Of a stretch of 44,390 nucleotides of DNA, positions 1 through 44,390 are shown one piece after another (the first letter of the stretch is position 1; each line of letters begins with the position of its first letter). The position numbers and the translations under genes were made by a program. The notes beneath the pieces are model-generated. The model worked only from the letters and a program-made list of their open reading frames with translations, did no database searches and was not told where the DNA came from. The DNA is from a virus, in IMG/VR virus record IMGVR_UViG_3300006793_000067, positions 1-44,390 of that record; one strand, written 5' to 3'.

Positions 1-7
1 CTCAAGC

Positions 8-358
8 CTATTCCTCCTCGTAAATCTCGTCGTCAACCATGACCAGTGTACCATCGTTATTCTCGTCGGCGAATCGTGACCCACCAGCGTGCTTCAGGTA
101 CACCGTGCCGTTTGGTCGTCGTGCATAGGCGTTCAATGGACGGTTCTCACGAAGCGCTCGGGCGCACAGTTCACAGTAGTGGAGAGGTGATTCCTTCCCA
201 TGTCTCGGGGCACCAGTCAGTGCTTGTAGTCGTTCCAGGGTGGCTTGTATTTTCTTGTCCTTGTAACGCATGACCACGCCGCATTGTTCGCCGTGTATCG
301 TGCACTTCTCGGTACATTTTCGTCCTCTCAATCGCTTCTCAATATCAGTGTCTTTCAT
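8..358 (-). CDS. Small putative zinc-binding protein, 116 aa
   Basis: Unrecognised protein. The start at 358 is chosen because its ATG overlaps the stop of the upstream glycosyltransferase as ATGA, which indicates translational coupling; a longer in-frame extension exists but runs back into that gene. Cys residues occur as C-x3-C followed by a further Cys in the N-terminal third and as C-x2-C (CELC) in the middle, consistent with one zinc site. The C-terminus is strongly acidic (VDDEIYEEE). It is the last gene before the left end of the window. No function can be assigned. Confidence 0.7.
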   Translation of the reverse strand: MKDTDIEKRLRGRKCTEKCTIHGEQCGVVMRYKDKKIQATLERLQALTGAPRHGKESPLHYCELCARALRENRPLNAYARRPNGTVYLKHAGGSRFADENNDGTLVMVDDEIYEEE

Positions 359-1655
359 GTCTTCACCACGCTGTTGTTCCCAAGTGGATGCGGCCTCTCG
401 GACGCCTCCTTGAGTATGTGTTCCAATTGGTCCGTCAGGTCGTCCCATCCGTATGATTCTTCAACGAACTTTCGTGCTCTGTTGCCCATTTGCTGACGCT
501 TTGCAGGGTGGTTGTGCATGTAGAGTAGTGCAGTGGCCAGCCCAGTCACAGAGACGAGGGTCATTTTCATTCCATGTCTCGGACCGATTATTTCAGTGTC
601 GTTGTTGACGAGCATGCCTCGTCGTGATTTGATTTGGTCCCCGATGAACTCAGGGCCAGTGGAGTTATTGGGTAGAATAACCGGAAGCCCACAGGCCATT
701 GCCTCAATCGTTGGAATCCCGAATCCTTCGCCTCCAGTGGCGAGAACATGACAGTCAGCCATGGCGTACATTTTCGCCATGTCCGTTCGGGACATTCCAT
801 GTAGCGGATTGGCGCTCACATCAGAGAAGGTGACATTCTCGTGAAGCCCCATGTCTCGGACCATTTCAACGAGGTTCCAGCCACCCAGGCCAAGGCTGTC
901 AGTCGGGTCTCCAGTGTGGAGAATGAGGCCGACCTCGGAGGGGTTGTCCACTTGGCCAAGCATTTCCTTGAACGCCTCCAGTAGGCGTGGCTGTTGCTTG
1001 CGGTTGCCGTTGCGTCCCACGGATAGGAATATGGTTTTCCATCTTCCAAGGCCGAGGGCTTCACGCCACTCTTGCTTTTGCTTGTTTGAACTGGTCTAAA
1101 GGTCTCCAAATCCACGCCATGAAACAGGCTCTCTATGGCTTCCATGGTGAACCGGTCAAGGAATGGGTCTCTAAGGTGCTCAGGAGCCGTCCCTTGGCTG
1201 TGATAGGTCTCAATGTACCTCTTCATCTGTTGCGTGCCGTGTAGGCTCATCCAGAGGGGCGTATGAGTCATTTTGAGTAGGTCGTTGAACGCTCGTGGAA
1301 TTGGTTGCCCGTCAAGGGGCAGGTACGAGACATGAGGAACTTGGGCACTGTTACAGGATTTGACGATTGGAGCGGTGTTCCAAATGTCAGCCAAAGAGAA
1401 CACCACATCGGGTTTAATCCGGTGAATGTTGTAGTCCATGGTCGTGGCTCCACCCATGAGAGTGTCCCCTCCATACGAACTACCAGCGTGGACCAGCGTC
1501 CAGCCCTCTTCGTGCTTGAAGTCCTCACCGTGGTAGTCCCAGCCCATGACATAGACCTCGTGGCCCCGCTCAACGAGGCGTCTAATGAACTCCCGTGAGA
1601 CTACGCCATAACCCGTCGGGCGGGTGGGTTGTTCTGAGCACCATAGGACCCTCAT
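355..1655 (-). CDS. Glycosyltransferase, GT4 (group 1)-like, with a frame break
   Basis: Predicted to move a sugar from a nucleotide-sugar donor to an unknown acceptor, in GT-B fold style. The N-terminal half (frame starting at ATG 1655) has a Rossmann-type start (MRVLWCSEQP) and a TGYGVVSREF loop typical of the GT4 acceptor domain. The C-terminal half has KTIFLSVGRN and the donor-domain signature EGFGIPTIEAMACGLPV with its conserved Glu. The halves are in different frames: the first frame reads on as nonsense to 816, while the second is open from about 1100 to 355. The join must lie near 1073-1092, in a run reading AAACAAGCAAAAGCAAG on the minus strand; a -1 shift there gives an uninterrupted GT4 protein of about 430 aa. 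This could be a sequencing indel, a mutation, programmed shifting or slipped-strand variation. A degenerate promoter lies at 1676-1697. Confidence 0.8.
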
Positions 1656-1675
1656 GGGTCTTGAACGGAAACCCC

Positions 1676-1697
1676 ACGGTTATGACCGTTTCGCTCA
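1676..1697 (-). promoter_or_regulatory. Degenerate promoter of the glycosyltransferase gene
   Basis: Read on the minus strand the site is GAGCGAAACGGTCATAACCG, which aligns base for base with the common element GAGCGATACTGTTATATAGG but has a weak TATA box. It overlaps the 3' end of the upstream gene, and the TATA-like part lies about 25 nt before ATG 1655. Confidence 0.4.
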
Positions 1698-2027
1698 TTC
1701 AATGACGACGCCGAGTGCGTTTCGGCAAGAGGCGCAGGTTTTGTAGCCAAGAGCCAGGAAGCCAGCGGTGTCAATGTCTTGCACCTTGCCGAAGTTAGAG
1801 GCACTGCCGCCGAAGCCAGCGTTCCAAGGGAGGCTGTTTCGGCCGAGGTAGGTCTTTGCTGTCCGACCGCATGCGGTTCTACCGTCCTCGTCACATGCGT
1901 GAAGGTTGGACCAATGGGCGACATAGTCACTGGCTTTGGTCTCGCCGTACTCTCGGACTGTGTGCTGGACCTCAATAGCAGGGTCGGTCTCAAATTGGCT
2001 CAGGGTTGTTTGGGTGGTGTTCTCCAT
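1695..2027 (-). CDS. Small cysteine-containing protein, 110 aa, unknown
   Basis: Not recognised. ATG 2027 lies about 25 nt from a strong TATA box (2048-2057) and carries the recurring pre-start sequence GGACTAAAC. The protein is Thr/Asn-rich at the N-terminus, contains a single Cys in HACDEDGRTACG followed by another, and ends with a CASC pair, so one zinc site is possible. It sits between the LamG tail gene and the glycosyltransferase, which suggests a role in tail or host contact, but that is only inference from position. Confidence 0.7.
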   Translation of the reverse strand: MENTTQTTLSQFETDPAIEVQHTVREYGETKASDYVAHWSNLHACDEDGRTACGRTAKTYLGRNSLPWNAGFGGSASNFGKVQDIDTAGFLALGYKTCASCRNALGVVIE

Positions 2028-2047
2028 GTTTAGTCCTATGGGCCGGA

Positions 2048-2070
2048 CCTATATAACATGTTCGCCTATC
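2048..2070 (-). promoter_or_regulatory. TATA promoter with upstream element (gene starting at 2027)
   Basis: On the minus strand: GATAGGCGAACATGTTATATAGG. It is a near-consensus example of the virus promoter, and predicted transcription starts almost at the ATG. Confidence 0.75.
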
Positions 2071-2386
2071 TCTTCACGAATAACGGCAACATGATTCGCC
2101 CAGCCCGAGCATCAGTCACCTCAGTGAGACTACCAGTGCCTCCACTTGCTGGATATGCCGTAGAGTCCTCAGAGACCATCGTGGTGGCCTTAGACGCCTG
2201 TGGGGTAGCGTAGGGTACCTCAGCGTTCCCAGTGTACGCTCCCGAGTACCCCAGCGTAGAGAATCCGCCACCTGGCGGGTACACCATGAATCCACAGGCC
2301 AAATCGGTCAGGTCAACACCCGCTCCGAGCGGAGTCTTGCCCCCGACGGCGGTACCATACACCCAGTCTTTGTACTGAGCGGCCAT
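2066..2386 (-). CDS. Tail-region protein, 106 aa, possibly the 3' part of a longer gene
   Basis: Gly/Thr/Ala-rich protein with no motif I recognise. The frame is open upstream of ATG 2386 for 28 more codons, back to a TAA (2471-2473) that is the stop codon of the upstream LamG-type gene. The two are therefore in the same frame and separated by one stop codon. The intervening codons look coding (VVEVTTSALRSSDTN), yet no ATG, GTG or TTG occurs in frame before 2386. Either a single protein has been split by a nonsense change or sequence error, or TAA is read through, or a non-standard start is used. A tail or fibre function is inferred from the neighbour. Confidence 0.6.
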   Translation of the reverse strand: MAAQYKDWVYGTAVGGKTPLGAGVDLTDLACGFMVYPPGGGFSTLGYSGAYTGNAEVPYATPQASKATTMVSEDSTAYPASGGTGSLTEVTDARAGRIMLPLFVKR

Positions 2387-2470
2387 TGCTTTGAAGGCGT
2401 TCGTATCGGACGAGCGCAGGGCTGAGGTCGTGACTTCTACGACACCACTGGTCGTTCCTCCAAAAACGAA

Positions 2471-3210
2471 TTACGCCGGTGTGGAGCCAGACGGGTAGTA
2501 CCTTGGGAATATGTACTTGCTACTGATGGACCCAGTGGGTCGCTCAACCTCGTATGATGCAACCAGGGATGGGTATGCGTCTCCGTAGTCTACCGGCACG
2601 CCACTGTTGTAGAGCGTGACTGCTGAGAGAGGTGTGTCAAAGAAGGCGATTTCATCAACAATCACCTCGTTGAGGTACGCTGGAACCTTTGGTGCCTGTG
2701 GCGTAACATATCCAATCGTATGGTTGGTCACTGCCCCTCCGTAGGAGGCCGAAGCCGAGAATGACAGGGTGCCGTTGACCCACAGTTCAGCGACTCCGCC
2801 GGTGAATATCAGTGTGATGTTGACCCAGTTCGTTCCCAGGTTGGTGTGTGTTCCGATTGATGTTCCCAGTAGCGAGAGGTCAAGGGTATTCCCGTTCGTA
2901 GTGTCACCGACCAGTTCCAGGGAGTACACATCAAATCCCAATCCAGAATCATATATGCCGAACAGGCCATATCGTACTCCGTGAACAATCGTCGCCTGTG
3001 GCTTCACCCACATGGTTATCGTCTCGTTACCAGCGGTCAAACCAGCCGTGGCCTTGGAGTAGAATTGACTTCCTGAGCCGAGTCCTACGAACTCAATGGC
3101 GTATGGGTTGCCGCGACCTCCGACAGTCCACCAGTCGGGTACCTGACGGCATCCTCTGAGCAATGCGGAGGCTCTGTGGTTCCGTTGCATGACATGGCCT
3201 TAGCCATCAT
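2471..3210 (-). CDS. LamG/concanavalin-like tail or receptor-binding protein, probably frameshifted near its N-terminus
   Basis: The body (to TAA 2471) reads as a laminin-G-type beta-sandwich: alternating short strands (ETITMWVKP, GLFGIYDSG, WVNITLIFTGGVAELWVNGTL), followed by a Pro-rich C-terminal part. Such domains are common in virion tail and fibre proteins that bind sugars. The body frame has an ATG at 3190 but starts with an unlikely basic stretch. A second frame starting at ATG 3210, 11 nt after the stop of the upstream gene, gives a natural-looking leader (MMAKAMSCNGTTEPP...) that would join the LamG frame if one base were gained or lost around 3110-3150. I therefore suspect an indel. 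The gene ends at a TAA that is in frame with the following tail gene. Confidence 0.65.
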
Positions 3211-3221
3211 GGTCAAAAACC

Positions 3222-3560
3222 TCATCGGTAGTCGTTCAACACGAGTCGTCCTGTTGTCACGGGGTCCGTGTGCCTCTCCTCGGACACAGGCGTCTCACTC
3301 CGTTCCTGAATAATGGCCTCAGCACGCTGTTTGAATGTCATGGTCCGACGCTTGGCCGGTTTCCCGTCTTTCCAACCACATGGCTCTGTGGTGTACTTGA
3401 CTCGCCACTTTCTCTCACCACTCTTGGTGTTGCTCCAACCTTCTCGTTCAATTCGCCCACGGCACTCGGCGTAGTCGTAGGAATAGGGCTTCTTGGGGTC
3501 GTAGGTCGGGGCTGAGTTCCGGTAGTACAGGGGTGCTCCGCAGTTCGGACAGGGCATCAT
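3222..3560 (-). CDS. Zinc-ribbon protein, 112 aa
   Basis: Begins with CPNC, followed by Cys near residues 33 and 61 (AEC, EPCGW), a likely zinc-ribbon/knuckle, then a basic linker (GKPAKRRTMTFKQRAE). It may bind nucleic acid or a protein partner. The start ATG at 3560 overlaps the upstream stop as ATGA, so it is co-transcribed with the 79-aa gene before it. No family was recognised. Confidence 0.7.
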   Translation of the reverse strand: MMPCPNCGAPLYYRNSAPTYDPKKPYSYDYAECRGRIEREGWSNTKSGERKWRVKYTTEPCGWKDGKPAKRRTMTFKQRAEAIIQERSETPVSEERHTDPVTTGRLVLNDYR

Positions 3561-3796
3561 TCAGCACTCCAGTCAGGGTGGTCCTTCGGGAGGTGTTTTC
3601 GTCGTACTTCGGCCCAATTGGTCAGACGGTCCAGTAGGTTCTCGGCCGCTTGGTCAAATCGCTTCGTGCTGTGCTCGTTGTCGCACATTGCATGCTTCAC
3701 TTCGCTGAGGTCAACCTCAGTCAGAATGTGAGTCAGAATCTCGTATTCGGCGTGTTGAACATTTTTGGCTCGGGACAGCAGGTCTATGTCGGTCAT
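3557..3796 (-). CDS. Small helical protein, 79 aa, unknown
   Basis: ATG 3796 (MTDIDLLSRAKNV) is preferred over an upstream GTG because a TATA box at 3817-3824 places the transcript start close to it. The protein is charged and predicted mostly helical (Asp/Glu/Lys/His-rich, AENLLDRLTNWAEV), with no zinc motif or membrane segment. It is the first gene of a two-gene unit with the zinc-ribbon protein. Function unknown. Confidence 0.7.
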   Translation of the reverse strand: MTDIDLLSRAKNVQHAEYEILTHILTEVDLSEVKHAMCDNEHSTKRFDQAAENLLDRLTNWAEVRRKHLPKDHPDWSAE

Positions 3797-3816
3797 GACC
3801 CTCACTCAAGGGTCCA

Positions 3817-3838
3817 CCTATATAGTAGTGTCGGCTAC
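3817..3838 (-). promoter_or_regulatory. TATA promoter (gene starting at 3796)
   Basis: The minus strand reads GCCGACACTACTATATAGG. It abuts the stop codon of the upstream HNH gene and decides the ATG 3796 start. Confidence 0.65.
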
Positions 3839-4377
3839 TCCTTTGGCTTTGGACCGGATAGGTTGTCCTCATCCTTGTTCTTGAGGGCGGCTTCTCGTGC
3901 GTTGCGTCGTTCCAGGCGGTGACGGCGTCGCTGTCTCTTCCGTCCCTTGTTTGCGAACTCGGGGTTATTGATTGGAGTAGTCCTAAGGTCGTCACCAGTC
4001 AGTCCAGCCTCAACCTTCTCCATGTGCTCCTCGTAGTGCTGTTGTCGGTGACAGTTCGCGCAAATGACATCGCACTTGGCCACCTCTTCCATGATAGTGT
4101 CCCACCCATAGCCTCCAGAGACGAGGTGTGAGACCGATGTGACCTTCTCCTCCCGCCCAGCGTCGTGGTGGTGAAAATCAAGCGCCCACGGGGACTCCTG
4201 GCCGCTTAAACCGCATGCTTCGCATGAGAGGGTGCGCTTGTAGTCACGGAAGCGCTGTTTGAGCGCTCTACGCCTGTTGCGGACCTGTTCGCGTCTTGAG
4301 GTACCATTCTGAGCATACCAGCCTTGCTGGTACTTCTTTTGGTACGCCTTGCGTTTTCCTGGGTCCTTATGGGGCAC
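3835..4377 (-). CDS. HNH endonuclease
   Basis: A 180-aa protein with a complete HNH core: CEAC (Cys52, Cys55), the DFHHHD segment (catalytic/metal His about 69-71) and CANCHR (Cys106, Cys109, His110). The Cys pairs would hold a structural zinc and the His residues a catalytic metal for DNA nicking or cleavage. Flanks are very basic (residues 8-50 and 140-170), fitting DNA binding. The start is GTG at 4377; an in-frame stop immediately upstream rules out a longer form. HNH proteins in viruses serve as homing endonucleases, packaging cofactors or host-DNA nucleases. Since this one is far from the terminase and not inside a gene, a free-standing mobile endonuclease is likely. Confidence 0.85.
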   Translation of the reverse strand: MPHKDPGKRKAYQKKYQQGWYAQNGTSRREQVRNRRRALKQRFRDYKRTLSCEACGLSGQESPWALDFHHHDAGREEKVTSVSHLVSGGYGWDTIMEEVAKCDVICANCHRQQHYEEHMEKVEAGLTGDDLRTTPINNPEFANKGRKRQRRRHRLERRNAREAALKNKDEDNLSGPKPKE

Positions 4378-4386
4378 CTAAGACCC

Positions 4387-4761
4387 TCACTCACCGAGAA
4401 GAGTTCCTTCGGGGACAAGAGCGTGAAGCGTTTGGTACTCTCCACCCTTCTTAATGTCAATTTGAATGTCAATGTGAGGTCTCTTGTGGCGTTCCACAGT
4501 GCGTGTGTGGTGCTCCATTTCCTTCTCGGTTGCTTCACGGCCAAGCATGGTCTTGTAGCATGCCTTGATGAACTCAGGTAGACTGAGGGCGTGTGTGTCA
4601 GCGTTGGGCATCAACGACAGGTCAGCCTTGAGTGCCTTGGGTGCCTTGGGCGCTGGTGCGGCCTTCTTGGGCGCTTCCTTGACTGGAGCGACTTTCTTCT
4701 CAACGACTGGTTCCTCTGCTTTCGCTTCGGTCTTCTTTGCGGTACCTTTCTTAGTAGCCAT
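4387..4761 (-). CDS. Lys/Ala/Pro-rich tail fused to a DUF4214-like domain
   Basis: Residues 1-48 are a low-complexity Lys/Ala/Pro/Glu region (KKAAPAPKAPKALKA) resembling a histone-H1-type or linker tail. Residues about 55-100 (SLPEFIKACYKTMLGREATEKE) resemble a DUF4214 repeat, a helical module known from surface and virion proteins. The basic tail could contact DNA or negatively charged surfaces. The promoter is at 4782-4801. Position between connector genes and tail genes is compatible with a virion protein. The domain call is from memory of the family pattern and is moderate. Confidence 0.65.
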   Translation of the reverse strand: MATKKGTAKKTEAKAEEPVVEKKVAPVKEAPKKAAPAPKAPKALKADLSLMPNADTHALSLPEFIKACYKTMLGREATEKEMEHHTRTVERHKRPHIDIQIDIKKGGEYQTLHALVPEGTLLGE

Positions 4762-4781
4762 GAACCGTTCAAACCCTTCTA

Positions 4782-4801
4782 CGGTTCTTAAGCAGTTCGG
4801 C
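4782..4801 (-). promoter_or_regulatory. Promoter (gene starting at 4761)
   Basis: The minus strand reads GCCGAACTGCTTAAGAACCG, with a TATA-like TTAAGA about 24 nt before ATG 4761. It overlaps the 3' end of the upstream gene. Confidence 0.5.
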
Positions 4802-5162
4802 GGTACGACGCCTTCCAGGCCGCCTTCACAGGTGCTGTGGTGACGCCACGACCCAACCCATCAGCGAGGGCCATGCGTGTAGCCATGGAGCGCTCGGCTG
4901 AGACAGCGAGGCGAATGTGAACATCGTCCATGGCTCCACTGGTTGCCCAGTCGTGGAAGCCGTCGGTTGCCGAGAGTGTGACCATTTCAGTCTGAGCGCC
5001 GGTGTACTGGTCAGTGGAAATACCCCAGTGGTGGTAGGTCACTGGTGCGTTGAGTCGCTCAAGACCCAACCATGCGTCAAGGTCAACGACCACTGCGTCT
5101 CCAACGGAGAGTGCGGTCATGTGGTGTACTGCTCGTGCTGTATGGAAGTCGGTGTTCGCCAT
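4788..5162 (-). CDS. Unknown protein, 124 aa, head/tail region
   Basis: The start ATG 5162 is fixed by a TATA box at 5183-5192. The sequence has mixed alpha/beta character, with a hydrophobic strand (GDAVVVDLDAWLGL) followed by a Gly/Thr-rich middle and a basic C-terminus (KAAWKASYRRTA). No Cys, signal peptide or membrane segment is visible. By position it could be a minor virion component, but there is no direct evidence for that. Confidence 0.7.
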   Translation of the reverse strand: MANTDFHTARAVHHMTALSVGDAVVVDLDAWLGLERLNAPVTYHHWGISTDQYTGAQTEMVTLSATDGFHDWATSGAMDDVHIRLAVSAERSMATRMALADGLGRGVTTAPVKAAWKASYRRTA

Positions 5163-5182
5163 GGTTAATCGTAGGCGCCGCT

Positions 5183-5206
5183 CCTATATTAACCCACCGC
5201 TCAAAG
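5183..5206 (-). promoter_or_regulatory. TATA promoter (gene starting at 5162)
   Basis: The minus strand reads CTTTGAGCGGTGGGTTAATATAGG. The upstream element includes the TGA stop of the preceding gene, showing how tightly promoters and stops are packed. Confidence 0.7.
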
Positions 5207-5455
5207 TGTATGGAGTATTTCCGCACGAACGAGTGCTATTTCCTCGGCCGTACTCGGCCGGTATTCACCCTCAGGGTCAAACGGGGAAACACAAAAACCG
5301 CCGCACCCAAAGCAGGCGTAGTGGCCAATGGTGGTTTGGACTCTACCCGTCCATTCTGTTCTTGGGGGAATGCGAGAAGTACCGTTGGTCTTGACTTTGT
5401 AGGTCCGACCGTTGGTCTTGCAGGTGTAGGGAGGGCAAGAGGTTCGGCGCTTCAT
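5201..5455 (-). CDS. Small protein with a CxxC knuckle, 84 aa
   Basis: ATG 5455 overlaps the upstream stop as ATGA. The protein starts basic (MKRRTSCPPYTCKTNGRTYKVKTN), with Cys7 and Cys12, and has a central CFGCGGFC cluster, so four Cys in a likely zinc fold of short beta strands. The C-terminal half is acidic and helical (TAEEIALVRAEIL). Second gene of a two-gene unit. Function unknown. Confidence 0.65.
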   Translation of the reverse strand: MKRRTSCPPYTCKTNGRTYKVKTNGTSRIPPRTEWTGRVQTTIGHYACFGCGGFCVSPFDPEGEYRPSTAEEIALVRAEILHTL

Positions 5456-5667
5456 GCTTCTACCTCTTGAAACGGTCCGTTGCATTCTACGAGGTAGGCG
5501 TAGTAGTAGCCCCAGCCTCCCCTCATTATGTTGAAGTATTGGCCCCACCACGAAGCGGCGTCTCTAATCGTGAATTGAATGAATCCCTTGCCGTTGGCTC
5601 GTTCAAGGAACTCCTGGGCGTGGGCTTCAATGGCGGTCTTCATGTAGTCGGGTAGGGGGGCTATCAT
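5452..5667 (-). CDS. Small aromatic-rich protein, 71 aa
   Basis: ATG 5667 follows the TATA box at 5689-5698. The sequence is rich in Trp, Tyr and Gly (ASWWGQYFNIMRGGWGYYYAYLV), which suggests a compact fold or interaction surface rather than a membrane segment. It is translationally coupled to the downstream zinc-knuckle gene. No family recognised. Confidence 0.65.
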   Translation of the reverse strand: MIAPLPDYMKTAIEAHAQEFLERANGKGFIQFTIRDAASWWGQYFNIMRGGWGYYYAYLVECNGPFQEVEA

Positions 5668-5688
5668 GTTCTACCCTGTGAAGACCCA

Positions 5689-5711
5689 CCTATATTAAAG
5701 TGTCGCCTATT
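5689..5711 (-). promoter_or_regulatory. TATA promoter (gene starting at 5667)
   Basis: The minus strand reads GAATAGGCGACACTTTAATATAGG, close to consensus in both the upstream element and the TATA box. It overlaps the 3' end of the connector gene. Confidence 0.75.
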
Positions 5712-6192
5712 CATTCCAGCGAAGTTCAACAGTCAGGTCCATTCGGTAGCCCATGCAATCCCCGTCCTGGCGGTCAAAGCCGTGAACTCGGTCTATGCTA
5801 TTGATGGCCTTAGCCTCGTCAGAACGAGCCAGCCTGCACCACCGGTAGTCTGTGTTCCCGTTGACTCCGTTCGTGGTCAGAGAACGGTCGTTCAGCACGG
5901 TCGTCAGCGCTCTATACAGAGTCCACACACCCACACGGGTGGGGTAAAACAGGGTCACTGCGAAGAACTGTGAGACGATTTTAGGAACGGCGTCGGTTCC
6001 ATCATCCAGGTGAGCCGTAGCGACTTCGCCGTATTCTTGGACGATGGCGATTTGGTAGGTCTTCTGTTTCTTGGGTTCCAGCCAGCCGTTGTTGACGACA
6101 ACCGTCCAAGACCCGACCGGAGGGGTATTGTCTTCAATAAGTCCCTTCAACAATGTGTGGGGGTCAACAAGAGGAGGTTGGCCGCCGGTCAT
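5707..6192 (-). CDS. Probable tail-completion / tail-terminator-like connector, 161 aa
   Basis: Located directly after the gp6-like connector, where tailed viruses usually carry head closure and tail terminator proteins. The sequence has the expected size and an alpha-beta layout: an N-terminal helix (HTLLKGLIEDN), then strands (WTVVVNNGW, YQIAIVQEYG), a middle helix (VWTLYRALTTVLND) and C-terminal strands ending MDLTVELRWNE, typical of proteins that form the ring between head and tail. ATG 6192 starts two nucleotides after the upstream TAA, so it belongs to the same transcript. The assignment relies on context and length and is not motif-proven. Confidence 0.6.
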   Translation of the reverse strand: MTGGQPPLVDPHTLLKGLIEDNTPPVGSWTVVVNNGWLEPKKQKTYQIAIVQEYGEVATAHLDDGTDAVPKIVSQFFAVTLFYPTRVGVWTLYRALTTVLNDRSLTTNGVNGNTDYRWCRLARSDEAKAINSIDRVHGFDRQDGDCMGYRMDLTVELRWNE

Positions 6193-6194
6193 GG

Positions 6195-6821
6195 TTAAGC
6201 ACCACCGTTCCCGAATACGGCAACGGCTGTGAACGAGTCACGCTTGACACGGTCAAGCATCTCACGATATTCAGCCTCAGTGGAGGCCAGTAGCGGCCGC
6301 CACATCTCCTTGATTCGTTCAGAGCAGTTCTCGTCGTTGAGAGCGGCCCTTGCGGCCTGTCGTATAACCAACATGATGGTCGCCATTTTGGCTTCAATCG
6401 GGGGGGCTGTGCGACCTGCCTCGTAGGTCACTTTGAACAATTGTAGAGCCGTCAAGCCCGCTGGACCGTGGAGCCGTATGATACCGGATTCAGGGTCGTC
6501 AAGCCACCAGTCAGAGTCGCCTCGGGTTCGTCCTTCTACCAGGGCCACCGTGGAGCCGTCGGACTTGGTCTCCTCAAGCGAGGTGACAGAGACGACTGGG
6601 CGCTGGCGCAGTACAAGGTGAGTGAGTCGGTCGGTAGAATCGTGGTACTCAACAACGGTTTCAGTCCCAGCCAATTGCCTTCCAGCGTACATGTCAACCA
6701 AGCGCGAAGCGTTGGTTATCATGGTGCCGATTTCAGAGTCGGTTGGTCCGATACCGTCACTGAAATTGATGCCTGCGTAGGTCTCAACCTCAGTGAGGGT
6801 AGCGTAGTCAATAGCCGTCAT
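6195..6821 (-). CDS. Head-tail connector (gp6-like adaptor), 208 aa
   Basis: The N-terminal 60 residues fit the HK97 gp6/SPP1 gp15 adaptor pattern: an aspartate/threonine-led helix (LTEVETYAGI), then SEIGTMITNASRLVDMYAGR, after which adaptor proteins fold back with beta strands (LVLRQRPVVSVTSL, GIIRL). The C-terminal half is helical (ATIMLVIRQAARAAL, EAEYREMLDRVKR), as in DNA-packaging adaptors. It would dock on the portal after DNA filling. It follows the capsid gene by 70 nt and precedes the tail-completion gene, the canonical order. Confidence 0.75.
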   Translation of the reverse strand: MTAIDYATLTEVETYAGINFSDGIGPTDSEIGTMITNASRLVDMYAGRQLAGTETVVEYHDSTDRLTHLVLRQRPVVSVTSLEETKSDGSTVALVEGRTRGDSDWWLDDPESGIIRLHGPAGLTALQLFKVTYEAGRTAPPIEAKMATIMLVIRQAARAALNDENCSERIKEMWRPLLASTEAEYREMLDRVKRDSFTAVAVFGNGGA

Positions 6822-6891
6822 TCGTTAAGCCCTCCATGGAGTGTGCCCGCCCAGCGAGCGTTCCAGTGGGAGCCAGCCGAGCGAGTCAGCC

Positions 6892-7950
6892 TCAGACCGT
6901 TGCGATTCCAGTAAGGAGACAGATTGCCTCTGGGTAGCGAACACCGAAGGCCATGTCTTGCTTAGGGATGAGCACGAATCGGTCCTTGGTTGGCTCGTCG
7001 TGGAACCCGATGCTGAATCGGCGCTCGGCGACTGTTGGGTTGCCGATGAGCGGGGAGCGAATGTGTGTCAGGATGGCCACGGTCTTGTCAACAGTGGTTG
7101 CGTCGTAGACACCGGTTGCGTTCAGGTTGGTTGCGATTGCACCAGTACCGAAGACACGGATTCCGTAGATTTTTCCGATTTCACCAGAGAGGATGGTAGC
7201 GGCAGGGCCGTACTTGTCCACGGTTTGGAGTTCGGTCAATCCGAGCAATTGAACCTCAAGGTTGCGAGGAACGATGAGAGCAAGGTCGTCACGGTTGTCA
7301 GAGTAGACACCGAGGCTTGCGATTGCTGTTCGGAGGTGGGACAGAGCGAAGGTTCCGCCGACTGCGACTGGTGTAGCCGAAGCGGACTTGCGTAGTCCAT
7401 CAAAGAGGAGCAAGTAGTCGTTTGCGGTTCCTGAGACACCGGTTGGGTTGTTGACAGCGTCGTACTCACCGTTGACATTGTCACGGTAGCCAGGGGTACC
7501 AGTGGTGGTTGTGTCACCGTTGATGAGAAGGGATTGCTCGTTGTAAGCAAGGCGGGAAGCAATGTCGTCACGGAGGACAGACATGAGGCCTTCAACACCG
7601 TAGGCAACGAGGTAGTTACCGATTGGAATGTTAGCAATCATGGTCTTGAGTTCCAGAGTGATTTCATCTGTTGCGTGTCGGGATTCAGAAGCGGCTGTTC
7701 CAGCATCAGTCATTGAGAGCGTCTGTTGGTGGAAGTCCACGGAGCCGCTCAATTTGGGCACATTGACCTTTCGGCGAGACATGGGCATAGCAGGGAACAG
7801 ACTTCGCATGAAGTTCCGTTCATAGACGATGCCGATGATTTCGTCTGCGGTTTCGGTCGGTAGCATGGTGGCGCCAGTTCCTGAGGCGGCACCTGCAAGT
7901 GCATTCTTAACTCGTTCTGTGAGTTCGGTGAAGTCCATTTCTTGGCTCAT
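6892..7950 (-). CDS. Major capsid protein, HK97 fold
   Basis: 352 aa, the size of mature HK97-type capsid subunits. The phage-capsid layout is visible: an N-terminal arm, then LPTETADEIIGIVYERNFMRSLFPAMPMSRRKVNVPK (leading into the E-loop region), a spine helix (YNEQSLLINGD), the P-domain segment with LIVPRNLEVQLLGL and IYGIRVFGTG, and a C-terminal RDRFVLIPKQDMAFGVRYPEAI-like strand pair, all typical of the A-domain and C-terminus. It lies between the protease-scaffold and the connectors. Unlike its neighbours it has both a TATA-like box and a good ribosome-binding site (CAGGAGAG), consistent with very high expression. Confidence 0.9.
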   Translation of the reverse strand: MSQEMDFTELTERVKNALAGAASGTGATMLPTETADEIIGIVYERNFMRSLFPAMPMSRRKVNVPKLSGSVDFHQQTLSMTDAGTAASESRHATDEITLELKTMIANIPIGNYLVAYGVEGLMSVLRDDIASRLAYNEQSLLINGDTTTTGTPGYRDNVNGEYDAVNNPTGVSGTANDYLLLFDGLRKSASATPVAVGGTFALSHLRTAIASLGVYSDNRDDLALIVPRNLEVQLLGLTELQTVDKYGPAATILSGEIGKIYGIRVFGTGAIATNLNATGVYDATTVDKTVAILTHIRSPLIGNPTVAERRFSIGFHDEPTKDRFVLIPKQDMAFGVRYPEAICLLTGIATV

Positions 7951-7956
7951 GTTTTA

Positions 7957-7996
7957 TCTCTCCTGTTCTTGTGGGTATTAACCATTTCCCTTCATT
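7957..7996 (-). promoter_or_regulatory. Capsid gene promoter plus Shine-Dalgarno
   Basis: The minus strand carries GGGAAATGGTTAATACCC (TATA-like, 7973-7990) and then CAGGAGAGA (7957-7965), 6-7 nt before ATG 7950. This is one of the few clear ribosome-binding sites in the window and supports a short-leader transcript. Confidence 0.6.
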
Positions 7997-9506
7997 CAAG
8001 CATTTTACCTGCAAGTCGGCCTTCAAGCCACGAGCCGAGGGAAGCCATTCCTTTGGAGACTTCCGGCTGTGGGTCGTGCTTGGTAGGACCGGACTTCTCA
8101 GTCACAGTCTTGGTTGTCGGGGAAAGGGACTTTGGCTTGGCGGAAGGTGCGCTTGGCGCAGGCATTCCGATTTCAGCCATTTTCTCGCCGAGTCGGCGGG
8201 AGACCTCTGCTTCAATTTGGGCCTCAGCCTCAGCGGCGGCCTTGGATTCAGTCAGGGATGCAATGGTAGCGTCACGCTCGGCGAGCAAGGTCTTGAGTGA
8301 TTCAGTCTCGTCCAGGCGAGCCACGAGGTCCTTGAGACCCGTCTCAACCGATGTGAGGGCACTGACGACCTCGGAGAGGACTTCAACGCCAGTGGTTGTT
8401 TCCTCAGAGAGTTCAACGAGTTCTTCGGCGAGTTCTTCGTCCACTGGTTCCTCAGCGGATTCCTCAGCGGATTCCTCAACGACTTCCTCAGGGAGTTCTT
8501 CTTCAAGAACTTCCTCAGCCTCTTCCTCAGCGACTTCTTCGGTCTCTTCGGATTTGACTTCAACGACTTCGGTCGTCTTGAGTTCTTCTTCGGGTGCTGA
8601 AAGTTCAACGACTTCCTCTGTGACTTCTTCGGTGACTGCGATTTCTTGGTCGGTCATGCCCTGTTGGCTATCATCATGGCCTTTAACGGTATCGCCGTCA
8701 ATAGGCTCGCCGATTCGCTCTTGTAGTTCAGCCAATTTTGCTTCCAGTCCGGCGATAGTGTCGGTCAATTCAACGAGAATGTCAGCATCAAACGAAAGTT
8801 CAGTCTCCTCGCTCGGAGGGTCTGGTTCATCGTACATCTCGCTCTTCCCGAACTCAACAATGATTGAGTCGTCTCGCTCTTCCACTGCAATAATGTGCTT
8901 CTCGCCGTCGTATGAAATGAGGGACTTGCTGACCCCAAAGAGTGCGTTGGGGCTGGCTGGAATGTCAACCACGCTGGTCTCAATCCATTCAATCTCTGTG
9001 AAGGTCAGGTACTCGTCGTTCCCACTTCCTTGCTTGACTCCAGCCTTAGCAATGAAGCCTATTGAGAACGCTCGTAGCATGCCCTTGTTGATTTTGCGGG
9101 TTATGTCCTTCTCGCCACCGTCAATGCGTGCACGGCCAAACACAGCCTCTATTTTCTCGCCGTCAGGCTTCTCCCACATACCCATTTCAACGGATTCCAT
9201 GAGGCCAATGACCCCGTAGTCCTTGCGGTGATTGTAGAGAATGACTGGGTTCTTGTTGTACGATTCCCAGGAGTCCATGATTGCCTTAGCGTCTACCAAT
9301 TCCTTGTGTCGGTCAAGCATTGTATCGTCGCCGACATACACTGGACCGTAGACTACTACATCGTCGTCAGCGTGCTCAGGAGTGTGCTCCTTGTCCACCT
9401 TGAAGGGCATGGTGAGCCTGTACTCAAACACGGCTTCCTTTGCCTCTCCAGCGATACTGGAGAACAATTCGGAGTCAACGACGACTGCATTGTCAAGGAC
9501 GCTCAT
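7992..9506 (-). CDS. Prohead protease fused to scaffold (S78-type maturation protease)
   Basis: 504 aa. Residues 20-200 are an S78 prohead protease: an N-terminal strand region, LYNHRKDYGVIG with the likely catalytic His93, MLRAFSIGF with Ser148, and WIETSVVDIPASPNA, the conserved element after the active site. Residues about 220-400 are an extremely acidic Glu/Val/Ala tract (repeats of the type EEVVEESAEE), followed by a coiled coil and a Pro/Ser/Lys linker, which fits a scaffolding domain. Protease and scaffold in one chain would co-assemble inside the prohead and be digested. ATG 9506 is preferred to an upstream TTG because a TATA-like CATAAACC lies about 25 nt before it. An internal ATG (MTDQEIAVTEEV) could give separate scaffold, but that is unproven. 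Confidence 0.9.
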   Translation of the reverse strand: MSVLDNAVVVDSELFSSIAGEAKEAVFEYRLTMPFKVDKEHTPEHADDDVVVYGPVYVGDDTMLDRHKELVDAKAIMDSWESYNKNPVILYNHRKDYGVIGLMESVEMGMWEKPDGEKIEAVFGRARIDGGEKDITRKINKGMLRAFSIGFIAKAGVKQGSGNDEYLTFTEIEWIETSVVDIPASPNALFGVSKSLISYDGEKHIIAVEERDDSIIVEFGKSEMYDEPDPPSEETELSFDADILVELTDTIAGLEAKLAELQERIGEPIDGDTVKGHDDSQQGMTDQEIAVTEEVTEEVVELSAPEEELKTTEVVEVKSEETEEVAEEEAEEVLEEELPEEVVEESAEESAEEPVDEELAEELVELSEETTTGVEVLSEVVSALTSVETGLKDLVARLDETESLKTLLAERDATIASLTESKAAAEAEAQIEAEVSRRLGEKMAEIGMPAPSAPSAKPKSLSPTTKTVTEKSGPTKHDPQPEVSKGMASLGSWLEGRLAGKMLE

Positions 9507-9526
9507 GCCCTTCCGTTCAGCCAATA

Positions 9527-9545
9527 TGGTTTATGAGGGTTCCCA
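9527..9545 (-). promoter_or_regulatory. Promoter of protease-scaffold gene
   Basis: The minus strand reads ACCCTCATAAACCATATTGG; CATAAACC is the TATA-like part and includes the stop codon of the upstream gene. It decides the ATG 9506 start. Confidence 0.45.
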
Positions 9546-9818
9546 CATAGCGGGGCGACCCTTGGGTGACACATTTGTCCACTTCAAGCGCTTGAGTACA
9601 GCGGCTACCTCGTTGGAGTTATGGTCCCAATGGCGGTCACTGAGACGGTAGTAGGTCTCGTGGTTGGCGTCCTTGAAGTCAGTGGCGTAGACCTTGAAGT
9701 ACGCAGTGGGCTGAGGCCAGTGCTCTTGAGGCATGGTCTCTCGTAGTTCTTCCAGGCTGTCGTACAGCCATGAGGGGCACCGGTTCAACAGTCGTGTGGT
9801 CTTCCATGGCTTGCCCAT
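9531..9818 (-). CDS. Small protein, 95 aa, head-gene cluster, unknown
   Basis: ATG 9818 (MGKPWKTTRLLNRC) is chosen over an upstream in-frame start because a TATA box at 9839-9848 lies at leaderless distance. The protein is rich in Trp, Tyr and His (HETYYRLSDRHWDHNSNEVAAVLKRLKW), globular in appearance, and has two Cys. It lies between the conserved head-cluster protein and the protease-scaffold. No family recognised. Confidence 0.65.
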   Translation of the reverse strand: MGKPWKTTRLLNRCPSWLYDSLEELRETMPQEHWPQPTAYFKVYATDFKDANHETYYRLSDRHWDHNSNEVAAVLKRLKWTNVSPKGRPAMWEPS

Positions 9819-9838
9819 AAGAGAGGTACTACACCCCA

Positions 9839-9862
9839 CCTACTTAATGCTCAAAGTTCTTT
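9839..9862 (-). promoter_or_regulatory. Promoter (gene starting at 9818)
   Basis: The minus strand reads AGAACTTTGAGCATTAAGTAGG, with both the AGAACTTTGAG part and a TATA-like TTAAGTA present. Confidence 0.6.
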
Positions 9863-10549
9863 CTTCTTGCGGGCTTCGTCAATGACCTGCTTCATGTGGC
9901 CGAGACCACGAGAGCCGACGACCAACCATTTGACCTGGGCAATGACGCCAGCCAAGCGGAAGTCCTTGTAGTGGCGAGCGGCCCACGCCTCACGCAGGCG
10001 CACAGCCTTCTCGTCGGTTGGAGTCTTGACCCCTGTGCTCTTGACCTTGCGGAGTCTGTTGAACTGGGTGTTGCCGAGGGTGTTGCCTCCCTTTCGCCAA
10101 ATGTCGGGGTGTTCCTCTCTCAATTTGAGGGCATAGGCCAGTGGGAACTGTGTGTACTCGCTATTGGCCAGACTAACCTTGTCGTCGCCACCACGCTTGG
10201 GGAAGTTCGTCTTGGGTGCCTTCTCGTCGTAGTCAAACGACTTCGTGGATTGGGGATGGCCCTTCGGGAGCAGGTCTGTATCGTGCTTCCCACTTCGGAA
10301 CCTGCCGTTGCGGAGCACATAGAGGAATGAGTTCACCCGTGCATAGGCCCACTGGTCCGCTGAGGAGACCGTGGGGCGCACCGAGCCAGGGTTGGTATTG
10401 TAGGCACCGACGCCACGCTTGAACACAGCCACGAGCGTGCGTGTGCTGGTTTTCTTGGTAGCGGCGTCATGCTTCTCGTTGTGTTTCTTCGCCTTCTCAG
10501 CCAGTGCCTTCTTGACGGATGCTGAGACGGATGGTGCTTTTTCAATCAT
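9851..10549 (-). CDS. Conserved phage-type protein of the head gene cluster, 232 aa
   Basis: The N-terminal third is Lys/Ala-rich and helical (VKKALAEKAKKHNEKHDAATKK). It is followed by VFKRGVGAYNTNPGSVRPTVSSADQW, WAYARVNSFLYVLRNG and a DLLPKGHP motif that I know from many phage proteins encoded near portal and protease genes (probably DUF5824; from memory). Its biochemical role is not established. The second half (residues 125-232) is a basic alpha/beta region without recognised motifs. ATG 10549 overlaps the upstream gp10-like stop as ATGA, so both are made from one transcript, consistent with a shared head-assembly role. Confidence 0.75.
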   Translation of the reverse strand: MIEKAPSVSASVKKALAEKAKKHNEKHDAATKKTSTRTLVAVFKRGVGAYNTNPGSVRPTVSSADQWAYARVNSFLYVLRNGRFRSGKHDTDLLPKGHPQSTKSFDYDEKAPKTNFPKRGGDDKVSLANSEYTQFPLAYALKLREEHPDIWRKGGNTLGNTQFNRLRKVKSTGVKTPTDEKAVRLREAWAARHYKDFRLAGVIAQVKWLVVGSRGLGHMKQVIDEARKKKEL

Positions 10550-10947
10550 GTTATGAACCTCGGTAGGGACTTCGCCACTGCCCTGTCCAGTACCAATTTT
10601 GCATCTCGCTGAAAGTGTCGGGATGCGTAGCGGACTGCTGGGCGAATGTATGGTTTGGGTGGGAACGGAGCGAACGATACTCGCCCGAACTCAACGACGA
10701 GGGCGTATCGTATTCGGCTATTGCCGAACCTGACCTCAACCCCCTTACGGTCTTGCGAGCGAGCGACTCTCCCCGATGCTCTGAGGGCACCGGTTCTGAC
10801 TGGGACCAATTGCTGTGCCTTCTTGAGAATCTTCTCAGCCATGGCGTTCTGCATGTCAATGCTACCCTGGCGGTCCATGTAGGCCCCAAGATACTCAAAT
10901 GAACGCCCTATGCGGTTGAACACTCCAGCGTTGGTCGTGACTTTCAC
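10546..10947 (-). CDS. HK97 gp10-like head-tail joining protein
   Basis: 133 aa, matching the family length. Diagnostic stretches are the amphipathic helix KKAQQLVPVRTGALRASGRV, in which VPVRTGALRAS is the family hallmark, then VRFGNSRIRYALVVEFGR and PKPYIRPAV near the end. In other tailed viruses this protein joins the completed head to the tail. The start codon is GTG (10945-10947), immediately behind the portal stop with AAGGTG acting as start context. It is in the portal transcript and coupled to the downstream gene. Confidence 0.8.
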   Translation of the reverse strand: MKVTTNAGVFNRIGRSFEYLGAYMDRQGSIDMQNAMAEKILKKAQQLVPVRTGALRASGRVARSQDRKGVEVRFGNSRIRYALVVEFGRVSFAPFPPKPYIRPAVRYASRHFQRDAKLVLDRAVAKSLPRFIT

Positions 10948-10948
10948 C

Positions 10949-12385
10949 TTAGAAGACCTCCCAAGGTACCTCTAAGGCTTCTTCTCGGTCTTCGGGCGGT
11001 ATAGGTGCCTCTTCCTCATTGTCGTCCGTTGTAGGGGTGCTCTCGTCGTTTTCCTCGGCGGCGGCTTCGGCCCCTTGGTTGATTGACAATTTTGGTGAGA
11101 CAAAGAATGGGTCGTCAGCCTTCTCGTCGGAAAGCATCTCGTAACCGAGCATCATCCTGGCCTCGTTGACCGTTATGACACCCTCTTGCCTAAGGGCGGC
11201 AATAGCCTGCCCCTGTGCACGAATGACTTCGGCCATGACCTTCTCCTTGGATGGACGAATGGTGTTGAACTTGAACACGAAGTCGCTGATGCCGAGAATG
11301 GGGAGCACTCGGTGGTTAATCATGGACGCTATGCGGTAGTGGTAGGACTCCACCACATCGTACCACGCCTCTAATTGGGACTCGGGATTGCTCATTTTGC
11401 CTGTTTGAACCCACCCTAATTTCATTGGTGGGATGCCGAATACAGCACAGATTTCCTCTCGGTAGTAGTAGAGGAGGTCAAGGTGTTGACCATCCTTGAT
11501 TGAGTCAATCAGCCGGTGCGTCTGGAAGCCTGTGCCTCCGTTGACTGCGACAAGGCCGAATGGTGACTTGCCGGTACTCAATTGCTGTTCCAGCATGGCC
11601 AGCATGGTCTTCATCTCGCTGTTGCTAATGTCGCCGACATTGAGAATGGTCTTGGGTAGCGTCCCAGTGAACTGTTCGTTGATGTAATTTGACAGGTTCA
11701 ATTGACCTGCTATGGTCTGCAATAGGGGGACGATGGGGGAAGTTCCGTAGCCACGACCCTGCTTGTATTTGCTGATGTGGAGCACCTTGTTGGACGCAAA
11801 CCTGCGAGTCATTTCATTGATTTTCTGGACATACGCCATTTCAGGAGGCTCGGGCAGTCGCTCGTTTGGGATGATTTCCATTGTATCGGCTGGTATGTTC
11901 CAGAGCGAGACAAGGTTGCCTCCAAACACCCAGTCTGTACCCTCGTCGTCAGACTTGTCGGCACTGCCGTCCATTTCAAGGTAAGCGTCACCAAAGAGAG
12001 CCAGGTCGTACACGAGGGTCTCCAGCCACTCGTTCCCCATGTCGTCGGGGTTGGGCATAGAGAAGAACATGTTGAGTCGTTGAAGGTCGGCTGGGTTGCC
12101 CTGTTCCACACCCTCAGCAAGGTCAAACCTGTACCCGTTGCCGAGTACATCGTCTACGGTGCGTCGGATGATAGCGGCAATGACCTCGGACTTCATGCTT
12201 ATGTCACGAATCACACGAGGGTCAACCAATTGGTGAGCGCCTCCGGTCTTCTTGCCGGTTCGCTTGTCCACTGTGGTACTGTGGCCTATCCGAGACAGTG
12301 AGGCGAGGGCTTTCATGTCCAGTTCATCGGACTGAGAATCCTTGCTACGACGGCGAAAGAATCCACGACGCTTGCGCTCGGCCAT
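10949..12385 (-). CDS. Portal protein
   Basis: 478 aa, the dodecameric ring through which DNA enters the head. Portal-family landmarks are GRGYGTSPIVPLLQTIAG in the wing/stem region, the stem and tunnel helices around NLSNYINEQFTGTLPK, and EEICAVFGIPPMKLGW, typical of HK97/SPP1-type portals. The N-terminus is very basic (KRRGFFRRR) and the C-terminal 50 residues are acidic and low-complexity. ATG 12385 is preferred to an upstream in-frame start because of the promoter at 12405-12426. Downstream genes follow the canonical portal, gp10, protease, capsid order. Confidence 0.9.
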   Translation of the reverse strand: MAERKRRGFFRRRSKDSQSDELDMKALASLSRIGHSTTVDKRTGKKTGGAHQLVDPRVIRDISMKSEVIAAIIRRTVDDVLGNGYRFDLAEGVEQGNPADLQRLNMFFSMPNPDDMGNEWLETLVYDLALFGDAYLEMDGSADKSDDEGTDWVFGGNLVSLWNIPADTMEIIPNERLPEPPEMAYVQKINEMTRRFASNKVLHISKYKQGRGYGTSPIVPLLQTIAGQLNLSNYINEQFTGTLPKTILNVGDISNSEMKTMLAMLEQQLSTGKSPFGLVAVNGGTGFQTHRLIDSIKDGQHLDLLYYYREEICAVFGIPPMKLGWVQTGKMSNPESQLEAWYDVVESYHYRIASMINHRVLPILGISDFVFKFNTIRPSKEKVMAEVIRAQGQAIAALRQEGVITVNEARMMLGYEMLSDEKADDPFFVSPKLSINQGAEAAAEENDESTPTTDDNEEEAPIPPEDREEALEVPWEVF

Positions 12386-12404
12386 GACCTTCACTTAGGC
12401 CACA

Positions 12405-12426
12405 GGTTCTAAACACTGTCGGCTCA
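12405..12426 (-). promoter_or_regulatory. Promoter of portal transcript
   Basis: The minus strand reads TGAGCCGACAGTGTTTAGAACC; the upstream element is close to consensus and the TATA box is TTTAGA. Confidence 0.55.
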
Positions 12427-12618
12427 GGGCCAATAGACGCAGGGGCTTGAGTATTCGTTTTTCTGTTCCCATTCACGGAACGCTTCTTCTGTTGAAATGA
12501 CCGTAGCCCATCCGTCCGCATTGTCTTTAATGCTACATGGATAACCCCATGTCATATCTGCAATAAACAAACATGCTTCGGTTATATTCATCTTTCTTTG
12601 CTCTCTCTTGTTCGCCAT
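12424..12618 (-). CDS. Small protein, 64 aa, unknown
   Basis: ATG 12618 follows one of the best promoters in the window. The protein starts basic (MANKREQRKMN), then ITEACLFIADMTWGYPCSIKDN with two Cys, and ends in an acidic and aromatic tail with a third Cys (SSPCVYWP). It is too short to classify. It lies between the holin-like gene and the portal gene. Confidence 0.65.
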   Translation of the reverse strand: MANKREQRKMNITEACLFIADMTWGYPCSIKDNADGWATVISTEEAFREWEQKNEYSSPCVYWP

Positions 12619-12638
12619 GTTATAGCCTATGGGTCTCC

Positions 12639-12662
12639 CCTATATAACTGTATCGCCTATTC
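12639..12662 (-). promoter_or_regulatory. Consensus TATA promoter (gene starting at 12618)
   Basis: The minus strand reads GAATAGGCGATACAGTTATATAGG, the best match to the full consensus, with TATA about 25 nt before the ATG. Confidence 0.8.
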
Positions 12663-12682
12663 TTCTGTTAAAGCGGCGGCGT

Positions 12683-13075
12683 TCATTCCTCATCGGAGGG
12701 CAGTGGAGTAGACCTGGAGGCGCCAATGCTTTTCTTAGCCTCTCGCTCCATCACCATTTCATGGTCATGTTGAGCGGCGGCCCGAGCCAGTTCGTGGTCA
12801 GTGCGTGCGGCCAGCATTTTCAGTTCCGCTTCGGCATGAGGAGTCATGTTCTGAATATCGTTCGCTGTCTCCTGTTTGAACAGGTCAAGTACATTTGTGA
12901 TAATGAGTAGCGCTGGACCCCCGACAATACCTATGACTGTCAATTGGTTCTCGGTGATTTCAACACCGTCTACTACGGAGCGCCATACGGCGAGAGAGGC
13001 GAATGCAACCCAGGCCAGGACGATTGGAACCGATACGAACCAAAAGAGCCTCTTCGTGCTTGACTGCTTCGCCAT
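12683..13075 (-). CDS. Two-TM membrane protein, holin-like candidate
   Basis: 130 aa. Two hydrophobic segments, residues about 10-33 (LFWFVSVPIVLAWVAFASLAVW) and 45-62 (LTVIGIVGGPALLIITNVL), separated by a short acidic loop, then a cytoplasmic helical, charged tail (QETANDIQNMTPHAEAELKML...) ending in acidic residues. The basic N-terminus, TM hairpin and charged tail are holin-like, and the next gene downstream of the large terminase also encodes a coiled-coil TM protein. Archaeal virus lysis proteins are poorly known, so a structural membrane role is also possible. ATG 13075 is fixed by the promoter at 13097-13114. Confidence 0.7.
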   Translation of the reverse strand: MAKQSSTKRLFWFVSVPIVLAWVAFASLAVWRSVVDGVEITENQLTVIGIVGGPALLIITNVLDLFKQETANDIQNMTPHAEAELKMLAARTDHELARAAAQHDHEMVMEREAKKSIGASRSTPLPSDEE

Positions 13076-13096
13076 GTTTCCATCTAAGGTGAGAGG

Positions 13097-13114
13097 CGGT
13101 TCATAACGCCAGCG
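13097..13114 (-). promoter_or_regulatory. Promoter (gene starting at 13075)
   Basis: The minus strand reads GGCGTTATGAACCG within the stop region of the upstream gene; TTATGAA is the TATA-like part. Confidence 0.45.
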
Positions 13115-13364
13115 GTATTCCGCAGGCGGCGGCGACGATTCCAGCGGCGGCGACAACCAACCTCGTGACTCCCGTCTTGATGTGGGCGTCAATGTCGTCC
13201 TTGAACTCCTTGAGGTCTTCAATGTCACGGCGTTGCTCCGCTTGCTCCGCCTTAATGTCTTGAATGTCCTCAGCAATATGAGCGAGGTGGTTATCACGAA
13301 TCGTGACCACATCGTCTCGCAAGCCCTTAACCATCTCAAGAAGGACCGCATCAGCGTTCGCCAT
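13101..13364 (-). CDS. Coiled-coil protein with C-terminal TM (XhlA-like layout)
   Basis: 87 aa. Residues 1-60 form an amphipathic coiled coil (LRDDVVTIRDNHLAHIAEDIQDIKAEQAEQRRDIEDLKEF). Residues about 65-87 are one membrane span (GVTRLVVAAAGIVAAACGI). This layout matches small phage proteins of the XhlA type that partner holins, and the next gene is a two-TM protein, so the pair is a lysis-cassette candidate. Similar layouts occur in unrelated proteins, hence moderate confidence. ATG 13364 follows the promoter at 13386-13405. Confidence 0.7.
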   Translation of the reverse strand: MANADAVLLEMVKGLRDDVVTIRDNHLAHIAEDIQDIKAEQAEQRRDIEDLKEFKDDIDAHIKTGVTRLVVAAAGIVAAACGIPLAL

Positions 13365-13385
13365 GATGGGAATGTCCTAAGCACA

Positions 13386-13405
13386 CGGTTTATGAGCGAT
13401 ACGAC
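13386..13405 (-). promoter_or_regulatory. Promoter (gene starting at 13364)
   Basis: The minus strand reads GTCGTATCGCTCATAAACCG. The upstream element GTATCGCTC is recognisable and CATAAACC is the TATA-like box. Confidence 0.45.
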
Positions 13406-13425
13406 GGCCCAAATGAAAATAGGGA

Positions 13426-13457
13426 GTATCAATATAGGTAGCAAAAGACTATATACC
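13426..13457 (+). promoter_or_regulatory. Plus-strand class A promoter-like element
   Basis: AATATAGGTAGCAAAAGACTATATACC, a copy of the GACTATATACC element found seven more times. The purine-rich AAAAG precedes the TATA box as an archaeal BRE would, so transcription should run rightward into the 3' end of the terminase gene (antisense). There is no start codon at the predicted start. Confidence 0.5.
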
Positions 13458-13473
13458 CCCCACTCATAGGCAC

Positions 13474-15000
13474 TTATGCTCCGAAGGTCCTCATCTCAGG
13501 AACACCGCCACCGTCGCCAATTTCAATCGCCAGGCGGGCATACAGTAGGGCGTGGAATGCGTGGTCGTCGCCGTCTCGTCCGTACTTGGTCAGGGTTTGA
13601 CCTCGCACCGGTCGGAAGTTCTTCTCATCGGTCTCAGCGGAACTCGTCAGGGCGCACCATTCGTGGGCCACCCACGCCAGTGAGTCGTCACCGTAGGGTA
13701 GACTGACCTGCTTGTTCTTGATGGCCTCCACGGTCTGCTCTACATAGGTTGTACGGTCCACGACACACATGAAAATGAGGTTGCGGTTGTTGTCCCGTTT
13801 CTTGTACTCGTAGGGCCTCATTGGCCGAGACGAATAGTAGCACGAGCGTACACGGTCTCCGAACTCCTCTTGCAGTTCCTTGACCTGCCGAGCGCCGTAC
13901 CCTATGTCCGCCACTACCTGTACGCAGTTATAGTCGCTAATCATCTGTTTGAGAATCTCTACCTCGTCGCCCTCTCCCGTTTCACGGCTGTTCAATTTGA
14001 CTGCCTGGAGGATATTGGACTGCGCGTCGGTGATAACCACGGTGGTCTCCCTACCCCAGTCAATACCCATGAAGGTCTCATTGGGGGGAGCGACGCCACG
14101 AACCACTTCGCGTTCGCGGTCAAATGTCGGGAGCACCTCGTCAAATGTCAGCGGCTTGGTGGACCCAGCGAAGAACTCGCCGAGCACTTCGTTGGCGAAT
14201 CGGCGAGGGGCGTAGGTCTCCTTCTTTTGGGCTATGTCCTTCGCTGTAATGTCGGGGTGCATCTCCTGTGAAATGTGGTACCCTATGATGTTGGCTTTGC
14301 TACCAGGACCGTGTACCCACGCTCTCTCCTCGCTGTCCCATTCGCCCTTCGTGGACTTTTCCCATAACTTCCAGAACTCGGACCCTTGCTCACGGGCTGT
14401 ACCCGATATGACGACCCACTTGTAGTCCGATTGAGCGAGCATTTCAATCAGCATCGGGAGTACATCACCGTCGCTGTCTTGGTACTCGTCAATGCAACAG
14501 AGGTCAGCCTCAATACCCAGCAATGCGTGGGCGTCACCCCAGTTAGAATAGGCGTAAAGGTGGTTGAGGGTCTTGGCCCCCACATCAAAGGTTTGGTGGC
14601 TCACAGACGACTTCAAACGGGCCTTCATGAGGGTGCCGTTGTTGATGGAACCCATCATAGCACCGTTGAGCCGCTCCTCAACGAATCGTGTCACCTGTGG
14701 CTGTCGTGGAGCCGTGTAGACGGCGTTGAAGTACGGTATGTTCATCAGGCCATAGAGGAGGAGGTTGCATATTGTCTCGGTCTTCTCCACCTTGCGAGAG
14801 CACTTGAGTACGACCATCTTGGTGGTCTCGCTCTTCTCCAGTGCACCGAAGTGGCGGTAAATCTCGGTCAGGTAATCCCGACCGTCCAACCGGAACGGCT
14901 TGCCGTCAATCGTGCGAAAGTAGCACGACCAGCGGTCAGGGTACAGAGCAATTTCACGCGCCTGCTCGGCCGTCAACCGTCCGGTCTCCCCTTCCGCCAT
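13474..15000 (-). CDS. terL: Terminase large subunit (packaging ATPase-nuclease)
   Basis: 508 aa. The ATPase domain has a Walker A-like KCSRKVEKTET (about 66-76, the variant K/R-x-K-T form of terminases) and Walker B LCCIDEYQD (about 167-175). The C-terminal RNase-H-like nuclease has its acidic residues in FMGIDWGRE (Asp314), QVVADIGYGA (Asp365) and RDGDDHAFHALLYA (Asp478/479). The full active-site set is present, so the enzyme should be functional in cutting and pumping DNA into the portal. ATG 15000 (MAEGETG) is chosen because a promoter (15018-15040) lies at leaderless distance; an upstream ATG at 15054 would overlap the previous gene. Confidence 0.92.
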   Translation of the reverse strand: MAEGETGRLTAEQAREIALYPDRWSCYFRTIDGKPFRLDGRDYLTEIYRHFGALEKSETTKMVVLKCSRKVEKTETICNLLLYGLMNIPYFNAVYTAPRQPQVTRFVEERLNGAMMGSINNGTLMKARLKSSVSHQTFDVGAKTLNHLYAYSNWGDAHALLGIEADLCCIDEYQDSDGDVLPMLIEMLAQSDYKWVVISGTAREQGSEFWKLWEKSTKGEWDSEERAWVHGPGSKANIIGYHISQEMHPDITAKDIAQKKETYAPRRFANEVLGEFFAGSTKPLTFDEVLPTFDREREVVRGVAPPNETFMGIDWGRETTVVITDAQSNILQAVKLNSRETGEGDEVEILKQMISDYNCVQVVADIGYGARQVKELQEEFGDRVRSCYYSSRPMRPYEYKKRDNNRNLIFMCVVDRTTYVEQTVEAIKNKQVSLPYGDDSLAWVAHEWCALTSSAETDEKNFRPVRGQTLTKYGRDGDDHAFHALLYARLAIEIGDGGGVPEMRTFGA

Positions 15001-15017
15001 GGTTCCCCATGAGGGGC

Positions 15018-15040
15018 GGGGTTTGAAACAGTTCCGCCGT
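15018..15040 (-). promoter_or_regulatory. Promoter of terL
   Basis: The minus strand reads CGGCGGAACTGTTTCAAACCCC, aligned with the consensus but with a weak TATA box (TTTCAAA). It supports ATG 15000 rather than 15054. Confidence 0.45.
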
Positions 15041-15433
15041 TCAGTAGAGACCATTGACGCTGAACTTGTAGGCGAACTGTGAGCAAGCGTCGGACACTGC
15101 TTTCAGGTCTATTGGGACGCCTGCACGGGTGTACTGTGGAATACATGAAAGCAAATGCCTGCGGTCGTCATAGAGGAACTGGTTCTTGCTTGCCTTTCGG
15201 GCACCCGTCGTGGTTGCTGTCAGGTATGCAACGCCGTCACTATTGACACGAATGAGGGCCATTCCGTGACGGACGAGAATCTGTGCTTCGTTGGTTGAGA
15301 CTCCTGAATCACCAGCGACTTGACTTGACCAGCAAATAATGTTGGTGTTCGTTCGTCGGTCCGTGAATACACTGTGGTACAGTGCACATAGGTAGTGTCG
15401 TCGGGCTTCGTGTATCGGGTTTTTGTCCGCCAT
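15041..15433 (-). CDS. Small protein, 130 aa, unknown
   Basis: ATG 15433 has a strong promoter at 15454-15480. The N-terminus is basic and helical (NPIHEARRHYLCALYHSVF). The middle contains Ser/Thr-rich strands (SSQVAGDSGVSTNEAQILVRHGMALIRV, AYLTATTTGARKASKNQFLYDD), reminiscent of a winged-helix arrangement (helix, helix, hairpin), so a DNA-binding role is possible but unproven. It lies directly upstream of terL. Confidence 0.65.
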   Translation of the reverse strand: MADKNPIHEARRHYLCALYHSVFTDRRTNTNIICWSSQVAGDSGVSTNEAQILVRHGMALIRVNSDGVAYLTATTTGARKASKNQFLYDDRRHLLSCIPQYTRAGVPIDLKAVSDACSQFAYKFSVNGLY

Positions 15434-15453
15434 GTTTAACCGTAGTAGGCTCC

Positions 15454-15480
15454 CCTATTAAAGACTTTCGGTCAAAGGTT
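15454..15480 (-). promoter_or_regulatory. TATA promoter (gene starting at 15433)
   Basis: The minus strand reads AACCTTTGACCGAAAGTC then TTTAATAGG, a strong match including the outer AGAACCTTT block. Confidence 0.75.
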
Positions 15481-15760
15481 CTGAGAGTAGTCGGAGGTCG
15501 GCTGGGCGAATCGGTGTCAAGCACCAGAACACGCCGCACCCCAGTGTGCCTATTCTACCGCATAGGACGACCATGTTTGGCCAGGTATCACCGTCGCCAA
15601 GCATCATCACATCAACGGGGCCACAGCGGCCACAGCCTAAGCACGAGGGTAGGGTTCCAATGGAGTTCACCTTGACCTCAGTGGTCTCAATGCCGAGTTC
15701 GTGGTTGCTTGGAGCGACAATGCTCCGAGGAACGGGTTGGTTCAACAGCCAGCGCGTCAA
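15458..15760 (-). CDS. Zinc-finger protein resembling Lar-type, 100 aa
   Basis: The start is taken as TTG 15760, overlapping the upstream TGA as TTGA; no ATG exists early in the frame. The centre has CLGCGRC, then about 25 residues with a Trp-Pro, then VVLCGRIGTLGCGVFWC. The CxxC pairs around a W-x-N-x-V-x-C stretch recall the small zinc fold of Lar/restriction-alleviation proteins and of phage zinc-ribbon proteins, but the similarity is loose. Third gene of a transcript beginning at the promoter at 17176-17198. Confidence 0.55.
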   Translation of the reverse strand: MTRWLLNQPVPRSIVAPSNHELGIETTEVKVNSIGTLPSCLGCGRCGPVDVMMLGDGDTWPNMVVLCGRIGTLGCGVFWCLTPIRPADLRLLSEPLTESL

Positions 15761-16845
15761 GCACTCACCCCAAGGACCCGTTTCTTGACCTTGTCCAGCA
15801 TCCTCTGTTGCTTGGGGCTGAGAGGAATGCCTACGGCGAAGCGAGAACTACTGACACTGGCCAGGAAGTCCTGTTCCCACGCTGACAATTGGGACTTGTA
15901 GGCCGTGAGGAGGTCGCTGGCTTCGTTATGCTCGCTCGGCACGGTTGTACCCATAAGGCACCCCATAATGCCGTCGTAGTGGTCCTTAGTGGACCACTTG
16001 AGGCCGTGTAGACCGTATCGGCGAATGGAGGCCTCAACACTTCCAATGCGGTTCGCAAGACCCTCGGGAACTCGTCCATCACTGAACCCAGCCTCAGCCT
16101 CTCGTCGGAACGACTTGGCGTCACGGTTGTTCTGAGCGCTCGCTTTGACTGCGGCGGCTCGTGACCTATCGGCCTCAATCACCCGTCGCTTGACTCGTTC
16201 AGCGGCGTTGTGGACCTGTGTTCTGAAGTGGGGCTGGGTGTCAAGGTACCATTGCTTGGTCTTCCCAGTGAGGTAGCCTCGTGCCTTAATCATGCGTTCA
16301 GCACGCTTGGCGTAGGTCGCATTAGGCTTTCCGAACTCTCGTCGTCCGGTGGTGTCGCCCACTGCGTAGGCGTGGTATGCTGGCCAGTGTTCGCTCGCCA
16401 TATCGTGCATGAACTCGCGCTTGTAGAAGGCCTCCTTGGCCTCAGCCATTTGCACCTTGAGGAAGTCTCGCTTGGCGTCACCAGTCAGCCCGTGGACGCC
16501 CTCAGAGACAATGTCAATGTGCTTCCATACGCATTCGTTTCCAACGACAATGGTCTTTGGTTGCTCCTTGTCTTCAACATGACAAGCCTCACGAATGTTC
16601 TGTTTTCCACAGAGGTAGCACTCGGCGTCGCCTGCTTTGACGAAGTGTGAATGAGTGTATTCCCAGTCATGAACGAAGTCTTCGTAGACCCGAATACGAC
16701 CAGCGCTCAGGCTGTTGTCATGAGCGACAATGCGTGAGACCTTGGCGAGGTTGAGTACAACCCGCTTCTCGTGAGACTCTACGCCTCGTTGTAGGTTCTC
16801 AACAATGTGCGGCGGTATCTCGCCGTCGTAAAGAGTAGTCTTCAT
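15757..16845 (-). CDS. Unknown 362-aa protein with an N-terminal zinc knuckle
   Basis: Residues 75-110 contain ECYLCGKQNIREACHVEDKEQ followed by VVGNECVWKHID: a CxxC, His, Cys/His pattern likely to bind zinc, seen in phage proteins of unknown role. The remaining 230 residues are basic, helical and Arg/Lys-rich (AERVKRRVIEADRSRAAAVKASAQNNRD), consistent with nucleic-acid contact. It is coupled by ATGA overlap to the small winged-helix-like gene upstream. A DNA- or RNA-associated role is inferred only from charge and zinc motif. Confidence 0.7.
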   Translation of the reverse strand: MKTTLYDGEIPPHIVENLQRGVESHEKRVVLNLAKVSRIVAHDNSLSAGRIRVYEDFVHDWEYTHSHFVKAGDAECYLCGKQNIREACHVEDKEQPKTIVVGNECVWKHIDIVSEGVHGLTGDAKRDFLKVQMAEAKEAFYKREFMHDMASEHWPAYHAYAVGDTTGRREFGKPNATYAKRAERMIKARGYLTGKTKQWYLDTQPHFRTQVHNAAERVKRRVIEADRSRAAAVKASAQNNRDAKSFRREAEAGFSDGRVPEGLANRIGSVEASIRRYGLHGLKWSTKDHYDGIMGCLMGTTVPSEHNEASDLLTAYKSQLSAWEQDFLASVSSSRFAVGIPLSPKQQRMLDKVKKRVLGVSA

Positions 16846-17144
16846 TCGTCCACCTCCTCGGTGACAACATCGGGGTCATGGACCTCGTGGTTCAGAGAGT
16901 ATTCCTTGCGTGAGCGTTCGTTGCCGTGAGCGGTTATACCGTTCTTGGTCTCGGTAGCAACAATCAAGTCACCGTCTTTGACCATGCGCTTCAGGACGAA
17001 CGCCATTTGCTTGGCCGTTCGCTTGGAGCCTTTGGGTACAATCGGGTTCACTGCCTCAGCGACAGCGCCGGACTTCATTGGTCGTGGGTCGGCTTTCATG
17101 CGACCAATAATGGCCGTTCGTAGGTTCTTCGGTATTCGCTTCAT
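16842..17144 (-). CDS. Basic winged-helix-like protein, 100 aa
   Basis: ATG 17144 (MKRIPKNLRTAI) is about 33 nt from the TATA box at 17176-17187, leaving roughly a 10-nt leader. The pattern of helix (NLRTAIIGRMKADPRPMKSGAVAEAVN), helix (TAKQMAFVLKRMVKDGDLIVATE) and a hairpin then GITAH resembles a small winged-helix DNA-binding domain, with an acidic C-terminus (PDVVTEEVDE). It could regulate viral genes. It heads a three-gene unit with the 362-aa and zinc proteins. Confidence 0.65.
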   Translation of the reverse strand: MKRIPKNLRTAIIGRMKADPRPMKSGAVAEAVNPIVPKGSKRTAKQMAFVLKRMVKDGDLIVATETKNGITAHGNERSRKEYSLNHEVHDPDVVTEEVDE

Positions 17145-17175
17145 TCTTGTCCGCTCCAGTCGTTGGTAGTGTGCC

Positions 17176-17198
17176 CCTATATTTAAGGGTGCCGCAAG
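17176..17198 (-). promoter_or_regulatory. TATA promoter (gene starting at 17144)
   Basis: The minus strand reads TTGCGGCACCCTTAAATATAGGGG: strong TATA, degenerate upstream element. Confidence 0.6.
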
Positions 17199-17208
17199 GA
17201 ACACCTGC

Positions 17209-18171
17209 TCAGGGCCATGTGAATACGCCCTTGCATTCGGGGCATTTCACGGGCAGGCTGGTCGGAGTTCCCGTCGGGCATTGAGCCTTATCGGCATGAA
17301 TAATAAGCCTTTGGTGACAATTAGGGCACTTTGAGGTGTCAACCCAGTAGTCGTCTCGTGTGGAGCCGAGGTACACATGCTTGACCTCCCTGGAGTCTCT
17401 CCACTTCGGGTCGGGCGTGTCCACTGGAACCACGACCTCAGACGCTTCATCAACCGGAGGGAAGTGAAGTCGGCTGTGGAACTCCCAATTCGGCGTTTCG
17501 CTGTGTAGTGCGGCGGTTACATCGGGGACACGGCTTGAATGCTCAGGGTACCATAATTTACCATTCCACTCAGCAGTATTGGAAGCAGGTCGCATCATTC
17601 TAAGTGCCTCAACGGAATGCTCGTTGTAATTGACATTGAACACTGGAAGAATGTCGGTTGGTTCCATATACGAATCCCCCTCGTTCCATACGCCACAGAA
17701 TAGGGTGAAGAATCGCTGGGCCAAGGTGTGCATGTCGCTGTTGTAGACCGGAGTGAAATAATCCAAGTCGGGGTCCGACTGACCCATTCCAATGTACTCC
17801 TCGCCAGCGTTCCAGGTAGGAACAGACACTTGCCTCGCAAAGAACTCCATGCGGTGACTGGGTGCCTCGGCACCACCCCTTGCATAGACAATGACGGGCA
17901 TGCGGTCCTTGGGCCACATACCGAACACAGGTACCTTATCCGACCATGTGGCTATCGCTTCCGACTCTGGAACGAATGTCGCCATTGGGCCGAGTAATTC
18001 GGTGTCTGTGTTGCCCAGAAGAGGGCGGAATGTCGCCATCCAATTCGCAAGAGAGAAGGACCAATCGTCACCGTAGCCATTCAATTTTGGCCAGAATGGG
18101 TGCATGGGAAGGGCTTGTCGTTCAAGCCACTTTTCACGGCCTACAAGGTACAGACTGTCTCTGGCCCTCAT
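17209..18171 (-). CDS. Unknown 320-aa protein with C-terminal zinc ribbon, partner of VWA gene
   Basis: No catalytic motif recognised. The first 210 residues are globular, with many Trp, Tyr and Met residues and a repeated theme of predicted strands (KVPVFGMWPKDRMPVIVYARG). The C-terminus has CPNCHQRLII...CPTG...VKCPECKGVF, a four-Cys zinc ribbon. ATG 18171 overlaps the stop of the VWA-domain gene as ATGA, so the two proteins are probably made in fixed ratio and may form a complex with the AAA+ ATPases encoded upstream. Confidence 0.7.
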   Translation of the reverse strand: MRARDSLYLVGREKWLERQALPMHPFWPKLNGYGDDWSFSLANWMATFRPLLGNTDTELLGPMATFVPESEAIATWSDKVPVFGMWPKDRMPVIVYARGGAEAPSHRMEFFARQVSVPTWNAGEEYIGMGQSDPDLDYFTPVYNSDMHTLAQRFFTLFCGVWNEGDSYMEPTDILPVFNVNYNEHSVEALRMMRPASNTAEWNGKLWYPEHSSRVPDVTAALHSETPNWEFHSRLHFPPVDEASEVVVPVDTPDPKWRDSREVKHVYLGSTRDDYWVDTSKCPNCHQRLIIHADKAQCPTGTPTSLPVKCPECKGVFTWP

Positions 18172-20345
18172 TGCTTCACCACCCGTCGCTTGAGGGAGCG
18201 CTTGAGCGCCGTCTTGAGGGGCAAGAGAATGTCCTGTGCGAGGGTCTCAATGCCGTTCACTGAGGCGTGCCCGTGGTTGGCGTAGTAGCGGCTGGTGTCC
18301 ATGCCTGCAATGCCGACCGAGAAGAGAATGCACTCGTCTTTCTCAGCCTCAGCCAAGACCTGCTTGAGGTGGGCGCCAGCGCCAATCCCGTTGCATGGAC
18401 CGGCTGGGGAGCCATCTGAAATAATGAAGACCATGCGCTTGGAGTCAGTGTCACCGAATTGCTTAGTGCGCTCCATAGCCCAGCGGACGGCGTATGCGTC
18501 GCTGTTTTGGGAACCGGCGAATGGGGTGACAATGCGTCCCTTGACCTCAGTGGTGAGGCTTTGGTTGGCGCCCTTTCGTATGTTAATGTAGGTGCATCCA
18601 CGGTGGAAGTCACGCATGGCTCCGTTGGACGAATTGAAGTCAACGACCTCGTAGTCCGCTCCGACCAATTCAAGGGCCTCTGAGAGGGCCACAGCGGCCT
18701 TAGCGGCTTGGCGAGCACGGCGACCGTTCATGGAGCCGGAGGCGTCAATCAAGACCACACAGCGCAATTTGAAGTCGGGGTGGACCTTGTCCTTCTTGAA
18801 GAGGCGCTCGGACGACTTGACAGCCCAGAGACGGGAGTCGTCAATTTTACCCTTTTTGTGGTGGGTTGAGTAGCGAGTGTCGGCCCCACGAATGAGGTTC
18901 TTGAGGGCGGCCGAAAGGCGCTTGACAGCGGCTTTTGTTTGGGCCTTGACAGCGTTGTAATCACCTGCTTGGGCTTCCATGTTGTAGTGTCGCCATTCCT
19001 CGTTCTCGCCTGTAATAATGCCGTGTCCACCGTCGTTGGTGACGCCAGCGGCTTCGGCGTTATGAAGGTCAGCAGTCAAGTCACTGAGGTCCACATCTTC
19101 AGGGAACCAAAGGTCGTCCGACTCGTCAAAGACACTTTGAGCCTCGGCGAGGAGGTTCTCAGCATAGTCAATGCCGTTGAATCGTGTATCGGTTGAGCCG
19201 GTTGAGCCAACCATTAGACTACCCTCGTGGTTGTCGCCAGCCTCGGTGTATGCGTCGCCACCAAAGTCGTCGTCGGGTGTCTCACGAGAGACAGGCCTAC
19301 CATCGGCTCCCTCGTCGCCCACAGCGCCTTCTTCGTCGCCACCGGTACCTTGACCCTCGGAACCGGAGCCGTCGCCTTCTTGGCTATCTCCAGCGCCCTC
19401 AGCGTCGTCTCCAGACTCAGCGCCACCCTCGGAAGAGTCGCCTTCATCATCACCGTCGCCAAGACCAGCGCCGTCTTCAAGACCAGCGTTGTCGCTTGTT
19501 GGAATATCCATGTCCTTGAATCGGGAAGTGCGAACGGTCTTGGCCTTGTCCTTGTTTCGCTTTTGGGTGTTAGCGGCTTCGGAGACCTTCTCCATGGACA
19601 TGTCGTCCACGAACATTGCTTCACCTGCTGGGTCCTCGGACGCTCCGTATTCGGAGCCACCGGTCTCGTCTTCAGGGAAGTGCTTGCGGTACACTGCGAG
19701 AACAGCACGAGCGCCCTTAATGACACGAGTAGTGTCTTGACACTTGAGTGCATCAGCAAAGAGAGGGCGAGCCTCGTTCATCATAGCAATGACCTTGTTG
19801 TTGTCAATGAAGTGACCGACGCCAAGAATAGCCTCGGTAGCAATAGCAATGACGCCCATTTTAGGCGCTTCAGAGTCCGGCACAGGCTCACCGCTAAGGT
19901 TGTCACGGTGTTGCTCCATCATCATGGTTTGAGTCATGTCCAAGCGCTTCTTGGAGCCTGCGAAGTCCTTGCCGAGCAAGTAGTTCACACGAGCGTCCTC
20001 AAATATGTTCGTGAAGTCGTGGAGCAATTTGTCCTCGTCACCACGCTTAATGGCGTCGGCAACGACTTTCCAGGCGTTGAAATTGGTGTATGCAAGGTGT
20101 CCAGCACATTCGTGAGCCAAGACAGCCTCGGTCAAAATCAAGTTCATGTTGTCGGACACACCGGCAAGCATCGGGTAGGTCAAGTACACGGTTTCGCCGT
20201 CAGTAGCACATGGTTCGGTAGGTCCGACTTGTAGTCGCTTGACTGCTCGTCCCTTGCCTTCCATTTCACCGCTGAGAATACGGGCAAGGTTGCCCAAGTG
20301 GTGGTGGTAGGCTCGGCTCGTGTTGGTGTCCCATGGTCGCATCAT
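18168..20345 (-). CDS. CobT-like VWA-domain protein, partner of MoxR-type ATPase
   Basis: 725 aa. N-terminal residues 60-125 have ILTEAVLAHECAGHLAYTNF (HExxxH, near the HExxH of related proteins but one residue longer) and FTNIFEDARVNYLL, the ED-R motif found in CobT/NorD-type proteins. Residues 285-375 are an acidic Asp/Gly/Glu-rich linker. Residues about 525-725 are a von Willebrand A domain with an intact MIDAS: VVLIDASGSMNG (Asp534, Ser536, Ser538) and later ISDGSPAGP. Such proteins act with MoxR/CobS AAA+ ATPases as metal-dependent remodelling or chelatase complexes. The ATPase gene lies 1 kb upstream in the same direction. The target in a virus is unknown. The promoter at 20366-20390 fixes ATG 20345. 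Confidence 0.8.
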   Translation of the reverse strand: MMRPWDTNTSRAYHHHLGNLARILSGEMEGKGRAVKRLQVGPTEPCATDGETVYLTYPMLAGVSDNMNLILTEAVLAHECAGHLAYTNFNAWKVVADAIKRGDEDKLLHDFTNIFEDARVNYLLGKDFAGSKKRLDMTQTMMMEQHRDNLSGEPVPDSEAPKMGVIAIATEAILGVGHFIDNNKVIAMMNEARPLFADALKCQDTTRVIKGARAVLAVYRKHFPEDETGGSEYGASEDPAGEAMFVDDMSMEKVSEAANTQKRNKDKAKTVRTSRFKDMDIPTSDNAGLEDGAGLGDGDDEGDSSEGGAESGDDAEGAGDSQEGDGSGSEGQGTGGDEEGAVGDEGADGRPVSRETPDDDFGGDAYTEAGDNHEGSLMVGSTGSTDTRFNGIDYAENLLAEAQSVFDESDDLWFPEDVDLSDLTADLHNAEAAGVTNDGGHGIITGENEEWRHYNMEAQAGDYNAVKAQTKAAVKRLSAALKNLIRGADTRYSTHHKKGKIDDSRLWAVKSSERLFKKDKVHPDFKLRCVVLIDASGSMNGRRARQAAKAAVALSEALELVGADYEVVDFNSSNGAMRDFHRGCTYINIRKGANQSLTTEVKGRIVTPFAGSQNSDAYAVRWAMERTKQFGDTDSKRMVFIISDGSPAGPCNGIGAGAHLKQVLAEAEKDECILFSVGIAGMDTSRYYANHGHASVNGIETLAQDILLPLKTALKRSLKRRVVKQ

Positions 20346-20365
20346 GTTTGGTCCTACACGCTCCA

Positions 20366-20390
20366 CCTATATAACAGTGGTGCCCTATCG
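20366..20390 (-). promoter_or_regulatory. TATA promoter of the VWA gene
   Basis: The minus strand reads GATAGGGCACCACTGTTATATAGG, followed by GACCAAAC just before the ATG pair. Confidence 0.7.
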
Positions 20391-21149
20391 CTTTGAATAA
20401 GGTGGGGAATCGGTCCTTTTGGCCCGAAGCGTGCGAATGTAGTGACGAGACACGGTGGAAAGGTTGTCTATATCCCAAGCGTGGCTGTGCATCATGAGGC
20501 CCTTGGCCACCTGACCTGGAGGTGTTCCGTTATGGTGAGCCATAGATAGGATGGAGAGTGGGTGAACGGTGAAGTCGTGGTTGTATTCGCCGGACAGCAA
20601 GGCCTTCGGTTGGTCACGCTGGTGAACAAATGCAACCCCGTCGCCATCTGGAATCATGTTCAAATCGGCACAGACCTTGGCTTGTCTCCATGACCGTGCG
20701 GTCTTGGCTATTGCATCCAATACCTCAGCGTCGGCTGGGTGGTCGGCAAGCATTTGTTGGAGGTGGCGTTCTTGAGGTCGCTCAAGTTCAATCACCACGC
20801 ACTTGGTCCGAACTTGGTATGGTACAGACTGAATGGACAGTGCGAGAATCGCCGTGGGAGGGGCGTCAGGGAGAGCGTTTTGGACTTTGGTCCATAACCT
20901 GCTCCCGAGCCAATCGGCGTCGTCTATGAGGGCGTATCGGCCCTTCCCGTAGAATGTAGGGTGTCGGGCATTGCTCATTGCTACGAGCGGGTCCTCATGG
21001 GTCTCGGGTTGCATCCCCAATTCGGCGCTCAGAGTCTCAAGCACGAAGTTCTTCCCAGTGCCCGTCGGTCCTACGAGAAGCAGGGGTCGCACGGGGTCCT
21101 TGAGCCAGTATCGCACACCCTCAATGGGTGCTCGCTTGCCGTAGAGCAT
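20385..21149 (-). CDS. Clamp-loader-like AAA+ ATPase
   Basis: 254 aa. ATG 21149 (MLYGKRAPIEGVRYWL) overlaps the upstream TGA as TGATG. The ATPase core has Walker A LLLVGPTGTGKNFVLETL (Asn where Ser/Thr is usual), Walker B YALIDDADWLG and a sensor-like region (AILALSIQSVPYQVR). Size and layout recall DnaX/RFC-type or phage gp44-like loaders and DNA-polymerase delta' folds. The Thr-to-Asn change in the P-loop suggests weak or no hydrolysis, as in a delta'-like or RFC-large-like partner of the RFC small subunit encoded at 26.4-27.4 kb. That partnership is inference. It lies between the MoxR-type ATPase and the VWA gene, so it could also belong to that system. Confidence 0.7.
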   Translation of the reverse strand: MLYGKRAPIEGVRYWLKDPVRPLLLVGPTGTGKNFVLETLSAELGMQPETHEDPLVAMSNARHPTFYGKGRYALIDDADWLGSRLWTKVQNALPDAPPTAILALSIQSVPYQVRTKCVVIELERPQERHLQQMLADHPADAEVLDAIAKTARSWRQAKVCADLNMIPDGDGVAFVHQRDQPKALLSGEYNHDFTVHPLSILSMAHHNGTPPGQVAKGLMMHSHAWDIDNLSTVSRHYIRTLRAKRTDSPPYSKR

Positions 21150-21316
21150 CAGTAGTCGTCCCTGAGAGTACGCTGTGCCTTCGGTACGAGGGTTTGCTGG
21201 TACGGGTCGTTCTTGCCTTCCAAGCCCATGGGGTTGACGCCTATGTGGGCGCACAGCACCTTCACGAGTCGCTCAAGGTTTAGAATCCGGTTTTCCAGGT
21301 CTGCTTTGGTTTGCAT
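21149..21316 (-). CDS. Small coiled-coil protein, 55 aa
   Basis: Runs from ATG 21316 to TGA 21149-21151 and is followed by the clamp-loader-like gene with a one-base overlap (TGATG). It begins MQTKADLENRILNLERLVKVL, an amphipathic coiled-coil helix, and ends in a charged, Tyr-containing tail. Its own promoter (21337-21350) and the coupled downstream ATPase argue that it is real; it may be a small accessory of that ATPase. Function unknown. Confidence 0.65.
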   Translation of the reverse strand: MQTKADLENRILNLERLVKVLCAHIGVNPMGLEGKNDPYQQTLVPKAQRTLRDDY

Positions 21317-21336
21317 GACCCTTCACCGGCTCCCCA

Positions 21337-21350
21337 CCTATTTGAGCGCC
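21337..21350 (-). promoter_or_regulatory. TATA promoter (gene starting at 21316)
   Basis: The minus strand reads GGCGCTCAAATAGG, TATA-like TCAAATAGG, at leaderless distance. Confidence 0.55.
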
Positions 21351-21356
21351 ATGGGT

Positions 21357-21397
21357 GGCTCGGGGGTTGGAAGCGACCTCAGCCGCACCCCCGAGCC
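21357..21397. terminator. 11-bp perfect inverted repeat between ATPase cassettes
   Basis: GGCTCGGGGGT at 21357-21367 pairs with ACCCCCGAGCC at 21387-21397 across a 19-nt loop. It lies just after the MoxR-type gene stop (21421) and just before the next promoter, so it is probably a 3'-end or terminator hairpin, or an operator. No T-run follows. Confidence 0.55.
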
Positions 21398-21420
21398 GTT
21401 CATGGGCTGAGGTATGAGCA

Positions 21421-22665
21421 TCATACGAAGTCTTCAAGGCGAGCACGAGCGGCCGCTTCAACCTGTGGTTGTTCATCGGTTGTGTAGCGTCCAACCATGA
21501 CATAGCGGACGGCTTCGGAAATCGTGAGGTCGCCGAGTTCGCCGACCATTTGAACGAGCATACGGGTGGAGGTGTCGGACTCCATTTTGTACTCTTTCTT
21601 GAGACGGCGAAGGTCGTTGGCGAGGTCAACAATGTTGCCCACGAGTTCAGAGTCACGGAAGCCGGTTTGGTCTTGAATGACCTTGACTTCCATGTCACGA
21701 GAGAGGTACGAGAACGGCAATGTGTAGGTGAAGCGGTTCTTGGTCGCTTGGTTCATTGCGTTGACGCCAGCGTAGTCGTCCGGTGGGTTCATGGTACCAA
21801 TGACCATGAATCCAGGCTTGGCCTTGACGACACGGTTGTTGTCGTCAGGAATGACGAGCATGCCTGTGTCCATGAGACCGTTGAGGGCCATGAGAATGTT
21901 CTCACGAGCGCCGTTAATCTCGTCAGCCAAGAAAGGCAAGCCGAGTTCAGCGGCCATGGTACCGACGCCGTCTTGGAAGACGACTTCGCCGTTGACGAGG
22001 GTACGAGCACCGAGGAATTGGTCCTCAGTCACGCCGTCCGAGAAGTTCATGCGAATGAGTGGTGTCTGGACAGCGTGGAAGAAGGACTTGGCCAATTCGG
22101 ACTTCCCACAGCCGGTAGGACCGACAATGAGCATGTGCGCTTTGGTGGTGTCGCCAGCGAGGGAGTGCTTGTAGCGGTTGGCCATCAAGCGGTACTCTTG
22201 GCGTTCCGACTCAACGAAAATCTTGCGAGAAGGAATCAAGGACTTCAACCAGTCGGACATACCGGCGACAGCGTCGGGGCTGTTGCGTGGAATGCCGTAG
22301 AAGACGCCGCCGACATGGACAGTACCCACAGGGGTGTCGTTGACAGGGGCAACAGTGACGGACGGTAGGACAGCACTGGACGGCGTTGCCGTAGGCATTG
22401 AAGGGACGGCGTTGCCGAGGTCTCCAACGGACAGTGCAAGGGAGGCCGACCAAATCTGTCGGTCAGCACCAATGGTGACACGGGTCACATTGGCTTTGTC
22501 CATTCGTACTTTTGAGAACGCATTGGACTTCAGGGACTCCATAGTGGTAGTCCGTCCACTTGCGAGAATCAAGTCATGGACTTGACTCAAGAAGTCGGTC
22601 TCGGTCATTCTTCCACCGGCAAGGTTGACGGCTTGGCTCATTGCTTCAATCGTGGTTAGGCTCAT
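21421..22665 (-). CDS. MoxR/CobS-type AAA+ ATPase
   Basis: 414 aa. Walker A GPTGCGKS (182-189), Walker B LPFLADEIN (243-251), sensor 1 GTMNPP (290-295), and an Arg finger in ATKNRF (311). This belongs to the AAA_5/MoxR helix-2-insert clade: the KFSxG-like FSDGVTEDQFLG loop is present. Residues 1-130 are a separate helical and Ser/Pro-rich region with a DFLSQVHDLILA segment that may bind a partner. Family members pair with VWA proteins (CobS-CobT, MoxR-VWA); a VWA gene is encoded downstream at 18.2-20.3 kb. The ATG 22665 transcript has about 12 nt of leader, as the TATA box is about 37 nt away. Confidence 0.85.
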   Translation of the reverse strand: MSLTTIEAMSQAVNLAGGRMTETDFLSQVHDLILASGRTTTMESLKSNAFSKVRMDKANVTRVTIGADRQIWSASLALSVGDLGNAVPSMPTATPSSAVLPSVTVAPVNDTPVGTVHVGGVFYGIPRNSPDAVAGMSDWLKSLIPSRKIFVESERQEYRLMANRYKHSLAGDTTKAHMLIVGPTGCGKSELAKSFFHAVQTPLIRMNFSDGVTEDQFLGARTLVNGEVVFQDGVGTMAAELGLPFLADEINGARENILMALNGLMDTGMLVIPDDNNRVVKAKPGFMVIGTMNPPDDYAGVNAMNQATKNRFTYTLPFSYLSRDMEVKVIQDQTGFRDSELVGNIVDLANDLRRLKKEYKMESDTSTRMLVQMVGELGDLTISEAVRYVMVGRYTTDEQPQVEAAARARLEDFV

Positions 22666-22699
22666 TTTCGGTTCGCTCCAAACGGTCCTATGTGCACCA

Positions 22700-22724
22700 C
22701 CTATTTAACAGTACCCCTCAAAGT
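22700..22724 (-). promoter_or_regulatory. TATA promoter of the MoxR-type gene
   Basis: The minus strand reads CTTTGAGGGGTACTGTTAAATAGG. It includes the stop codon of the upstream gene and is further from the ATG than usual. Confidence 0.7.
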
Positions 22725-23182
22725 GACCGAGGAGACAATAACCCTTTGATGATTAGATAGGACTCAACATGGCCCTCAGTCCACTGTTTAAGAGCGTTGA
22801 TGGATTCGTATTCCCTCAGAGTTCGTATTCTCGCCCACAGCCTGCGCTTGTCTTTACTATTGAACTCCATAGCCTTGCACACGAACAAGCCGACCTCAGC
22901 CACGATAGTCCAGCACACTGCTGGAGGTTGAGACCGGTCGTTCCAAACGAGGTTGAGCACTTTCCGTCCGACTTGGCGGGGGTCGGGAGACATGCACTGG
23001 AGCGCCAGGGACTCAATCAAGTCCATGTTCTCACTCACGAATGTCTTGCGTTCCTTACCAATGGCTCGTACCCAGCGTGGTGTGTGTAGGTGCCTGTACG
23101 CTACGGTTCTCGCTCCGTAGTGGGTGAACCCGCATTTGTCTCTAAGGACCCTGTATGTGGCCCTCTCGTTGCTTAATTTCAT
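22718..23182 (-). CDS. Unknown protein, 154 aa, coupled to DNA polymerase
   Basis: ATG 23182 overlaps the polymerase stop as ATGA. Basic and helical (YGARTVAYRHLHTPRWVRAIGKERK; KDKRRLWARIRTLREY), with a few Cys but no zinc pattern. Translational coupling to polB suggests a replication accessory, but no family is recognised. Confidence 0.65.
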   Translation of the reverse strand: MKLSNERATYRVLRDKCGFTHYGARTVAYRHLHTPRWVRAIGKERKTFVSENMDLIESLALQCMSPDPRQVGRKVLNLVWNDRSQPPAVCWTIVAEVGLFVCKAMEFNSKDKRRLWARIRTLREYESINALKQWTEGHVESYLIIKGLLSPRSL

Positions 23183-25800
23183 GAAAACCACTGGTCCAGC
23201 GTTGATGTTCCCACTCCTGAGACGCATCGGGACCAATTTGACCCGAGTGCACCGAGGATAGCGGCGAATGAATTGGACTGGGCGAACAGAGAATCAATGC
23301 TCATGGCCCTATCTACCTCAATACCGTGCTCGTCGGGGGTGTCACCCCATTCCACAGCAACCCTTCGGTTGGCTGGAAGTGGTGCTGGGGCCGATTTAGC
23401 GAAGAAAATGAGTGGTTTATCGCCAATATCAAAGGTAGTTCCGATGTTATCGTTGCTCCACATGGCCGCCTTATGGGCGAATGTACCCTTTTTCTTGAAC
23501 CCAAACGGCTGTCCGAAGTCCTTTTGAGGCGTTTTTTCGGCGTCAAGCATCATTTCCAGGTGCTCTCGGACCAATTCACCGACCTCAGCGGCCTCTCCAC
23601 CGTCCAAAATGCAGTCAAATATGGCCTGTTGGACCCTTTTCACCACTGGTGGGGACGATGAACGGCGCAGTTCTACCCCTCGGTAGCCGTGTTTTCCGTT
23701 GTACTGGCGGTATGCGTAGCGCTTCTTGACGCCCCATTGGAAGTATCGCTCGTAGTAGGCGTCCGGTTTGATGTTGAAGAACTCGTTTCGGGCCACATTG
23801 AGGGTCTCCTTGGTGAAATCGTGGAACGATTCGTTGAGTTCTGAGCATAGAATCTGAGCCATGTCGGTTATGTCCTGTTCGGTGAACGGACGGATTGCCT
23901 TTTCAGCCTCGTCGTGGTTCTCAATGGCGACCTTGCACGAGTCGGTGTCCTGGTACAGCGTCATGAACCGGAGTTCAACACACTCATGAGAGGCGGGTAT
24001 ATAGTCTTTTTCTGTATATACTCCTTGGTCACAGTACCACAGCGTGCGTCGGTTGATGAAATGCTTGTTCCAATCGTTGTGCAGTCGTGCGGTTTCGGTT
24101 ATGTCGGACCCAATTTCAGGGTCGGCGAGACGGAACGGTCGGTTGCGGGTCTTCTCGGTCCTACCGGAGCCAAGCACGCCGTACCAGGAGTTCATGTTCT
24201 CTTTCATGACACGCTGTTGGCGGTCCAGTAAGAGCAATCGCTCGGGGTCCTCCTCGGTACGCATCTCGTCTTTGAGAGCCTGCCGTGCACCGGCGAGGTT
24301 GCGAAGGACACGGGCCATGATGCTGACCTTGTCACGACGATACACGCGCCCTCCTCGGGTCTGTGTTGTCGGGAACGGGTACTTGCCGTCGGGGTAGTCA
24401 GCAGGGTCAACCTTGGTGTCAGGACCGAAGTTCCCAGTGATAATCGCGCTGGGGTATTCCATGGAATTGTCCAGTTCAAATGCGTTCCTCCATACACCGG
24501 TCGGAGCGTCCATGACGAACCCTCCTTGCTCAATCCCGCCCTCAGGCATGGAGTCAGCGACGACCTTGACCGACGGGAGGATGATACCCTCCTTCATCAG
24601 TAGGTGGCCCATCATGTCCTCAACGAGCATCATGTTGCTGTGGCTGTTATGGAGCGTGGAGTTATGGTAGGCAGTCTTCATGACATAGAAGGGCAGTAGG
24701 TCCAATTTGTCCATGCAACGGTGTGCACACACATTGTCCCAGGCATTGTAGACGGCGAGCATCATCGGGTCCTCTTCCATCAATTGGACGATGCGGGTTC
24801 TCGGCACCTTGCCGTAGCCCAGCGTGCTGTGACTCATCCACGAGAGTGAAGCGGCACCAGTAGTAGCGGCGGCGCCTTGGACTTGCTCGGCGTAGGCAAT
24901 TTTGGTGTCAAAGGTCGGCATGCGTCGCATGAACCCGAGGTTGGGTACGGCCAACCCTTGTTTCCACTTGAGACGGTTGCACCTGTTGACGAGGTATGGA
25001 ATATCGTAGCCCTTGATATTTTGACCAGCAATCGCGTCGGGGTTGTATCGCTTGAGAGCGTCGTTCCACCAGTTCAACAGTGAAACCTCTCGTTCCTCCA
25101 GGGTGTCACCTTCGCAGTTCACCAGCACTACCTTATCACGGTCAATAGGGGGAATGGGTTGGTCATGCTCCACGACTCCTTCCAGAGCCTCTTGGTTGGA
25201 CAAGAAACGCTTGACCAAGTTCTGTGAGGTGTGTGCGGTGGTAGCAATTTCATGAACTCCGGTGACTGAATCGTAGAGTGCGATTGACACGACTGGCTCG
25301 GGAGAGTTCTCCATGTCCAGCGAATCAGCGGTCTCAATGTCAAAGTACAGCAGGTTCGGGGTGAAGTCCGACGCTGGTACATCACTGTGTGATATGTGGA
25401 TGGGTCGCAGGGCTGTGAGGTCCTTGCTCAGGTCCACTTCAATGACGGCTTCCCAGCCGTGAATCCAGCGCACCAGCGACGACCATTTGGCGTCGGCTGA
25501 GTAGTGCGGGTAGTAGAAGTCTCGGACCTCACGAATGTGGAAGGGGGACTCGCATTGAACCTCCATGAGAGGGATGCCCTCAACGCTGGTTTTGTCGGTG
25601 GCTGAGACCTTTTTGACGCCGTCTACCTTGTTTGTCCAAGGGTGTTCAGAGAGTGGTTTGGCGGTCCAAAATAGGACCTTGCACCCGTTCACATTGAGGT
25701 TGACTGAGTCGCCGTTTCGGCGCTTGCATCGTAGGACCGTGGACCACTTGTCCTTGTCTCCGATGGCTGATACATCAAGGATTAGAAGAGGCTCCTTCAT
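23179..25800 (-). CDS. polB: DNA polymerase, family B
   Basis: 873 aa. Exonuclease motifs: YFDIETAD (Exo I, Asp154, Glu156), GQNIKGYDIPYL (Exo II, Asp266), YNAWD (Exo III, Tyr351, Asp355). Polymerase motifs: ELDNSMEYPSAI (motif A, Asp444; the usual SLYPS reads SMEYPS), VMKENMNSWYG (motif B, Lys533, Asn537, Tyr540, Gly541), YQDTDS (motif C, Asp618, Asp620). All catalytic residues are present, so proofreading and synthesis should both be active. No intein interrupts the motifs. It is preceded by the MazG-like gene with one-base overlap (TGATG) and followed by a coupled gene. The nearest visible promoter is at 26386-26404, so it is the third gene of that transcript. Confidence 0.95.
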   Translation of the reverse strand: MKEPLLILDVSAIGDKDKWSTVLRCKRRNGDSVNLNVNGCKVLFWTAKPLSEHPWTNKVDGVKKVSATDKTSVEGIPLMEVQCESPFHIREVRDFYYPHYSADAKWSSLVRWIHGWEAVIEVDLSKDLTALRPIHISHSDVPASDFTPNLLYFDIETADSLDMENSPEPVVSIALYDSVTGVHEIATTAHTSQNLVKRFLSNQEALEGVVEHDQPIPPIDRDKVVLVNCEGDTLEEREVSLLNWWNDALKRYNPDAIAGQNIKGYDIPYLVNRCNRLKWKQGLAVPNLGFMRRMPTFDTKIAYAEQVQGAAATTGAASLSWMSHSTLGYGKVPRTRIVQLMEEDPMMLAVYNAWDNVCAHRCMDKLDLLPFYVMKTAYHNSTLHNSHSNMMLVEDMMGHLLMKEGIILPSVKVVADSMPEGGIEQGGFVMDAPTGVWRNAFELDNSMEYPSAIITGNFGPDTKVDPADYPDGKYPFPTTQTRGGRVYRRDKVSIMARVLRNLAGARQALKDEMRTEEDPERLLLLDRQQRVMKENMNSWYGVLGSGRTEKTRNRPFRLADPEIGSDITETARLHNDWNKHFINRRTLWYCDQGVYTEKDYIPASHECVELRFMTLYQDTDSCKVAIENHDEAEKAIRPFTEQDITDMAQILCSELNESFHDFTKETLNVARNEFFNIKPDAYYERYFQWGVKKRYAYRQYNGKHGYRGVELRRSSSPPVVKRVQQAIFDCILDGGEAAEVGELVREHLEMMLDAEKTPQKDFGQPFGFKKKGTFAHKAAMWSNDNIGTTFDIGDKPLIFFAKSAPAPLPANRRVAVEWGDTPDEHGIEVDRAMSIDSLFAQSNSFAAILGALGSNWSRCVSGVGTSTLDQWFS
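23997..24007 (-). promoter_or_regulatory. Class A element inside polB
   Basis: The minus strand reads GAAAAAGACTATATACCCG, the same core as the class A elements elsewhere. Here it also encodes Glu-Lys-Asp-Tyr-Ile-Pro. An internal sense promoter is possible, but chance cannot be excluded. Confidence 0.3.
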
Positions 25801-26150
25801 CAGTTCCCCTCCCAGAATCTCTTCCAGAACGAGCGTCGCTTTTCAGCGGCTGGACCAGCACCCTTGACGGTGGTGAGCATTTGGTTTCGTTCCCGCCGTA
25901 GCCTGTCCGCTTCTTCGGTCAACGCTCGGCGTTCCTTCTTGATGCGTAGCAGGGCGGTAGCGAGGTACACTGTGAGGTCAAGAGCCTCTTCAATGCCCAT
26001 CTCTACCCAGGAATCGTCTTTGTTGCCCCACTGGCGGGTGTCGTCCTCGGTACGCAGTCCGTGACCGTAGCGTTCAACACCTACGGCCATGCGCTCCTTG
26101 ATGATTTCAAGAATGTCAGGGTTGTCGTCAGCCTCGTGTGGTTCAGTCAC
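25800..26150 (-). CDS. MazG-like nucleotide pyrophosphohydrolase
   Basis: 116 aa. Residues 18-70 read RMAVGVERYGHG, then a Trp/Asp segment (RQWGNKDDSWVEMGIEEALDLTVYLATALLR). The E-x2-E-x12-E/D-x2-D-type metal-binding layout across two helices is typical of all-alpha NTP pyrophosphatases (MazG-like, DUF5664 in phages). Such enzymes clean or rebalance nucleotide pools, or hydrolyse alarmone-like signals. The C-terminal 45 residues are a basic coiled coil (RIKKERRALTEEADRLRRERNQ). The start is GTG, overlapping the previous stop (GTGA). It lies immediately before polB, fitting a role in dNTP supply. Confidence 0.7.
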   Translation of the reverse strand: MTEPHEADDNPDILEIIKERMAVGVERYGHGLRTEDDTRQWGNKDDSWVEMGIEEALDLTVYLATALLRIKKERRALTEEADRLRRERNQMLTTVKGAGPAAEKRRSFWKRFWEGN

Positions 26151-26365
26151 TTTTCATCACCAGTCGCCCAAACGAAGCCGTCTTCAAGGTGTTGACGGAG
26201 ACATGAGACGCTCCAGCGCCCCATCAATTTGTCAAACCATGTTTGGTGGACGACGAATGGTATGCCCATGAAGTTCTCGCACTCAAGTGCAATCTCTTCG
26301 GCCATACTCTTGTCGTTTTGCTTTGAGAGTATTTCATAGGGCACTGTCCATTTTAGAAGTCGCAT
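26147..26365 (-). CDS. Small protein, 72 aa, first gene of the polB transcript
   Basis: ATG 26365 follows the promoter at 26386-26404 at leaderless distance. The sequence has a short strand (LLKWTVPYEIL), an acidic helix (MAEEIALECENFM) and a Trp-rich C-terminus (WFDKLMGRWSVSCLRQHLEDGFVW). No motif recognised. Co-transcribed with the MazG-like gene and polB. Confidence 0.65.
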   Translation of the reverse strand: MRLLKWTVPYEILSKQNDKSMAEEIALECENFMGIPFVVHQTWFDKLMGRWSVSCLRQHLEDGFVWATGDEK

Positions 26366-26385
26366 GGACCTATCTCATGGTCCCA

Positions 26386-26404
26386 CCTATATTAACTTGC
26401 CTAC
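26386..26404 (-). promoter_or_regulatory. TATA promoter of the polB transcript
   Basis: The minus strand reads GTAGGCAAGTTAATATAGG; it includes the stop codon of the RFC gene. It probably drives four genes including polB. Confidence 0.65.
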
Positions 26405-27399
26405 AAAACGACCTTTCGTAGGAATGCTTTGACTGCGAGCAGGTCGTCCTGTGCTACGCTCGCCCAGTACAGAGCGTCGCCGATGCTTCCGAGTATTGAC
26501 TGCGATAGGGCGAGGGGCATGCCTTCGTCCTGGGCCACGAGGTTGTAGAACGAGTTCAGAATCTCTACCCCAGTCATACCTCGCCTTCCGAGTGCATCCA
26601 CTTCCTTGTCCACCTCACGGAAGAGGCGTAGGCTATCGCTGTGAGTCGCCTTCTTGGCCTTGGCTACCTTGGCCAGTAGGGTCTTGACTTGCGTGGGTTG
26701 CATGGTCACTATGAGGTCTTCAATGTCGGCTACGAGAACCTTGCCGCTCACACGGGTGACGGTCCAGAGGAGGTTGAGTGCTTTCCTCATGGAGCCTCTA
26801 CTGGTGCTGATGAGGAGGTCCATGGCTTCTACGCTTAGGTCGCCCGATATTTGACAGAGAGCGTGCTTCATAACATCAGGAGCAACGGGACGGAACCGTG
26901 AGTCCGAGAAGGCACAGCGGTCCTTGACTGGGTCAATCAATTTCTGTGGGTAGTTCGCACTGAGAATGAATCGGGTCTGTGGGTAGCGCTCCATCATCCG
27001 TCGTAGCGCCGACTGGGCGTCCGGTGTGAGGTTGTCGCACTCATCAAGGAAGACCCAATTGAAGGGCATAGGGCGGCTCGTACCGGCCACCTCGTAGGTA
27101 CCAATGACTCCACGGCTTGCGAACTCCTTGACCTTGGTCCGAATGACGGCAATGCTCCGCTCATCGGAGGCGTTGAGTTCCAGCCAATTGGATGCCCAGG
27201 CGTCGCCGAAGGCTGTCTTCATGAAGGCTATGGCTGTGGAGGTCTTGCCCGTACCGGCAGGGCCAGCAAACAGCATGTGAGGGAACGAGGTCTCGGGGTG
27301 CTCATGCAGTTCGTTCACCATGTACTGGAGGCGGCTGACAATGTGCGGCTGTCCAATGACTTCGCTCAGGGTTGCAGGTCGGAACTTCTCGGTCCACAT
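26401..27399 (-). CDS. rfcS: Replication factor C small subunit (clamp loader ATPase)
   Basis: 332 aa, typical archaeal RFC-S length. The first residues WTEKFRP match the RFC box; Walker A GPAGTGKT (46-53), LNASDERSI (RFC box IV), Walker B VFLDECD (116-122), sensor 1 ILSANYPQKL and an SRF Arg-finger-like motif (SDSRFRPV) follow, then the helical lid and collar. It should load the host or a viral PCNA-type sliding clamp; no clamp gene was found in the window. ATG 27399 is preferred over an upstream in-frame start because the promoter lies at 27420-27440. This is a main argument for an archaeal host. Confidence 0.92.
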   Translation of the reverse strand: MWTEKFRPATLSEVIGQPHIVSRLQYMVNELHEHPETSFPHMLFAGPAGTGKTSTAIAFMKTAFGDAWASNWLELNASDERSIAVIRTKVKEFASRGVIGTYEVAGTSRPMPFNWVFLDECDNLTPDAQSALRRMMERYPQTRFILSANYPQKLIDPVKDRCAFSDSRFRPVAPDVMKHALCQISGDLSVEAMDLLISTSRGSMRKALNLLWTVTRVSGKVLVADIEDLIVTMQPTQVKTLLAKVAKAKKATHSDSLRLFREVDKEVDALGRRGMTGVEILNSFYNLVAQDEGMPLALSQSILGSIGDALYWASVAQDDLLAVKAFLRKVVL

Positions 27400-27419
27400 G
27401 GACCTATCTCCCTTGCCCA

Positions 27420-27440
27420 CCTATTTAATCAAGCAAGGGT
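27420..27440 (-). promoter_or_regulatory. TATA promoter of rfcS
   Basis: The minus strand reads CCTTGCTTGATTAAATAGG, at leaderless distance from ATG 27399; the upstream element is degenerate. Confidence 0.6.
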
Positions 27441-27743
27441 TTGACGGTACGCTTCCATGTCCTCAAGCGTTTGAATGAAGACTGCGACCCACTGTGGACC
27501 AAAGACTTCGGACGCTGGTAGGTCAGCCCATGCACAGCGGTTTTGAATGACTGCGGCTTGAGACTGAGGGCGGTTGAACACTGCGACAGTTCGCAAGCCG
27601 TGGCTGTCACGAAGGGTCAGGGAACCATTGTGAATGGCTACGACTTGGAACGCATATTTGGTTCCGTGGTCTCCATTTAGGTCAGCGAAGTAGACTTCGT
27701 TCACTTCAAACAGGGCTTGGGTTGGGGTTTGTGCTTCGGGCAT
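27429..27743 (-). CDS. Small protein, 104 aa, unknown
   Basis: ATG 27743 is preceded by the recurring CTACGACTAAAC and a strong promoter. Predicted mixed beta/alpha: VYFADLNGDHGTKYAFQVVAIHNGSLTLRDS looks like a small beta barrel (SH3 or OB-like), followed by a C-terminal helix (VFIQTLEDMEAYRQ). A nucleic-acid or protein-binding domain is possible but not demonstrated. Confidence 0.65.
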   Translation of the reverse strand: MPEAQTPTQALFEVNEVYFADLNGDHGTKYAFQVVAIHNGSLTLRDSHGLRTVAVFNRPQSQAAVIQNRCAWADLPASEVFGPQWVAVFIQTLEDMEAYRQTLA

Positions 27744-27763
27744 GTTTAGTCGTAGGGGCTACC

Positions 27764-27795
27764 CCTATTAAAGACTTTCGCCTAAAGGTACTGAG
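27764..27795 (-). promoter_or_regulatory. TATA promoter (gene starting at 27743)
   Basis: The minus strand reads CAGTACCTTTAGGCGAAAG then TCTTTAATAGG, with both outer and inner blocks. Confidence 0.75.
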
Positions 27796-27797
27796 AA

Positions 27798-28283
27798 TCA
27801 GAACGGTGACTTGCGCTTGGCGTCCATGTCAGCCTTGCGTTCATCAGCGAGGCGCTTCTTTTCAGCCAGTTCAGCGGCCTTAGCGGCCAGTTCAGCGGTC
27901 TTGTCAGCCCACCATACACCCGAGAGGCGTACAATGTCGTGAATCAATTCATCTGAGGTGTCGTGAATCTCAATTTTCCAGTCCATTCCACGCTTGAAGA
28001 AGGACACATCTTGGACATTGCGGTCGTCTGAGGCGTTGACTTTCCCTTCGGCTTTGAGTGCTTGGAATACTGAGTCTTTGACCCAAATGGAAGCGGCGCC
28101 ACGGCGGTCTCCGTAAATGGAAGCGGCCACATGCTGGTCTTCAAGGTCGGGTTTCAGGGCAATGTAGTTCACGGCCCCAGCGGAGCGTTCCACTGCGTTG
28201 AATCCGTTCAATTGGAACTCCTCTTGAATGAGGGCTTTGGTCAGTCTTTTCATTTCTTGCTTGCCTACTTTTTCGTCGGTCAT
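27798..28283 (-). CDS. Unknown protein with Lys/Ala coiled-coil tail, 161 aa
   Basis: Residues 1-110 are mixed alpha/beta (RLTKALIQEEFQLNGFNAVER, AASIWVKDSVFQAL). The C-terminal 45 residues are an Ala/Glu/Lys helix ending DAKRKSPF, coiled-coil in appearance. ATG 28283 overlaps the upstream SprT-like stop (ATGA) but an additional TATA box lies at 28305-28312, so it can be made from two transcripts. Function unknown. Confidence 0.65.
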   Translation of the reverse strand: MTDEKVGKQEMKRLTKALIQEEFQLNGFNAVERSAGAVNYIALKPDLEDQHVAASIYGDRRGAASIWVKDSVFQALKAEGKVNASDDRNVQDVSFFKRGMDWKIEIHDTSDELIHDIVRLSGVWWADKTAELAAKAAELAEKKRLADERKADMDAKRKSPF

Positions 28284-28806
28284 GATGTATCGGAGTCTTG
28301 CACACCTATATGAAGGTTATACCTTGAGTCATATTCCCCGTTTGAGTGCATCTCGCAACATATACGGCACGCTATACGCCCTTTAGGTACGGTATTGCGT
28401 AGCATAGAGGTGCCGCAGGTCACACAGGTCAGAGTGTACTCAGGGCGTTGCCGGAGGAGCCACCGTGTGAAGTCGGCTGACTCTTGCTTCCAGTGGTAGA
28501 ACTCATCCCATCCCTGCTCCAGTGCCGAGAAGGTAGGCCCATGGCCAACATCGGGTCCCAGGAGGTGGTGACACAGTTCGTGATGAAGGAGGCCCTTCAC
28601 GAGGTTCCCACGGCCGAATGCGGCTGGGTGAAATAGAATCAGCGACCGGCCCTCACGGAGCACGATACGAGCCTGCACATGCTTGAGGTCGGGGTCAAGG
28701 TAGGCGTAGTCAAAGGAGGTCGGTAGGCCCATGGCCCAGCCCCGTTCAGAGCATAGGACATAGAACAGGTGGTGAATGTGGTTGAGGTGCTCAGTAGTGA
28801 GTCCCA
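28280..28806 (-). CDS. SprT-like zinc metalloprotease
   Basis: 175 aa. LLHHELCHHLLG carries HExxH (His76, Glu77, His80) with a third candidate ligand at GHGP (His89), the SprT/Spartan pattern. A C-terminal zinc ribbon (TCVTCGTS...CRICCEMH) matches the family layout. SprT/Spartan proteins cleave proteins crosslinked to DNA or act near replication forks; the gene lies between rfcS and the accessory region, in keeping with that. ATG 28806 follows the stop of a 47-aa gene by three nucleotides. A longer upstream frame is rejected because the small gene and its promoter occupy it. Confidence 0.8.
28305..28325 (-). promoter_or_regulatory. Internal TATA promoter (gene starting at 28283)
   Basis: The minus strand reads GGTATAACCTTCATATAGG within the 3' end of the protease gene. 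Confidence 0.5.
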
Positions 28807-28809
28807 TCG

Positions 28810-28953
28810 TCAATCCTCGGCGTGAATCACCATCTCGTCGCCTACACGGGTCAGCGTGAAGGGACGCTTGGGGTTGACCAGTAGAAGCAATTGAATGGCC
28901 GCTCCAATGGTGCTGGGGTCGTCCATCAGGTCCAACCTGCGAACTTCGCCCAT
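28810..28953 (-). CDS. Small protein, 47 aa, upstream of SprT-like gene
   Basis: ATG 28953 to TGA 28810-28812, encoding MGEVRRLDLMDDPSTIGAAI and then a short strand-rich end (PFTLTRVGDEMVIHAED). A promoter with GGTATATACCG lies at 28974-28987, and the next start codon follows the stop by three bases. The size is too small to classify, but promoter, coupling and coding-like composition support it. It may regulate or partner the protease. Confidence 0.6.
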   Translation of the reverse strand: MGEVRRLDLMDDPSTIGAAIQLLLLVNPKRPFTLTRVGDEMVIHAED

Positions 28954-28973
28954 GACCCGTATGGTGACTCATA

Positions 28974-28987
28974 CGGTATATACCGGT
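28974..28987 (-). promoter_or_regulatory. Palindromic TATA promoter (gene starting at 28953)
   Basis: CGGTATATACCG is a perfect 12-bp palindrome spanning the TATA box. A second TATA-like TTGAATAGG lies just upstream (28993-29003). Confidence 0.6.
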
Positions 28988-29005
28988 TCCCCACCTATTC
29001 AACCT

Positions 29006-29476
29006 TCACCACGAAGGGTTCATGTTGAACTCTACGGGTTTTCTTGGTGGAGTGTAAATGAGCGCTACCGTCCTTTCAACATCGGCCATGAGGTCCTTGC
29101 GTCGGGTACGAATCGTTGTAATCTGTTGGCCCATGCGGTCAATCAGTGCGAATCGTGGTAAAGGTTGCTTGGGGTTCGTTGAAATCACATCACATGAGTT
29201 CCACCAGGAGGTGTCGTTGTTGTCGTCGTGGTACATGTCCATGTGAATGAACGCTTCCCAATAGCCATGACTCCCTCTGCGTACCATAACTCGGCAAGTG
29301 GTGGTCCCTGTCAATACCCCAATTTTGGGCAATTTGAAAATCCAAATCTTCACGCTTCCGGTCTTATCCAGAGGAGCATTGACATGGTTGAACATGCCTC
29401 TGTTTGCAGTCTTTTCGTCTATTTGGTAATTGACCCAGTGGCCTCGTACATCTTCTGTGAACTGTGGTTCCGTCAT
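29006..29476 (-). CDS. Unknown protein, 156 aa
   Basis: ATG 29476 (MTEPQFTEDVRGHW) is selected by the promoter at 29497-29520. Beta-rich pattern with repeated strands (SVKIWIFKLPKIGVLTGTTTCRVMVRRG, YWEAFIHMDMYH) and an Asn/Asp loop, ending RRKDLMADVERTVALIYTPP. No catalytic motif, Cys cluster or membrane segment. Unassigned. Confidence 0.65.
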   Translation of the reverse strand: MTEPQFTEDVRGHWVNYQIDEKTANRGMFNHVNAPLDKTGSVKIWIFKLPKIGVLTGTTTCRVMVRRGSHGYWEAFIHMDMYHDDNNDTSWWNSCDVISTNPKQPLPRFALIDRMGQQITTIRTRRKDLMADVERTVALIYTPPRKPVEFNMNPSW

Positions 29477-29496
29477 GTTTAGTGATACAAGCCACA

Positions 29497-29520
29497 CCTA
29501 TTTAACTGTGTCGCCTAAAG
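29497..29520 (-). promoter_or_regulatory. TATA promoter (gene starting at 29476)
   Basis: The minus strand reads CTTTAGGCGACACAGTTAAATAGG, a near-perfect consensus. Confidence 0.8.
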
Positions 29521-29524
29521 AGTC

Positions 29525-29806
29525 TTAGGACAGGGTGATACATCGGCCGTTCGGATTCGTCACCGATTTAGGGAACCAGTCAATCAACCACGCTTGGTGG
29601 TCGGCCTGGGGATTCTTGACTTGGACCGATTGAATGTCAACATCGTAGGTCTTGGCCCATTCGTTGGCCATGGAGGCTATGTGATGGAATAGGTGGTACG
29701 ACGATTCAAACGCCATGCTCGTGAACGAATCCCGCCGGTCGTTGTCCCAGAGAATCCAGAGACGGGTTCCTTCGGGGTTCCAAGAGAAAATGACTTGCTG
29801 TATCAT
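29525..29806 (-). CDS. Small protein, 93 aa, unknown
   Basis: ATG 29806 overlaps the upstream stop (ATGA). Trp/Phe/His-rich alpha-beta pattern: a strand (MIQQVIFSWNPEG, LWILWDND), a helix (SSYHLFHHIASMANEWAKTYD), then a strand (IQSVQVKNP) and WLIDWFP. This order resembles a small ferredoxin-like fold. Function unknown. Confidence 0.65.
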   Translation of the reverse strand: MIQQVIFSWNPEGTRLWILWDNDRRDSFTSMAFESSYHLFHHIASMANEWAKTYDVDIQSVQVKNPQADHQAWLIDWFPKSVTNPNGRCITLS

Positions 29807-30105
29807 GCGAACTCCACACTGACCGTAAAGTCTGCGTGAGGTGCGCCTATCAGTTCAACACTCACGCCTTTGATACACTGTACCCCGTTGAAAGTGAACT
29901 GTTGCATAGACGAGGTGTCATTGGGTGCAAACATACGACAAATGACTTCCCCGTCCCCGAGGGTGTGTGCGTCACGAACAAGGAACATCAAATCAGCCGT
30001 CTCAGGAGCGGCTGGGTCAATGATATTCGTCAGAGTTATGCTGAATAATTTGACCCGCTTTCCGGTGACTACTGCGTCGTTTGATACTACCTTGACCACT
30101 GACAT
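29803..30105 (-). CDS. Beta-rich small protein, 100 aa, unknown
   Basis: First gene of a two-gene unit. The repeated strand pattern (KRVKLFSITLTNI, ADLMFLVRDAHTL, EVICRMFAPND, QQFTFNGVQCIKGVSVELIG, DFTVSVEFA) indicates an all-beta fold of the size of small virion or lid proteins. No known motif. Two candidate promoters lie upstream: a weak TTAAGAG box at 30129-30140 and a stronger TTATATAGG box at 30160-30170. Confidence 0.65.
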   Translation of the reverse strand: MSVVKVVSNDAVVTGKRVKLFSITLTNIIDPAAPETADLMFLVRDAHTLGDGEVICRMFAPNDTSSMQQFTFNGVQCIKGVSVELIGAPHADFTVSVEFA

Positions 30106-30128
30106 GGTTCATCCTGTGCTGGTCACGG

Positions 30129-30178
30129 CTCTTAACGGTCTTGCACCCGACAAGTTCTCCTATATAATCATTTCCCCT
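30129..30178 (-). promoter_or_regulatory. Two tandem TATA-like boxes upstream of 30105
   Basis: Near box: AGACCGTTAAGAGCC, about 25-30 nt from ATG 30105. Far box: GGGGAAATGATTATATAGG (30160-30178), about 60 nt upstream, which would give a leader of about 30 nt. Both could be used. Confidence 0.5.
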
Positions 30179-30264
30179 ATAAAAACATAAGACGATTTTT
30201 GACTCAGCGTTTGAGACGGGTATGCGAGCAAATACCAGAAAATTATGGTACCGGCGTCAATAGG

Positions 30265-30295
30265 GGGGGGCCTCCAGGTGGTCCGGTGGCCCCCC
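30265..30295 (-). terminator. GC-rich hairpin after the metallopeptidase gene
   Basis: GGGGGGCC at 30265-30272 pairs with GGCCCCCC at 30288-30295 across a 15-nt loop, just past the stop of the metallopeptidase gene at 30321. No long T-run follows on the minus strand, so terminator activity is uncertain. The rest of 30179-30320 shows no gene. Confidence 0.5.
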
Positions 30296-30320
30296 AATTT
30301 TGGGCGGTTGAGGTCGCCGC

Positions 30321-31064
30321 TCAAGCGAAGGTCAAGCGGCCCCAGCGGGCGAGGAATCCCCGCAGGCTCGCTTTCACATCGGCGTCATTCTCAAACCCAG
30401 CCCAGCGGGCGAGGTGGGAAGCGCCCCGCCATGCTTGGCGCTCGCTTGGGTCCTTGCCGTATGCGACGCCGAGAGCGTGCTTCACGAGGTCGCCGGTGGT
30501 GTTCCAGCCGGTGAAGTCTTCGGACGCCTCAGCGAGGAAGCCACGGCCACCAGCGGAGCGCATGCGGCGGGAGAGTTCACGGCCAAGGGTGGCGTTCCAG
30601 TGGTGGCCGCCGTCCTTGAAGACCATGCCCGCTTGAGCGGTCTTCTTGACCACTGTGCGGTTCACGCCGAGGGCGTATTGTAGGTGGTGAATGAACTCGT
30701 GCATGAGGTGGTTGGCGCTTCGGTTGTTGAGGGCGTTGGAGTCGCCTTGGAGGTTGCACCGTAGGACCGGTGTGGCCTCGGTGCATGTGCTCTCAACGGC
30801 CATCATGGTGACTCGTCCGTATGAGTCGGTTGCTCGGTCGGTTTCCTTGAGGCCTGCGCTGTACTCTGCGGCGTGTGTGTTGCGGTCGTTGGTGAATCGG
30901 ACTTCAAGCGTTTGGCCGCTGAAATCGTAGTCAAATGCGAGGGTGTCGCACATGCGTCCGATGAGGTCGGCGGCTTCGTTCTTGACAGCCTTGGAGCCGA
31001 CCCGCTTGGTGAATGTGAGGGTGAGTCCGCAAGTTAGGTTTCGGGTGTGGGGTGTGTACGCCAT
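30321..31064 (-). CDS. Zincin-like metallopeptidase, 247 aa
   Basis: LMHEFIHHLQYAL contains HExxH (His122, Glu123, His126), with a later GGHHW that may supply further ligands. The N-terminal 110 residues are a mixed beta domain with Ser/Thr-rich strands. The C-terminus has two similar stretches, ASHLARWAGF and GFLARWGRL, encoded by a short direct duplication around 30345-30420. This is distinct from the SprT-like enzyme at 28.3-28.8 kb. The target is unknown: virion maturation, host protein cleavage or DNA-crosslink repair are all possible. Confidence 0.65.
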   Translation of the reverse strand: MAYTPHTRNLTCGLTLTFTKRVGSKAVKNEAADLIGRMCDTLAFDYDFSGQTLEVRFTNDRNTHAAEYSAGLKETDRATDSYGRVTMMAVESTCTEATPVLRCNLQGDSNALNNRSANHLMHEFIHHLQYALGVNRTVVKKTAQAGMVFKDGGHHWNATLGRELSRRMRSAGGRGFLAEASEDFTGWNTTGDLVKHALGVAYGKDPSERQAWRGASHLARWAGFENDADVKASLRGFLARWGRLTFA

Positions 31065-31083
31065 GACCTGTCGTAGTAGCAGC

Positions 31084-31110
31084 CCCTATATCAATGCACC
31101 TCTCAAAGTT
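31084..31110 (-). promoter_or_regulatory. TATA promoter (gene starting at 31064)
   Basis: The minus strand reads AACTTTGAGAGGTGCATTGATATAGGGG. Confidence 0.65.
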
Positions 31111-31180
31111 CTTCAAAACAGGCCTGAAACGGCGTTTTTCATTTTTGACCAGGTGGCCGACCACGGGCCGCCGACCCGCC

Positions 31181-31315
31181 TCAAATCAAGCCCAATTTCC
31201 ACGCCACCACAGGCGCCGCTTGAGCGCACAGCCCGAGGCCGTAGAGGGCCACGGTGCCCAGTGCCCGCAGGCTTGGCCGTAGCGAGGCCGTGAGGGTACC
31301 AAGAAGGGCCTTCAT
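31181..31315 (-). CDS. Small hydrophobic peptide, 44 aa
   Basis: ATG 31315 overlaps the previous stop (ATGA). It reads MKALLGTLTASLRPSLRALG and then a hydrophobic stretch (TVALYGLGLCAQAAPVVAWKLGL), compatible with one membrane segment. It is supported by tight coupling to the 46-aa gene upstream. Real but unclassifiable, or possibly a chance frame. The remaining gap 31065-31180 holds only the promoter of the next gene. Confidence 0.45.
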   Translation of the reverse strand: MKALLGTLTASLRPSLRALGTVALYGLGLCAQAAPVVAWKLGLI

Positions 31316-31452
31316 TGTCCACGGCCCCCTTGGAGGCGGCAAGTGTCAAGGCGGTGCTGTCCGGTGCGCTTGGGGCCGCCTCGGGTGTACTTGCCGGTGT
31401 ACCCGCCCTTGAGGCGCTTGCTGGTCTTGTTTGGTCTGTTCTGTGCCTTCAT
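31312..31452 (-). CDS. Small very basic protein, 46 aa
   Basis: ATG 31452 has a clear Shine-Dalgarno (GAGGTGAG, about 4-5 nt upstream), one of the few in the window, which fits an internal gene of a transcript starting at 31755. The sequence MKAQNRPNKTSKRLKGGYTG and the following Lys/Arg/Gly-rich residues suggest nucleic-acid binding. It is followed by a hydrophobic peptide with ATGA overlap. Confidence 0.55.
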   Translation of the reverse strand: MKAQNRPNKTSKRLKGGYTGKYTRGGPKRTGQHRLDTCRLQGGRGQ

Positions 31453-31461
31453 CTTCTCACC

Positions 31462-31755
31462 TCAGTACATCTTCACGACACGGTCAACACGGAGTGCGGT
31501 GCGGGTTGCTGGCTGTCGGTCTCCTCGGAGCATGACGGTGGCGACACGGCCGCCACGAATCATGGCCACCACATGGCGACCTTGAGAACCGTCGGGTGCG
31601 GTTCGGCTGGTGCCGAGGTCCATGGTGTAGACTGCGACCGACTCAGTGCGGTCAATGGTTGGCTTGATGGTTTGGACGGCGTCAATGACGGTCTTTCGCT
31701 CGGTCGCTGTGAGGCGGCCCATGAGTCGCTCGGTGGCGTGTTGTGTGTTTCGCAT
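31462..31755 (-). CDS. Small basic protein, 97 aa, unknown
   Basis: ATG 31755 (MRNTQHATERLMGRLTATERK) is selected by the promoter at 31777-31805. A basic N-terminal helical half is followed by strands (SVAVYTMDLG, RHVVAMIRGGRVATVMLRGDR) rich in Arg. It could be a small alpha-beta nucleic-acid-binding protein. It starts a three-gene unit with two shorter genes. Confidence 0.65.
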   Translation of the reverse strand: MRNTQHATERLMGRLTATERKTVIDAVQTIKPTIDRTESVAVYTMDLGTSRTAPDGSQGRHVVAMIRGGRVATVMLRGDRQPATRTALRVDRVVKMY

Positions 31756-31776
31756 GGTTACAGATGAGAGGCACCC

Positions 31777-31805
31777 CCTATATAACAACACCGCCGAAAG
31801 GTTCT
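31777..31805 (-). promoter_or_regulatory. TATA promoter (gene starting at 31755)
   Basis: The minus strand reads AGAACCTTTCGGCGGTGT then TGTTATATAGGGGG. Confidence 0.7.
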
Positions 31806-31820
31806 GAACCAAGGGAGGAA

Positions 31821-31847
31821 AGTATAGGTTAGGAAAGACTATATACC
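31821..31847 (+). promoter_or_regulatory. Plus-strand class A promoter-like element
   Basis: AGTATAGGTTAGGAAAGACTATATACC. It lies back to back with the promoter at 31777-31805. An ATG occurs about 27 nt downstream (31870), but the frame it opens is antisense to a well-supported gene, so a short RNA is more likely. Confidence 0.5.
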
Positions 31848-31904
31848 GACAGCCACACCGTTCCAGTGGATGATGATTAGCCGAGGGGTGGGCGGCCTCG
31901 CAGT

Positions 31905-31950
31905 ACAGCGTTCAGGCCTGGATTCCAGGCCTCCGGCGGGCCGACCGGCG
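31905..31950. repeat. Nested palindromes in the gap 31848-31968
   Basis: AGGCCTGGATTCCAGGCCT is a 9-bp-arm palindrome, followed by a CCGGC/GCCGG-rich hairpin. They lie at the 3' end of the minus gene ending at 31969 and downstream of a plus-strand promoter element; either strand could use them as 3'-end structures. Confidence 0.5.
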
Positions 31951-31968
31951 GCCCCACGATGGACCGGT

Positions 31969-32169
31969 TCAGGCCTCAAGGTGGACCCACATGAAAATGG
32001 CCACCATGACCGGCGGGAACACGACGGCGACCCATCCAAACCGGCGGGCGAATGCTCGGACTTTTTCGGTTCGGGTCGGCTGTCGCTTGACTCGTGCGGC
32101 GGCGTTCATTGCATCCCACTCGCGGATAATTCGGGCGGTCGCGTCGTGTCGGCTTTCATGGTTGTCCAT
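31969..32169 (-). CDS. Small membrane protein, 66 aa
   Basis: ATG 32169 is fixed by the promoter at 32189-32213. The N-terminal 40 residues are charged and helical (MDNHESRHDATARIIREWDA; KRQPTRTEKVRAFARRF). Residues 45-62 are one membrane segment (WVAVVFPPVMVAIFMW). Basic residues before the segment suggest the N-terminus stays inside. Confidence 0.65.
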   Translation of the reverse strand: MDNHESRHDATARIIREWDAMNAAARVKRQPTRTEKVRAFARRFGWVAVVFPPVMVAIFMWVHLEA

Positions 32170-32188
32170 GTACCGCCGAGGAAGCGCC

Positions 32189-32213
32189 CCTATATCAATT
32201 GAACTCTCAAAGT
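32189..32213 (-). promoter_or_regulatory. TATA promoter (gene starting at 32169)
   Basis: The minus strand reads GACTTTGAGAGTTCAATTGATATAGGGG. Confidence 0.65.
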
Positions 32214-32509
32214 CCCTTGTATGCGTGCACTCGGTCGCCTTCCACGAACCAGCGCCACCCGTCGCCCTCAACGCTGTTCAGGTGTCCCCTGTGCATGTGC
32301 ATGCGGCCGGTCCTATCGGCGGCAATAGCGAGCGCCTCACGGCGAAGGCTGGCCATGACCACGGCCTCGCTCAAGGTGAACCTCATGGCGTCCGTGCGGA
32401 GTCGGTCAAGTTCGTTCGCTCGGAACGCTCGCAGGCGTCGGGTGGCTCGCTTGGATTCTCGGCGCTCGGGTCGGTTCGGTCGGCGGCTGGGTCGGTTCGG
32501 TTGGTCCAT
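32207..32509 (-). CDS. Basic protein, 100 aa, unknown
   Basis: ATG 32509 (MDQPNRPSRRPNRPERRESK) is preferred to longer in-frame starts because a degenerate promoter lies at 32528-32550. The N-terminal 35 residues are Arg/Pro-rich and probably disordered or DNA-contacting, followed by helices (NELDRLRTDAMRFTLSEAVVMASLRREALAI) and a C-terminal hairpin (GWRWFVEGDRVHAYK). No known family. Confidence 0.6.
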   Translation of the reverse strand: MDQPNRPSRRPNRPERRESKRATRRLRAFRANELDRLRTDAMRFTLSEAVVMASLRREALAIAADRTGRMHMHRGHLNSVEGDGWRWFVEGDRVHAYKGL

Positions 32510-32527
32510 GAGACCAGGGCATGCGCC

Positions 32528-32550
32528 CACCGTTTTCACGGTTGCGCTCG
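32528..32550 (-). promoter_or_regulatory. Degenerate promoter (gene starting at 32509)
   Basis: The minus strand reads CGAGCGCAACCGTGAAAACGG. The upstream element is conserved but the TATA box is weak, like that of the small-terminase gene. Confidence 0.4.
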
Positions 32551-32650
32551 CTGGGATGCCCCAGCAGGGCCGAGAACACCCCGCCACGGTCCACGGGTGC
32601 CCTTGGGCTATCCGTGCCCGTAGGCACCCCGCCACGGGCCTCCAGCGCCC

Positions 32651-33151
32651 TCAAGCGTATGCTGGGTTGTAGACTTCGTTTGGGACGACTGTGACGGTGT
32701 CGGCGTGGACTTCAATGGCTTCAAACACTTGGTTCACGAGTGCGGCCTTCTCAAGGAGGACCGGAAGAGGGACGACTCGGTCGCGGGTGAGGTTGCGCTC
32801 AACGGAGACATGAAGGGGCACGGTGACGAAGACGAGTTCAACCTTGAAGCCTGCGTTCTTGGCGGCGTTCATCTCTGCGGTCATGCGGGTTGCGTTGGTG
32901 CCTGTGGTGTCGTAGACCCATGCACCGGCGCCGGACTCAAGAGCGGCGTTGAACATCTCTTTCACGACAGCCTTGGACCATCCGTGAAGGGCGGCTGGGT
33001 TTGCTGGGTCATATGCTGGGTGTGCTTCCTTGACTGAGTCGCAGTCAATGAAGGTGGATTGGCTGAACATGTGCTTTGCGACGGTGGACTTTCCAGCGGC
33101 TGGGAGGCCCATGGTGAAGGTCAGGGTTGGGGTTGGGGTTGCTTCTTGCAT
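32651..33151 (-). CDS. P-loop nucleotide/polynucleotide kinase (PNK-like)
   Basis: 166 aa. Walker A MGLPAAGKSTVAK (14-26), then FIDCDSVKE with an Asp pair that in T4 Pnk-type and zeta-toxin-type kinases contacts the acceptor, and a lid with Arg residues (SVERNLTRDRVV). Size and layout match the kinase domain of T4 polynucleotide kinase and AAA_33 kinases. The substrate is not provable: 5'-OH RNA/DNA ends or small nucleotides are both possible. A 2H phosphodiesterase is encoded 4 kb away in the same region, so an RNA-end repair pathway is a reasonable hypothesis. Confidence 0.75.
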   Translation of the reverse strand: MQEATPTPTLTFTMGLPAAGKSTVAKHMFSQSTFIDCDSVKEAHPAYDPANPAALHGWSKAVVKEMFNAALESGAGAWVYDTTGTNATRMTAEMNAAKNAGFKVELVFVTVPLHVSVERNLTRDRVVPLPVLLEKAALVNQVFEAIEVHADTVTVVPNEVYNPAYA

Positions 33152-33171
33152 GACCCTTCCTGTCGGCCGCC

Positions 33172-33201
33172 CCTATATAATATAATCCCTCAAAGTTCCT
33201 G
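33172..33201 (-). promoter_or_regulatory. TATA promoter of the kinase gene
   Basis: The minus strand reads CAGGAACTTTGAGGG, then ATTATATTATATAGGGG; the TATA region is extended. Confidence 0.7.
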
Positions 33202-33289
33202 AGAATCTGCGAAATTGGCCGTTTTTGAAATCCGGCCGAGCGGCCGACCGCCGCCCGTGCTGGGCTGGCGGCCGTGGTGCGTGAGCGTC

Positions 33290-33427
33290 TCAAAAGAGGC
33301 CTGCGAACTCGCCGAGGCGGACCGCTGAAACGAGGCCCATCATGACAACCATGAGCGTGAATGCTCCGGCTTGAATAATCTCGGTGGCGCTGGCTTCGGG
33401 TGTCGGGGTGTGTCGGGTTTGTCCCAT
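33290..33427 (-). CDS. Small membrane protein, 45 aa
   Basis: ATG 33427 has a promoter at 33449-33474 at leaderless distance. It reads MGQTRHTPTPEASATEIIQA, then one hydrophobic span (GAFTLMVVMMGLVSAV) and a short charged end. Too short for a family call, but promoter and composition support it. Confidence 0.6.
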   Translation of the reverse strand: MGQTRHTPTPEASATEIIQAGAFTLMVVMMGLVSAVRLGEFAGLF

Positions 33428-33448
33428 GATTAGAGAAGGGAGGCCACC

Positions 33449-33474
33449 CCTACATAAAAGCATCGCTCAAAAGA
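33449..33474 (-). promoter_or_regulatory. TATA promoter (gene starting at 33427)
   Basis: The minus strand reads CTTTTGAGCGATGC then TTTTATGTAGGGG. Confidence 0.65.
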
Positions 33475-33490
33475 AATGAAAATGTGCGAA

Positions 33491-33502
33491 GTATCGGCTA
33501 AA
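33491..33502 (-). promoter_or_regulatory. Isolated upstream-element copy (GTATCGGCTAAA on +)
   Basis: An exact TTTAGCCGATAC on the minus strand without a TATA box next to it, 20 nt past the end of the gene stopping at 33523. It is the same 12-mer as in the arrays at 34446-34500 and 40214-40317. Confidence 0.6.
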
Positions 33503-33522
33503 TGCCCTGGCCAGGTGGCCAT

Positions 33523-33693
33523 TCAGGCCACTGCGAGCACTTCGCCGCGTCCGTCAATGCTCCAGCACTCGTGCGGTGTGCACGGGCACGAGACGAGGAA
33601 AAAGTAGCCACCAAAAACGCCCTTGACGGCGGTCATTCTGAAATGTAGGTTGTCGCATCCGTGGGCGCAGGTTAGGTCTGTGTGTCCGTCCAT
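33523..33693 (-). CDS. Small Cys/His protein, 56 aa, probable zinc binder
   Basis: ATG 33693 with promoter at 33713-33742. MDGHTDLTCAHGCDNLHFRM then a strand-rich middle (GVFGGYFFLV) and SCPCTPHEC: two clusters of Cys and His (C-x3-C, C-x-C-x4-C) consistent with a zinc ribbon. No further assignment. Confidence 0.65.
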   Translation of the reverse strand: MDGHTDLTCAHGCDNLHFRMTAVKGVFGGYFFLVSCPCTPHECWSIDGRGEVLAVA

Positions 33694-33712
33694 GTACCGA
33701 CTACGGGACGCA

Positions 33713-33742
33713 CCTACATAAAGGATTCGGTCAAAGGTTCTG
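33713..33742 (-). promoter_or_regulatory. TATA promoter (gene starting at 33693)
   Basis: The minus strand reads ATCAGAACCTTTGACCGAAT then CCTTTATGTAGG; full outer and inner blocks. Confidence 0.7.
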
Positions 33743-33756
33743 ATACCGTGCGGGAG

Positions 33757-33783
33757 AGTATAGGTTAGAAAAGACTATATACC
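33757..33783 (+). promoter_or_regulatory. Plus-strand class A promoter-like element
   Basis: AGTATAGGTTAGAAAAGACTATATACC, divergent from the promoter at 33713-33742. Downstream sequence (CCACCGTTCCAGTGGA) is shared with the copy at 31821 and, in part, with the minus-strand copy at 40058. It is followed by a thrice-repeated GAACG. Confidence 0.55.
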
Positions 33784-33955
33784 CCCAGCGCCACCGTTCC
33801 AGTGGAACGGAACGGAACGGCCAGGCCGACGGAGGGGCCGCCGCTCAAATCAGGAGCGGTTCAACCTCGCCCGTGGGCGGGTCGCCGTGAGGCTCATCGG
33901 AGGCCCGCCCCTGCTGGGGCTGGGCGTCCTGTGGTAGCGTGTCCAGGCCTTGGCC

Positions 33956-34255
33956 TCAGTAGCCGAAGCACTCTTGCGGGTCGGGGCTGAGACCAGCACG
34001 AGCGGACGGGCTGAGTTCAGCGAGCAAGGTCGCGCGGGTCTCCGTGGTGAGGTTCGCAAAGAAGGCCACCATGAAGGTCATAACGGCGGTGTTTTGCTCT
34101 GTGGTCACTGAGCCAGCGAAGTCACGACGAACGGCCAACCAGCACATGCCCGTGAGGGTTTCAAGCGGTGTGTTGTCGTTCGTGAGGTCACGGACATAAG
34201 TCTCAATCAGGTCTCGTCGGGTTTCGGGTTTCGGGGTGTAGGTCGCGTTCGCCAT
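33956..34255 (-). CDS. Small helical protein, 99 aa, unknown
   Basis: ATG 34255 (MANATYTPKPETRRDLIETY) is set by the promoter at 34274-34299. Mostly helical with a Thr/Met/Phe-rich middle (TAVMTFMVAFFANLTTETRATLLAEL), ending near a Cys (PQECFGY). No motif. The 3' gap to 33784 holds GC-rich hairpins and no supported gene. Confidence 0.6.
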   Translation of the reverse strand: MANATYTPKPETRRDLIETYVRDLTNDNTPLETLTGMCWLAVRRDFAGSVTTEQNTAVMTFMVAFFANLTTETRATLLAELSPSARAGLSPDPQECFGY

Positions 34256-34273
34256 GTTAACTCCTATACAACG

Positions 34274-34299
34274 CCGGTACATAAAGGATTCGGTCAAGC
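34274..34299 (-). promoter_or_regulatory. TATA promoter (gene starting at 34255)
   Basis: The minus strand reads GCTTGACCGAATCCTTTATGTACCGG. Confidence 0.6.
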
Positions 34300-34317
34300 G
34301 GCCTGGTTTCTGATAGG

Positions 34318-34345
34318 AGTATAGGTCAACAAAACCTTTATGTAC
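34318..34345 (+). promoter_or_regulatory. Plus-strand class B promoter (copy 1)
   Basis: GAGTATAGGTC then AACAAAACCTTTATGTACT. AAAACC is BRE-like and TTTATGTA the TATA box. Similar boxes at 37651 and 39004 precede related downstream sequence. Confidence 0.55.
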
Positions 34346-34365
34346 TGCCTGCATGTAGAGTAGAA

Positions 34366-34435
34366 TGAGCGCGGGGGCGAGCGGCCCGCTGGAGTGACGG
34401 GCACGGGGGGAGGGTGCGGGTGCATAACAACGCGC
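34366..34435 (+). ncRNA. Candidate small RNA B1
   Basis: GC-rich gene-free sequence beginning about 25 nt after the class B TATA box. It contains GACGGGCACGGGGGGAG, a diverged copy of a block that is identical between the other two members (37714-37734 and 39069-39089). A GCCCG/CGGGC hairpin lies in the middle. No start codon occurs near the predicted transcript start. Ends are not known. Confidence 0.4.
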
Positions 34436-34445
34436 CAAACAAAGA

Positions 34446-34500
34446 GTATCGGCTAAAGTATCGGCTCAATCCAATGCCCAGGGGAAAAGTATCGGCTAAA
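34446..34500 (-). repeat. Triple copy of the promoter upstream element
   Basis: GTATCGGCTAAA (+) starts at 34446, 34458 (ends CAA) and 34489; spacings are 12 and 31 bp. On the minus strand these are TTTAGCCGATAC, the same as the element abutting TATA boxes, but no TATA box follows here. Confidence 0.75.
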
Positions 34501-34590
34501 TGGCGAGCGCCCGACACACGGCCTCAGGGTTGTCAGTGGGGTGCCCGTCGGCGCCACTGGTTCCTGTCCGTCAATGTCGGGTCGCTCTGA
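34501..34590 (-). ncRNA. Candidate RNA unit 1 of four-unit array
   Basis: A promoter at 34609-34627 (minus: GGCGAAACCTTTAATAGGG) predicts a start near 34590. The transcript would begin with GGACTAATCAGAGC and has no ATG, GTG or TTG at the 5' end, unlike protein genes here. It ends in the repeat array at 34446-34500. Sequence 34256-34500 otherwise holds only the promoters, B1 and the repeats listed. Confidence 0.35.
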
Positions 34591-34608
34591 TTAGTCCTAT
34601 ATGCTCCA

Positions 34609-34627
34609 CCCTATTAAAGGTTTCGCC
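34609..34627 (-). promoter_or_regulatory. TATA promoter without a gene (unit 1)
   Basis: Strong TTTAATAGGG box on the minus strand, with no start codon at leaderless distance. Confidence 0.6.
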
Positions 34628-34629
34628 GT

Positions 34630-34966
34630 ATTGGCCTGGATTCAGAGAGGGTGCCGTCTCCACCCGTGGAGGCACTTCAGGCCGTCCAAGGTGGGCTTTT
34701 GGTTCCGCATCCCTATTGAGCGCGGTCCAGGTCAGAGGTTGAACCGCTAAGTCCGTGTCCTCTGCACCGTAGAACTCTCCCCTCCCCGCACCGTTTCCAG
34801 TACGCTGGGGGCCACCCGCCGCTAAACGGGTGGGTTCTCCTCTGTGATTGCTTAGAGAGACAAGCGGCCGGTCTTTCGCCGCTCTCCGGTAGGAGGAGTC
34901 AGGTTTCAGGCGGTCTCTTGGATAGACCTCCGCCCCCGCCGTGGCGGGTCTGTCTCGTGTCTGCTC
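34630..34966 (-). ncRNA. Candidate structured RNA, unit 2 of four-unit array, about 340 nt
   Basis: The promoter at 34988-35009 predicts a start near 34966-34970, beginning with GGACTAATCAGAGC and with no start codon; no minus-strand frame of useful length covers it. Several perfect stems are visible (plus-strand coordinates): CCCGCC 34935-34940 with GGCGGG 34943-34948; GAGGAG 34893-34898 with CTCCTC 34837-34842 enclosing AGCGGC 34863-34868 with GCCGCT 34878-34883; CCACCCG 34812-34818 with CGGGTGG 34827-34833. The closing CTCCTC/GAGGAG helix around an inner hairpin suggests a multi-helix RNA. It does not match RNase P, SRP or tRNA features that I can recall. Confidence 0.5.
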
Positions 34967-34987
34967 TGATTAGTCCTATACGCCGCA

Positions 34988-35009
34988 CCTACTTAAAGGT
35001 TTGGTCGCT
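34988..35009 (-). promoter_or_regulatory. TATA promoter of RNA unit 2
   Basis: The minus strand reads AGCGACCAAACCTTTAAGTAGG; the same CCAAACCTTTAAGTAGG precedes unit 3. Confidence 0.65.
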
Positions 35010-35222
35010 TGGAAGATGGTCCGAGGAGGTCCGACCAAGCACCTGTATGACCAGGGTTTCATCATGGGCGGCCCTCCATCCAGCGGCCCTCATAAGCAGG
35101 CCTACCCATCCGACTTTTCCCCGCATTGGCGTGCGTCTCGGAGTGGGGTTCAGGGTTTTTCGGTGAGGCTCGCCTCCACTTCCAGCACACGCCAATGCGC
35201 CGTCGGTGGGGGTCCGTCTCAT
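34989..35222 (-). CDS. Unit 3 of array: short frame (77 aa) or structured RNA
   Basis: ATG 35222 lies at leaderless distance from the promoter at 35240-35261 and opens MRRTPTDGALACAGSGGEPH. The protein is Arg/Gly/Pro-rich with no motif, and its last codons are the TATA box of unit 2. The same DNA has a perfect 12-bp inverted repeat (CGCATTGGCGTG at 35122-35133, CACGCCAATGCG at 35188-35199) enclosing AGTGG/CCACT and GAGG/CCTC stems. An RNA function is at least as likely as a protein. Confidence 0.35.
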   Translation of the reverse strand: MRRTPTDGALACAGSGGEPHRKTLNPTPRRTPMRGKVGWVGLLMRAAGWRAAHDETLVIQVLGRTSSDHLPSDQTFK

Positions 35223-35239
35223 ACTGTCCTATAAGCCGC

Positions 35240-35261
35240 ACCTACTTAAAGGTTTGGTTAG
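35240..35261 (-). promoter_or_regulatory. TATA promoter of unit 3
   Basis: The minus strand reads CTAACCAAACCTTTAAGTAGG, followed by GGACAGTATGAGACGG, a 5' end shared with unit 4. Confidence 0.65.
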
Positions 35262-35262
35262 T

Positions 35263-35481
35263 TCAGGATGGAAGCCGTCCCCCGCCGCCACCACAGCGGC
35301 GAGGGTTCTCGGGAGCCGCCCTTGGCCATCCGAGTCCACCAGGCCCCGCACTTGCCGACTTGCCCCCTTCCCGCTCTTGGGCGCGGGTCGGGTCGTCCTT
35401 GGGCGTCAGGTTGTCCGTGGTTAGCGGAGTCCCCGTCGGCTCGCGGCTGTTGTGTGGGTGGTTCCTGTTGGTCCGTCTCAT
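35263..35481 (-). CDS. Unit 4 of array: short frame (72 aa) or structured RNA
   Basis: ATG 35481 lies at leaderless distance from the promoter at 35498-35520 and opens MRRTNRNHPHNSREPTGTPL; low-complexity Gly/Arg/Pro end (CGGGGGRLPS). The first 15 nt around the start (CAGTATGAGACGGACC) are shared with unit 3 although the proteins differ otherwise. A CCCGC/GCGGG hairpin lies inside. It could be a small basic protein or an RNA. Confidence 0.35.
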   Translation of the reverse strand: MRRTNRNHPHNSREPTGTPLTTDNLTPKDDPTRAQEREGGKSASAGPGGLGWPRAAPENPRRCGGGGGRLPS

Positions 35482-35497
35482 ACTGTCCTATAAGCCA

Positions 35498-35520
35498 CCG
35501 GTACTTAAAGGTTTGCTCGG
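35498..35520 (-). promoter_or_regulatory. TATA promoter of unit 4
   Basis: The minus strand reads CCGAGCAAACCTTTAAGTACCGG; it overlaps the 3' end of the upstream gene. Confidence 0.65.
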
Positions 35521-36014
35521 AACGACCTGGAGGCACGGAGGCGGCACACTGCTTCCTGAACTTTGGTCGGCCAGTAGGCTTCCATCATCTGACCCTCGGG
35601 GGAGCCGGACCATACGCCTTTGTCGCAGTAGGTCTCGTTGGCGTGAGCAATCGCTTGAGCGAGTTCGTCGCCCTCAAGGGTGGCGTAGCCCATCCACATG
35701 AGCGTCTCGGAGTGGTTGCCGACTACGGTCTTCGGTAGGTCTTCAAGTGCGACTTGCTCGCCAGCGTCTTGAGCGGCCTGCACTTGCATGCGGACTTGCA
35801 TGGCTGGGCTTTGCATAATCTGAGAGAGGCTCGTGTCTGTCCATACAATGAAGACGACTTTCGGAGTAGCCCACGAGTGCTGGAGGTTCTTGACTCTGAA
35901 CGCTTTCGGGGTTCGGAGACCAATTGGCTCGCCTGTGAGCCAGTCTCGCACATTGCGAAGGTCTTGGGTTGCTACTCGGTTTTCGGCCACGGTTGGGGTC
36001 TGGGTTTCCGCCAT
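35505..36014 (-). CDS. Unknown protein, 169 aa
   Basis: ATG 36014 has a promoter at 36034-36059. Mixed alpha/beta: PKVVFIVWTDTSLSQIMQSPAM, then a Gln/Ala-rich helix (MQVRMQVQAAQDAGEQVALE), then NHSETLMWMGYATLEGDELAQAIAHANETY and a C-terminal helix ending CRLRASRSFRANL. No recognised family. It is the gene just after the putative origin region. Confidence 0.65.
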   Translation of the reverse strand: MAETQTPTVAENRVATQDLRNVRDWLTGEPIGLRTPKAFRVKNLQHSWATPKVVFIVWTDTSLSQIMQSPAMQVRMQVQAAQDAGEQVALEDLPKTVVGNHSETLMWMGYATLEGDELAQAIAHANETYCDKGVWSGSPEGQMMEAYWPTKVQEAVCRLRASRSFRANL

Positions 36015-36033
36015 GTTTGTTGCTGGGGGTGCC

Positions 36034-36059
36034 CCACCTTAAAGGTTTCGGCCTCCGCC
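36034..36059 (-). promoter_or_regulatory. TATA promoter (gene starting at 36014)
   Basis: The minus strand reads GGCGGAGGCCGAAACCTTTAAGGTGG. Confidence 0.6.
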
Positions 36060-36096
36060 AAATATAGGTCCGCTTGTCCATGTCCGATGGGCTGAC

Positions 36097-36107
36097 GGTA
36101 TATAGTC
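36097..36107 (-). promoter_or_regulatory. Minus-strand class A element beside the AT-rich tract
   Basis: The minus strand reads ATAAAGACTATATACCGTCAG. Opposite orientation to most copies; it points from the AT-rich tract toward the gene at 36014. Confidence 0.45.
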
Positions 36108-36162
36108 TTTATCTATAATATATAATTATTATATAATATAATAAATAGAAATAAATTAAATG
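36105..36162. other. AT-rich tract, candidate DNA-unwinding element
   Basis: About 58 bp almost purely A/T (TATAATATATAATTATTATA and onward) in an otherwise GC-rich window. It carries no gene. Adjacent are a GT/AC hairpin (36181-36209) and a 20-bp inverted repeat, an arrangement seen at replication origins. Confidence 0.6.
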
Positions 36163-36180
36163 GTGAGGATGCCCTATGGG

Positions 36181-36209
36181 ACACACACATGTTGAGGTGT
36201 GTGTGTGCA
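36181..36209. repeat. ACACACAC / GTGTGTGT inverted repeat
   Basis: ACACACAC at 36181-36188 and GTGTGTGTG at about 36200-36208 can form a hairpin over a short loop containing ATGTTGAGG. It may be a protein-binding or cruciform site near the AT-rich tract. Confidence 0.55.
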
Positions 36210-36272
36210 AAGGGAAGGCCACTTCCCTCAATTATTGCCCGCACTCATATACCAGGCCTCGCAGTGTGCCCA

Positions 36273-36410
36273 GTTCAAACCCCAACAATGATTGGAATTA
36301 TTCGGGGTTTTTGGTCCAGGGGTACCCGAAAAAGGCTCAGAACCTATCGGCCCCCATAACCTTCATGTCGCAAAATCCGAAAAACCCCCCATCATTGTTG
36401 GGCTTTGAAC
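36273..36410. repeat. 20-bp inverted repeat (19/20) with nested arms
   Basis: GTTCAAACCCCAACAATGAT at 36273-36292 is the reverse complement, with one mismatch, of 36391-36410. Inside it GGGGTTTTT (36304-36312) pairs with AAAAACCCC (about 36381-36389). The 100-bp interior has no gene. Together with the AT-rich tract it is the best replication-origin or plasmid-like recognition site candidate in the window. Confidence 0.7.
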
Positions 36411-36427
36411 GGCGGCAAAGTCCTACA

Positions 36428-36447
36428 CCTTTCGGCTCTGCGAAAGG
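36428..36447 (-). terminator. Hairpin after the gene ending at 36463
   Basis: CCTTTCG 36428-36434 and CGAAAGG 36441-36447 with a 6-nt loop, 16 nt past the stop of the minus-strand gene. Probably a 3'-end structure; no T-run follows. Confidence 0.45.
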
Positions 36448-36462
36448 CCTGGAACTCCTATT

Positions 36463-36729
36463 TCACTCGCCGTCGCCGTGCATGAACTGGTAGGTGCTCC
36501 AGTACCAGCGGGACGCGTTGAGAGCGACATAAATGGCCGCGTTGGAAGGCGTGACGCCCACCTCAGCCATGCGAGCCGTACCGGCCTTCATGGCGTTGGA
36601 AATGACCAGGTTCATGGTGTTGAACCCACCGTCGGCGAGACCGAAGCCTTCGCCCAGTGTGTCAACGAATCCGTTGCGTGCTCGTATTCGGGCGGCGTGG
36701 CTTGGGTGCGGGGTCATGAGGTTTCGCAT
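36463..36729 (-). CDS. Small helical protein, 88 aa, unknown
   Basis: ATG 36729 with CTACGACTAAAC context and a strong promoter. The N-terminus is basic (MRNLMTPHPSHAARIRARNG), followed by Gly-rich and helical segments (NTMNLVISNAMKAGTARMAEVG, NAAIYVALNASRWYWSTYQFM). It has no Cys or membrane span. It borders the putative origin. Confidence 0.6.
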   Translation of the reverse strand: MRNLMTPHPSHAARIRARNGFVDTLGEGFGLADGGFNTMNLVISNAMKAGTARMAEVGVTPSNAAIYVALNASRWYWSTYQFMHGDGE

Positions 36730-36748
36730 GTTTAGTCGTAGGAGGCCC

Positions 36749-36779
36749 CCCTATTAAAGGGTTTCCCTCAAAGGTTCTG
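36749..36779 (-). promoter_or_regulatory. TATA promoter (gene starting at 36729)
   Basis: The minus strand reads TTCAGAACCTTTGAGGGAAA then CCCTTTAATAGGGG. Confidence 0.75.
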
Positions 36780-36782
36780 AAA

Positions 36783-37157
36783 TCATGCGTCCACGACGCC
36801 TTCAAAGAAAAGGCCACGGACCGGCACGACAGCACCTGCGGCAATGGCCTCAGCGACTGCGGCAATGCTGGCCACGGGTGCAACACCGTCGGCGGTGCTA
36901 ATGGTCACATGCGGGAAGCCGCTGGCCACATCGGCGGCGGTCACTGGTCCGTCTCTGAACTCAACCACGGCCACCTGGACTTCATCGGTCACGACCATGC
37001 CCACGACTTCCATGACGACACGGGCACCCGCTGGGGTGGCCGCACGGACCTCGGCGCTGGGCCTGAAGGTCAAGGTGCAGTGGTGGTCAAAGCGTTGAGG
37101 GTGCACGGCACGCATGCCGGTGCTTCCAATAACGCTGGTGAATGGTCGTCGGCTCAT
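36783..37157 (-). CDS. 2H phosphodiesterase-like protein (RNA-repair type), 124 aa
   Basis: Two H-x-T motifs, HHCTLTF (His26, Thr28) and PHVTISTADGV (His83, Thr85), about 57 residues apart, flank a compact alpha/beta core (ARVVMEVVGMVVTDEVQVAVVEF). This is the catalytic pattern of the 2H superfamily (LigT, tRNA-ligase CPDase, Swiss-army-knife RNA-repair domains), which opens 2',3'-cyclic phosphates. With the PNK-like kinase at 32.7 kb it could heal broken tRNA. Viruses also use 2H enzymes to degrade cyclic oligonucleotide signals. ATG 37157 is fixed by its promoter; a longer frame is rejected. Confidence 0.75.
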   Translation of the reverse strand: MSRRPFTSVIGSTGMRAVHPQRFDHHCTLTFRPSAEVRAATPAGARVVMEVVGMVVTDEVQVAVVEFRDGPVTAADVASGFPHVTISTADGVAPVASIAAVAEAIAAGAVVPVRGLFFEGVVDA

Positions 37158-37176
37158 ATCCTTCCCTGTGCGTGCC

Positions 37177-37205
37177 CCTATTAAAGCGTGTCGCTCAAAG
37201 GTTCT
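37177..37205 (-). promoter_or_regulatory. TATA promoter of the 2H gene
   Basis: The minus strand reads GAGAACCTTTGAGCGACACG then CTTTAATAGGGG. Confidence 0.75.
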
Positions 37206-37208
37206 CCT

Positions 37209-37260
37209 CAAATCGCATATGCGGTTTGACCAGGGTGGGAGACCGCCAACCCCTTGGCGG
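37209..37260. repeat. Palindrome and hairpin after the gene ending at 37285
   Basis: CAAATCGCATATGCGGTTTG (37209-37228) has a perfect 10-bp core CGCATATGCG; CCGCCAA 37243-37249 pairs with TTGGCGG 37254-37260 over CCCC. Likely a 3'-end hairpin plus an operator-like site upstream of the 2H promoter. Confidence 0.5.
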
Positions 37261-37284
37261 CCCCCCTATGGCTGTGAATAGGTC

Positions 37285-37608
37285 TCAGACCCACCATGCC
37301 CACGCAGGTGCAGGCATGTCGTAGTGCGCCATCATGGCTTTGTAACCAGCCACGCAGGCATCATCGGCCGAGACGCCGTCAACATAGTACGCTTTGTCAC
37401 GAGCGTCCCAGTATGGTTTGACGGCTTTGACATAGCCACTGTTTCCAGGGCTACGGGTTGAACGGGTGCAGTCGTCCATGAAGTGGCGGTGCGGCATAAT
37501 GTCAGCACTGCTCACGGCACGAGCCTTAACGGCCGGTTCGTATGCACGGTGCATCTTGTCTTGGTTGAAGTCGCGCCACCAGACGCTCTTGGTCATTGGT
37601 TGTCCCAT
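37285..37608 (-). CDS. Unknown protein, 107 aa
   Basis: ATG 37608 with promoter at 37629-37650. Basic N-terminal half with Trp/His (SVWWRDFNQDKMHRAYEPAVK), a single C near DDCTRS, then an aromatic and Ala-rich end (MMAHYDMPAPAWAWWV). Predicted helical. No family recognised. Its promoter is back to back with a class B plus-strand promoter. Confidence 0.6.
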   Translation of the reverse strand: MGQPMTKSVWWRDFNQDKMHRAYEPAVKARAVSSADIMPHRHFMDDCTRSTRSPGNSGYVKAVKPYWDARDKAYYVDGVSADDACVAGYKAMMAHYDMPAPAWAWWV

Positions 37609-37628
37609 GATTACAGATGGGAGGTCGC

Positions 37629-37650
37629 CCCTATTAAAGACTATCGGTCA
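37629..37650 (-). promoter_or_regulatory. TATA promoter (gene starting at 37608)
   Basis: The minus strand reads TGACCGATAGTCTTTAATAGGGG; its upstream element touches the divergent class B promoter. Confidence 0.7.
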
Positions 37651-37667
37651 TCAAAACCTTTATGTAC
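37651..37667 (+). promoter_or_regulatory. Plus-strand class B promoter (copy 2)
   Basis: TCAAAACCTTTATGTAC, identical over AAAACCTTTATGTAC to copies 1 and 3. Confidence 0.6.
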
Positions 37668-37687
37668 CCGCATCGTATAGTAGGGTT

Positions 37688-37760
37688 GAGGCGGACCCAA
37701 TGGGGATGGCTGAGGACGAGGGCACGCGGGGAGACTCCGTCTCCCGTCCGTGACCGGTCC
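37688..37760 (+). ncRNA. Candidate small RNA B2
   Basis: Starts about 25 nt after the class B TATA box. The 21 nt at 37714-37734 are identical to 39069-39089 in B3. A GGGAGAC-TCC-GTCTCCC hairpin follows directly (about 37729-37746). No gene is supported on either strand between 37609 and 37854. Ends are not known. Confidence 0.45.
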
Positions 37761-37767
37761 GAGCGAC

Positions 37768-37804
37768 AAAAAGCGCCCGCAGGCACCGAAGTGCCCAGGG
37801 GCGC
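37768..37804 (-). terminator. TTCG-loop terminator with T-run
   Basis: On the minus strand the stem GCGCCC...GGGCGC and inner GGCAC/GTGCC close a TTCG tetraloop, followed by TTTTT (37772-37768). It lies 50 nt past the stop of the gene ending at 37855. Confidence 0.7.
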
Positions 37805-37854
37805 GGCTCTCGTCCCCCGTAGGGGCCGTGGGGTCGTTGTGTGGCTCGTGGCCC

Positions 37855-38139
37855 TCAGCAGTTCAAGCGGAGGGTCTCACGGACCAAGAACACGACGCGT
37901 CGTGCTTCGTTCAAGAAGGCTCGGCCACATTCTGTGTCGCGGCCGTGGTAGAAGGGGTGGAACGGCGTGGCGTTGCACTTCAATGCGTACTGGAGGCCAG
38001 CGAGGGCCACATTCCAGAGGAGTTCTTCGTATTGGTCAATCACCACATCGTTGAAGTAGTCGCTGGAATTAACCAGGTCGTACATCAATCGGGTGTGGGT
38101 CGCAGTCGTTTGCAGGGGGGCGTAGGTTGTCTCGGCCAT
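37855..38139 (-). CDS. Small protein, 94 aa, unknown
   Basis: ATG 38139 with the CTACGATTAAAC context and a good promoter. Helical, with acidic and aromatic residues (LMYDLVNSSDYFNDVVIDQYEELLWNVALAGLQYAL), then basic (HGRDTECGRAFLNEARRVVFLVRETLRL). Shares its first residues MAET with two other small proteins here, which reflects conserved start context. Function unknown. Confidence 0.65.
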   Translation of the reverse strand: MAETTYAPLQTTATHTRLMYDLVNSSDYFNDVVIDQYEELLWNVALAGLQYALKCNATPFHPFYHGRDTECGRAFLNEARRVVFLVRETLRLNC

Positions 38140-38158
38140 GTTTAATCGTAGCAGGTGC

Positions 38159-38180
38159 CCCTATATAAGTATGCCGCTGA
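38159..38180 (-). promoter_or_regulatory. TATA promoter (gene starting at 38139)
   Basis: The minus strand reads TTCAGCGGCATACTTATATAGGGG. Confidence 0.7.
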
Positions 38181-38190
38181 ATGGTTTTGA

Positions 38191-38219
38191 AAAGTATAGT
38201 TACGAAAAGACTATATACC
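38191..38219 (+). promoter_or_regulatory. Plus-strand class A promoter-like element
   Basis: AGTATAGTTACGAAAAGACTATATACC, between the terminator of one minus-strand gene and the promoter of the next, pointing into the terminator. Confidence 0.5.
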
Positions 38220-38272
38220 CCCATCTCATAGCAACAACAAAGGGCGGCCAATTCGCCAGGCCTACGGTATGA

Positions 38273-38310
38273 AAAAAAGGACCCAACCCCACCGAAGTGG
38301 GGAAGGGTCC
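38273..38310 (-). terminator. TTCG-loop terminator with T7 tail
   Basis: GGACCC 38279-38284, CCCCAC 38287-38292, loop, GTGGGG 38297-38302, GGGTCC 38305-38310; on the minus strand the loop is TTCG and the stem is followed by TTTTTTT (38278-38272). It lies 47 nt past the stop of the zinc-ribbon gene. Confidence 0.8.
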
Positions 38311-38356
38311 GGCTCCGGCTCGTGGCCGTGTTGGTGGCCCTCTGGGGCCTGGGTGC

Positions 38357-38572
38357 TCACTCCGTGGCTTCTTCAATGTCACCGGTGACGGCGACAGCGA
38401 CGCGGCTCAAGAGAGCGAAGGTTCCACAGTCAAAGCAGTGCATTCGGAACTCTGGACCGTCAAAGGTCAAGGGTCCACGCACGGCTTTCATGGTGAACTC
38501 AGTGCATCCACATTCGGAGCACTGGAGCGGTTGTTCTTGGTTCTGGGTTCGGGGGTTGACTGTCTCGGCCAT
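38357..38572 (-). CDS. Zinc-ribbon protein, 71 aa
   Basis: CSECGCTEF and MHCFDCGTF form a four-Cys zinc ribbon (C18, C21, C45, C48 approximately), preceded by a Gln/Asn-rich N-terminus and followed by a short beta/acidic end (VAVAVTGDIEEATE). Such ribbons bind nucleic acid or RNA polymerase subunits. Promoter at 38593-38616, strong terminator after the stop; a complete monocistronic unit. Confidence 0.75.
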   Translation of the reverse strand: MAETVNPRTQNQEQPLQCSECGCTEFTMKAVRGPLTFDGPEFRMHCFDCGTFALLSRVAVAVTGDIEEATE

Positions 38573-38592
38573 GTTTAATGGTAGGGTGCCCC

Positions 38593-38616
38593 CCTATATA
38601 ACAGTACCGCTCAAAC
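38593..38616 (-). promoter_or_regulatory. TATA promoter (gene starting at 38572)
   Basis: The minus strand reads GTTTGAGCGGTACTGTTATATAGG, close to consensus. Confidence 0.8.
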
Positions 38617-38618
38617 AT

Positions 38619-38963
38619 TCACCAGCCCGCACACTTCGCCTCGGCACGCTCACGGGCCTGTTGGGCCTTGCGAGCCTCCTTGACGGCGTCACGGACCTTG
38701 CGGGAGTCCTTGGTGGCCTGGAACTCGTATGCGTCCTCGTAGCAGTCCACACCGGTGGCGGCGGCCATGACAGCACGAGCGAACTCAATGGCGTCGGCGT
38801 CGCTCATGCTAATGCACGCACCCATGCCCTGGTGCCCGCTCATGGACACACGCACGGTGCTTGAGCGCTTCACGACAACGGAGACAGTCCCTTCAATGGG
38901 TTTGCTGTTCCAATCGGTTGAGGTCGTTCCTGAAATCGTTTCGGTCATCGTTTGTGTGCCCAT
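38619..38963 (-). CDS. Unknown protein, 114 aa
   Basis: ATG 38963 with promoter at 38984-39006. A Thr/Ser-rich N-terminus, then strands (GTVSVVVKRSSTVRVSMSG), a helix (SDADAIEFARAVMAAATG) and a Lys/Arg/Ala helix (DSRKVRDAVKEARKAQQARERAEAK) ending in Cys. The strand-helix order and charged tail are compatible with a small nucleic-acid-binding fold. Unassigned. Confidence 0.65.
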   Translation of the reverse strand: MGTQTMTETISGTTSTDWNSKPIEGTVSVVVKRSSTVRVSMSGHQGMGACISMSDADAIEFARAVMAAATGVDCYEDAYEFQATKDSRKVRDAVKEARKAQQARERAEAKCAGW

Positions 38964-38983
38964 GTTTCAATCCAAGCGGCCTC

Positions 38984-39006
38984 CCCTATTAAACCTATCG
39001 GTGAAC
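38984..39006 (-). promoter_or_regulatory. TATA promoter (gene starting at 38963)
   Basis: The minus strand reads GTTCACCGATAGGTTTAATAGGGG; it abuts the class B plus-strand promoter. Confidence 0.7.
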
Positions 39007-39021
39007 AAAACCTTTATGTAC
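39004..39021 (+). promoter_or_regulatory. Plus-strand class B promoter (copy 3)
   Basis: AACAAAACCTTTATGTACC, followed by unit B3. Confidence 0.6.
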
Positions 39022-39041
39022 CTCCAGTGTGTAGGATGGAT

Positions 39042-39100
39042 TGCGGCGCACCTGATGAGGACGGCCAAGGACGAGGGCACGCGGGGAGATGCCGTCTCAA
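39042..39100 (+). ncRNA. Candidate small RNA B3
   Basis: Begins about 25 nt after the class B TATA box. It carries the 21-nt block (39069-39089) shared with B2, ending in a shorter GAGA/TCTC hairpin. It is followed directly by a class A element. The stretch 38964-39319 has no supported gene on either strand. Confidence 0.45.
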
Positions 39101-39128
39101 GAGTATAGGTAGGAAAAGACTATATACC
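39101..39128 (+). promoter_or_regulatory. Plus-strand class A promoter-like element
   Basis: GAGTATAGGTAGGAAAAGACTATATACC, tandem with class B copy 3 and pointing into a terminator. Confidence 0.5.
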
Positions 39129-39179
39129 GACAGCACAAGGGAGCAACGATAGCGGGCCAGGTGGCGGGCCGACCATCTG

Positions 39180-39218
39180 AAAAAAAGCATCCCCACCCGC
39201 CGAGGCGAGCAGGGGTGC
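39180..39218 (-). terminator. Hairpin terminator with T7 tail
   Basis: GCATCCCC 39187-39194 and GGGGTGC 39212-39218 pair (one bulge) around a CGCC/GGCG inner stem; on the minus strand TTTTTTT (39186-39180) follows. It is about 100 nt past the stop of the gene ending at 39320; smaller hairpins (GGGGG/CCCCC about 39285-39300) lie between. Confidence 0.65.
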
Positions 39219-39319
39219 GGCTCTCAACGCCCGCAGGCGAGGAAGGGGTCAGGGAGCGCCCGTAGGCGCCCCCCGCAGGTGAGTGGGGGTCAAGCCCCCC
39301 GAGGGGTCAGAAGACCCGC

Positions 39320-39853
39320 TCAAGCGTCCAAGGACACGCGGACCTTAGGAGCACGGGTGCTCTTGACGGTGCGGCGTGCGGCGAGGTGCGCTTTTCCAGC
39401 GGCCAAAGCGGCATCGCTGAGGTTGAACGCTTCAAGAAGAGCGGCGTCGGCGTCGGCCTTGGCCAATGTGCCGTCGTTGCGTGCTTCAAGAATGGTCATG
39501 ACCTTGGCTTGAGCGGCTGGGCGAAGTGCGCCGAGCATGCCGAAGAGAGCGAGGTCCTTCACAGCGGCTGGAATCATGAAGCCGTTGGAGTAGGTCTCAG
39601 TGGCGCCAATTTCAATGGTGCCTGCAATGTCAACGGGCATGGTCTCAACGGCGCCTGTGACGGCGTCGGTGGTGGTGTAGGTACCAACGAGACGGGCATG
39701 GGTAGCGGAGTCTTCACCGAGGTGAGAGACGGCGACCTTGTTGGCGCTGTTGGGTGCCTTGGACACCAAGGCGCCAAGTCCAGCGTGGACTTGAGTCGTC
39801 TCAACGACGAGGGTGGTTTCAGTTCGGGCTTCGGTTCGGGTTTCGGGGTTCAT
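39320..39853 (-). CDS. Ala/Thr-rich protein, 177 aa, unknown, probably highly expressed
   Basis: ATG 39853 (MNPETRTEARTETTLVVETT) is preferred to an upstream TTG because GGAGG lies 8 nt before it. The TATA box (39889-39896) is about 40 nt upstream with an AGAAAAGTG BRE instead of the virus-type element, so the transcript should have a short leader. The protein has a beta-rich middle (ARLVGTYTTTDAVTGAVE, VDIAGTIEIGATETYSNG) and a helical, Ala-rich C-terminal half ending in a basic stretch (KAHLAARRTVKSTRAPKVRV). A DNA-binding or virion-associated protein is plausible. Host-type promoter plus ribosome-binding site suggests early, strong expression. Confidence 0.65.
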   Translation of the reverse strand: MNPETRTEARTETTLVVETTQVHAGLGALVSKAPNSANKVAVSHLGEDSATHARLVGTYTTTDAVTGAVETMPVDIAGTIEIGATETYSNGFMIPAAVKDLALFGMLGALRPAAQAKVMTILEARNDGTLAKADADAALLEAFNLSDAALAAGKAHLAARRTVKSTRAPKVRVSLDA

Positions 39854-39886
39854 GTTTGTTGCCTCCAACCCATGCTACGACGCCCC

Positions 39887-39905
39887 CCTATATAACACTT
39901 TTCTA
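39887..39905 (-). promoter_or_regulatory. Host-type strong promoter (gene starting at 39853)
   Basis: The minus strand reads AGAAAAGTGTTATATAGGGG: canonical purine BRE plus TATA, lacking the TTTRGSCGAYAC element. Confidence 0.65.
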
Positions 39906-40057
39906 TATAGTATGCGTTTTTGGCGTTTTTTGGTTTGATTTTGGGTCGCCCGAGGCCTGGAAAATGGTCGCCGAGGGCCTGAAAATTGGGTAGGGGTCGG
40001 CGGCCCCTCGGCCGCTTGACACACCCCCCGCCCTTCCACTGGAAGCACAGCGCTGGG

Positions 40058-40068
40058 GGTATATAGTC
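40058..40068 (-). promoter_or_regulatory. Minus-strand class A element
   Basis: The minus strand reads TAAGACTATATACCCCCAGCG, followed by CTTCCAGTGGA as in the plus-strand copies at 31821 and 33757. It would transcribe 40040-39910, a GC-rich stretch without a gene. Confidence 0.5.
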
Positions 40069-40213
40069 TTATGGGACCTACACTTTCCTTTTGGGTCAGG
40101 AGACTATCAGTAGCAAACCTTTATAGGTGTACCCCGACCTGCTCAAACCATGCGGAGAGGCCGAGCGCAAGCCACCGACCTGGACCCCGACTCAAACAAC
40201 CTGGACCGCCGAA

Positions 40214-40317
40214 GGTATCGGCTAACAATGCTCCCTGGCTCAAGTATCGGCTAAAACAACCTGGAAACCCGAAAGTATCGGCTAAATCAATGGCCGACTC
40301 TGAAGGTATCGGCTAAA
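40214..40317. repeat. Iteron array: four GTATCGGCTA(A/C)A units, 30-31 bp period
   Basis: GTATCGGCTAA at 40214, 40244, 40275 and 40306 (intervals 30, 31, 31 bp, close to three helical turns). Spacers are related (CAACCTGG, CTCCCTGG, CAACCTGG). The reverse complement TTTAGCCGATAC equals the element next to TATA boxes across the window, but no TATA box is present. It is an iteron-like cluster in the gene-free stretch 39906-40363 between the Ala/Thr-rich gene and the small terminase gene. Confidence 0.85.
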
Positions 40318-40322
40318 CCGTT

Positions 40323-40356
40323 CAAATCCGATTTGCTTTTGTGTCAAATCTGACAC
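40323..40356. terminator. Palindrome and hairpin next to small-terminase stop
   Basis: CAAATCCGATTTG (40323-40335) is a 13-bp palindrome; GTGTCA 40341-40346 pairs with TGACAC 40351-40356 over AATC, 8 nt past the TAA at 40364. The second is a likely 3'-end hairpin for the small terminase gene. Confidence 0.5.
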
Positions 40357-40363
40357 GAACGAT

Positions 40364-40972
40364 TTACTGACCCTCGTCGTCGCTATCGGCGTCAATAACC
40401 TCGGCATCTACATCTATGGTCCTGAGTTCTTCCTGAACAACCTGACGGAACTGCTCCACTGGGTCGTAGCCAATGTTCACCACGACCTGAGGCTTCGCAT
40501 CCTGAGCACCTGACATTTTGTCCATGGCGTCTTGCTGTTTGACCAGCCCCTGTACCATGAACGAGACATTGTTCAATTTGCTCACATTGTCGGCCAGCGA
40601 ATGTGCTTGGTGCACCAACCCCTCGGTCAGCGACAACATGCGCTTCCTACGGGCATACGATTCCAAACGAAGCCAGTCTGTATCGCCCATTTCAGCACGG
40701 GCTATGGAAAGGTGACGGAGTTCCTCTGACTGCAACCTCGCCAGTCGCATAAGGCGCTTGCCTTGCTCTCGCGTGAGAGTCCTATCCAAATCGGCTTCTC
40801 CGAGCCTCCGCATTATTTCACTGTCTTTGTAGCCCTGCACCATGAGCATGGCTGTCCAACGGATGAGAGACTCGTCAATGCCGTCTGTTTTGCCTGCTCC
40901 CCAAGCGTCTATCGCAGTCACTTTCGCTTCGGGTCCGTCGTCCCACTCGGGGTCGTCCCAGTCCTCGGTCAT
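40364..40972 (-). CDS. Probable terminase small subunit, 202 aa
   Basis: Acidic at both ends. Residues about 35-75 contain a helix-turn-helix-like segment (AMLMVQGYKDSEIMRRLGEADLDRTLTREQGKRL), then a long coiled-coil helix (EELRHLSIARAEMGDTDWLRLESYARRKRMLSL; LVHQAHSLADNVSKLNNVSFMVQGLVKQQ) and an acidic C-terminus. DNA-recognition helix, oligomerisation coil and acidic tail is the common small-terminase layout. The size also fits. It lies far from terL (15 kb), which is unusual, so the call is moderate. The iteron array lies immediately downstream and could be its recognition site. Confidence 0.6.
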   Translation of the reverse strand: MTEDWDDPEWDDGPEAKVTAIDAWGAGKTDGIDESLIRWTAMLMVQGYKDSEIMRRLGEADLDRTLTREQGKRLMRLARLQSEELRHLSIARAEMGDTDWLRLESYARRKRMLSLTEGLVHQAHSLADNVSKLNNVSFMVQGLVKQQDAMDKMSGAQDAKPQVVVNIGYDPVEQFRQVVQEELRTIDVDAEVIDADSDDEGQ

Positions 40973-40993
40973 GCTACTACTACAAACGCCTAT

Positions 40994-41011
40994 CGCTTTT
41001 CACCTTTGCGG
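40994..41011 (-). promoter_or_regulatory. Degenerate promoter (gene starting at 40972)
   Basis: The minus strand reads CCGCAAAGGTGAAAAGCG, the same weak type as at 32528-32550. Confidence 0.35.
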
Positions 41012-41033
41012 TTAATTGGCTCTCAAGAGGCAC

Positions 41034-41195
41034 TTACTGTTCGTCAGGACATGCGGGACAAATCAGCCCACTTTTGGTGTCCAGCCAGCCCTCAGAGACC
41101 AGTGATTTTGTCCCAGTTCGTCCGACTCGTTTGCACACCGAGCATGCGTGATTCTTGACCACGGGGGTTTCATCTTCTTCGTATCTCTTCGCCAT
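41034..41195 (-). CDS. Small zinc-finger protein, 53 aa
   Basis: ATG 41195 with a TATA box at 41217-41224. CSVCKRVGRTGTKSLVSEGW...CPACPDEQ gives two CxxC pairs about 26 residues apart: a compact zinc finger with a basic N-terminus. Divergent from the plus-strand winged-helix gene, with which it shares the TATA region. Regulatory role possible. Confidence 0.65.
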   Translation of the reverse strand: MAKRYEEDETPVVKNHACSVCKRVGRTGTKSLVSEGWLDTKSGLICPACPDEQ

Positions 41196-41216
41196 GACTG
41201 CTGTTGACGGCACCAC

Positions 41217-41230
41217 CTATTTGAACCGAT
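41217..41230. promoter_or_regulatory. Shared divergent TATA region
   Basis: CCTATTTGAACCGATAGG. Read leftward it is TCAAATAGG, about 25 nt from ATG 41195; read rightward CTATTTGA lies about 26 nt from ATG 41248. CCTATTTGAACCGATAGG is itself an imperfect palindrome. One site may serve both genes. Confidence 0.5.
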
Positions 41231-41247
41231 AGGGCATGGACCGCAAC

Positions 41248-41493
41248 ATGGCCAAGCGTGCACGACTGTTGAAGCATTTCAAATCGCTTCCGACTGACCG
41301 CTGGTTGACCGCCGCTGAAATCTGCGACATGCTTCGCAGTCAAGGGGTTCAGGCTCATGTTCGTAGTGTCCAATCCCTGCTCTCGTCGGCGGCTGTTCGC
41401 CAGGAAGGTCTCGTCGGTCGGTACATCGGAAGCACTCCACGACGGGAGTACAAGTTCTACGACGCTACGCAGTTCATTGCCTATCACCAGTGA
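41248..41493 (+). CDS. Winged-helix DNA-binding protein, the only plus-strand gene
   Basis: 81 aa from ATG 41248 (MAKRARLLKHF); an in-frame ATG at 41236 is less likely because it lies before the predicted transcript start. Helices RARLLKHFKSLP, TAAEICDMLRSQG and HVRSVQSLLSSAAV followed by the hairpin LVGRYIGSTPRREYKFY match a winged helix. It is transcribed against all other genes, shares its promoter region with a zinc-finger gene and overlaps the 3' end of the methyltransferase gene by 10 nt. A regulator, perhaps of the early/late switch or of the repeated promoter element, is likely; the target is inference. Confidence 0.75.
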   Translation: MAKRARLLKHFKSLPTDRWLTAAEICDMLRSQGVQAHVRSVQSLLSSAAVRQEGLVGRYIGSTPRREYKFYDATQFIAYHQ

Positions 41494-42380
41494 ATGCCCC
41501 GTATGACCGCTGTCATAGCCTGTGGGCACACGCAGTTACCAAGCGCCAGTGTGAGGTCACGCTGGTCCGTAGGGGTCCGTAGGTCAAGCCCAGAGGGGAA
41601 GCCCTGCAACACTGCAATGTCGTTCATGGTGAGCGTGCGGAACTTGGTGAAGGTGCCGTCAGGGTTCTCCTTGCGTATGGCTGGGACCTGCCTCGTTATC
41701 GTCCGAGAGGGACTGTTCCAAGGGCTGTCAGAGGAGCGTGCTCGGTGTGAATTGGACCATGCGGCTCCGACCGTGTTCAGGACCGAGCCGTGGGGTATAG
41801 TGGTGTCTTGGAGAGCCTCGTTCCACGAGAGCGGCTTCTTCACCTTGACGGGTGTCCACCCTTCGCCAGCAAACCACCTCTTGCGTGCCTGTGGGGCACC
41901 GTAGTCAGAGGCGACCATCATGTGGTAGGGTAGGTGTGAATAGTGGTTCTTGGCGGCTGGAACATTCTCCATAGACCACGAGTCGCACATGCCTGCATCC
42001 TTCAATTTGTCAACGAGCCACAGGAAGTGGTCAACATTCTCCTTGCCTTCCTCAATAGGACGCTTGTGACCTGCCGTAGAGAACGCTTGACATGGTGGGG
42101 AGCCGTGTATGTGGAAATGCACATCAAGGCCCTTGTAGGCGCTAAGAATGGCCTTCAACCAAGCCAGGTCAGCGGCTGGTTCCTTGCCCAGCCATCGGTT
42201 CTCAAATGGTACCTTCGGGTAGTTCGCCTTATGGAGGAACTCAGCGACTTCCCAGCCGTCACATGACATGACGACTTCGGCCCCTGCGTCCAGCATACCT
42301 TGAGTCGCTCCGCCCATGCCGCAGTACAGGTCAATAGCAATCACTCGCTTGCCCTTCTTGCGCCACCGGCGTTTCAACAT
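41484..42380 (-). CDS. DNA (cytosine-5) methyltransferase
   Basis: 298 aa with the ordered C5 motifs: IDLYCGMGGATQG (I, residues 16-28, AdoMet binding), GSPPCQAFS (IV, catalytic Cys97), MENVP (VI, Glu138), DYGAPQARKRWF (VIII, QxRxR) and GNCVCPQAM (X). A target recognition region of about 80 residues lies between VIII and X, short for the family; the recognition sequence cannot be predicted. A Lys/Arg-rich N-terminus precedes motif I. No restriction enzyme is adjacent, so it probably protects viral DNA from host restriction. ATG 42380 has GAGGTG 5-6 nt upstream, and the gene lies in the TM-SAP protein transcript. Confidence 0.92.
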   Translation of the reverse strand: MLKRRWRKKGKRVIAIDLYCGMGGATQGMLDAGAEVVMSCDGWEVAEFLHKANYPKVPFENRWLGKEPAADLAWLKAILSAYKGLDVHFHIHGSPPCQAFSTAGHKRPIEEGKENVDHFLWLVDKLKDAGMCDSWSMENVPAAKNHYSHLPYHMMVASDYGAPQARKRWFAGEGWTPVKVKKPLSWNEALQDTTIPHGSVLNTVGAAWSNSHRARSSDSPWNSPSRTITRQVPAIRKENPDGTFTKFRTLTMNDIAVLQGFPSGLDLRTPTDQRDLTLALGNCVCPQAMTAVIRGIHW

Positions 42381-42389
42381 GTGAACACC

Positions 42390-42731
42390 TCAGACTTGAG
42401 CGTCTCGTAGTTCAGTGAGTGCGTCAATGAGCACCGCTCTCGTACCTTCGGTAGGTAGACCGTGCTTGTCGGCAAGGGCTTGGAGTTCGGCCTTCTTCAT
42501 GCGCTTGAGTTCGTTCCACGAGGGGACTTCGTCAATCGCCTCCTTAATCTCTGCAATGTCTTCCTTGGCGTCCTTCGCCAGTTCAACAATGTCGGCAACA
42601 TCGGAGAGGTCTACGCCATCTTCCAAAATCTGGTCAATCGCTGGCTTGTGTTTCAAGTAGGCTCGGTACATCAGTGCGGCTACGGTTCCAAGAAGTCCCA
42701 CTGCAATGAGTAGGGTGTCTGTGTCGGTCAT
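42390..42731 (-). CDS. TM-anchored SAP-domain-like protein, 113 aa
   Basis: ATG 42731 is chosen from the promoter at 42752-42764. Residues 6-24 are one membrane segment (LLIAVGLLGTVAALMYRAYL), followed by an acidic coiled coil (VADIVELAKDAKEDIAEIKEAIDE) and a C-terminal helix-turn-helix of SAP type (ELKRMKKAELQALADKHGLPTEGTRAVLIDAL). SAP motifs bind DNA, so this could tether viral DNA to a membrane, or form a membrane-linked scaffold. It precedes the methyltransferase. Confidence 0.7.
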   Translation of the reverse strand: MTDTDTLLIAVGLLGTVAALMYRAYLKHKPAIDQILEDGVDLSDVADIVELAKDAKEDIAEIKEAIDEVPSWNELKRMKKAELQALADKHGLPTEGTRAVLIDALTELRDAQV

Positions 42732-42751
42732 ACCCCGTGACGGTACCCACA

Positions 42752-42764
42752 CCTATATGAAACC
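42752..42764 (-). promoter_or_regulatory. TATA promoter (gene starting at 42731)
   Basis: The minus strand reads AGGTTTCATATAGG; the upstream element is weak. Confidence 0.55.
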
Positions 42765-42772
42765 TCTGGACG

Positions 42773-42901
42773 CTATCTAAAACGCTCAAAACGCTCTTGA
42801 ACCCAGCCTAAAACGAGACTCGGTACAGTGAACAGAGCCAGCGCCAAGAACACTGCGTAGACCTCAAGAAAATGTCGCCAGGTCAGTACGGAAGCCCCCA
42901 C
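42773..42901 (-). CDS. Small single-TM protein, 42 aa
   Basis: Starts with GTG 42901, overlapping the 3' end of the previous gene. MGASVLTWRHFLEVY then a hydrophobic span (AVFLALALFTVPSLVLGWV) and a basic/charged end (QERFERFR), so one TM with the tail inside. Coding-like composition and compact packing support it; no promoter of its own. It could be a lysis or virion-membrane peptide. Confidence 0.45.
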   Translation of the reverse strand: MGASVLTWRHFLEVYAVFLALALFTVPSLVLGWVQERFERFR

Positions 42902-43032
42902 TCAATGGCGTCACGCACTAAGCAGTGTACGCACCAAACGGCCTTGTTCTCACGCCCGTGAGCGTGTCGGCAGTCCTCGGTAGCGCACTTGTTTTCTCTC
43001 ACAGGCCACCGTTGTATGTGGGGGTTTATCAC
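42883..43032 (-). CDS. Small zinc-finger-like protein, 49 aa
   Basis: GTG 43032 lies 6 nt after the tail-fibre stop. NKCATEDCRHAHGREN followed by WCVHCLVRDAIEWG gives C-x4-C-x2-H and C-x2-C pairs: a likely zinc knuckle. It shares the transcript of the tail-fibre gene. Confidence 0.5.
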   Translation of the reverse strand: MINPHIQRWPVRENKCATEDCRHAHGRENKAVWCVHCLVRDAIEWGLPY

Positions 43033-43037
43033 GATGC

Positions 43038-44336
43038 TCACAGGAGCAAACCGTACTGCTGGAGTATGACTATCAGTTCGTCGTAGCCTTGGGCGAGAGC
43101 CTGAATATCAACCACGCTGTTTCCTGTCAATTGGGGAAAGGCTGGGTATTGAGGCGGTGGGGGTAATTGAGGGGAAGTCCCTATGCCGAAGAATCCGAGT
43201 TCTTGGTTGTTATCGGTTTCAATAACCCCACCGCTTGCTCGGAAGTCCTTCTGCACTACGAATGAACCAGTCGTACCCATACCTCCACCAAATGTCGGCC
43301 TCGTCAAATCCTCAAGGTTGAACTCTTCAATACCCGCCATAGATACAGCCCAATTCACATACCCACCTGCGTAATATCCCAAAAACGCATCGTGCGCCGC
43401 TATGTCGGCGTTTGCTAACCATGCGGGGTCAAGGAGGGTCCACCCATCACCCGTTTGAAGGTTGAACATCATGTGAGCGTTTATCCGATTGGTTGCGTTG
43501 CTGATGTAGACTTGGAGAGCGCAACCATCGTATGTGTTGCCCTCAACGAGACGGAACTTGGTGAACGGAACGCCACTACCATAGCCCGATACGGAGAGGA
43601 GGTTGATTTGGTTTCCACCGTCACGACCGTAGTGGTGTCCGACTTCAATGTGAGCCGCACGGTGTCGTCCTGACGATGTATCAGCCAAGAAGAATTGAGC
43701 CATTGCTCGTTGAGCCTTGTTCAAGTCGCGCCCCTTGACGAGAGCGAAAGTCCACCACCCTACTGGGAGGTTCAATTGCTGTGTGGAAGCCGTGTAGACA
43801 GTATTGGGTGTGACAGCCGCTGAACCGGCTGGACCCTGTGGACCCTGCGCTCCGTCCGCACCATCAGCACCGTCCGCCCCCGCTGGACCAGTAGGCCCTG
43901 CTGGCCCTGCTGGACCTGTTGCACCGTCCGAGCCATCTGCTCCGTCTGTACCATCCGAACCGTCAGCACCCGCTGGTCCTTGGGGACCTTGAGGGCCTTG
44001 GGGACCTGCTGGACCCTGGCCACCGTCAGCCCCGTCAGCCCCGTCGTTGCCTGCTGGACCTTGAGGTCCGGCTGGACCGGTTGAGCCATCGGAACCATCG
44101 TTGCCTGCTGGTCCTTGGGGACCTGCTGGTCCTTGAGCGCCATCAGCGCCGTCAGAACCGTTGATCCCGTCAGCACCGTCCGCACCCGCAGGGCCGACTT
44201 GACCCTGCTCACCTTGTGGGCCTTGTGGCCCCGCTGGGCCTTGTTCGCCCTGCTCGCCCTGTGGCCCTTGTGGGCCAGCAGAGCCTTGGCCGCTGATCTT
44301 AATGTGTGATCCTTGATTGTTTATCTTAACTGCCAT
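43038..44336 (-). CDS. Collagen-like tail fibre protein
   Basis: 432 aa. Residues 18-180 are Gly-X-Y triplets ([18 protein letters not shown]...) with Asp/Ala and Pro at X and Y, the collagen-like stalk of viral fibres. Residues 180-385 form a globular beta-rich domain ([16 protein letters not shown]..., [23 protein letters not shown]), a plausible receptor-binding head. The C-terminal 45 residues are Pro-rich then helical ([22 protein letters not shown]), perhaps a trimer-locking coil. The start ATG 44336 has no strong TATA box in the 54 bp visible upstream. On a circular map it would follow the glycosyltransferase and tail genes at the left end. Confidence 0.85.
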
Positions 44337-44359
44337 GATAATACCTTGTGGTCAACTGG

Positions 44360-44385
44360 TGAGCCAGCCTTGACTTACGTTAAGG
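44360..44385. repeat. Inverted repeat at the right end
   Basis: AGCCTT and AAGGCT separated by 10 nt (GACTTACGTT) just before the window end. The last bases GGCTGAG and the first bases CTCAAGCC of the window would also pair if the ends are joined. Confidence 0.4.
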
Positions 44386-44390
44386 CTGAG

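Follow-up and report, generated by a model that had tools for sequence, protein, structure and literature searches.

Promoter-led non-coding units in an archaeal-type tailed virus, and a structured RNA family represented in one of them

What might be transcribed from the biggest non-coding gap of a viral contig, in which four promoters follow one another on the same strand? The window (the whole stretch of DNA analysed here, an IMG/VR viral contig of 44,390 bases) has genes for an HK97-type capsid protein, a prohead protease, a portal and a terminase, and it also codes for a family-B DNA polymerase (PolB), an RFC-type clamp loader and a collagen-repeat tail protein; its promoters are of the archaeal type. 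To our knowledge, structured non-coding RNAs of archaeal viruses are almost undescribed. Neither DNA nor PolB searches of a phage collection found a close relative, the closest PolB being ∼24% identical and the best matches being haloarchaeal tailed viruses; IMG/VR holds 33 PolB relatives. Searches with the neighbouring protein P0003 found no relatives, and those with g27798 returned already known records only and none in genome_contigs. The window virus is a tailed virus whose archaeal hosts are probably marine, and a link to viruses of marine Poseidoniales (PMC12999244, PMC13108676) is a likely supposition. In the papers searched on Poseidoniales viruses no report of a noncoding RNA was found, and the magrovirus papers listed with ‘RNA’ do not, by their titles and abstracts, concern viral RNAs.

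Four promoter-led units in one non-coding gap

The gap spans 34,439–35,504 (1066 nt) and contains four minus-strand units, each headed by an archaeal TATA promoter. In 5′ to 3′ order along the minus strand, followed by the elements at the far end, the features are:

35259..35515, minus strand: unit 4, TATA promoter AAACCTTTAAGTACC, box from 35514 with 0 mismatches; apparently non-coding, predicted start ∼35481–35485
35005..35256, minus strand: unit 3, TATA box from 35255; apparently non-coding, predicted start near 35226; 12-bp perfect stem 35122–35133/35188–35199
34625..35003, minus strand: unit 2, TATA box from 35002; putative structured RNA of ∼350 nt, predicted start ∼34976
34480..34624, minus strand: unit 1, variant TATA promoter with box from 34623; predicted start ∼34597
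34443..34497, minus strand: AGCCGATACTTT in three copies, shortly after the unit 1 hairpin
34332..34440, plus strand: convergent unit headed by a TATA promoter of its own, AAACCTTTATGTA, with motif GGCACGGGGGGAGGGTGCGGGTGC at ∼34400, a member of a second short-RNA family

The first-pass annotation had described four near-identical promoters. Three of them are identical, as AAACCTTTAAGTANNNNNGGCNTATAGGAC occurs without mismatch at 35514, 35255 and 35002 on the minus strand (3 copies versus 0.00 expected in shuffles), whereas unit 1 has a weaker version, AAACCTTTAATAGGG...TATAGGAC, with its TATA at 34623. Promoters of this type are not confined to the array, and related boxes on either strand also precede genes for proteins and further units. 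The shared 5′ ends were found exactly as described, GGACTAATCAGAGC in units 1 and 2 and CAGTATGAGACGGACC in units 3 and 4. Host RNA polymerase would start ∼27 nt downstream of each TATA box, at the shared 5′ end, and each unit would yield an untranslated RNA that folds. Similarity among the units themselves is weak and limited to units 1 and 4 and units 3 and 4 (p 0.05 and 0.03), and units 1, 3 and 4 have no detectable relatives outside the window record. Tandem promoter-led non-coding units are also present in two other virus groups, G004 and G026, with two such units in each; in G026 they have a common promoter and 5′ end. Together with the tandem promoters of the window, these support the term ‘array’.

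Units 3 and 4 each have an ATG frame at leaderless distance from the TATA box (77 and 72 aa), and their 5′ ends resemble those of viral genes. Hence one may ask if these two units encode small leaderless proteins (MRRT...), of which units 1 and 2 would be decayed copies. We regard this as very unlikely. The codon log-odds of the two frames, −0.17 for unit 3 and −0.51 for unit 4, equal those of random frames of the region (−0.29, sd 0.24), while genes of the window virus, the small ones among them too, lie between 0.07 and 0.53; tested as leaderless small protein genes, the frames do not have the codon usage of the virus's genes. Neither frame has a Pfam match, that of unit 3 continues through the next promoter, and unit 2 shows RNA covariation instead. 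Units 1 and 2 hold no ORF of 60 aa on the minus strand. The first-pass annotation had them without any start codon, which is accurate for the leaderless position, where neither has an ATG, but a single ATG lies inside unit 2, and both units contain GTG/TTG. No conserved protein frame, which had been named as counter-evidence to structured RNAs, runs through the array, and all frames of units 1–4 and of the relatives' units have random-like scores. By these sequence measures units 3 and 4 are best read as non-coding, and all four units look non-coding.

Fold energies were compared with those of dinucleotide shuffles, with 336 windows sampled. Three of the five lowest z values fell in the array, at −4.9 for unit 3 (the lowest of all 336), −4.0 for unit 1 and −3.8 for unit 2; for whole units the values were −2.1, −2.4 and −2.8 in the same order. 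Unit 4 showed no excess structure by either approach (z ∼−1.0). The 12-bp perfect inverted repeat reported for unit 3 is present (35122–35133/35188–35199), unit 1 is mostly one long hairpin (34505–34587), and the unit 2 helix said to enclose another hairpin was recovered at 34730–34768 as CAGAGG[..GGAC-UUAGCG-GUUC..]CCUCUG.

The three-way junction of unit 2 and its relatives

Two of the PolB relatives, G004 (L005/L093) and G029 (L030/L056), extend to the corresponding place upstream of PolB and have their largest non-coding gaps there, of 976 and 996 nt. The G004 gap contains two promoter-led units, one of which, unit B, aligns with unit 2 of the window (Smith-Waterman z 9.3), with GAGAGTTCTACGGTGCAG and a UUAGCGG hairpin loop in common. 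From this comparison and those below, the following elements of unit 2 were defined:

34766..34839, minus strand: unit 2 core, with GAGAAC at 34834–34839, P2 at 34812–34833, P3 at 34779–34811, AGA-GUUCU at 34771–34778, and ACGGU
34730..34768, minus strand: P4, GGU-CAGAGG...CCUCUG-ACC around GGAC-UUAGCG-GUUC

In G004 unit B the P4 layout is kept with altered pairs, GGU..AGGG[GGC-UUAGCG-GCC]CCCU..ACC. The motif GAGAGTTCTA[CT]GGT was found in non-coding stretches of G011, G012, G028, G016, G031 and G023, and with one mismatch in G026; over whole records it occurs in 8 of the 33 PolB relatives, and the reversed control pattern in 0. AGAAC lies upstream of the motif in all motif-bearing relatives, with an interior of 55–131 nt. 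The descriptor GAGAACCN{50,80}GAGAGTTCTAYGG, run over 2.9 million viral contigs, gave 11 matches, consisting of 10 non-coding members and one chance coding match. Apart from G004, only chance matches came from GAGTTCTACGGTGCAG and from the initial gapped pattern of the core. A TTGAGG version had two matches in genome_contigs, in a betaproteobacterial MAG and a Thermotogota MAG, which were set aside as not member-like in appearance. Altogether the core is carried by 14 records from about eight lineages; most relatives are fragments, so that its spread within the group is uncertain. It occurs once in the window, in unit 2, with units 1, 3 and 4 lacking it, and in G026 it lies in the second of the two tandem units.

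Newly found members are L120 and L121 (G026-like), L123 (G023-like) and L122. The last is a 10-kb contig of a tailed virus, whose terminase is only ∼25% identical to known ones and in which no relative of any of the 18 window proteins searched was found; at 1990–2300 it has the predicted three-way-junction RNA with its own TATA box and a 5′ end, TTAGTTTGTA, common to L120 and L121. The predicted RNA size across members ranges from roughly 200 to 800 nt, and all members tested are non-coding in six frames. A further unit of ∼580 nt in G029 (L030 1340–1925) is without the core motif and has a 5′ end, AUAGAUUGUUGGGG..CCCC..CCGAAG, in common with the G031 RNA (L111 886–1000).

The core has the layout GAGAAC-P2-P3-AGA-GUUCU-AYGG, a predicted three-way junction. 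Between AGAAC and AGAGUUCU, P2 and P3 touch or almost touch one another and the flanking motifs, and such directly adjoining hairpins are rare in shuffled interiors (combined p 4.5e-5). Unit 2 of the window has the layout of the new family with strict zero offset (p 0.0005). The junction is the minimum-energy fold, unforced, in the window, G004 and G023, where it includes P1 (AGAAC/GUUCU); in the other six core folds P1 costs 1.2 to 5.8 kcal/mol. Since the P1 sequence is invariant in all members and RNAalifold pairs the AGAGUU strand differently on G011/G012/G028, the P1 helix remains a prediction. P3 is not clear-cut in L122, and core loops vary widely in length.

The flanking stretches GAGAAC and AGAGUUCUAYGG are invariant, whereas the sequences of P2 and P3 are rewritten between lineages with pairing retained. 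Because MAFFT alignment of entire cores put the hairpins out of register, the arms used in the pair counts were hand-aligned; the counts were also run on six lineages. With their own arms, P2 and P3 pair at 24 of 25 and 19 of 20 positions, versus 15.2 and 12.0 when the arms of other lineages are substituted by permutation. Across seven lineages, 20 double-change cells were counted versus 6.5 in shuffles, with 0 of 500 shuffles reaching this number and 1 to 7 after sliding by 1–3 columns, although these numbers lean towards structure, since the count used hand-picked, concatenated arms from which single bulged bases and one junction base were left out. For the full ∼500-nt RNA of G011/G012/G028 (MAFFT, RNAalifold), 15 double-change pairs were found versus 6.0 (0/500; slid 0–2) and P2 and P3 were recovered; this test is free of the hand-picked-arm weakness, but its structure was derived from that very alignment of three close relatives. 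Moreover, L120 (178–266) and L121 (7043–7141) are near-identical outside the core, with P2 and P3 replaced.

The covariance analysis proposed by the first-pass annotation came out in favour of RNA for unit 2, both in the comparison of seven divergent lineages and in a separate one that covered the entire RNA in three relatives. On the descriptor search and the covariation, unit 2 belongs to a previously undescribed family of predicted RNAs, present in at least a dozen other virus genomes with compensating base changes. For the array as a whole, the proposal of structured viral RNAs holds for unit 2, with covariation and relatives, and for the tandem promoters; units 1, 3 and 4 are without comparative support, and unit 4 is also without excess structure. 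In units 1, 3 and 4 the same promoters probably precede RNAs that have diverged or are unrelated.

The heptamer UUAGCGG lies in the loops of differing hairpins (P2, P4, P3), in the window at 34811–34833 and 34740–34760 and also in L043, L005 and L122, and it is further found upstream of the core in G011/G012. It is possibly a protein-binding motif.

Neighbouring elements and modes of action

The second short family, to which the convergent unit belongs, is promoter-led and non-coding. Its motif and promoter (AAACCTTTATGTA or AAACCTTTATAGG) also occur at 37654–37760 and 39008–39100 in the window and twice each in G004 and G029. Within it, GGCACGNGGGGAG lies at 34398, 37719 and 39074 (plus strand), at −3838 and −622 in L093 and at −16076 and −13795 in L056, often followed by ...CCGTCTC, and the window stretches 37628–37743 and 38983–39098 share 81% identity. 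In the window, G004 and G029 alike (3/3 genomes), one copy runs convergently towards the RNA array. The element GAAAAGACTATATACC, often after AGTATAGGT, was observed in numerous gaps between genes, at 13442, 31832, 33768, 38204 and 39113 (plus strand) and at 36112 and 40073 (minus strand); G004 and G029 have it too. It resembles another class of promoter and may serve additional non-coding RNAs.

The repeat AGCCGATACTTT has 8 copies in the window versus 0.06 expected, at 34443–34497, 33488–33499 and 40212–40314. The cluster directly after the gene at 40364–40972, a possible terminase small subunit, keeps its position in distant relatives (L056 12550–12640, L058, L066, L057). The AGCCGATACTTT repeat cluster is a candidate origin or packaging site. 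An AT-rich stretch beside a CA/TG-repeat hairpin (GACACACACA...TGTGTGTGTG), at 36090–36230 in the window, L030 ∼480–620, L066 ∼14310–14430 and L008 ∼3500–3620, is another possible origin.

Such repeats stand directly after the array, and similar ones follow the RNA units of G004 and G029, which would suit an element acting as DNA, i.e. a replication origin or packaging site where the palindromes form DNA hairpins or protein sites. This reading is unlikely, considering that every unit has a strand-specific promoter, that G-U pairs keep the helices in G026, G011 and L120, and that neither GAGAAC nor AGAGUUCUAYGG varies; furthermore, the core of G023, G026 and G012 sits elsewhere, away from AGCCGATACTTT-like repeats. 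Another alternative is a cis-acting leader, in which the RNA, as a riboswitch or attenuator, would form the regulatory 5′ region of the gene after it. We consider this improbable: a large ORF does follow within ∼200 nt on the same strand in G016/G031, but a further promoter comes after each unit of the window, with repeats and a convergent promoter at the end, the gene after the RNA is convergent in G023 and G026, and there is no constant downstream gene.

We favour, with reasonable confidence, the reading of the block as a group of RNA genes encoded by the virus, with unit 2 belonging to a new structured-RNA family of archaeal-type tailed viruses that would act in trans. In this RNA, the hairpins P2 and P3 would directly adjoin each other and be closed by invariant AGAAC/GUUCU; invariant AYGG and P4 come next. 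The layout of an invariant junction with variable arms suggests a trans-acting RNA with a junction-bound partner; the junction may be where a conserved partner, from the virus or the host, binds, and the P2/P3 arms may be variable or exchangeable limbs. Going further, one could tentatively imagine a modular RNA effector, where the junction binds one conserved partner, the arms are swapped as a cassette and the tandem units are a bank of variants. The arm exchange in L120/L121 would fit an arms race with host defence or a specificity module.

The family is defined by a searchable descriptor, GAGAAC-P2-P3-AGAGUUCUAYGG, with covariation support and members in several virus lineages, and it can be sought in existing marine metatranscriptomes. 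A fixed junction with rewritten arms is unusual and testable, and the invariant junction is usable as bait for finding the putative partner.

Comparison with known RNAs

Covariance models of Rfam 15 (4227 families, including GOLLD, ROOL, RNase P, SRP and group I/II introns) gave no gathering-level match in the window, and permissive searches of four regions gave nothing plausible, in agreement with the ‘undescribed type’ of the first-pass annotation. Group II intron and rRNA-fragment identities were dropped for want of Rfam support, and ARAGORN found no tRNA or tmRNA in the window.

GOLLD and ROOL form RNA-only cages. The pRNA of phi29 assembles into a ring through complementary (kissing) loops and is needed by the packaging motor. 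Like the predicted RNA of the unit 2 family, pRNA is a three-way-junction RNA of a tailed virus, with variable sequence and constant layout (see also PMC12670572). A packaging RNA of this type, acting on the terminase motor, would suit G023, where the RNA lies directly after the terminase gene. It is nevertheless extremely unlikely for the unit 2 family, which does not adjoin the terminase in the window, G012 and G028 and has no constant terminase link. In unit 2 of the window, the P2 loop UUUAGCGG and the P3 loop GAAA are not complementary, so that no interlocking loops are seen; the RNAs of the family are larger, of variable size (∼200 to 800 nt) and have other junction sequences.

Metagenomes of bacteria and archaea have likewise yielded candidate structured RNAs, found by comparative genomics without a known function (e.g. 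PMC2864571), but the unit 2 family matches none of the 4227 Rfam families and occurs in tailed viruses with archaeal-type promoters. The large structured RNAs GOLLD and ROOL of phages and prophages (PMC12286853) are also long, ornate, virus-encoded non-coding RNAs of unknown function that were found by comparative analysis. In contrast to these, the unit 2 family has no Rfam match to either and no tRNA genes in the window, and it is set apart by its archaeal promoters, by rewritten arms around a three-way junction that is compact and invariant, and by neighbouring promoter-led units.
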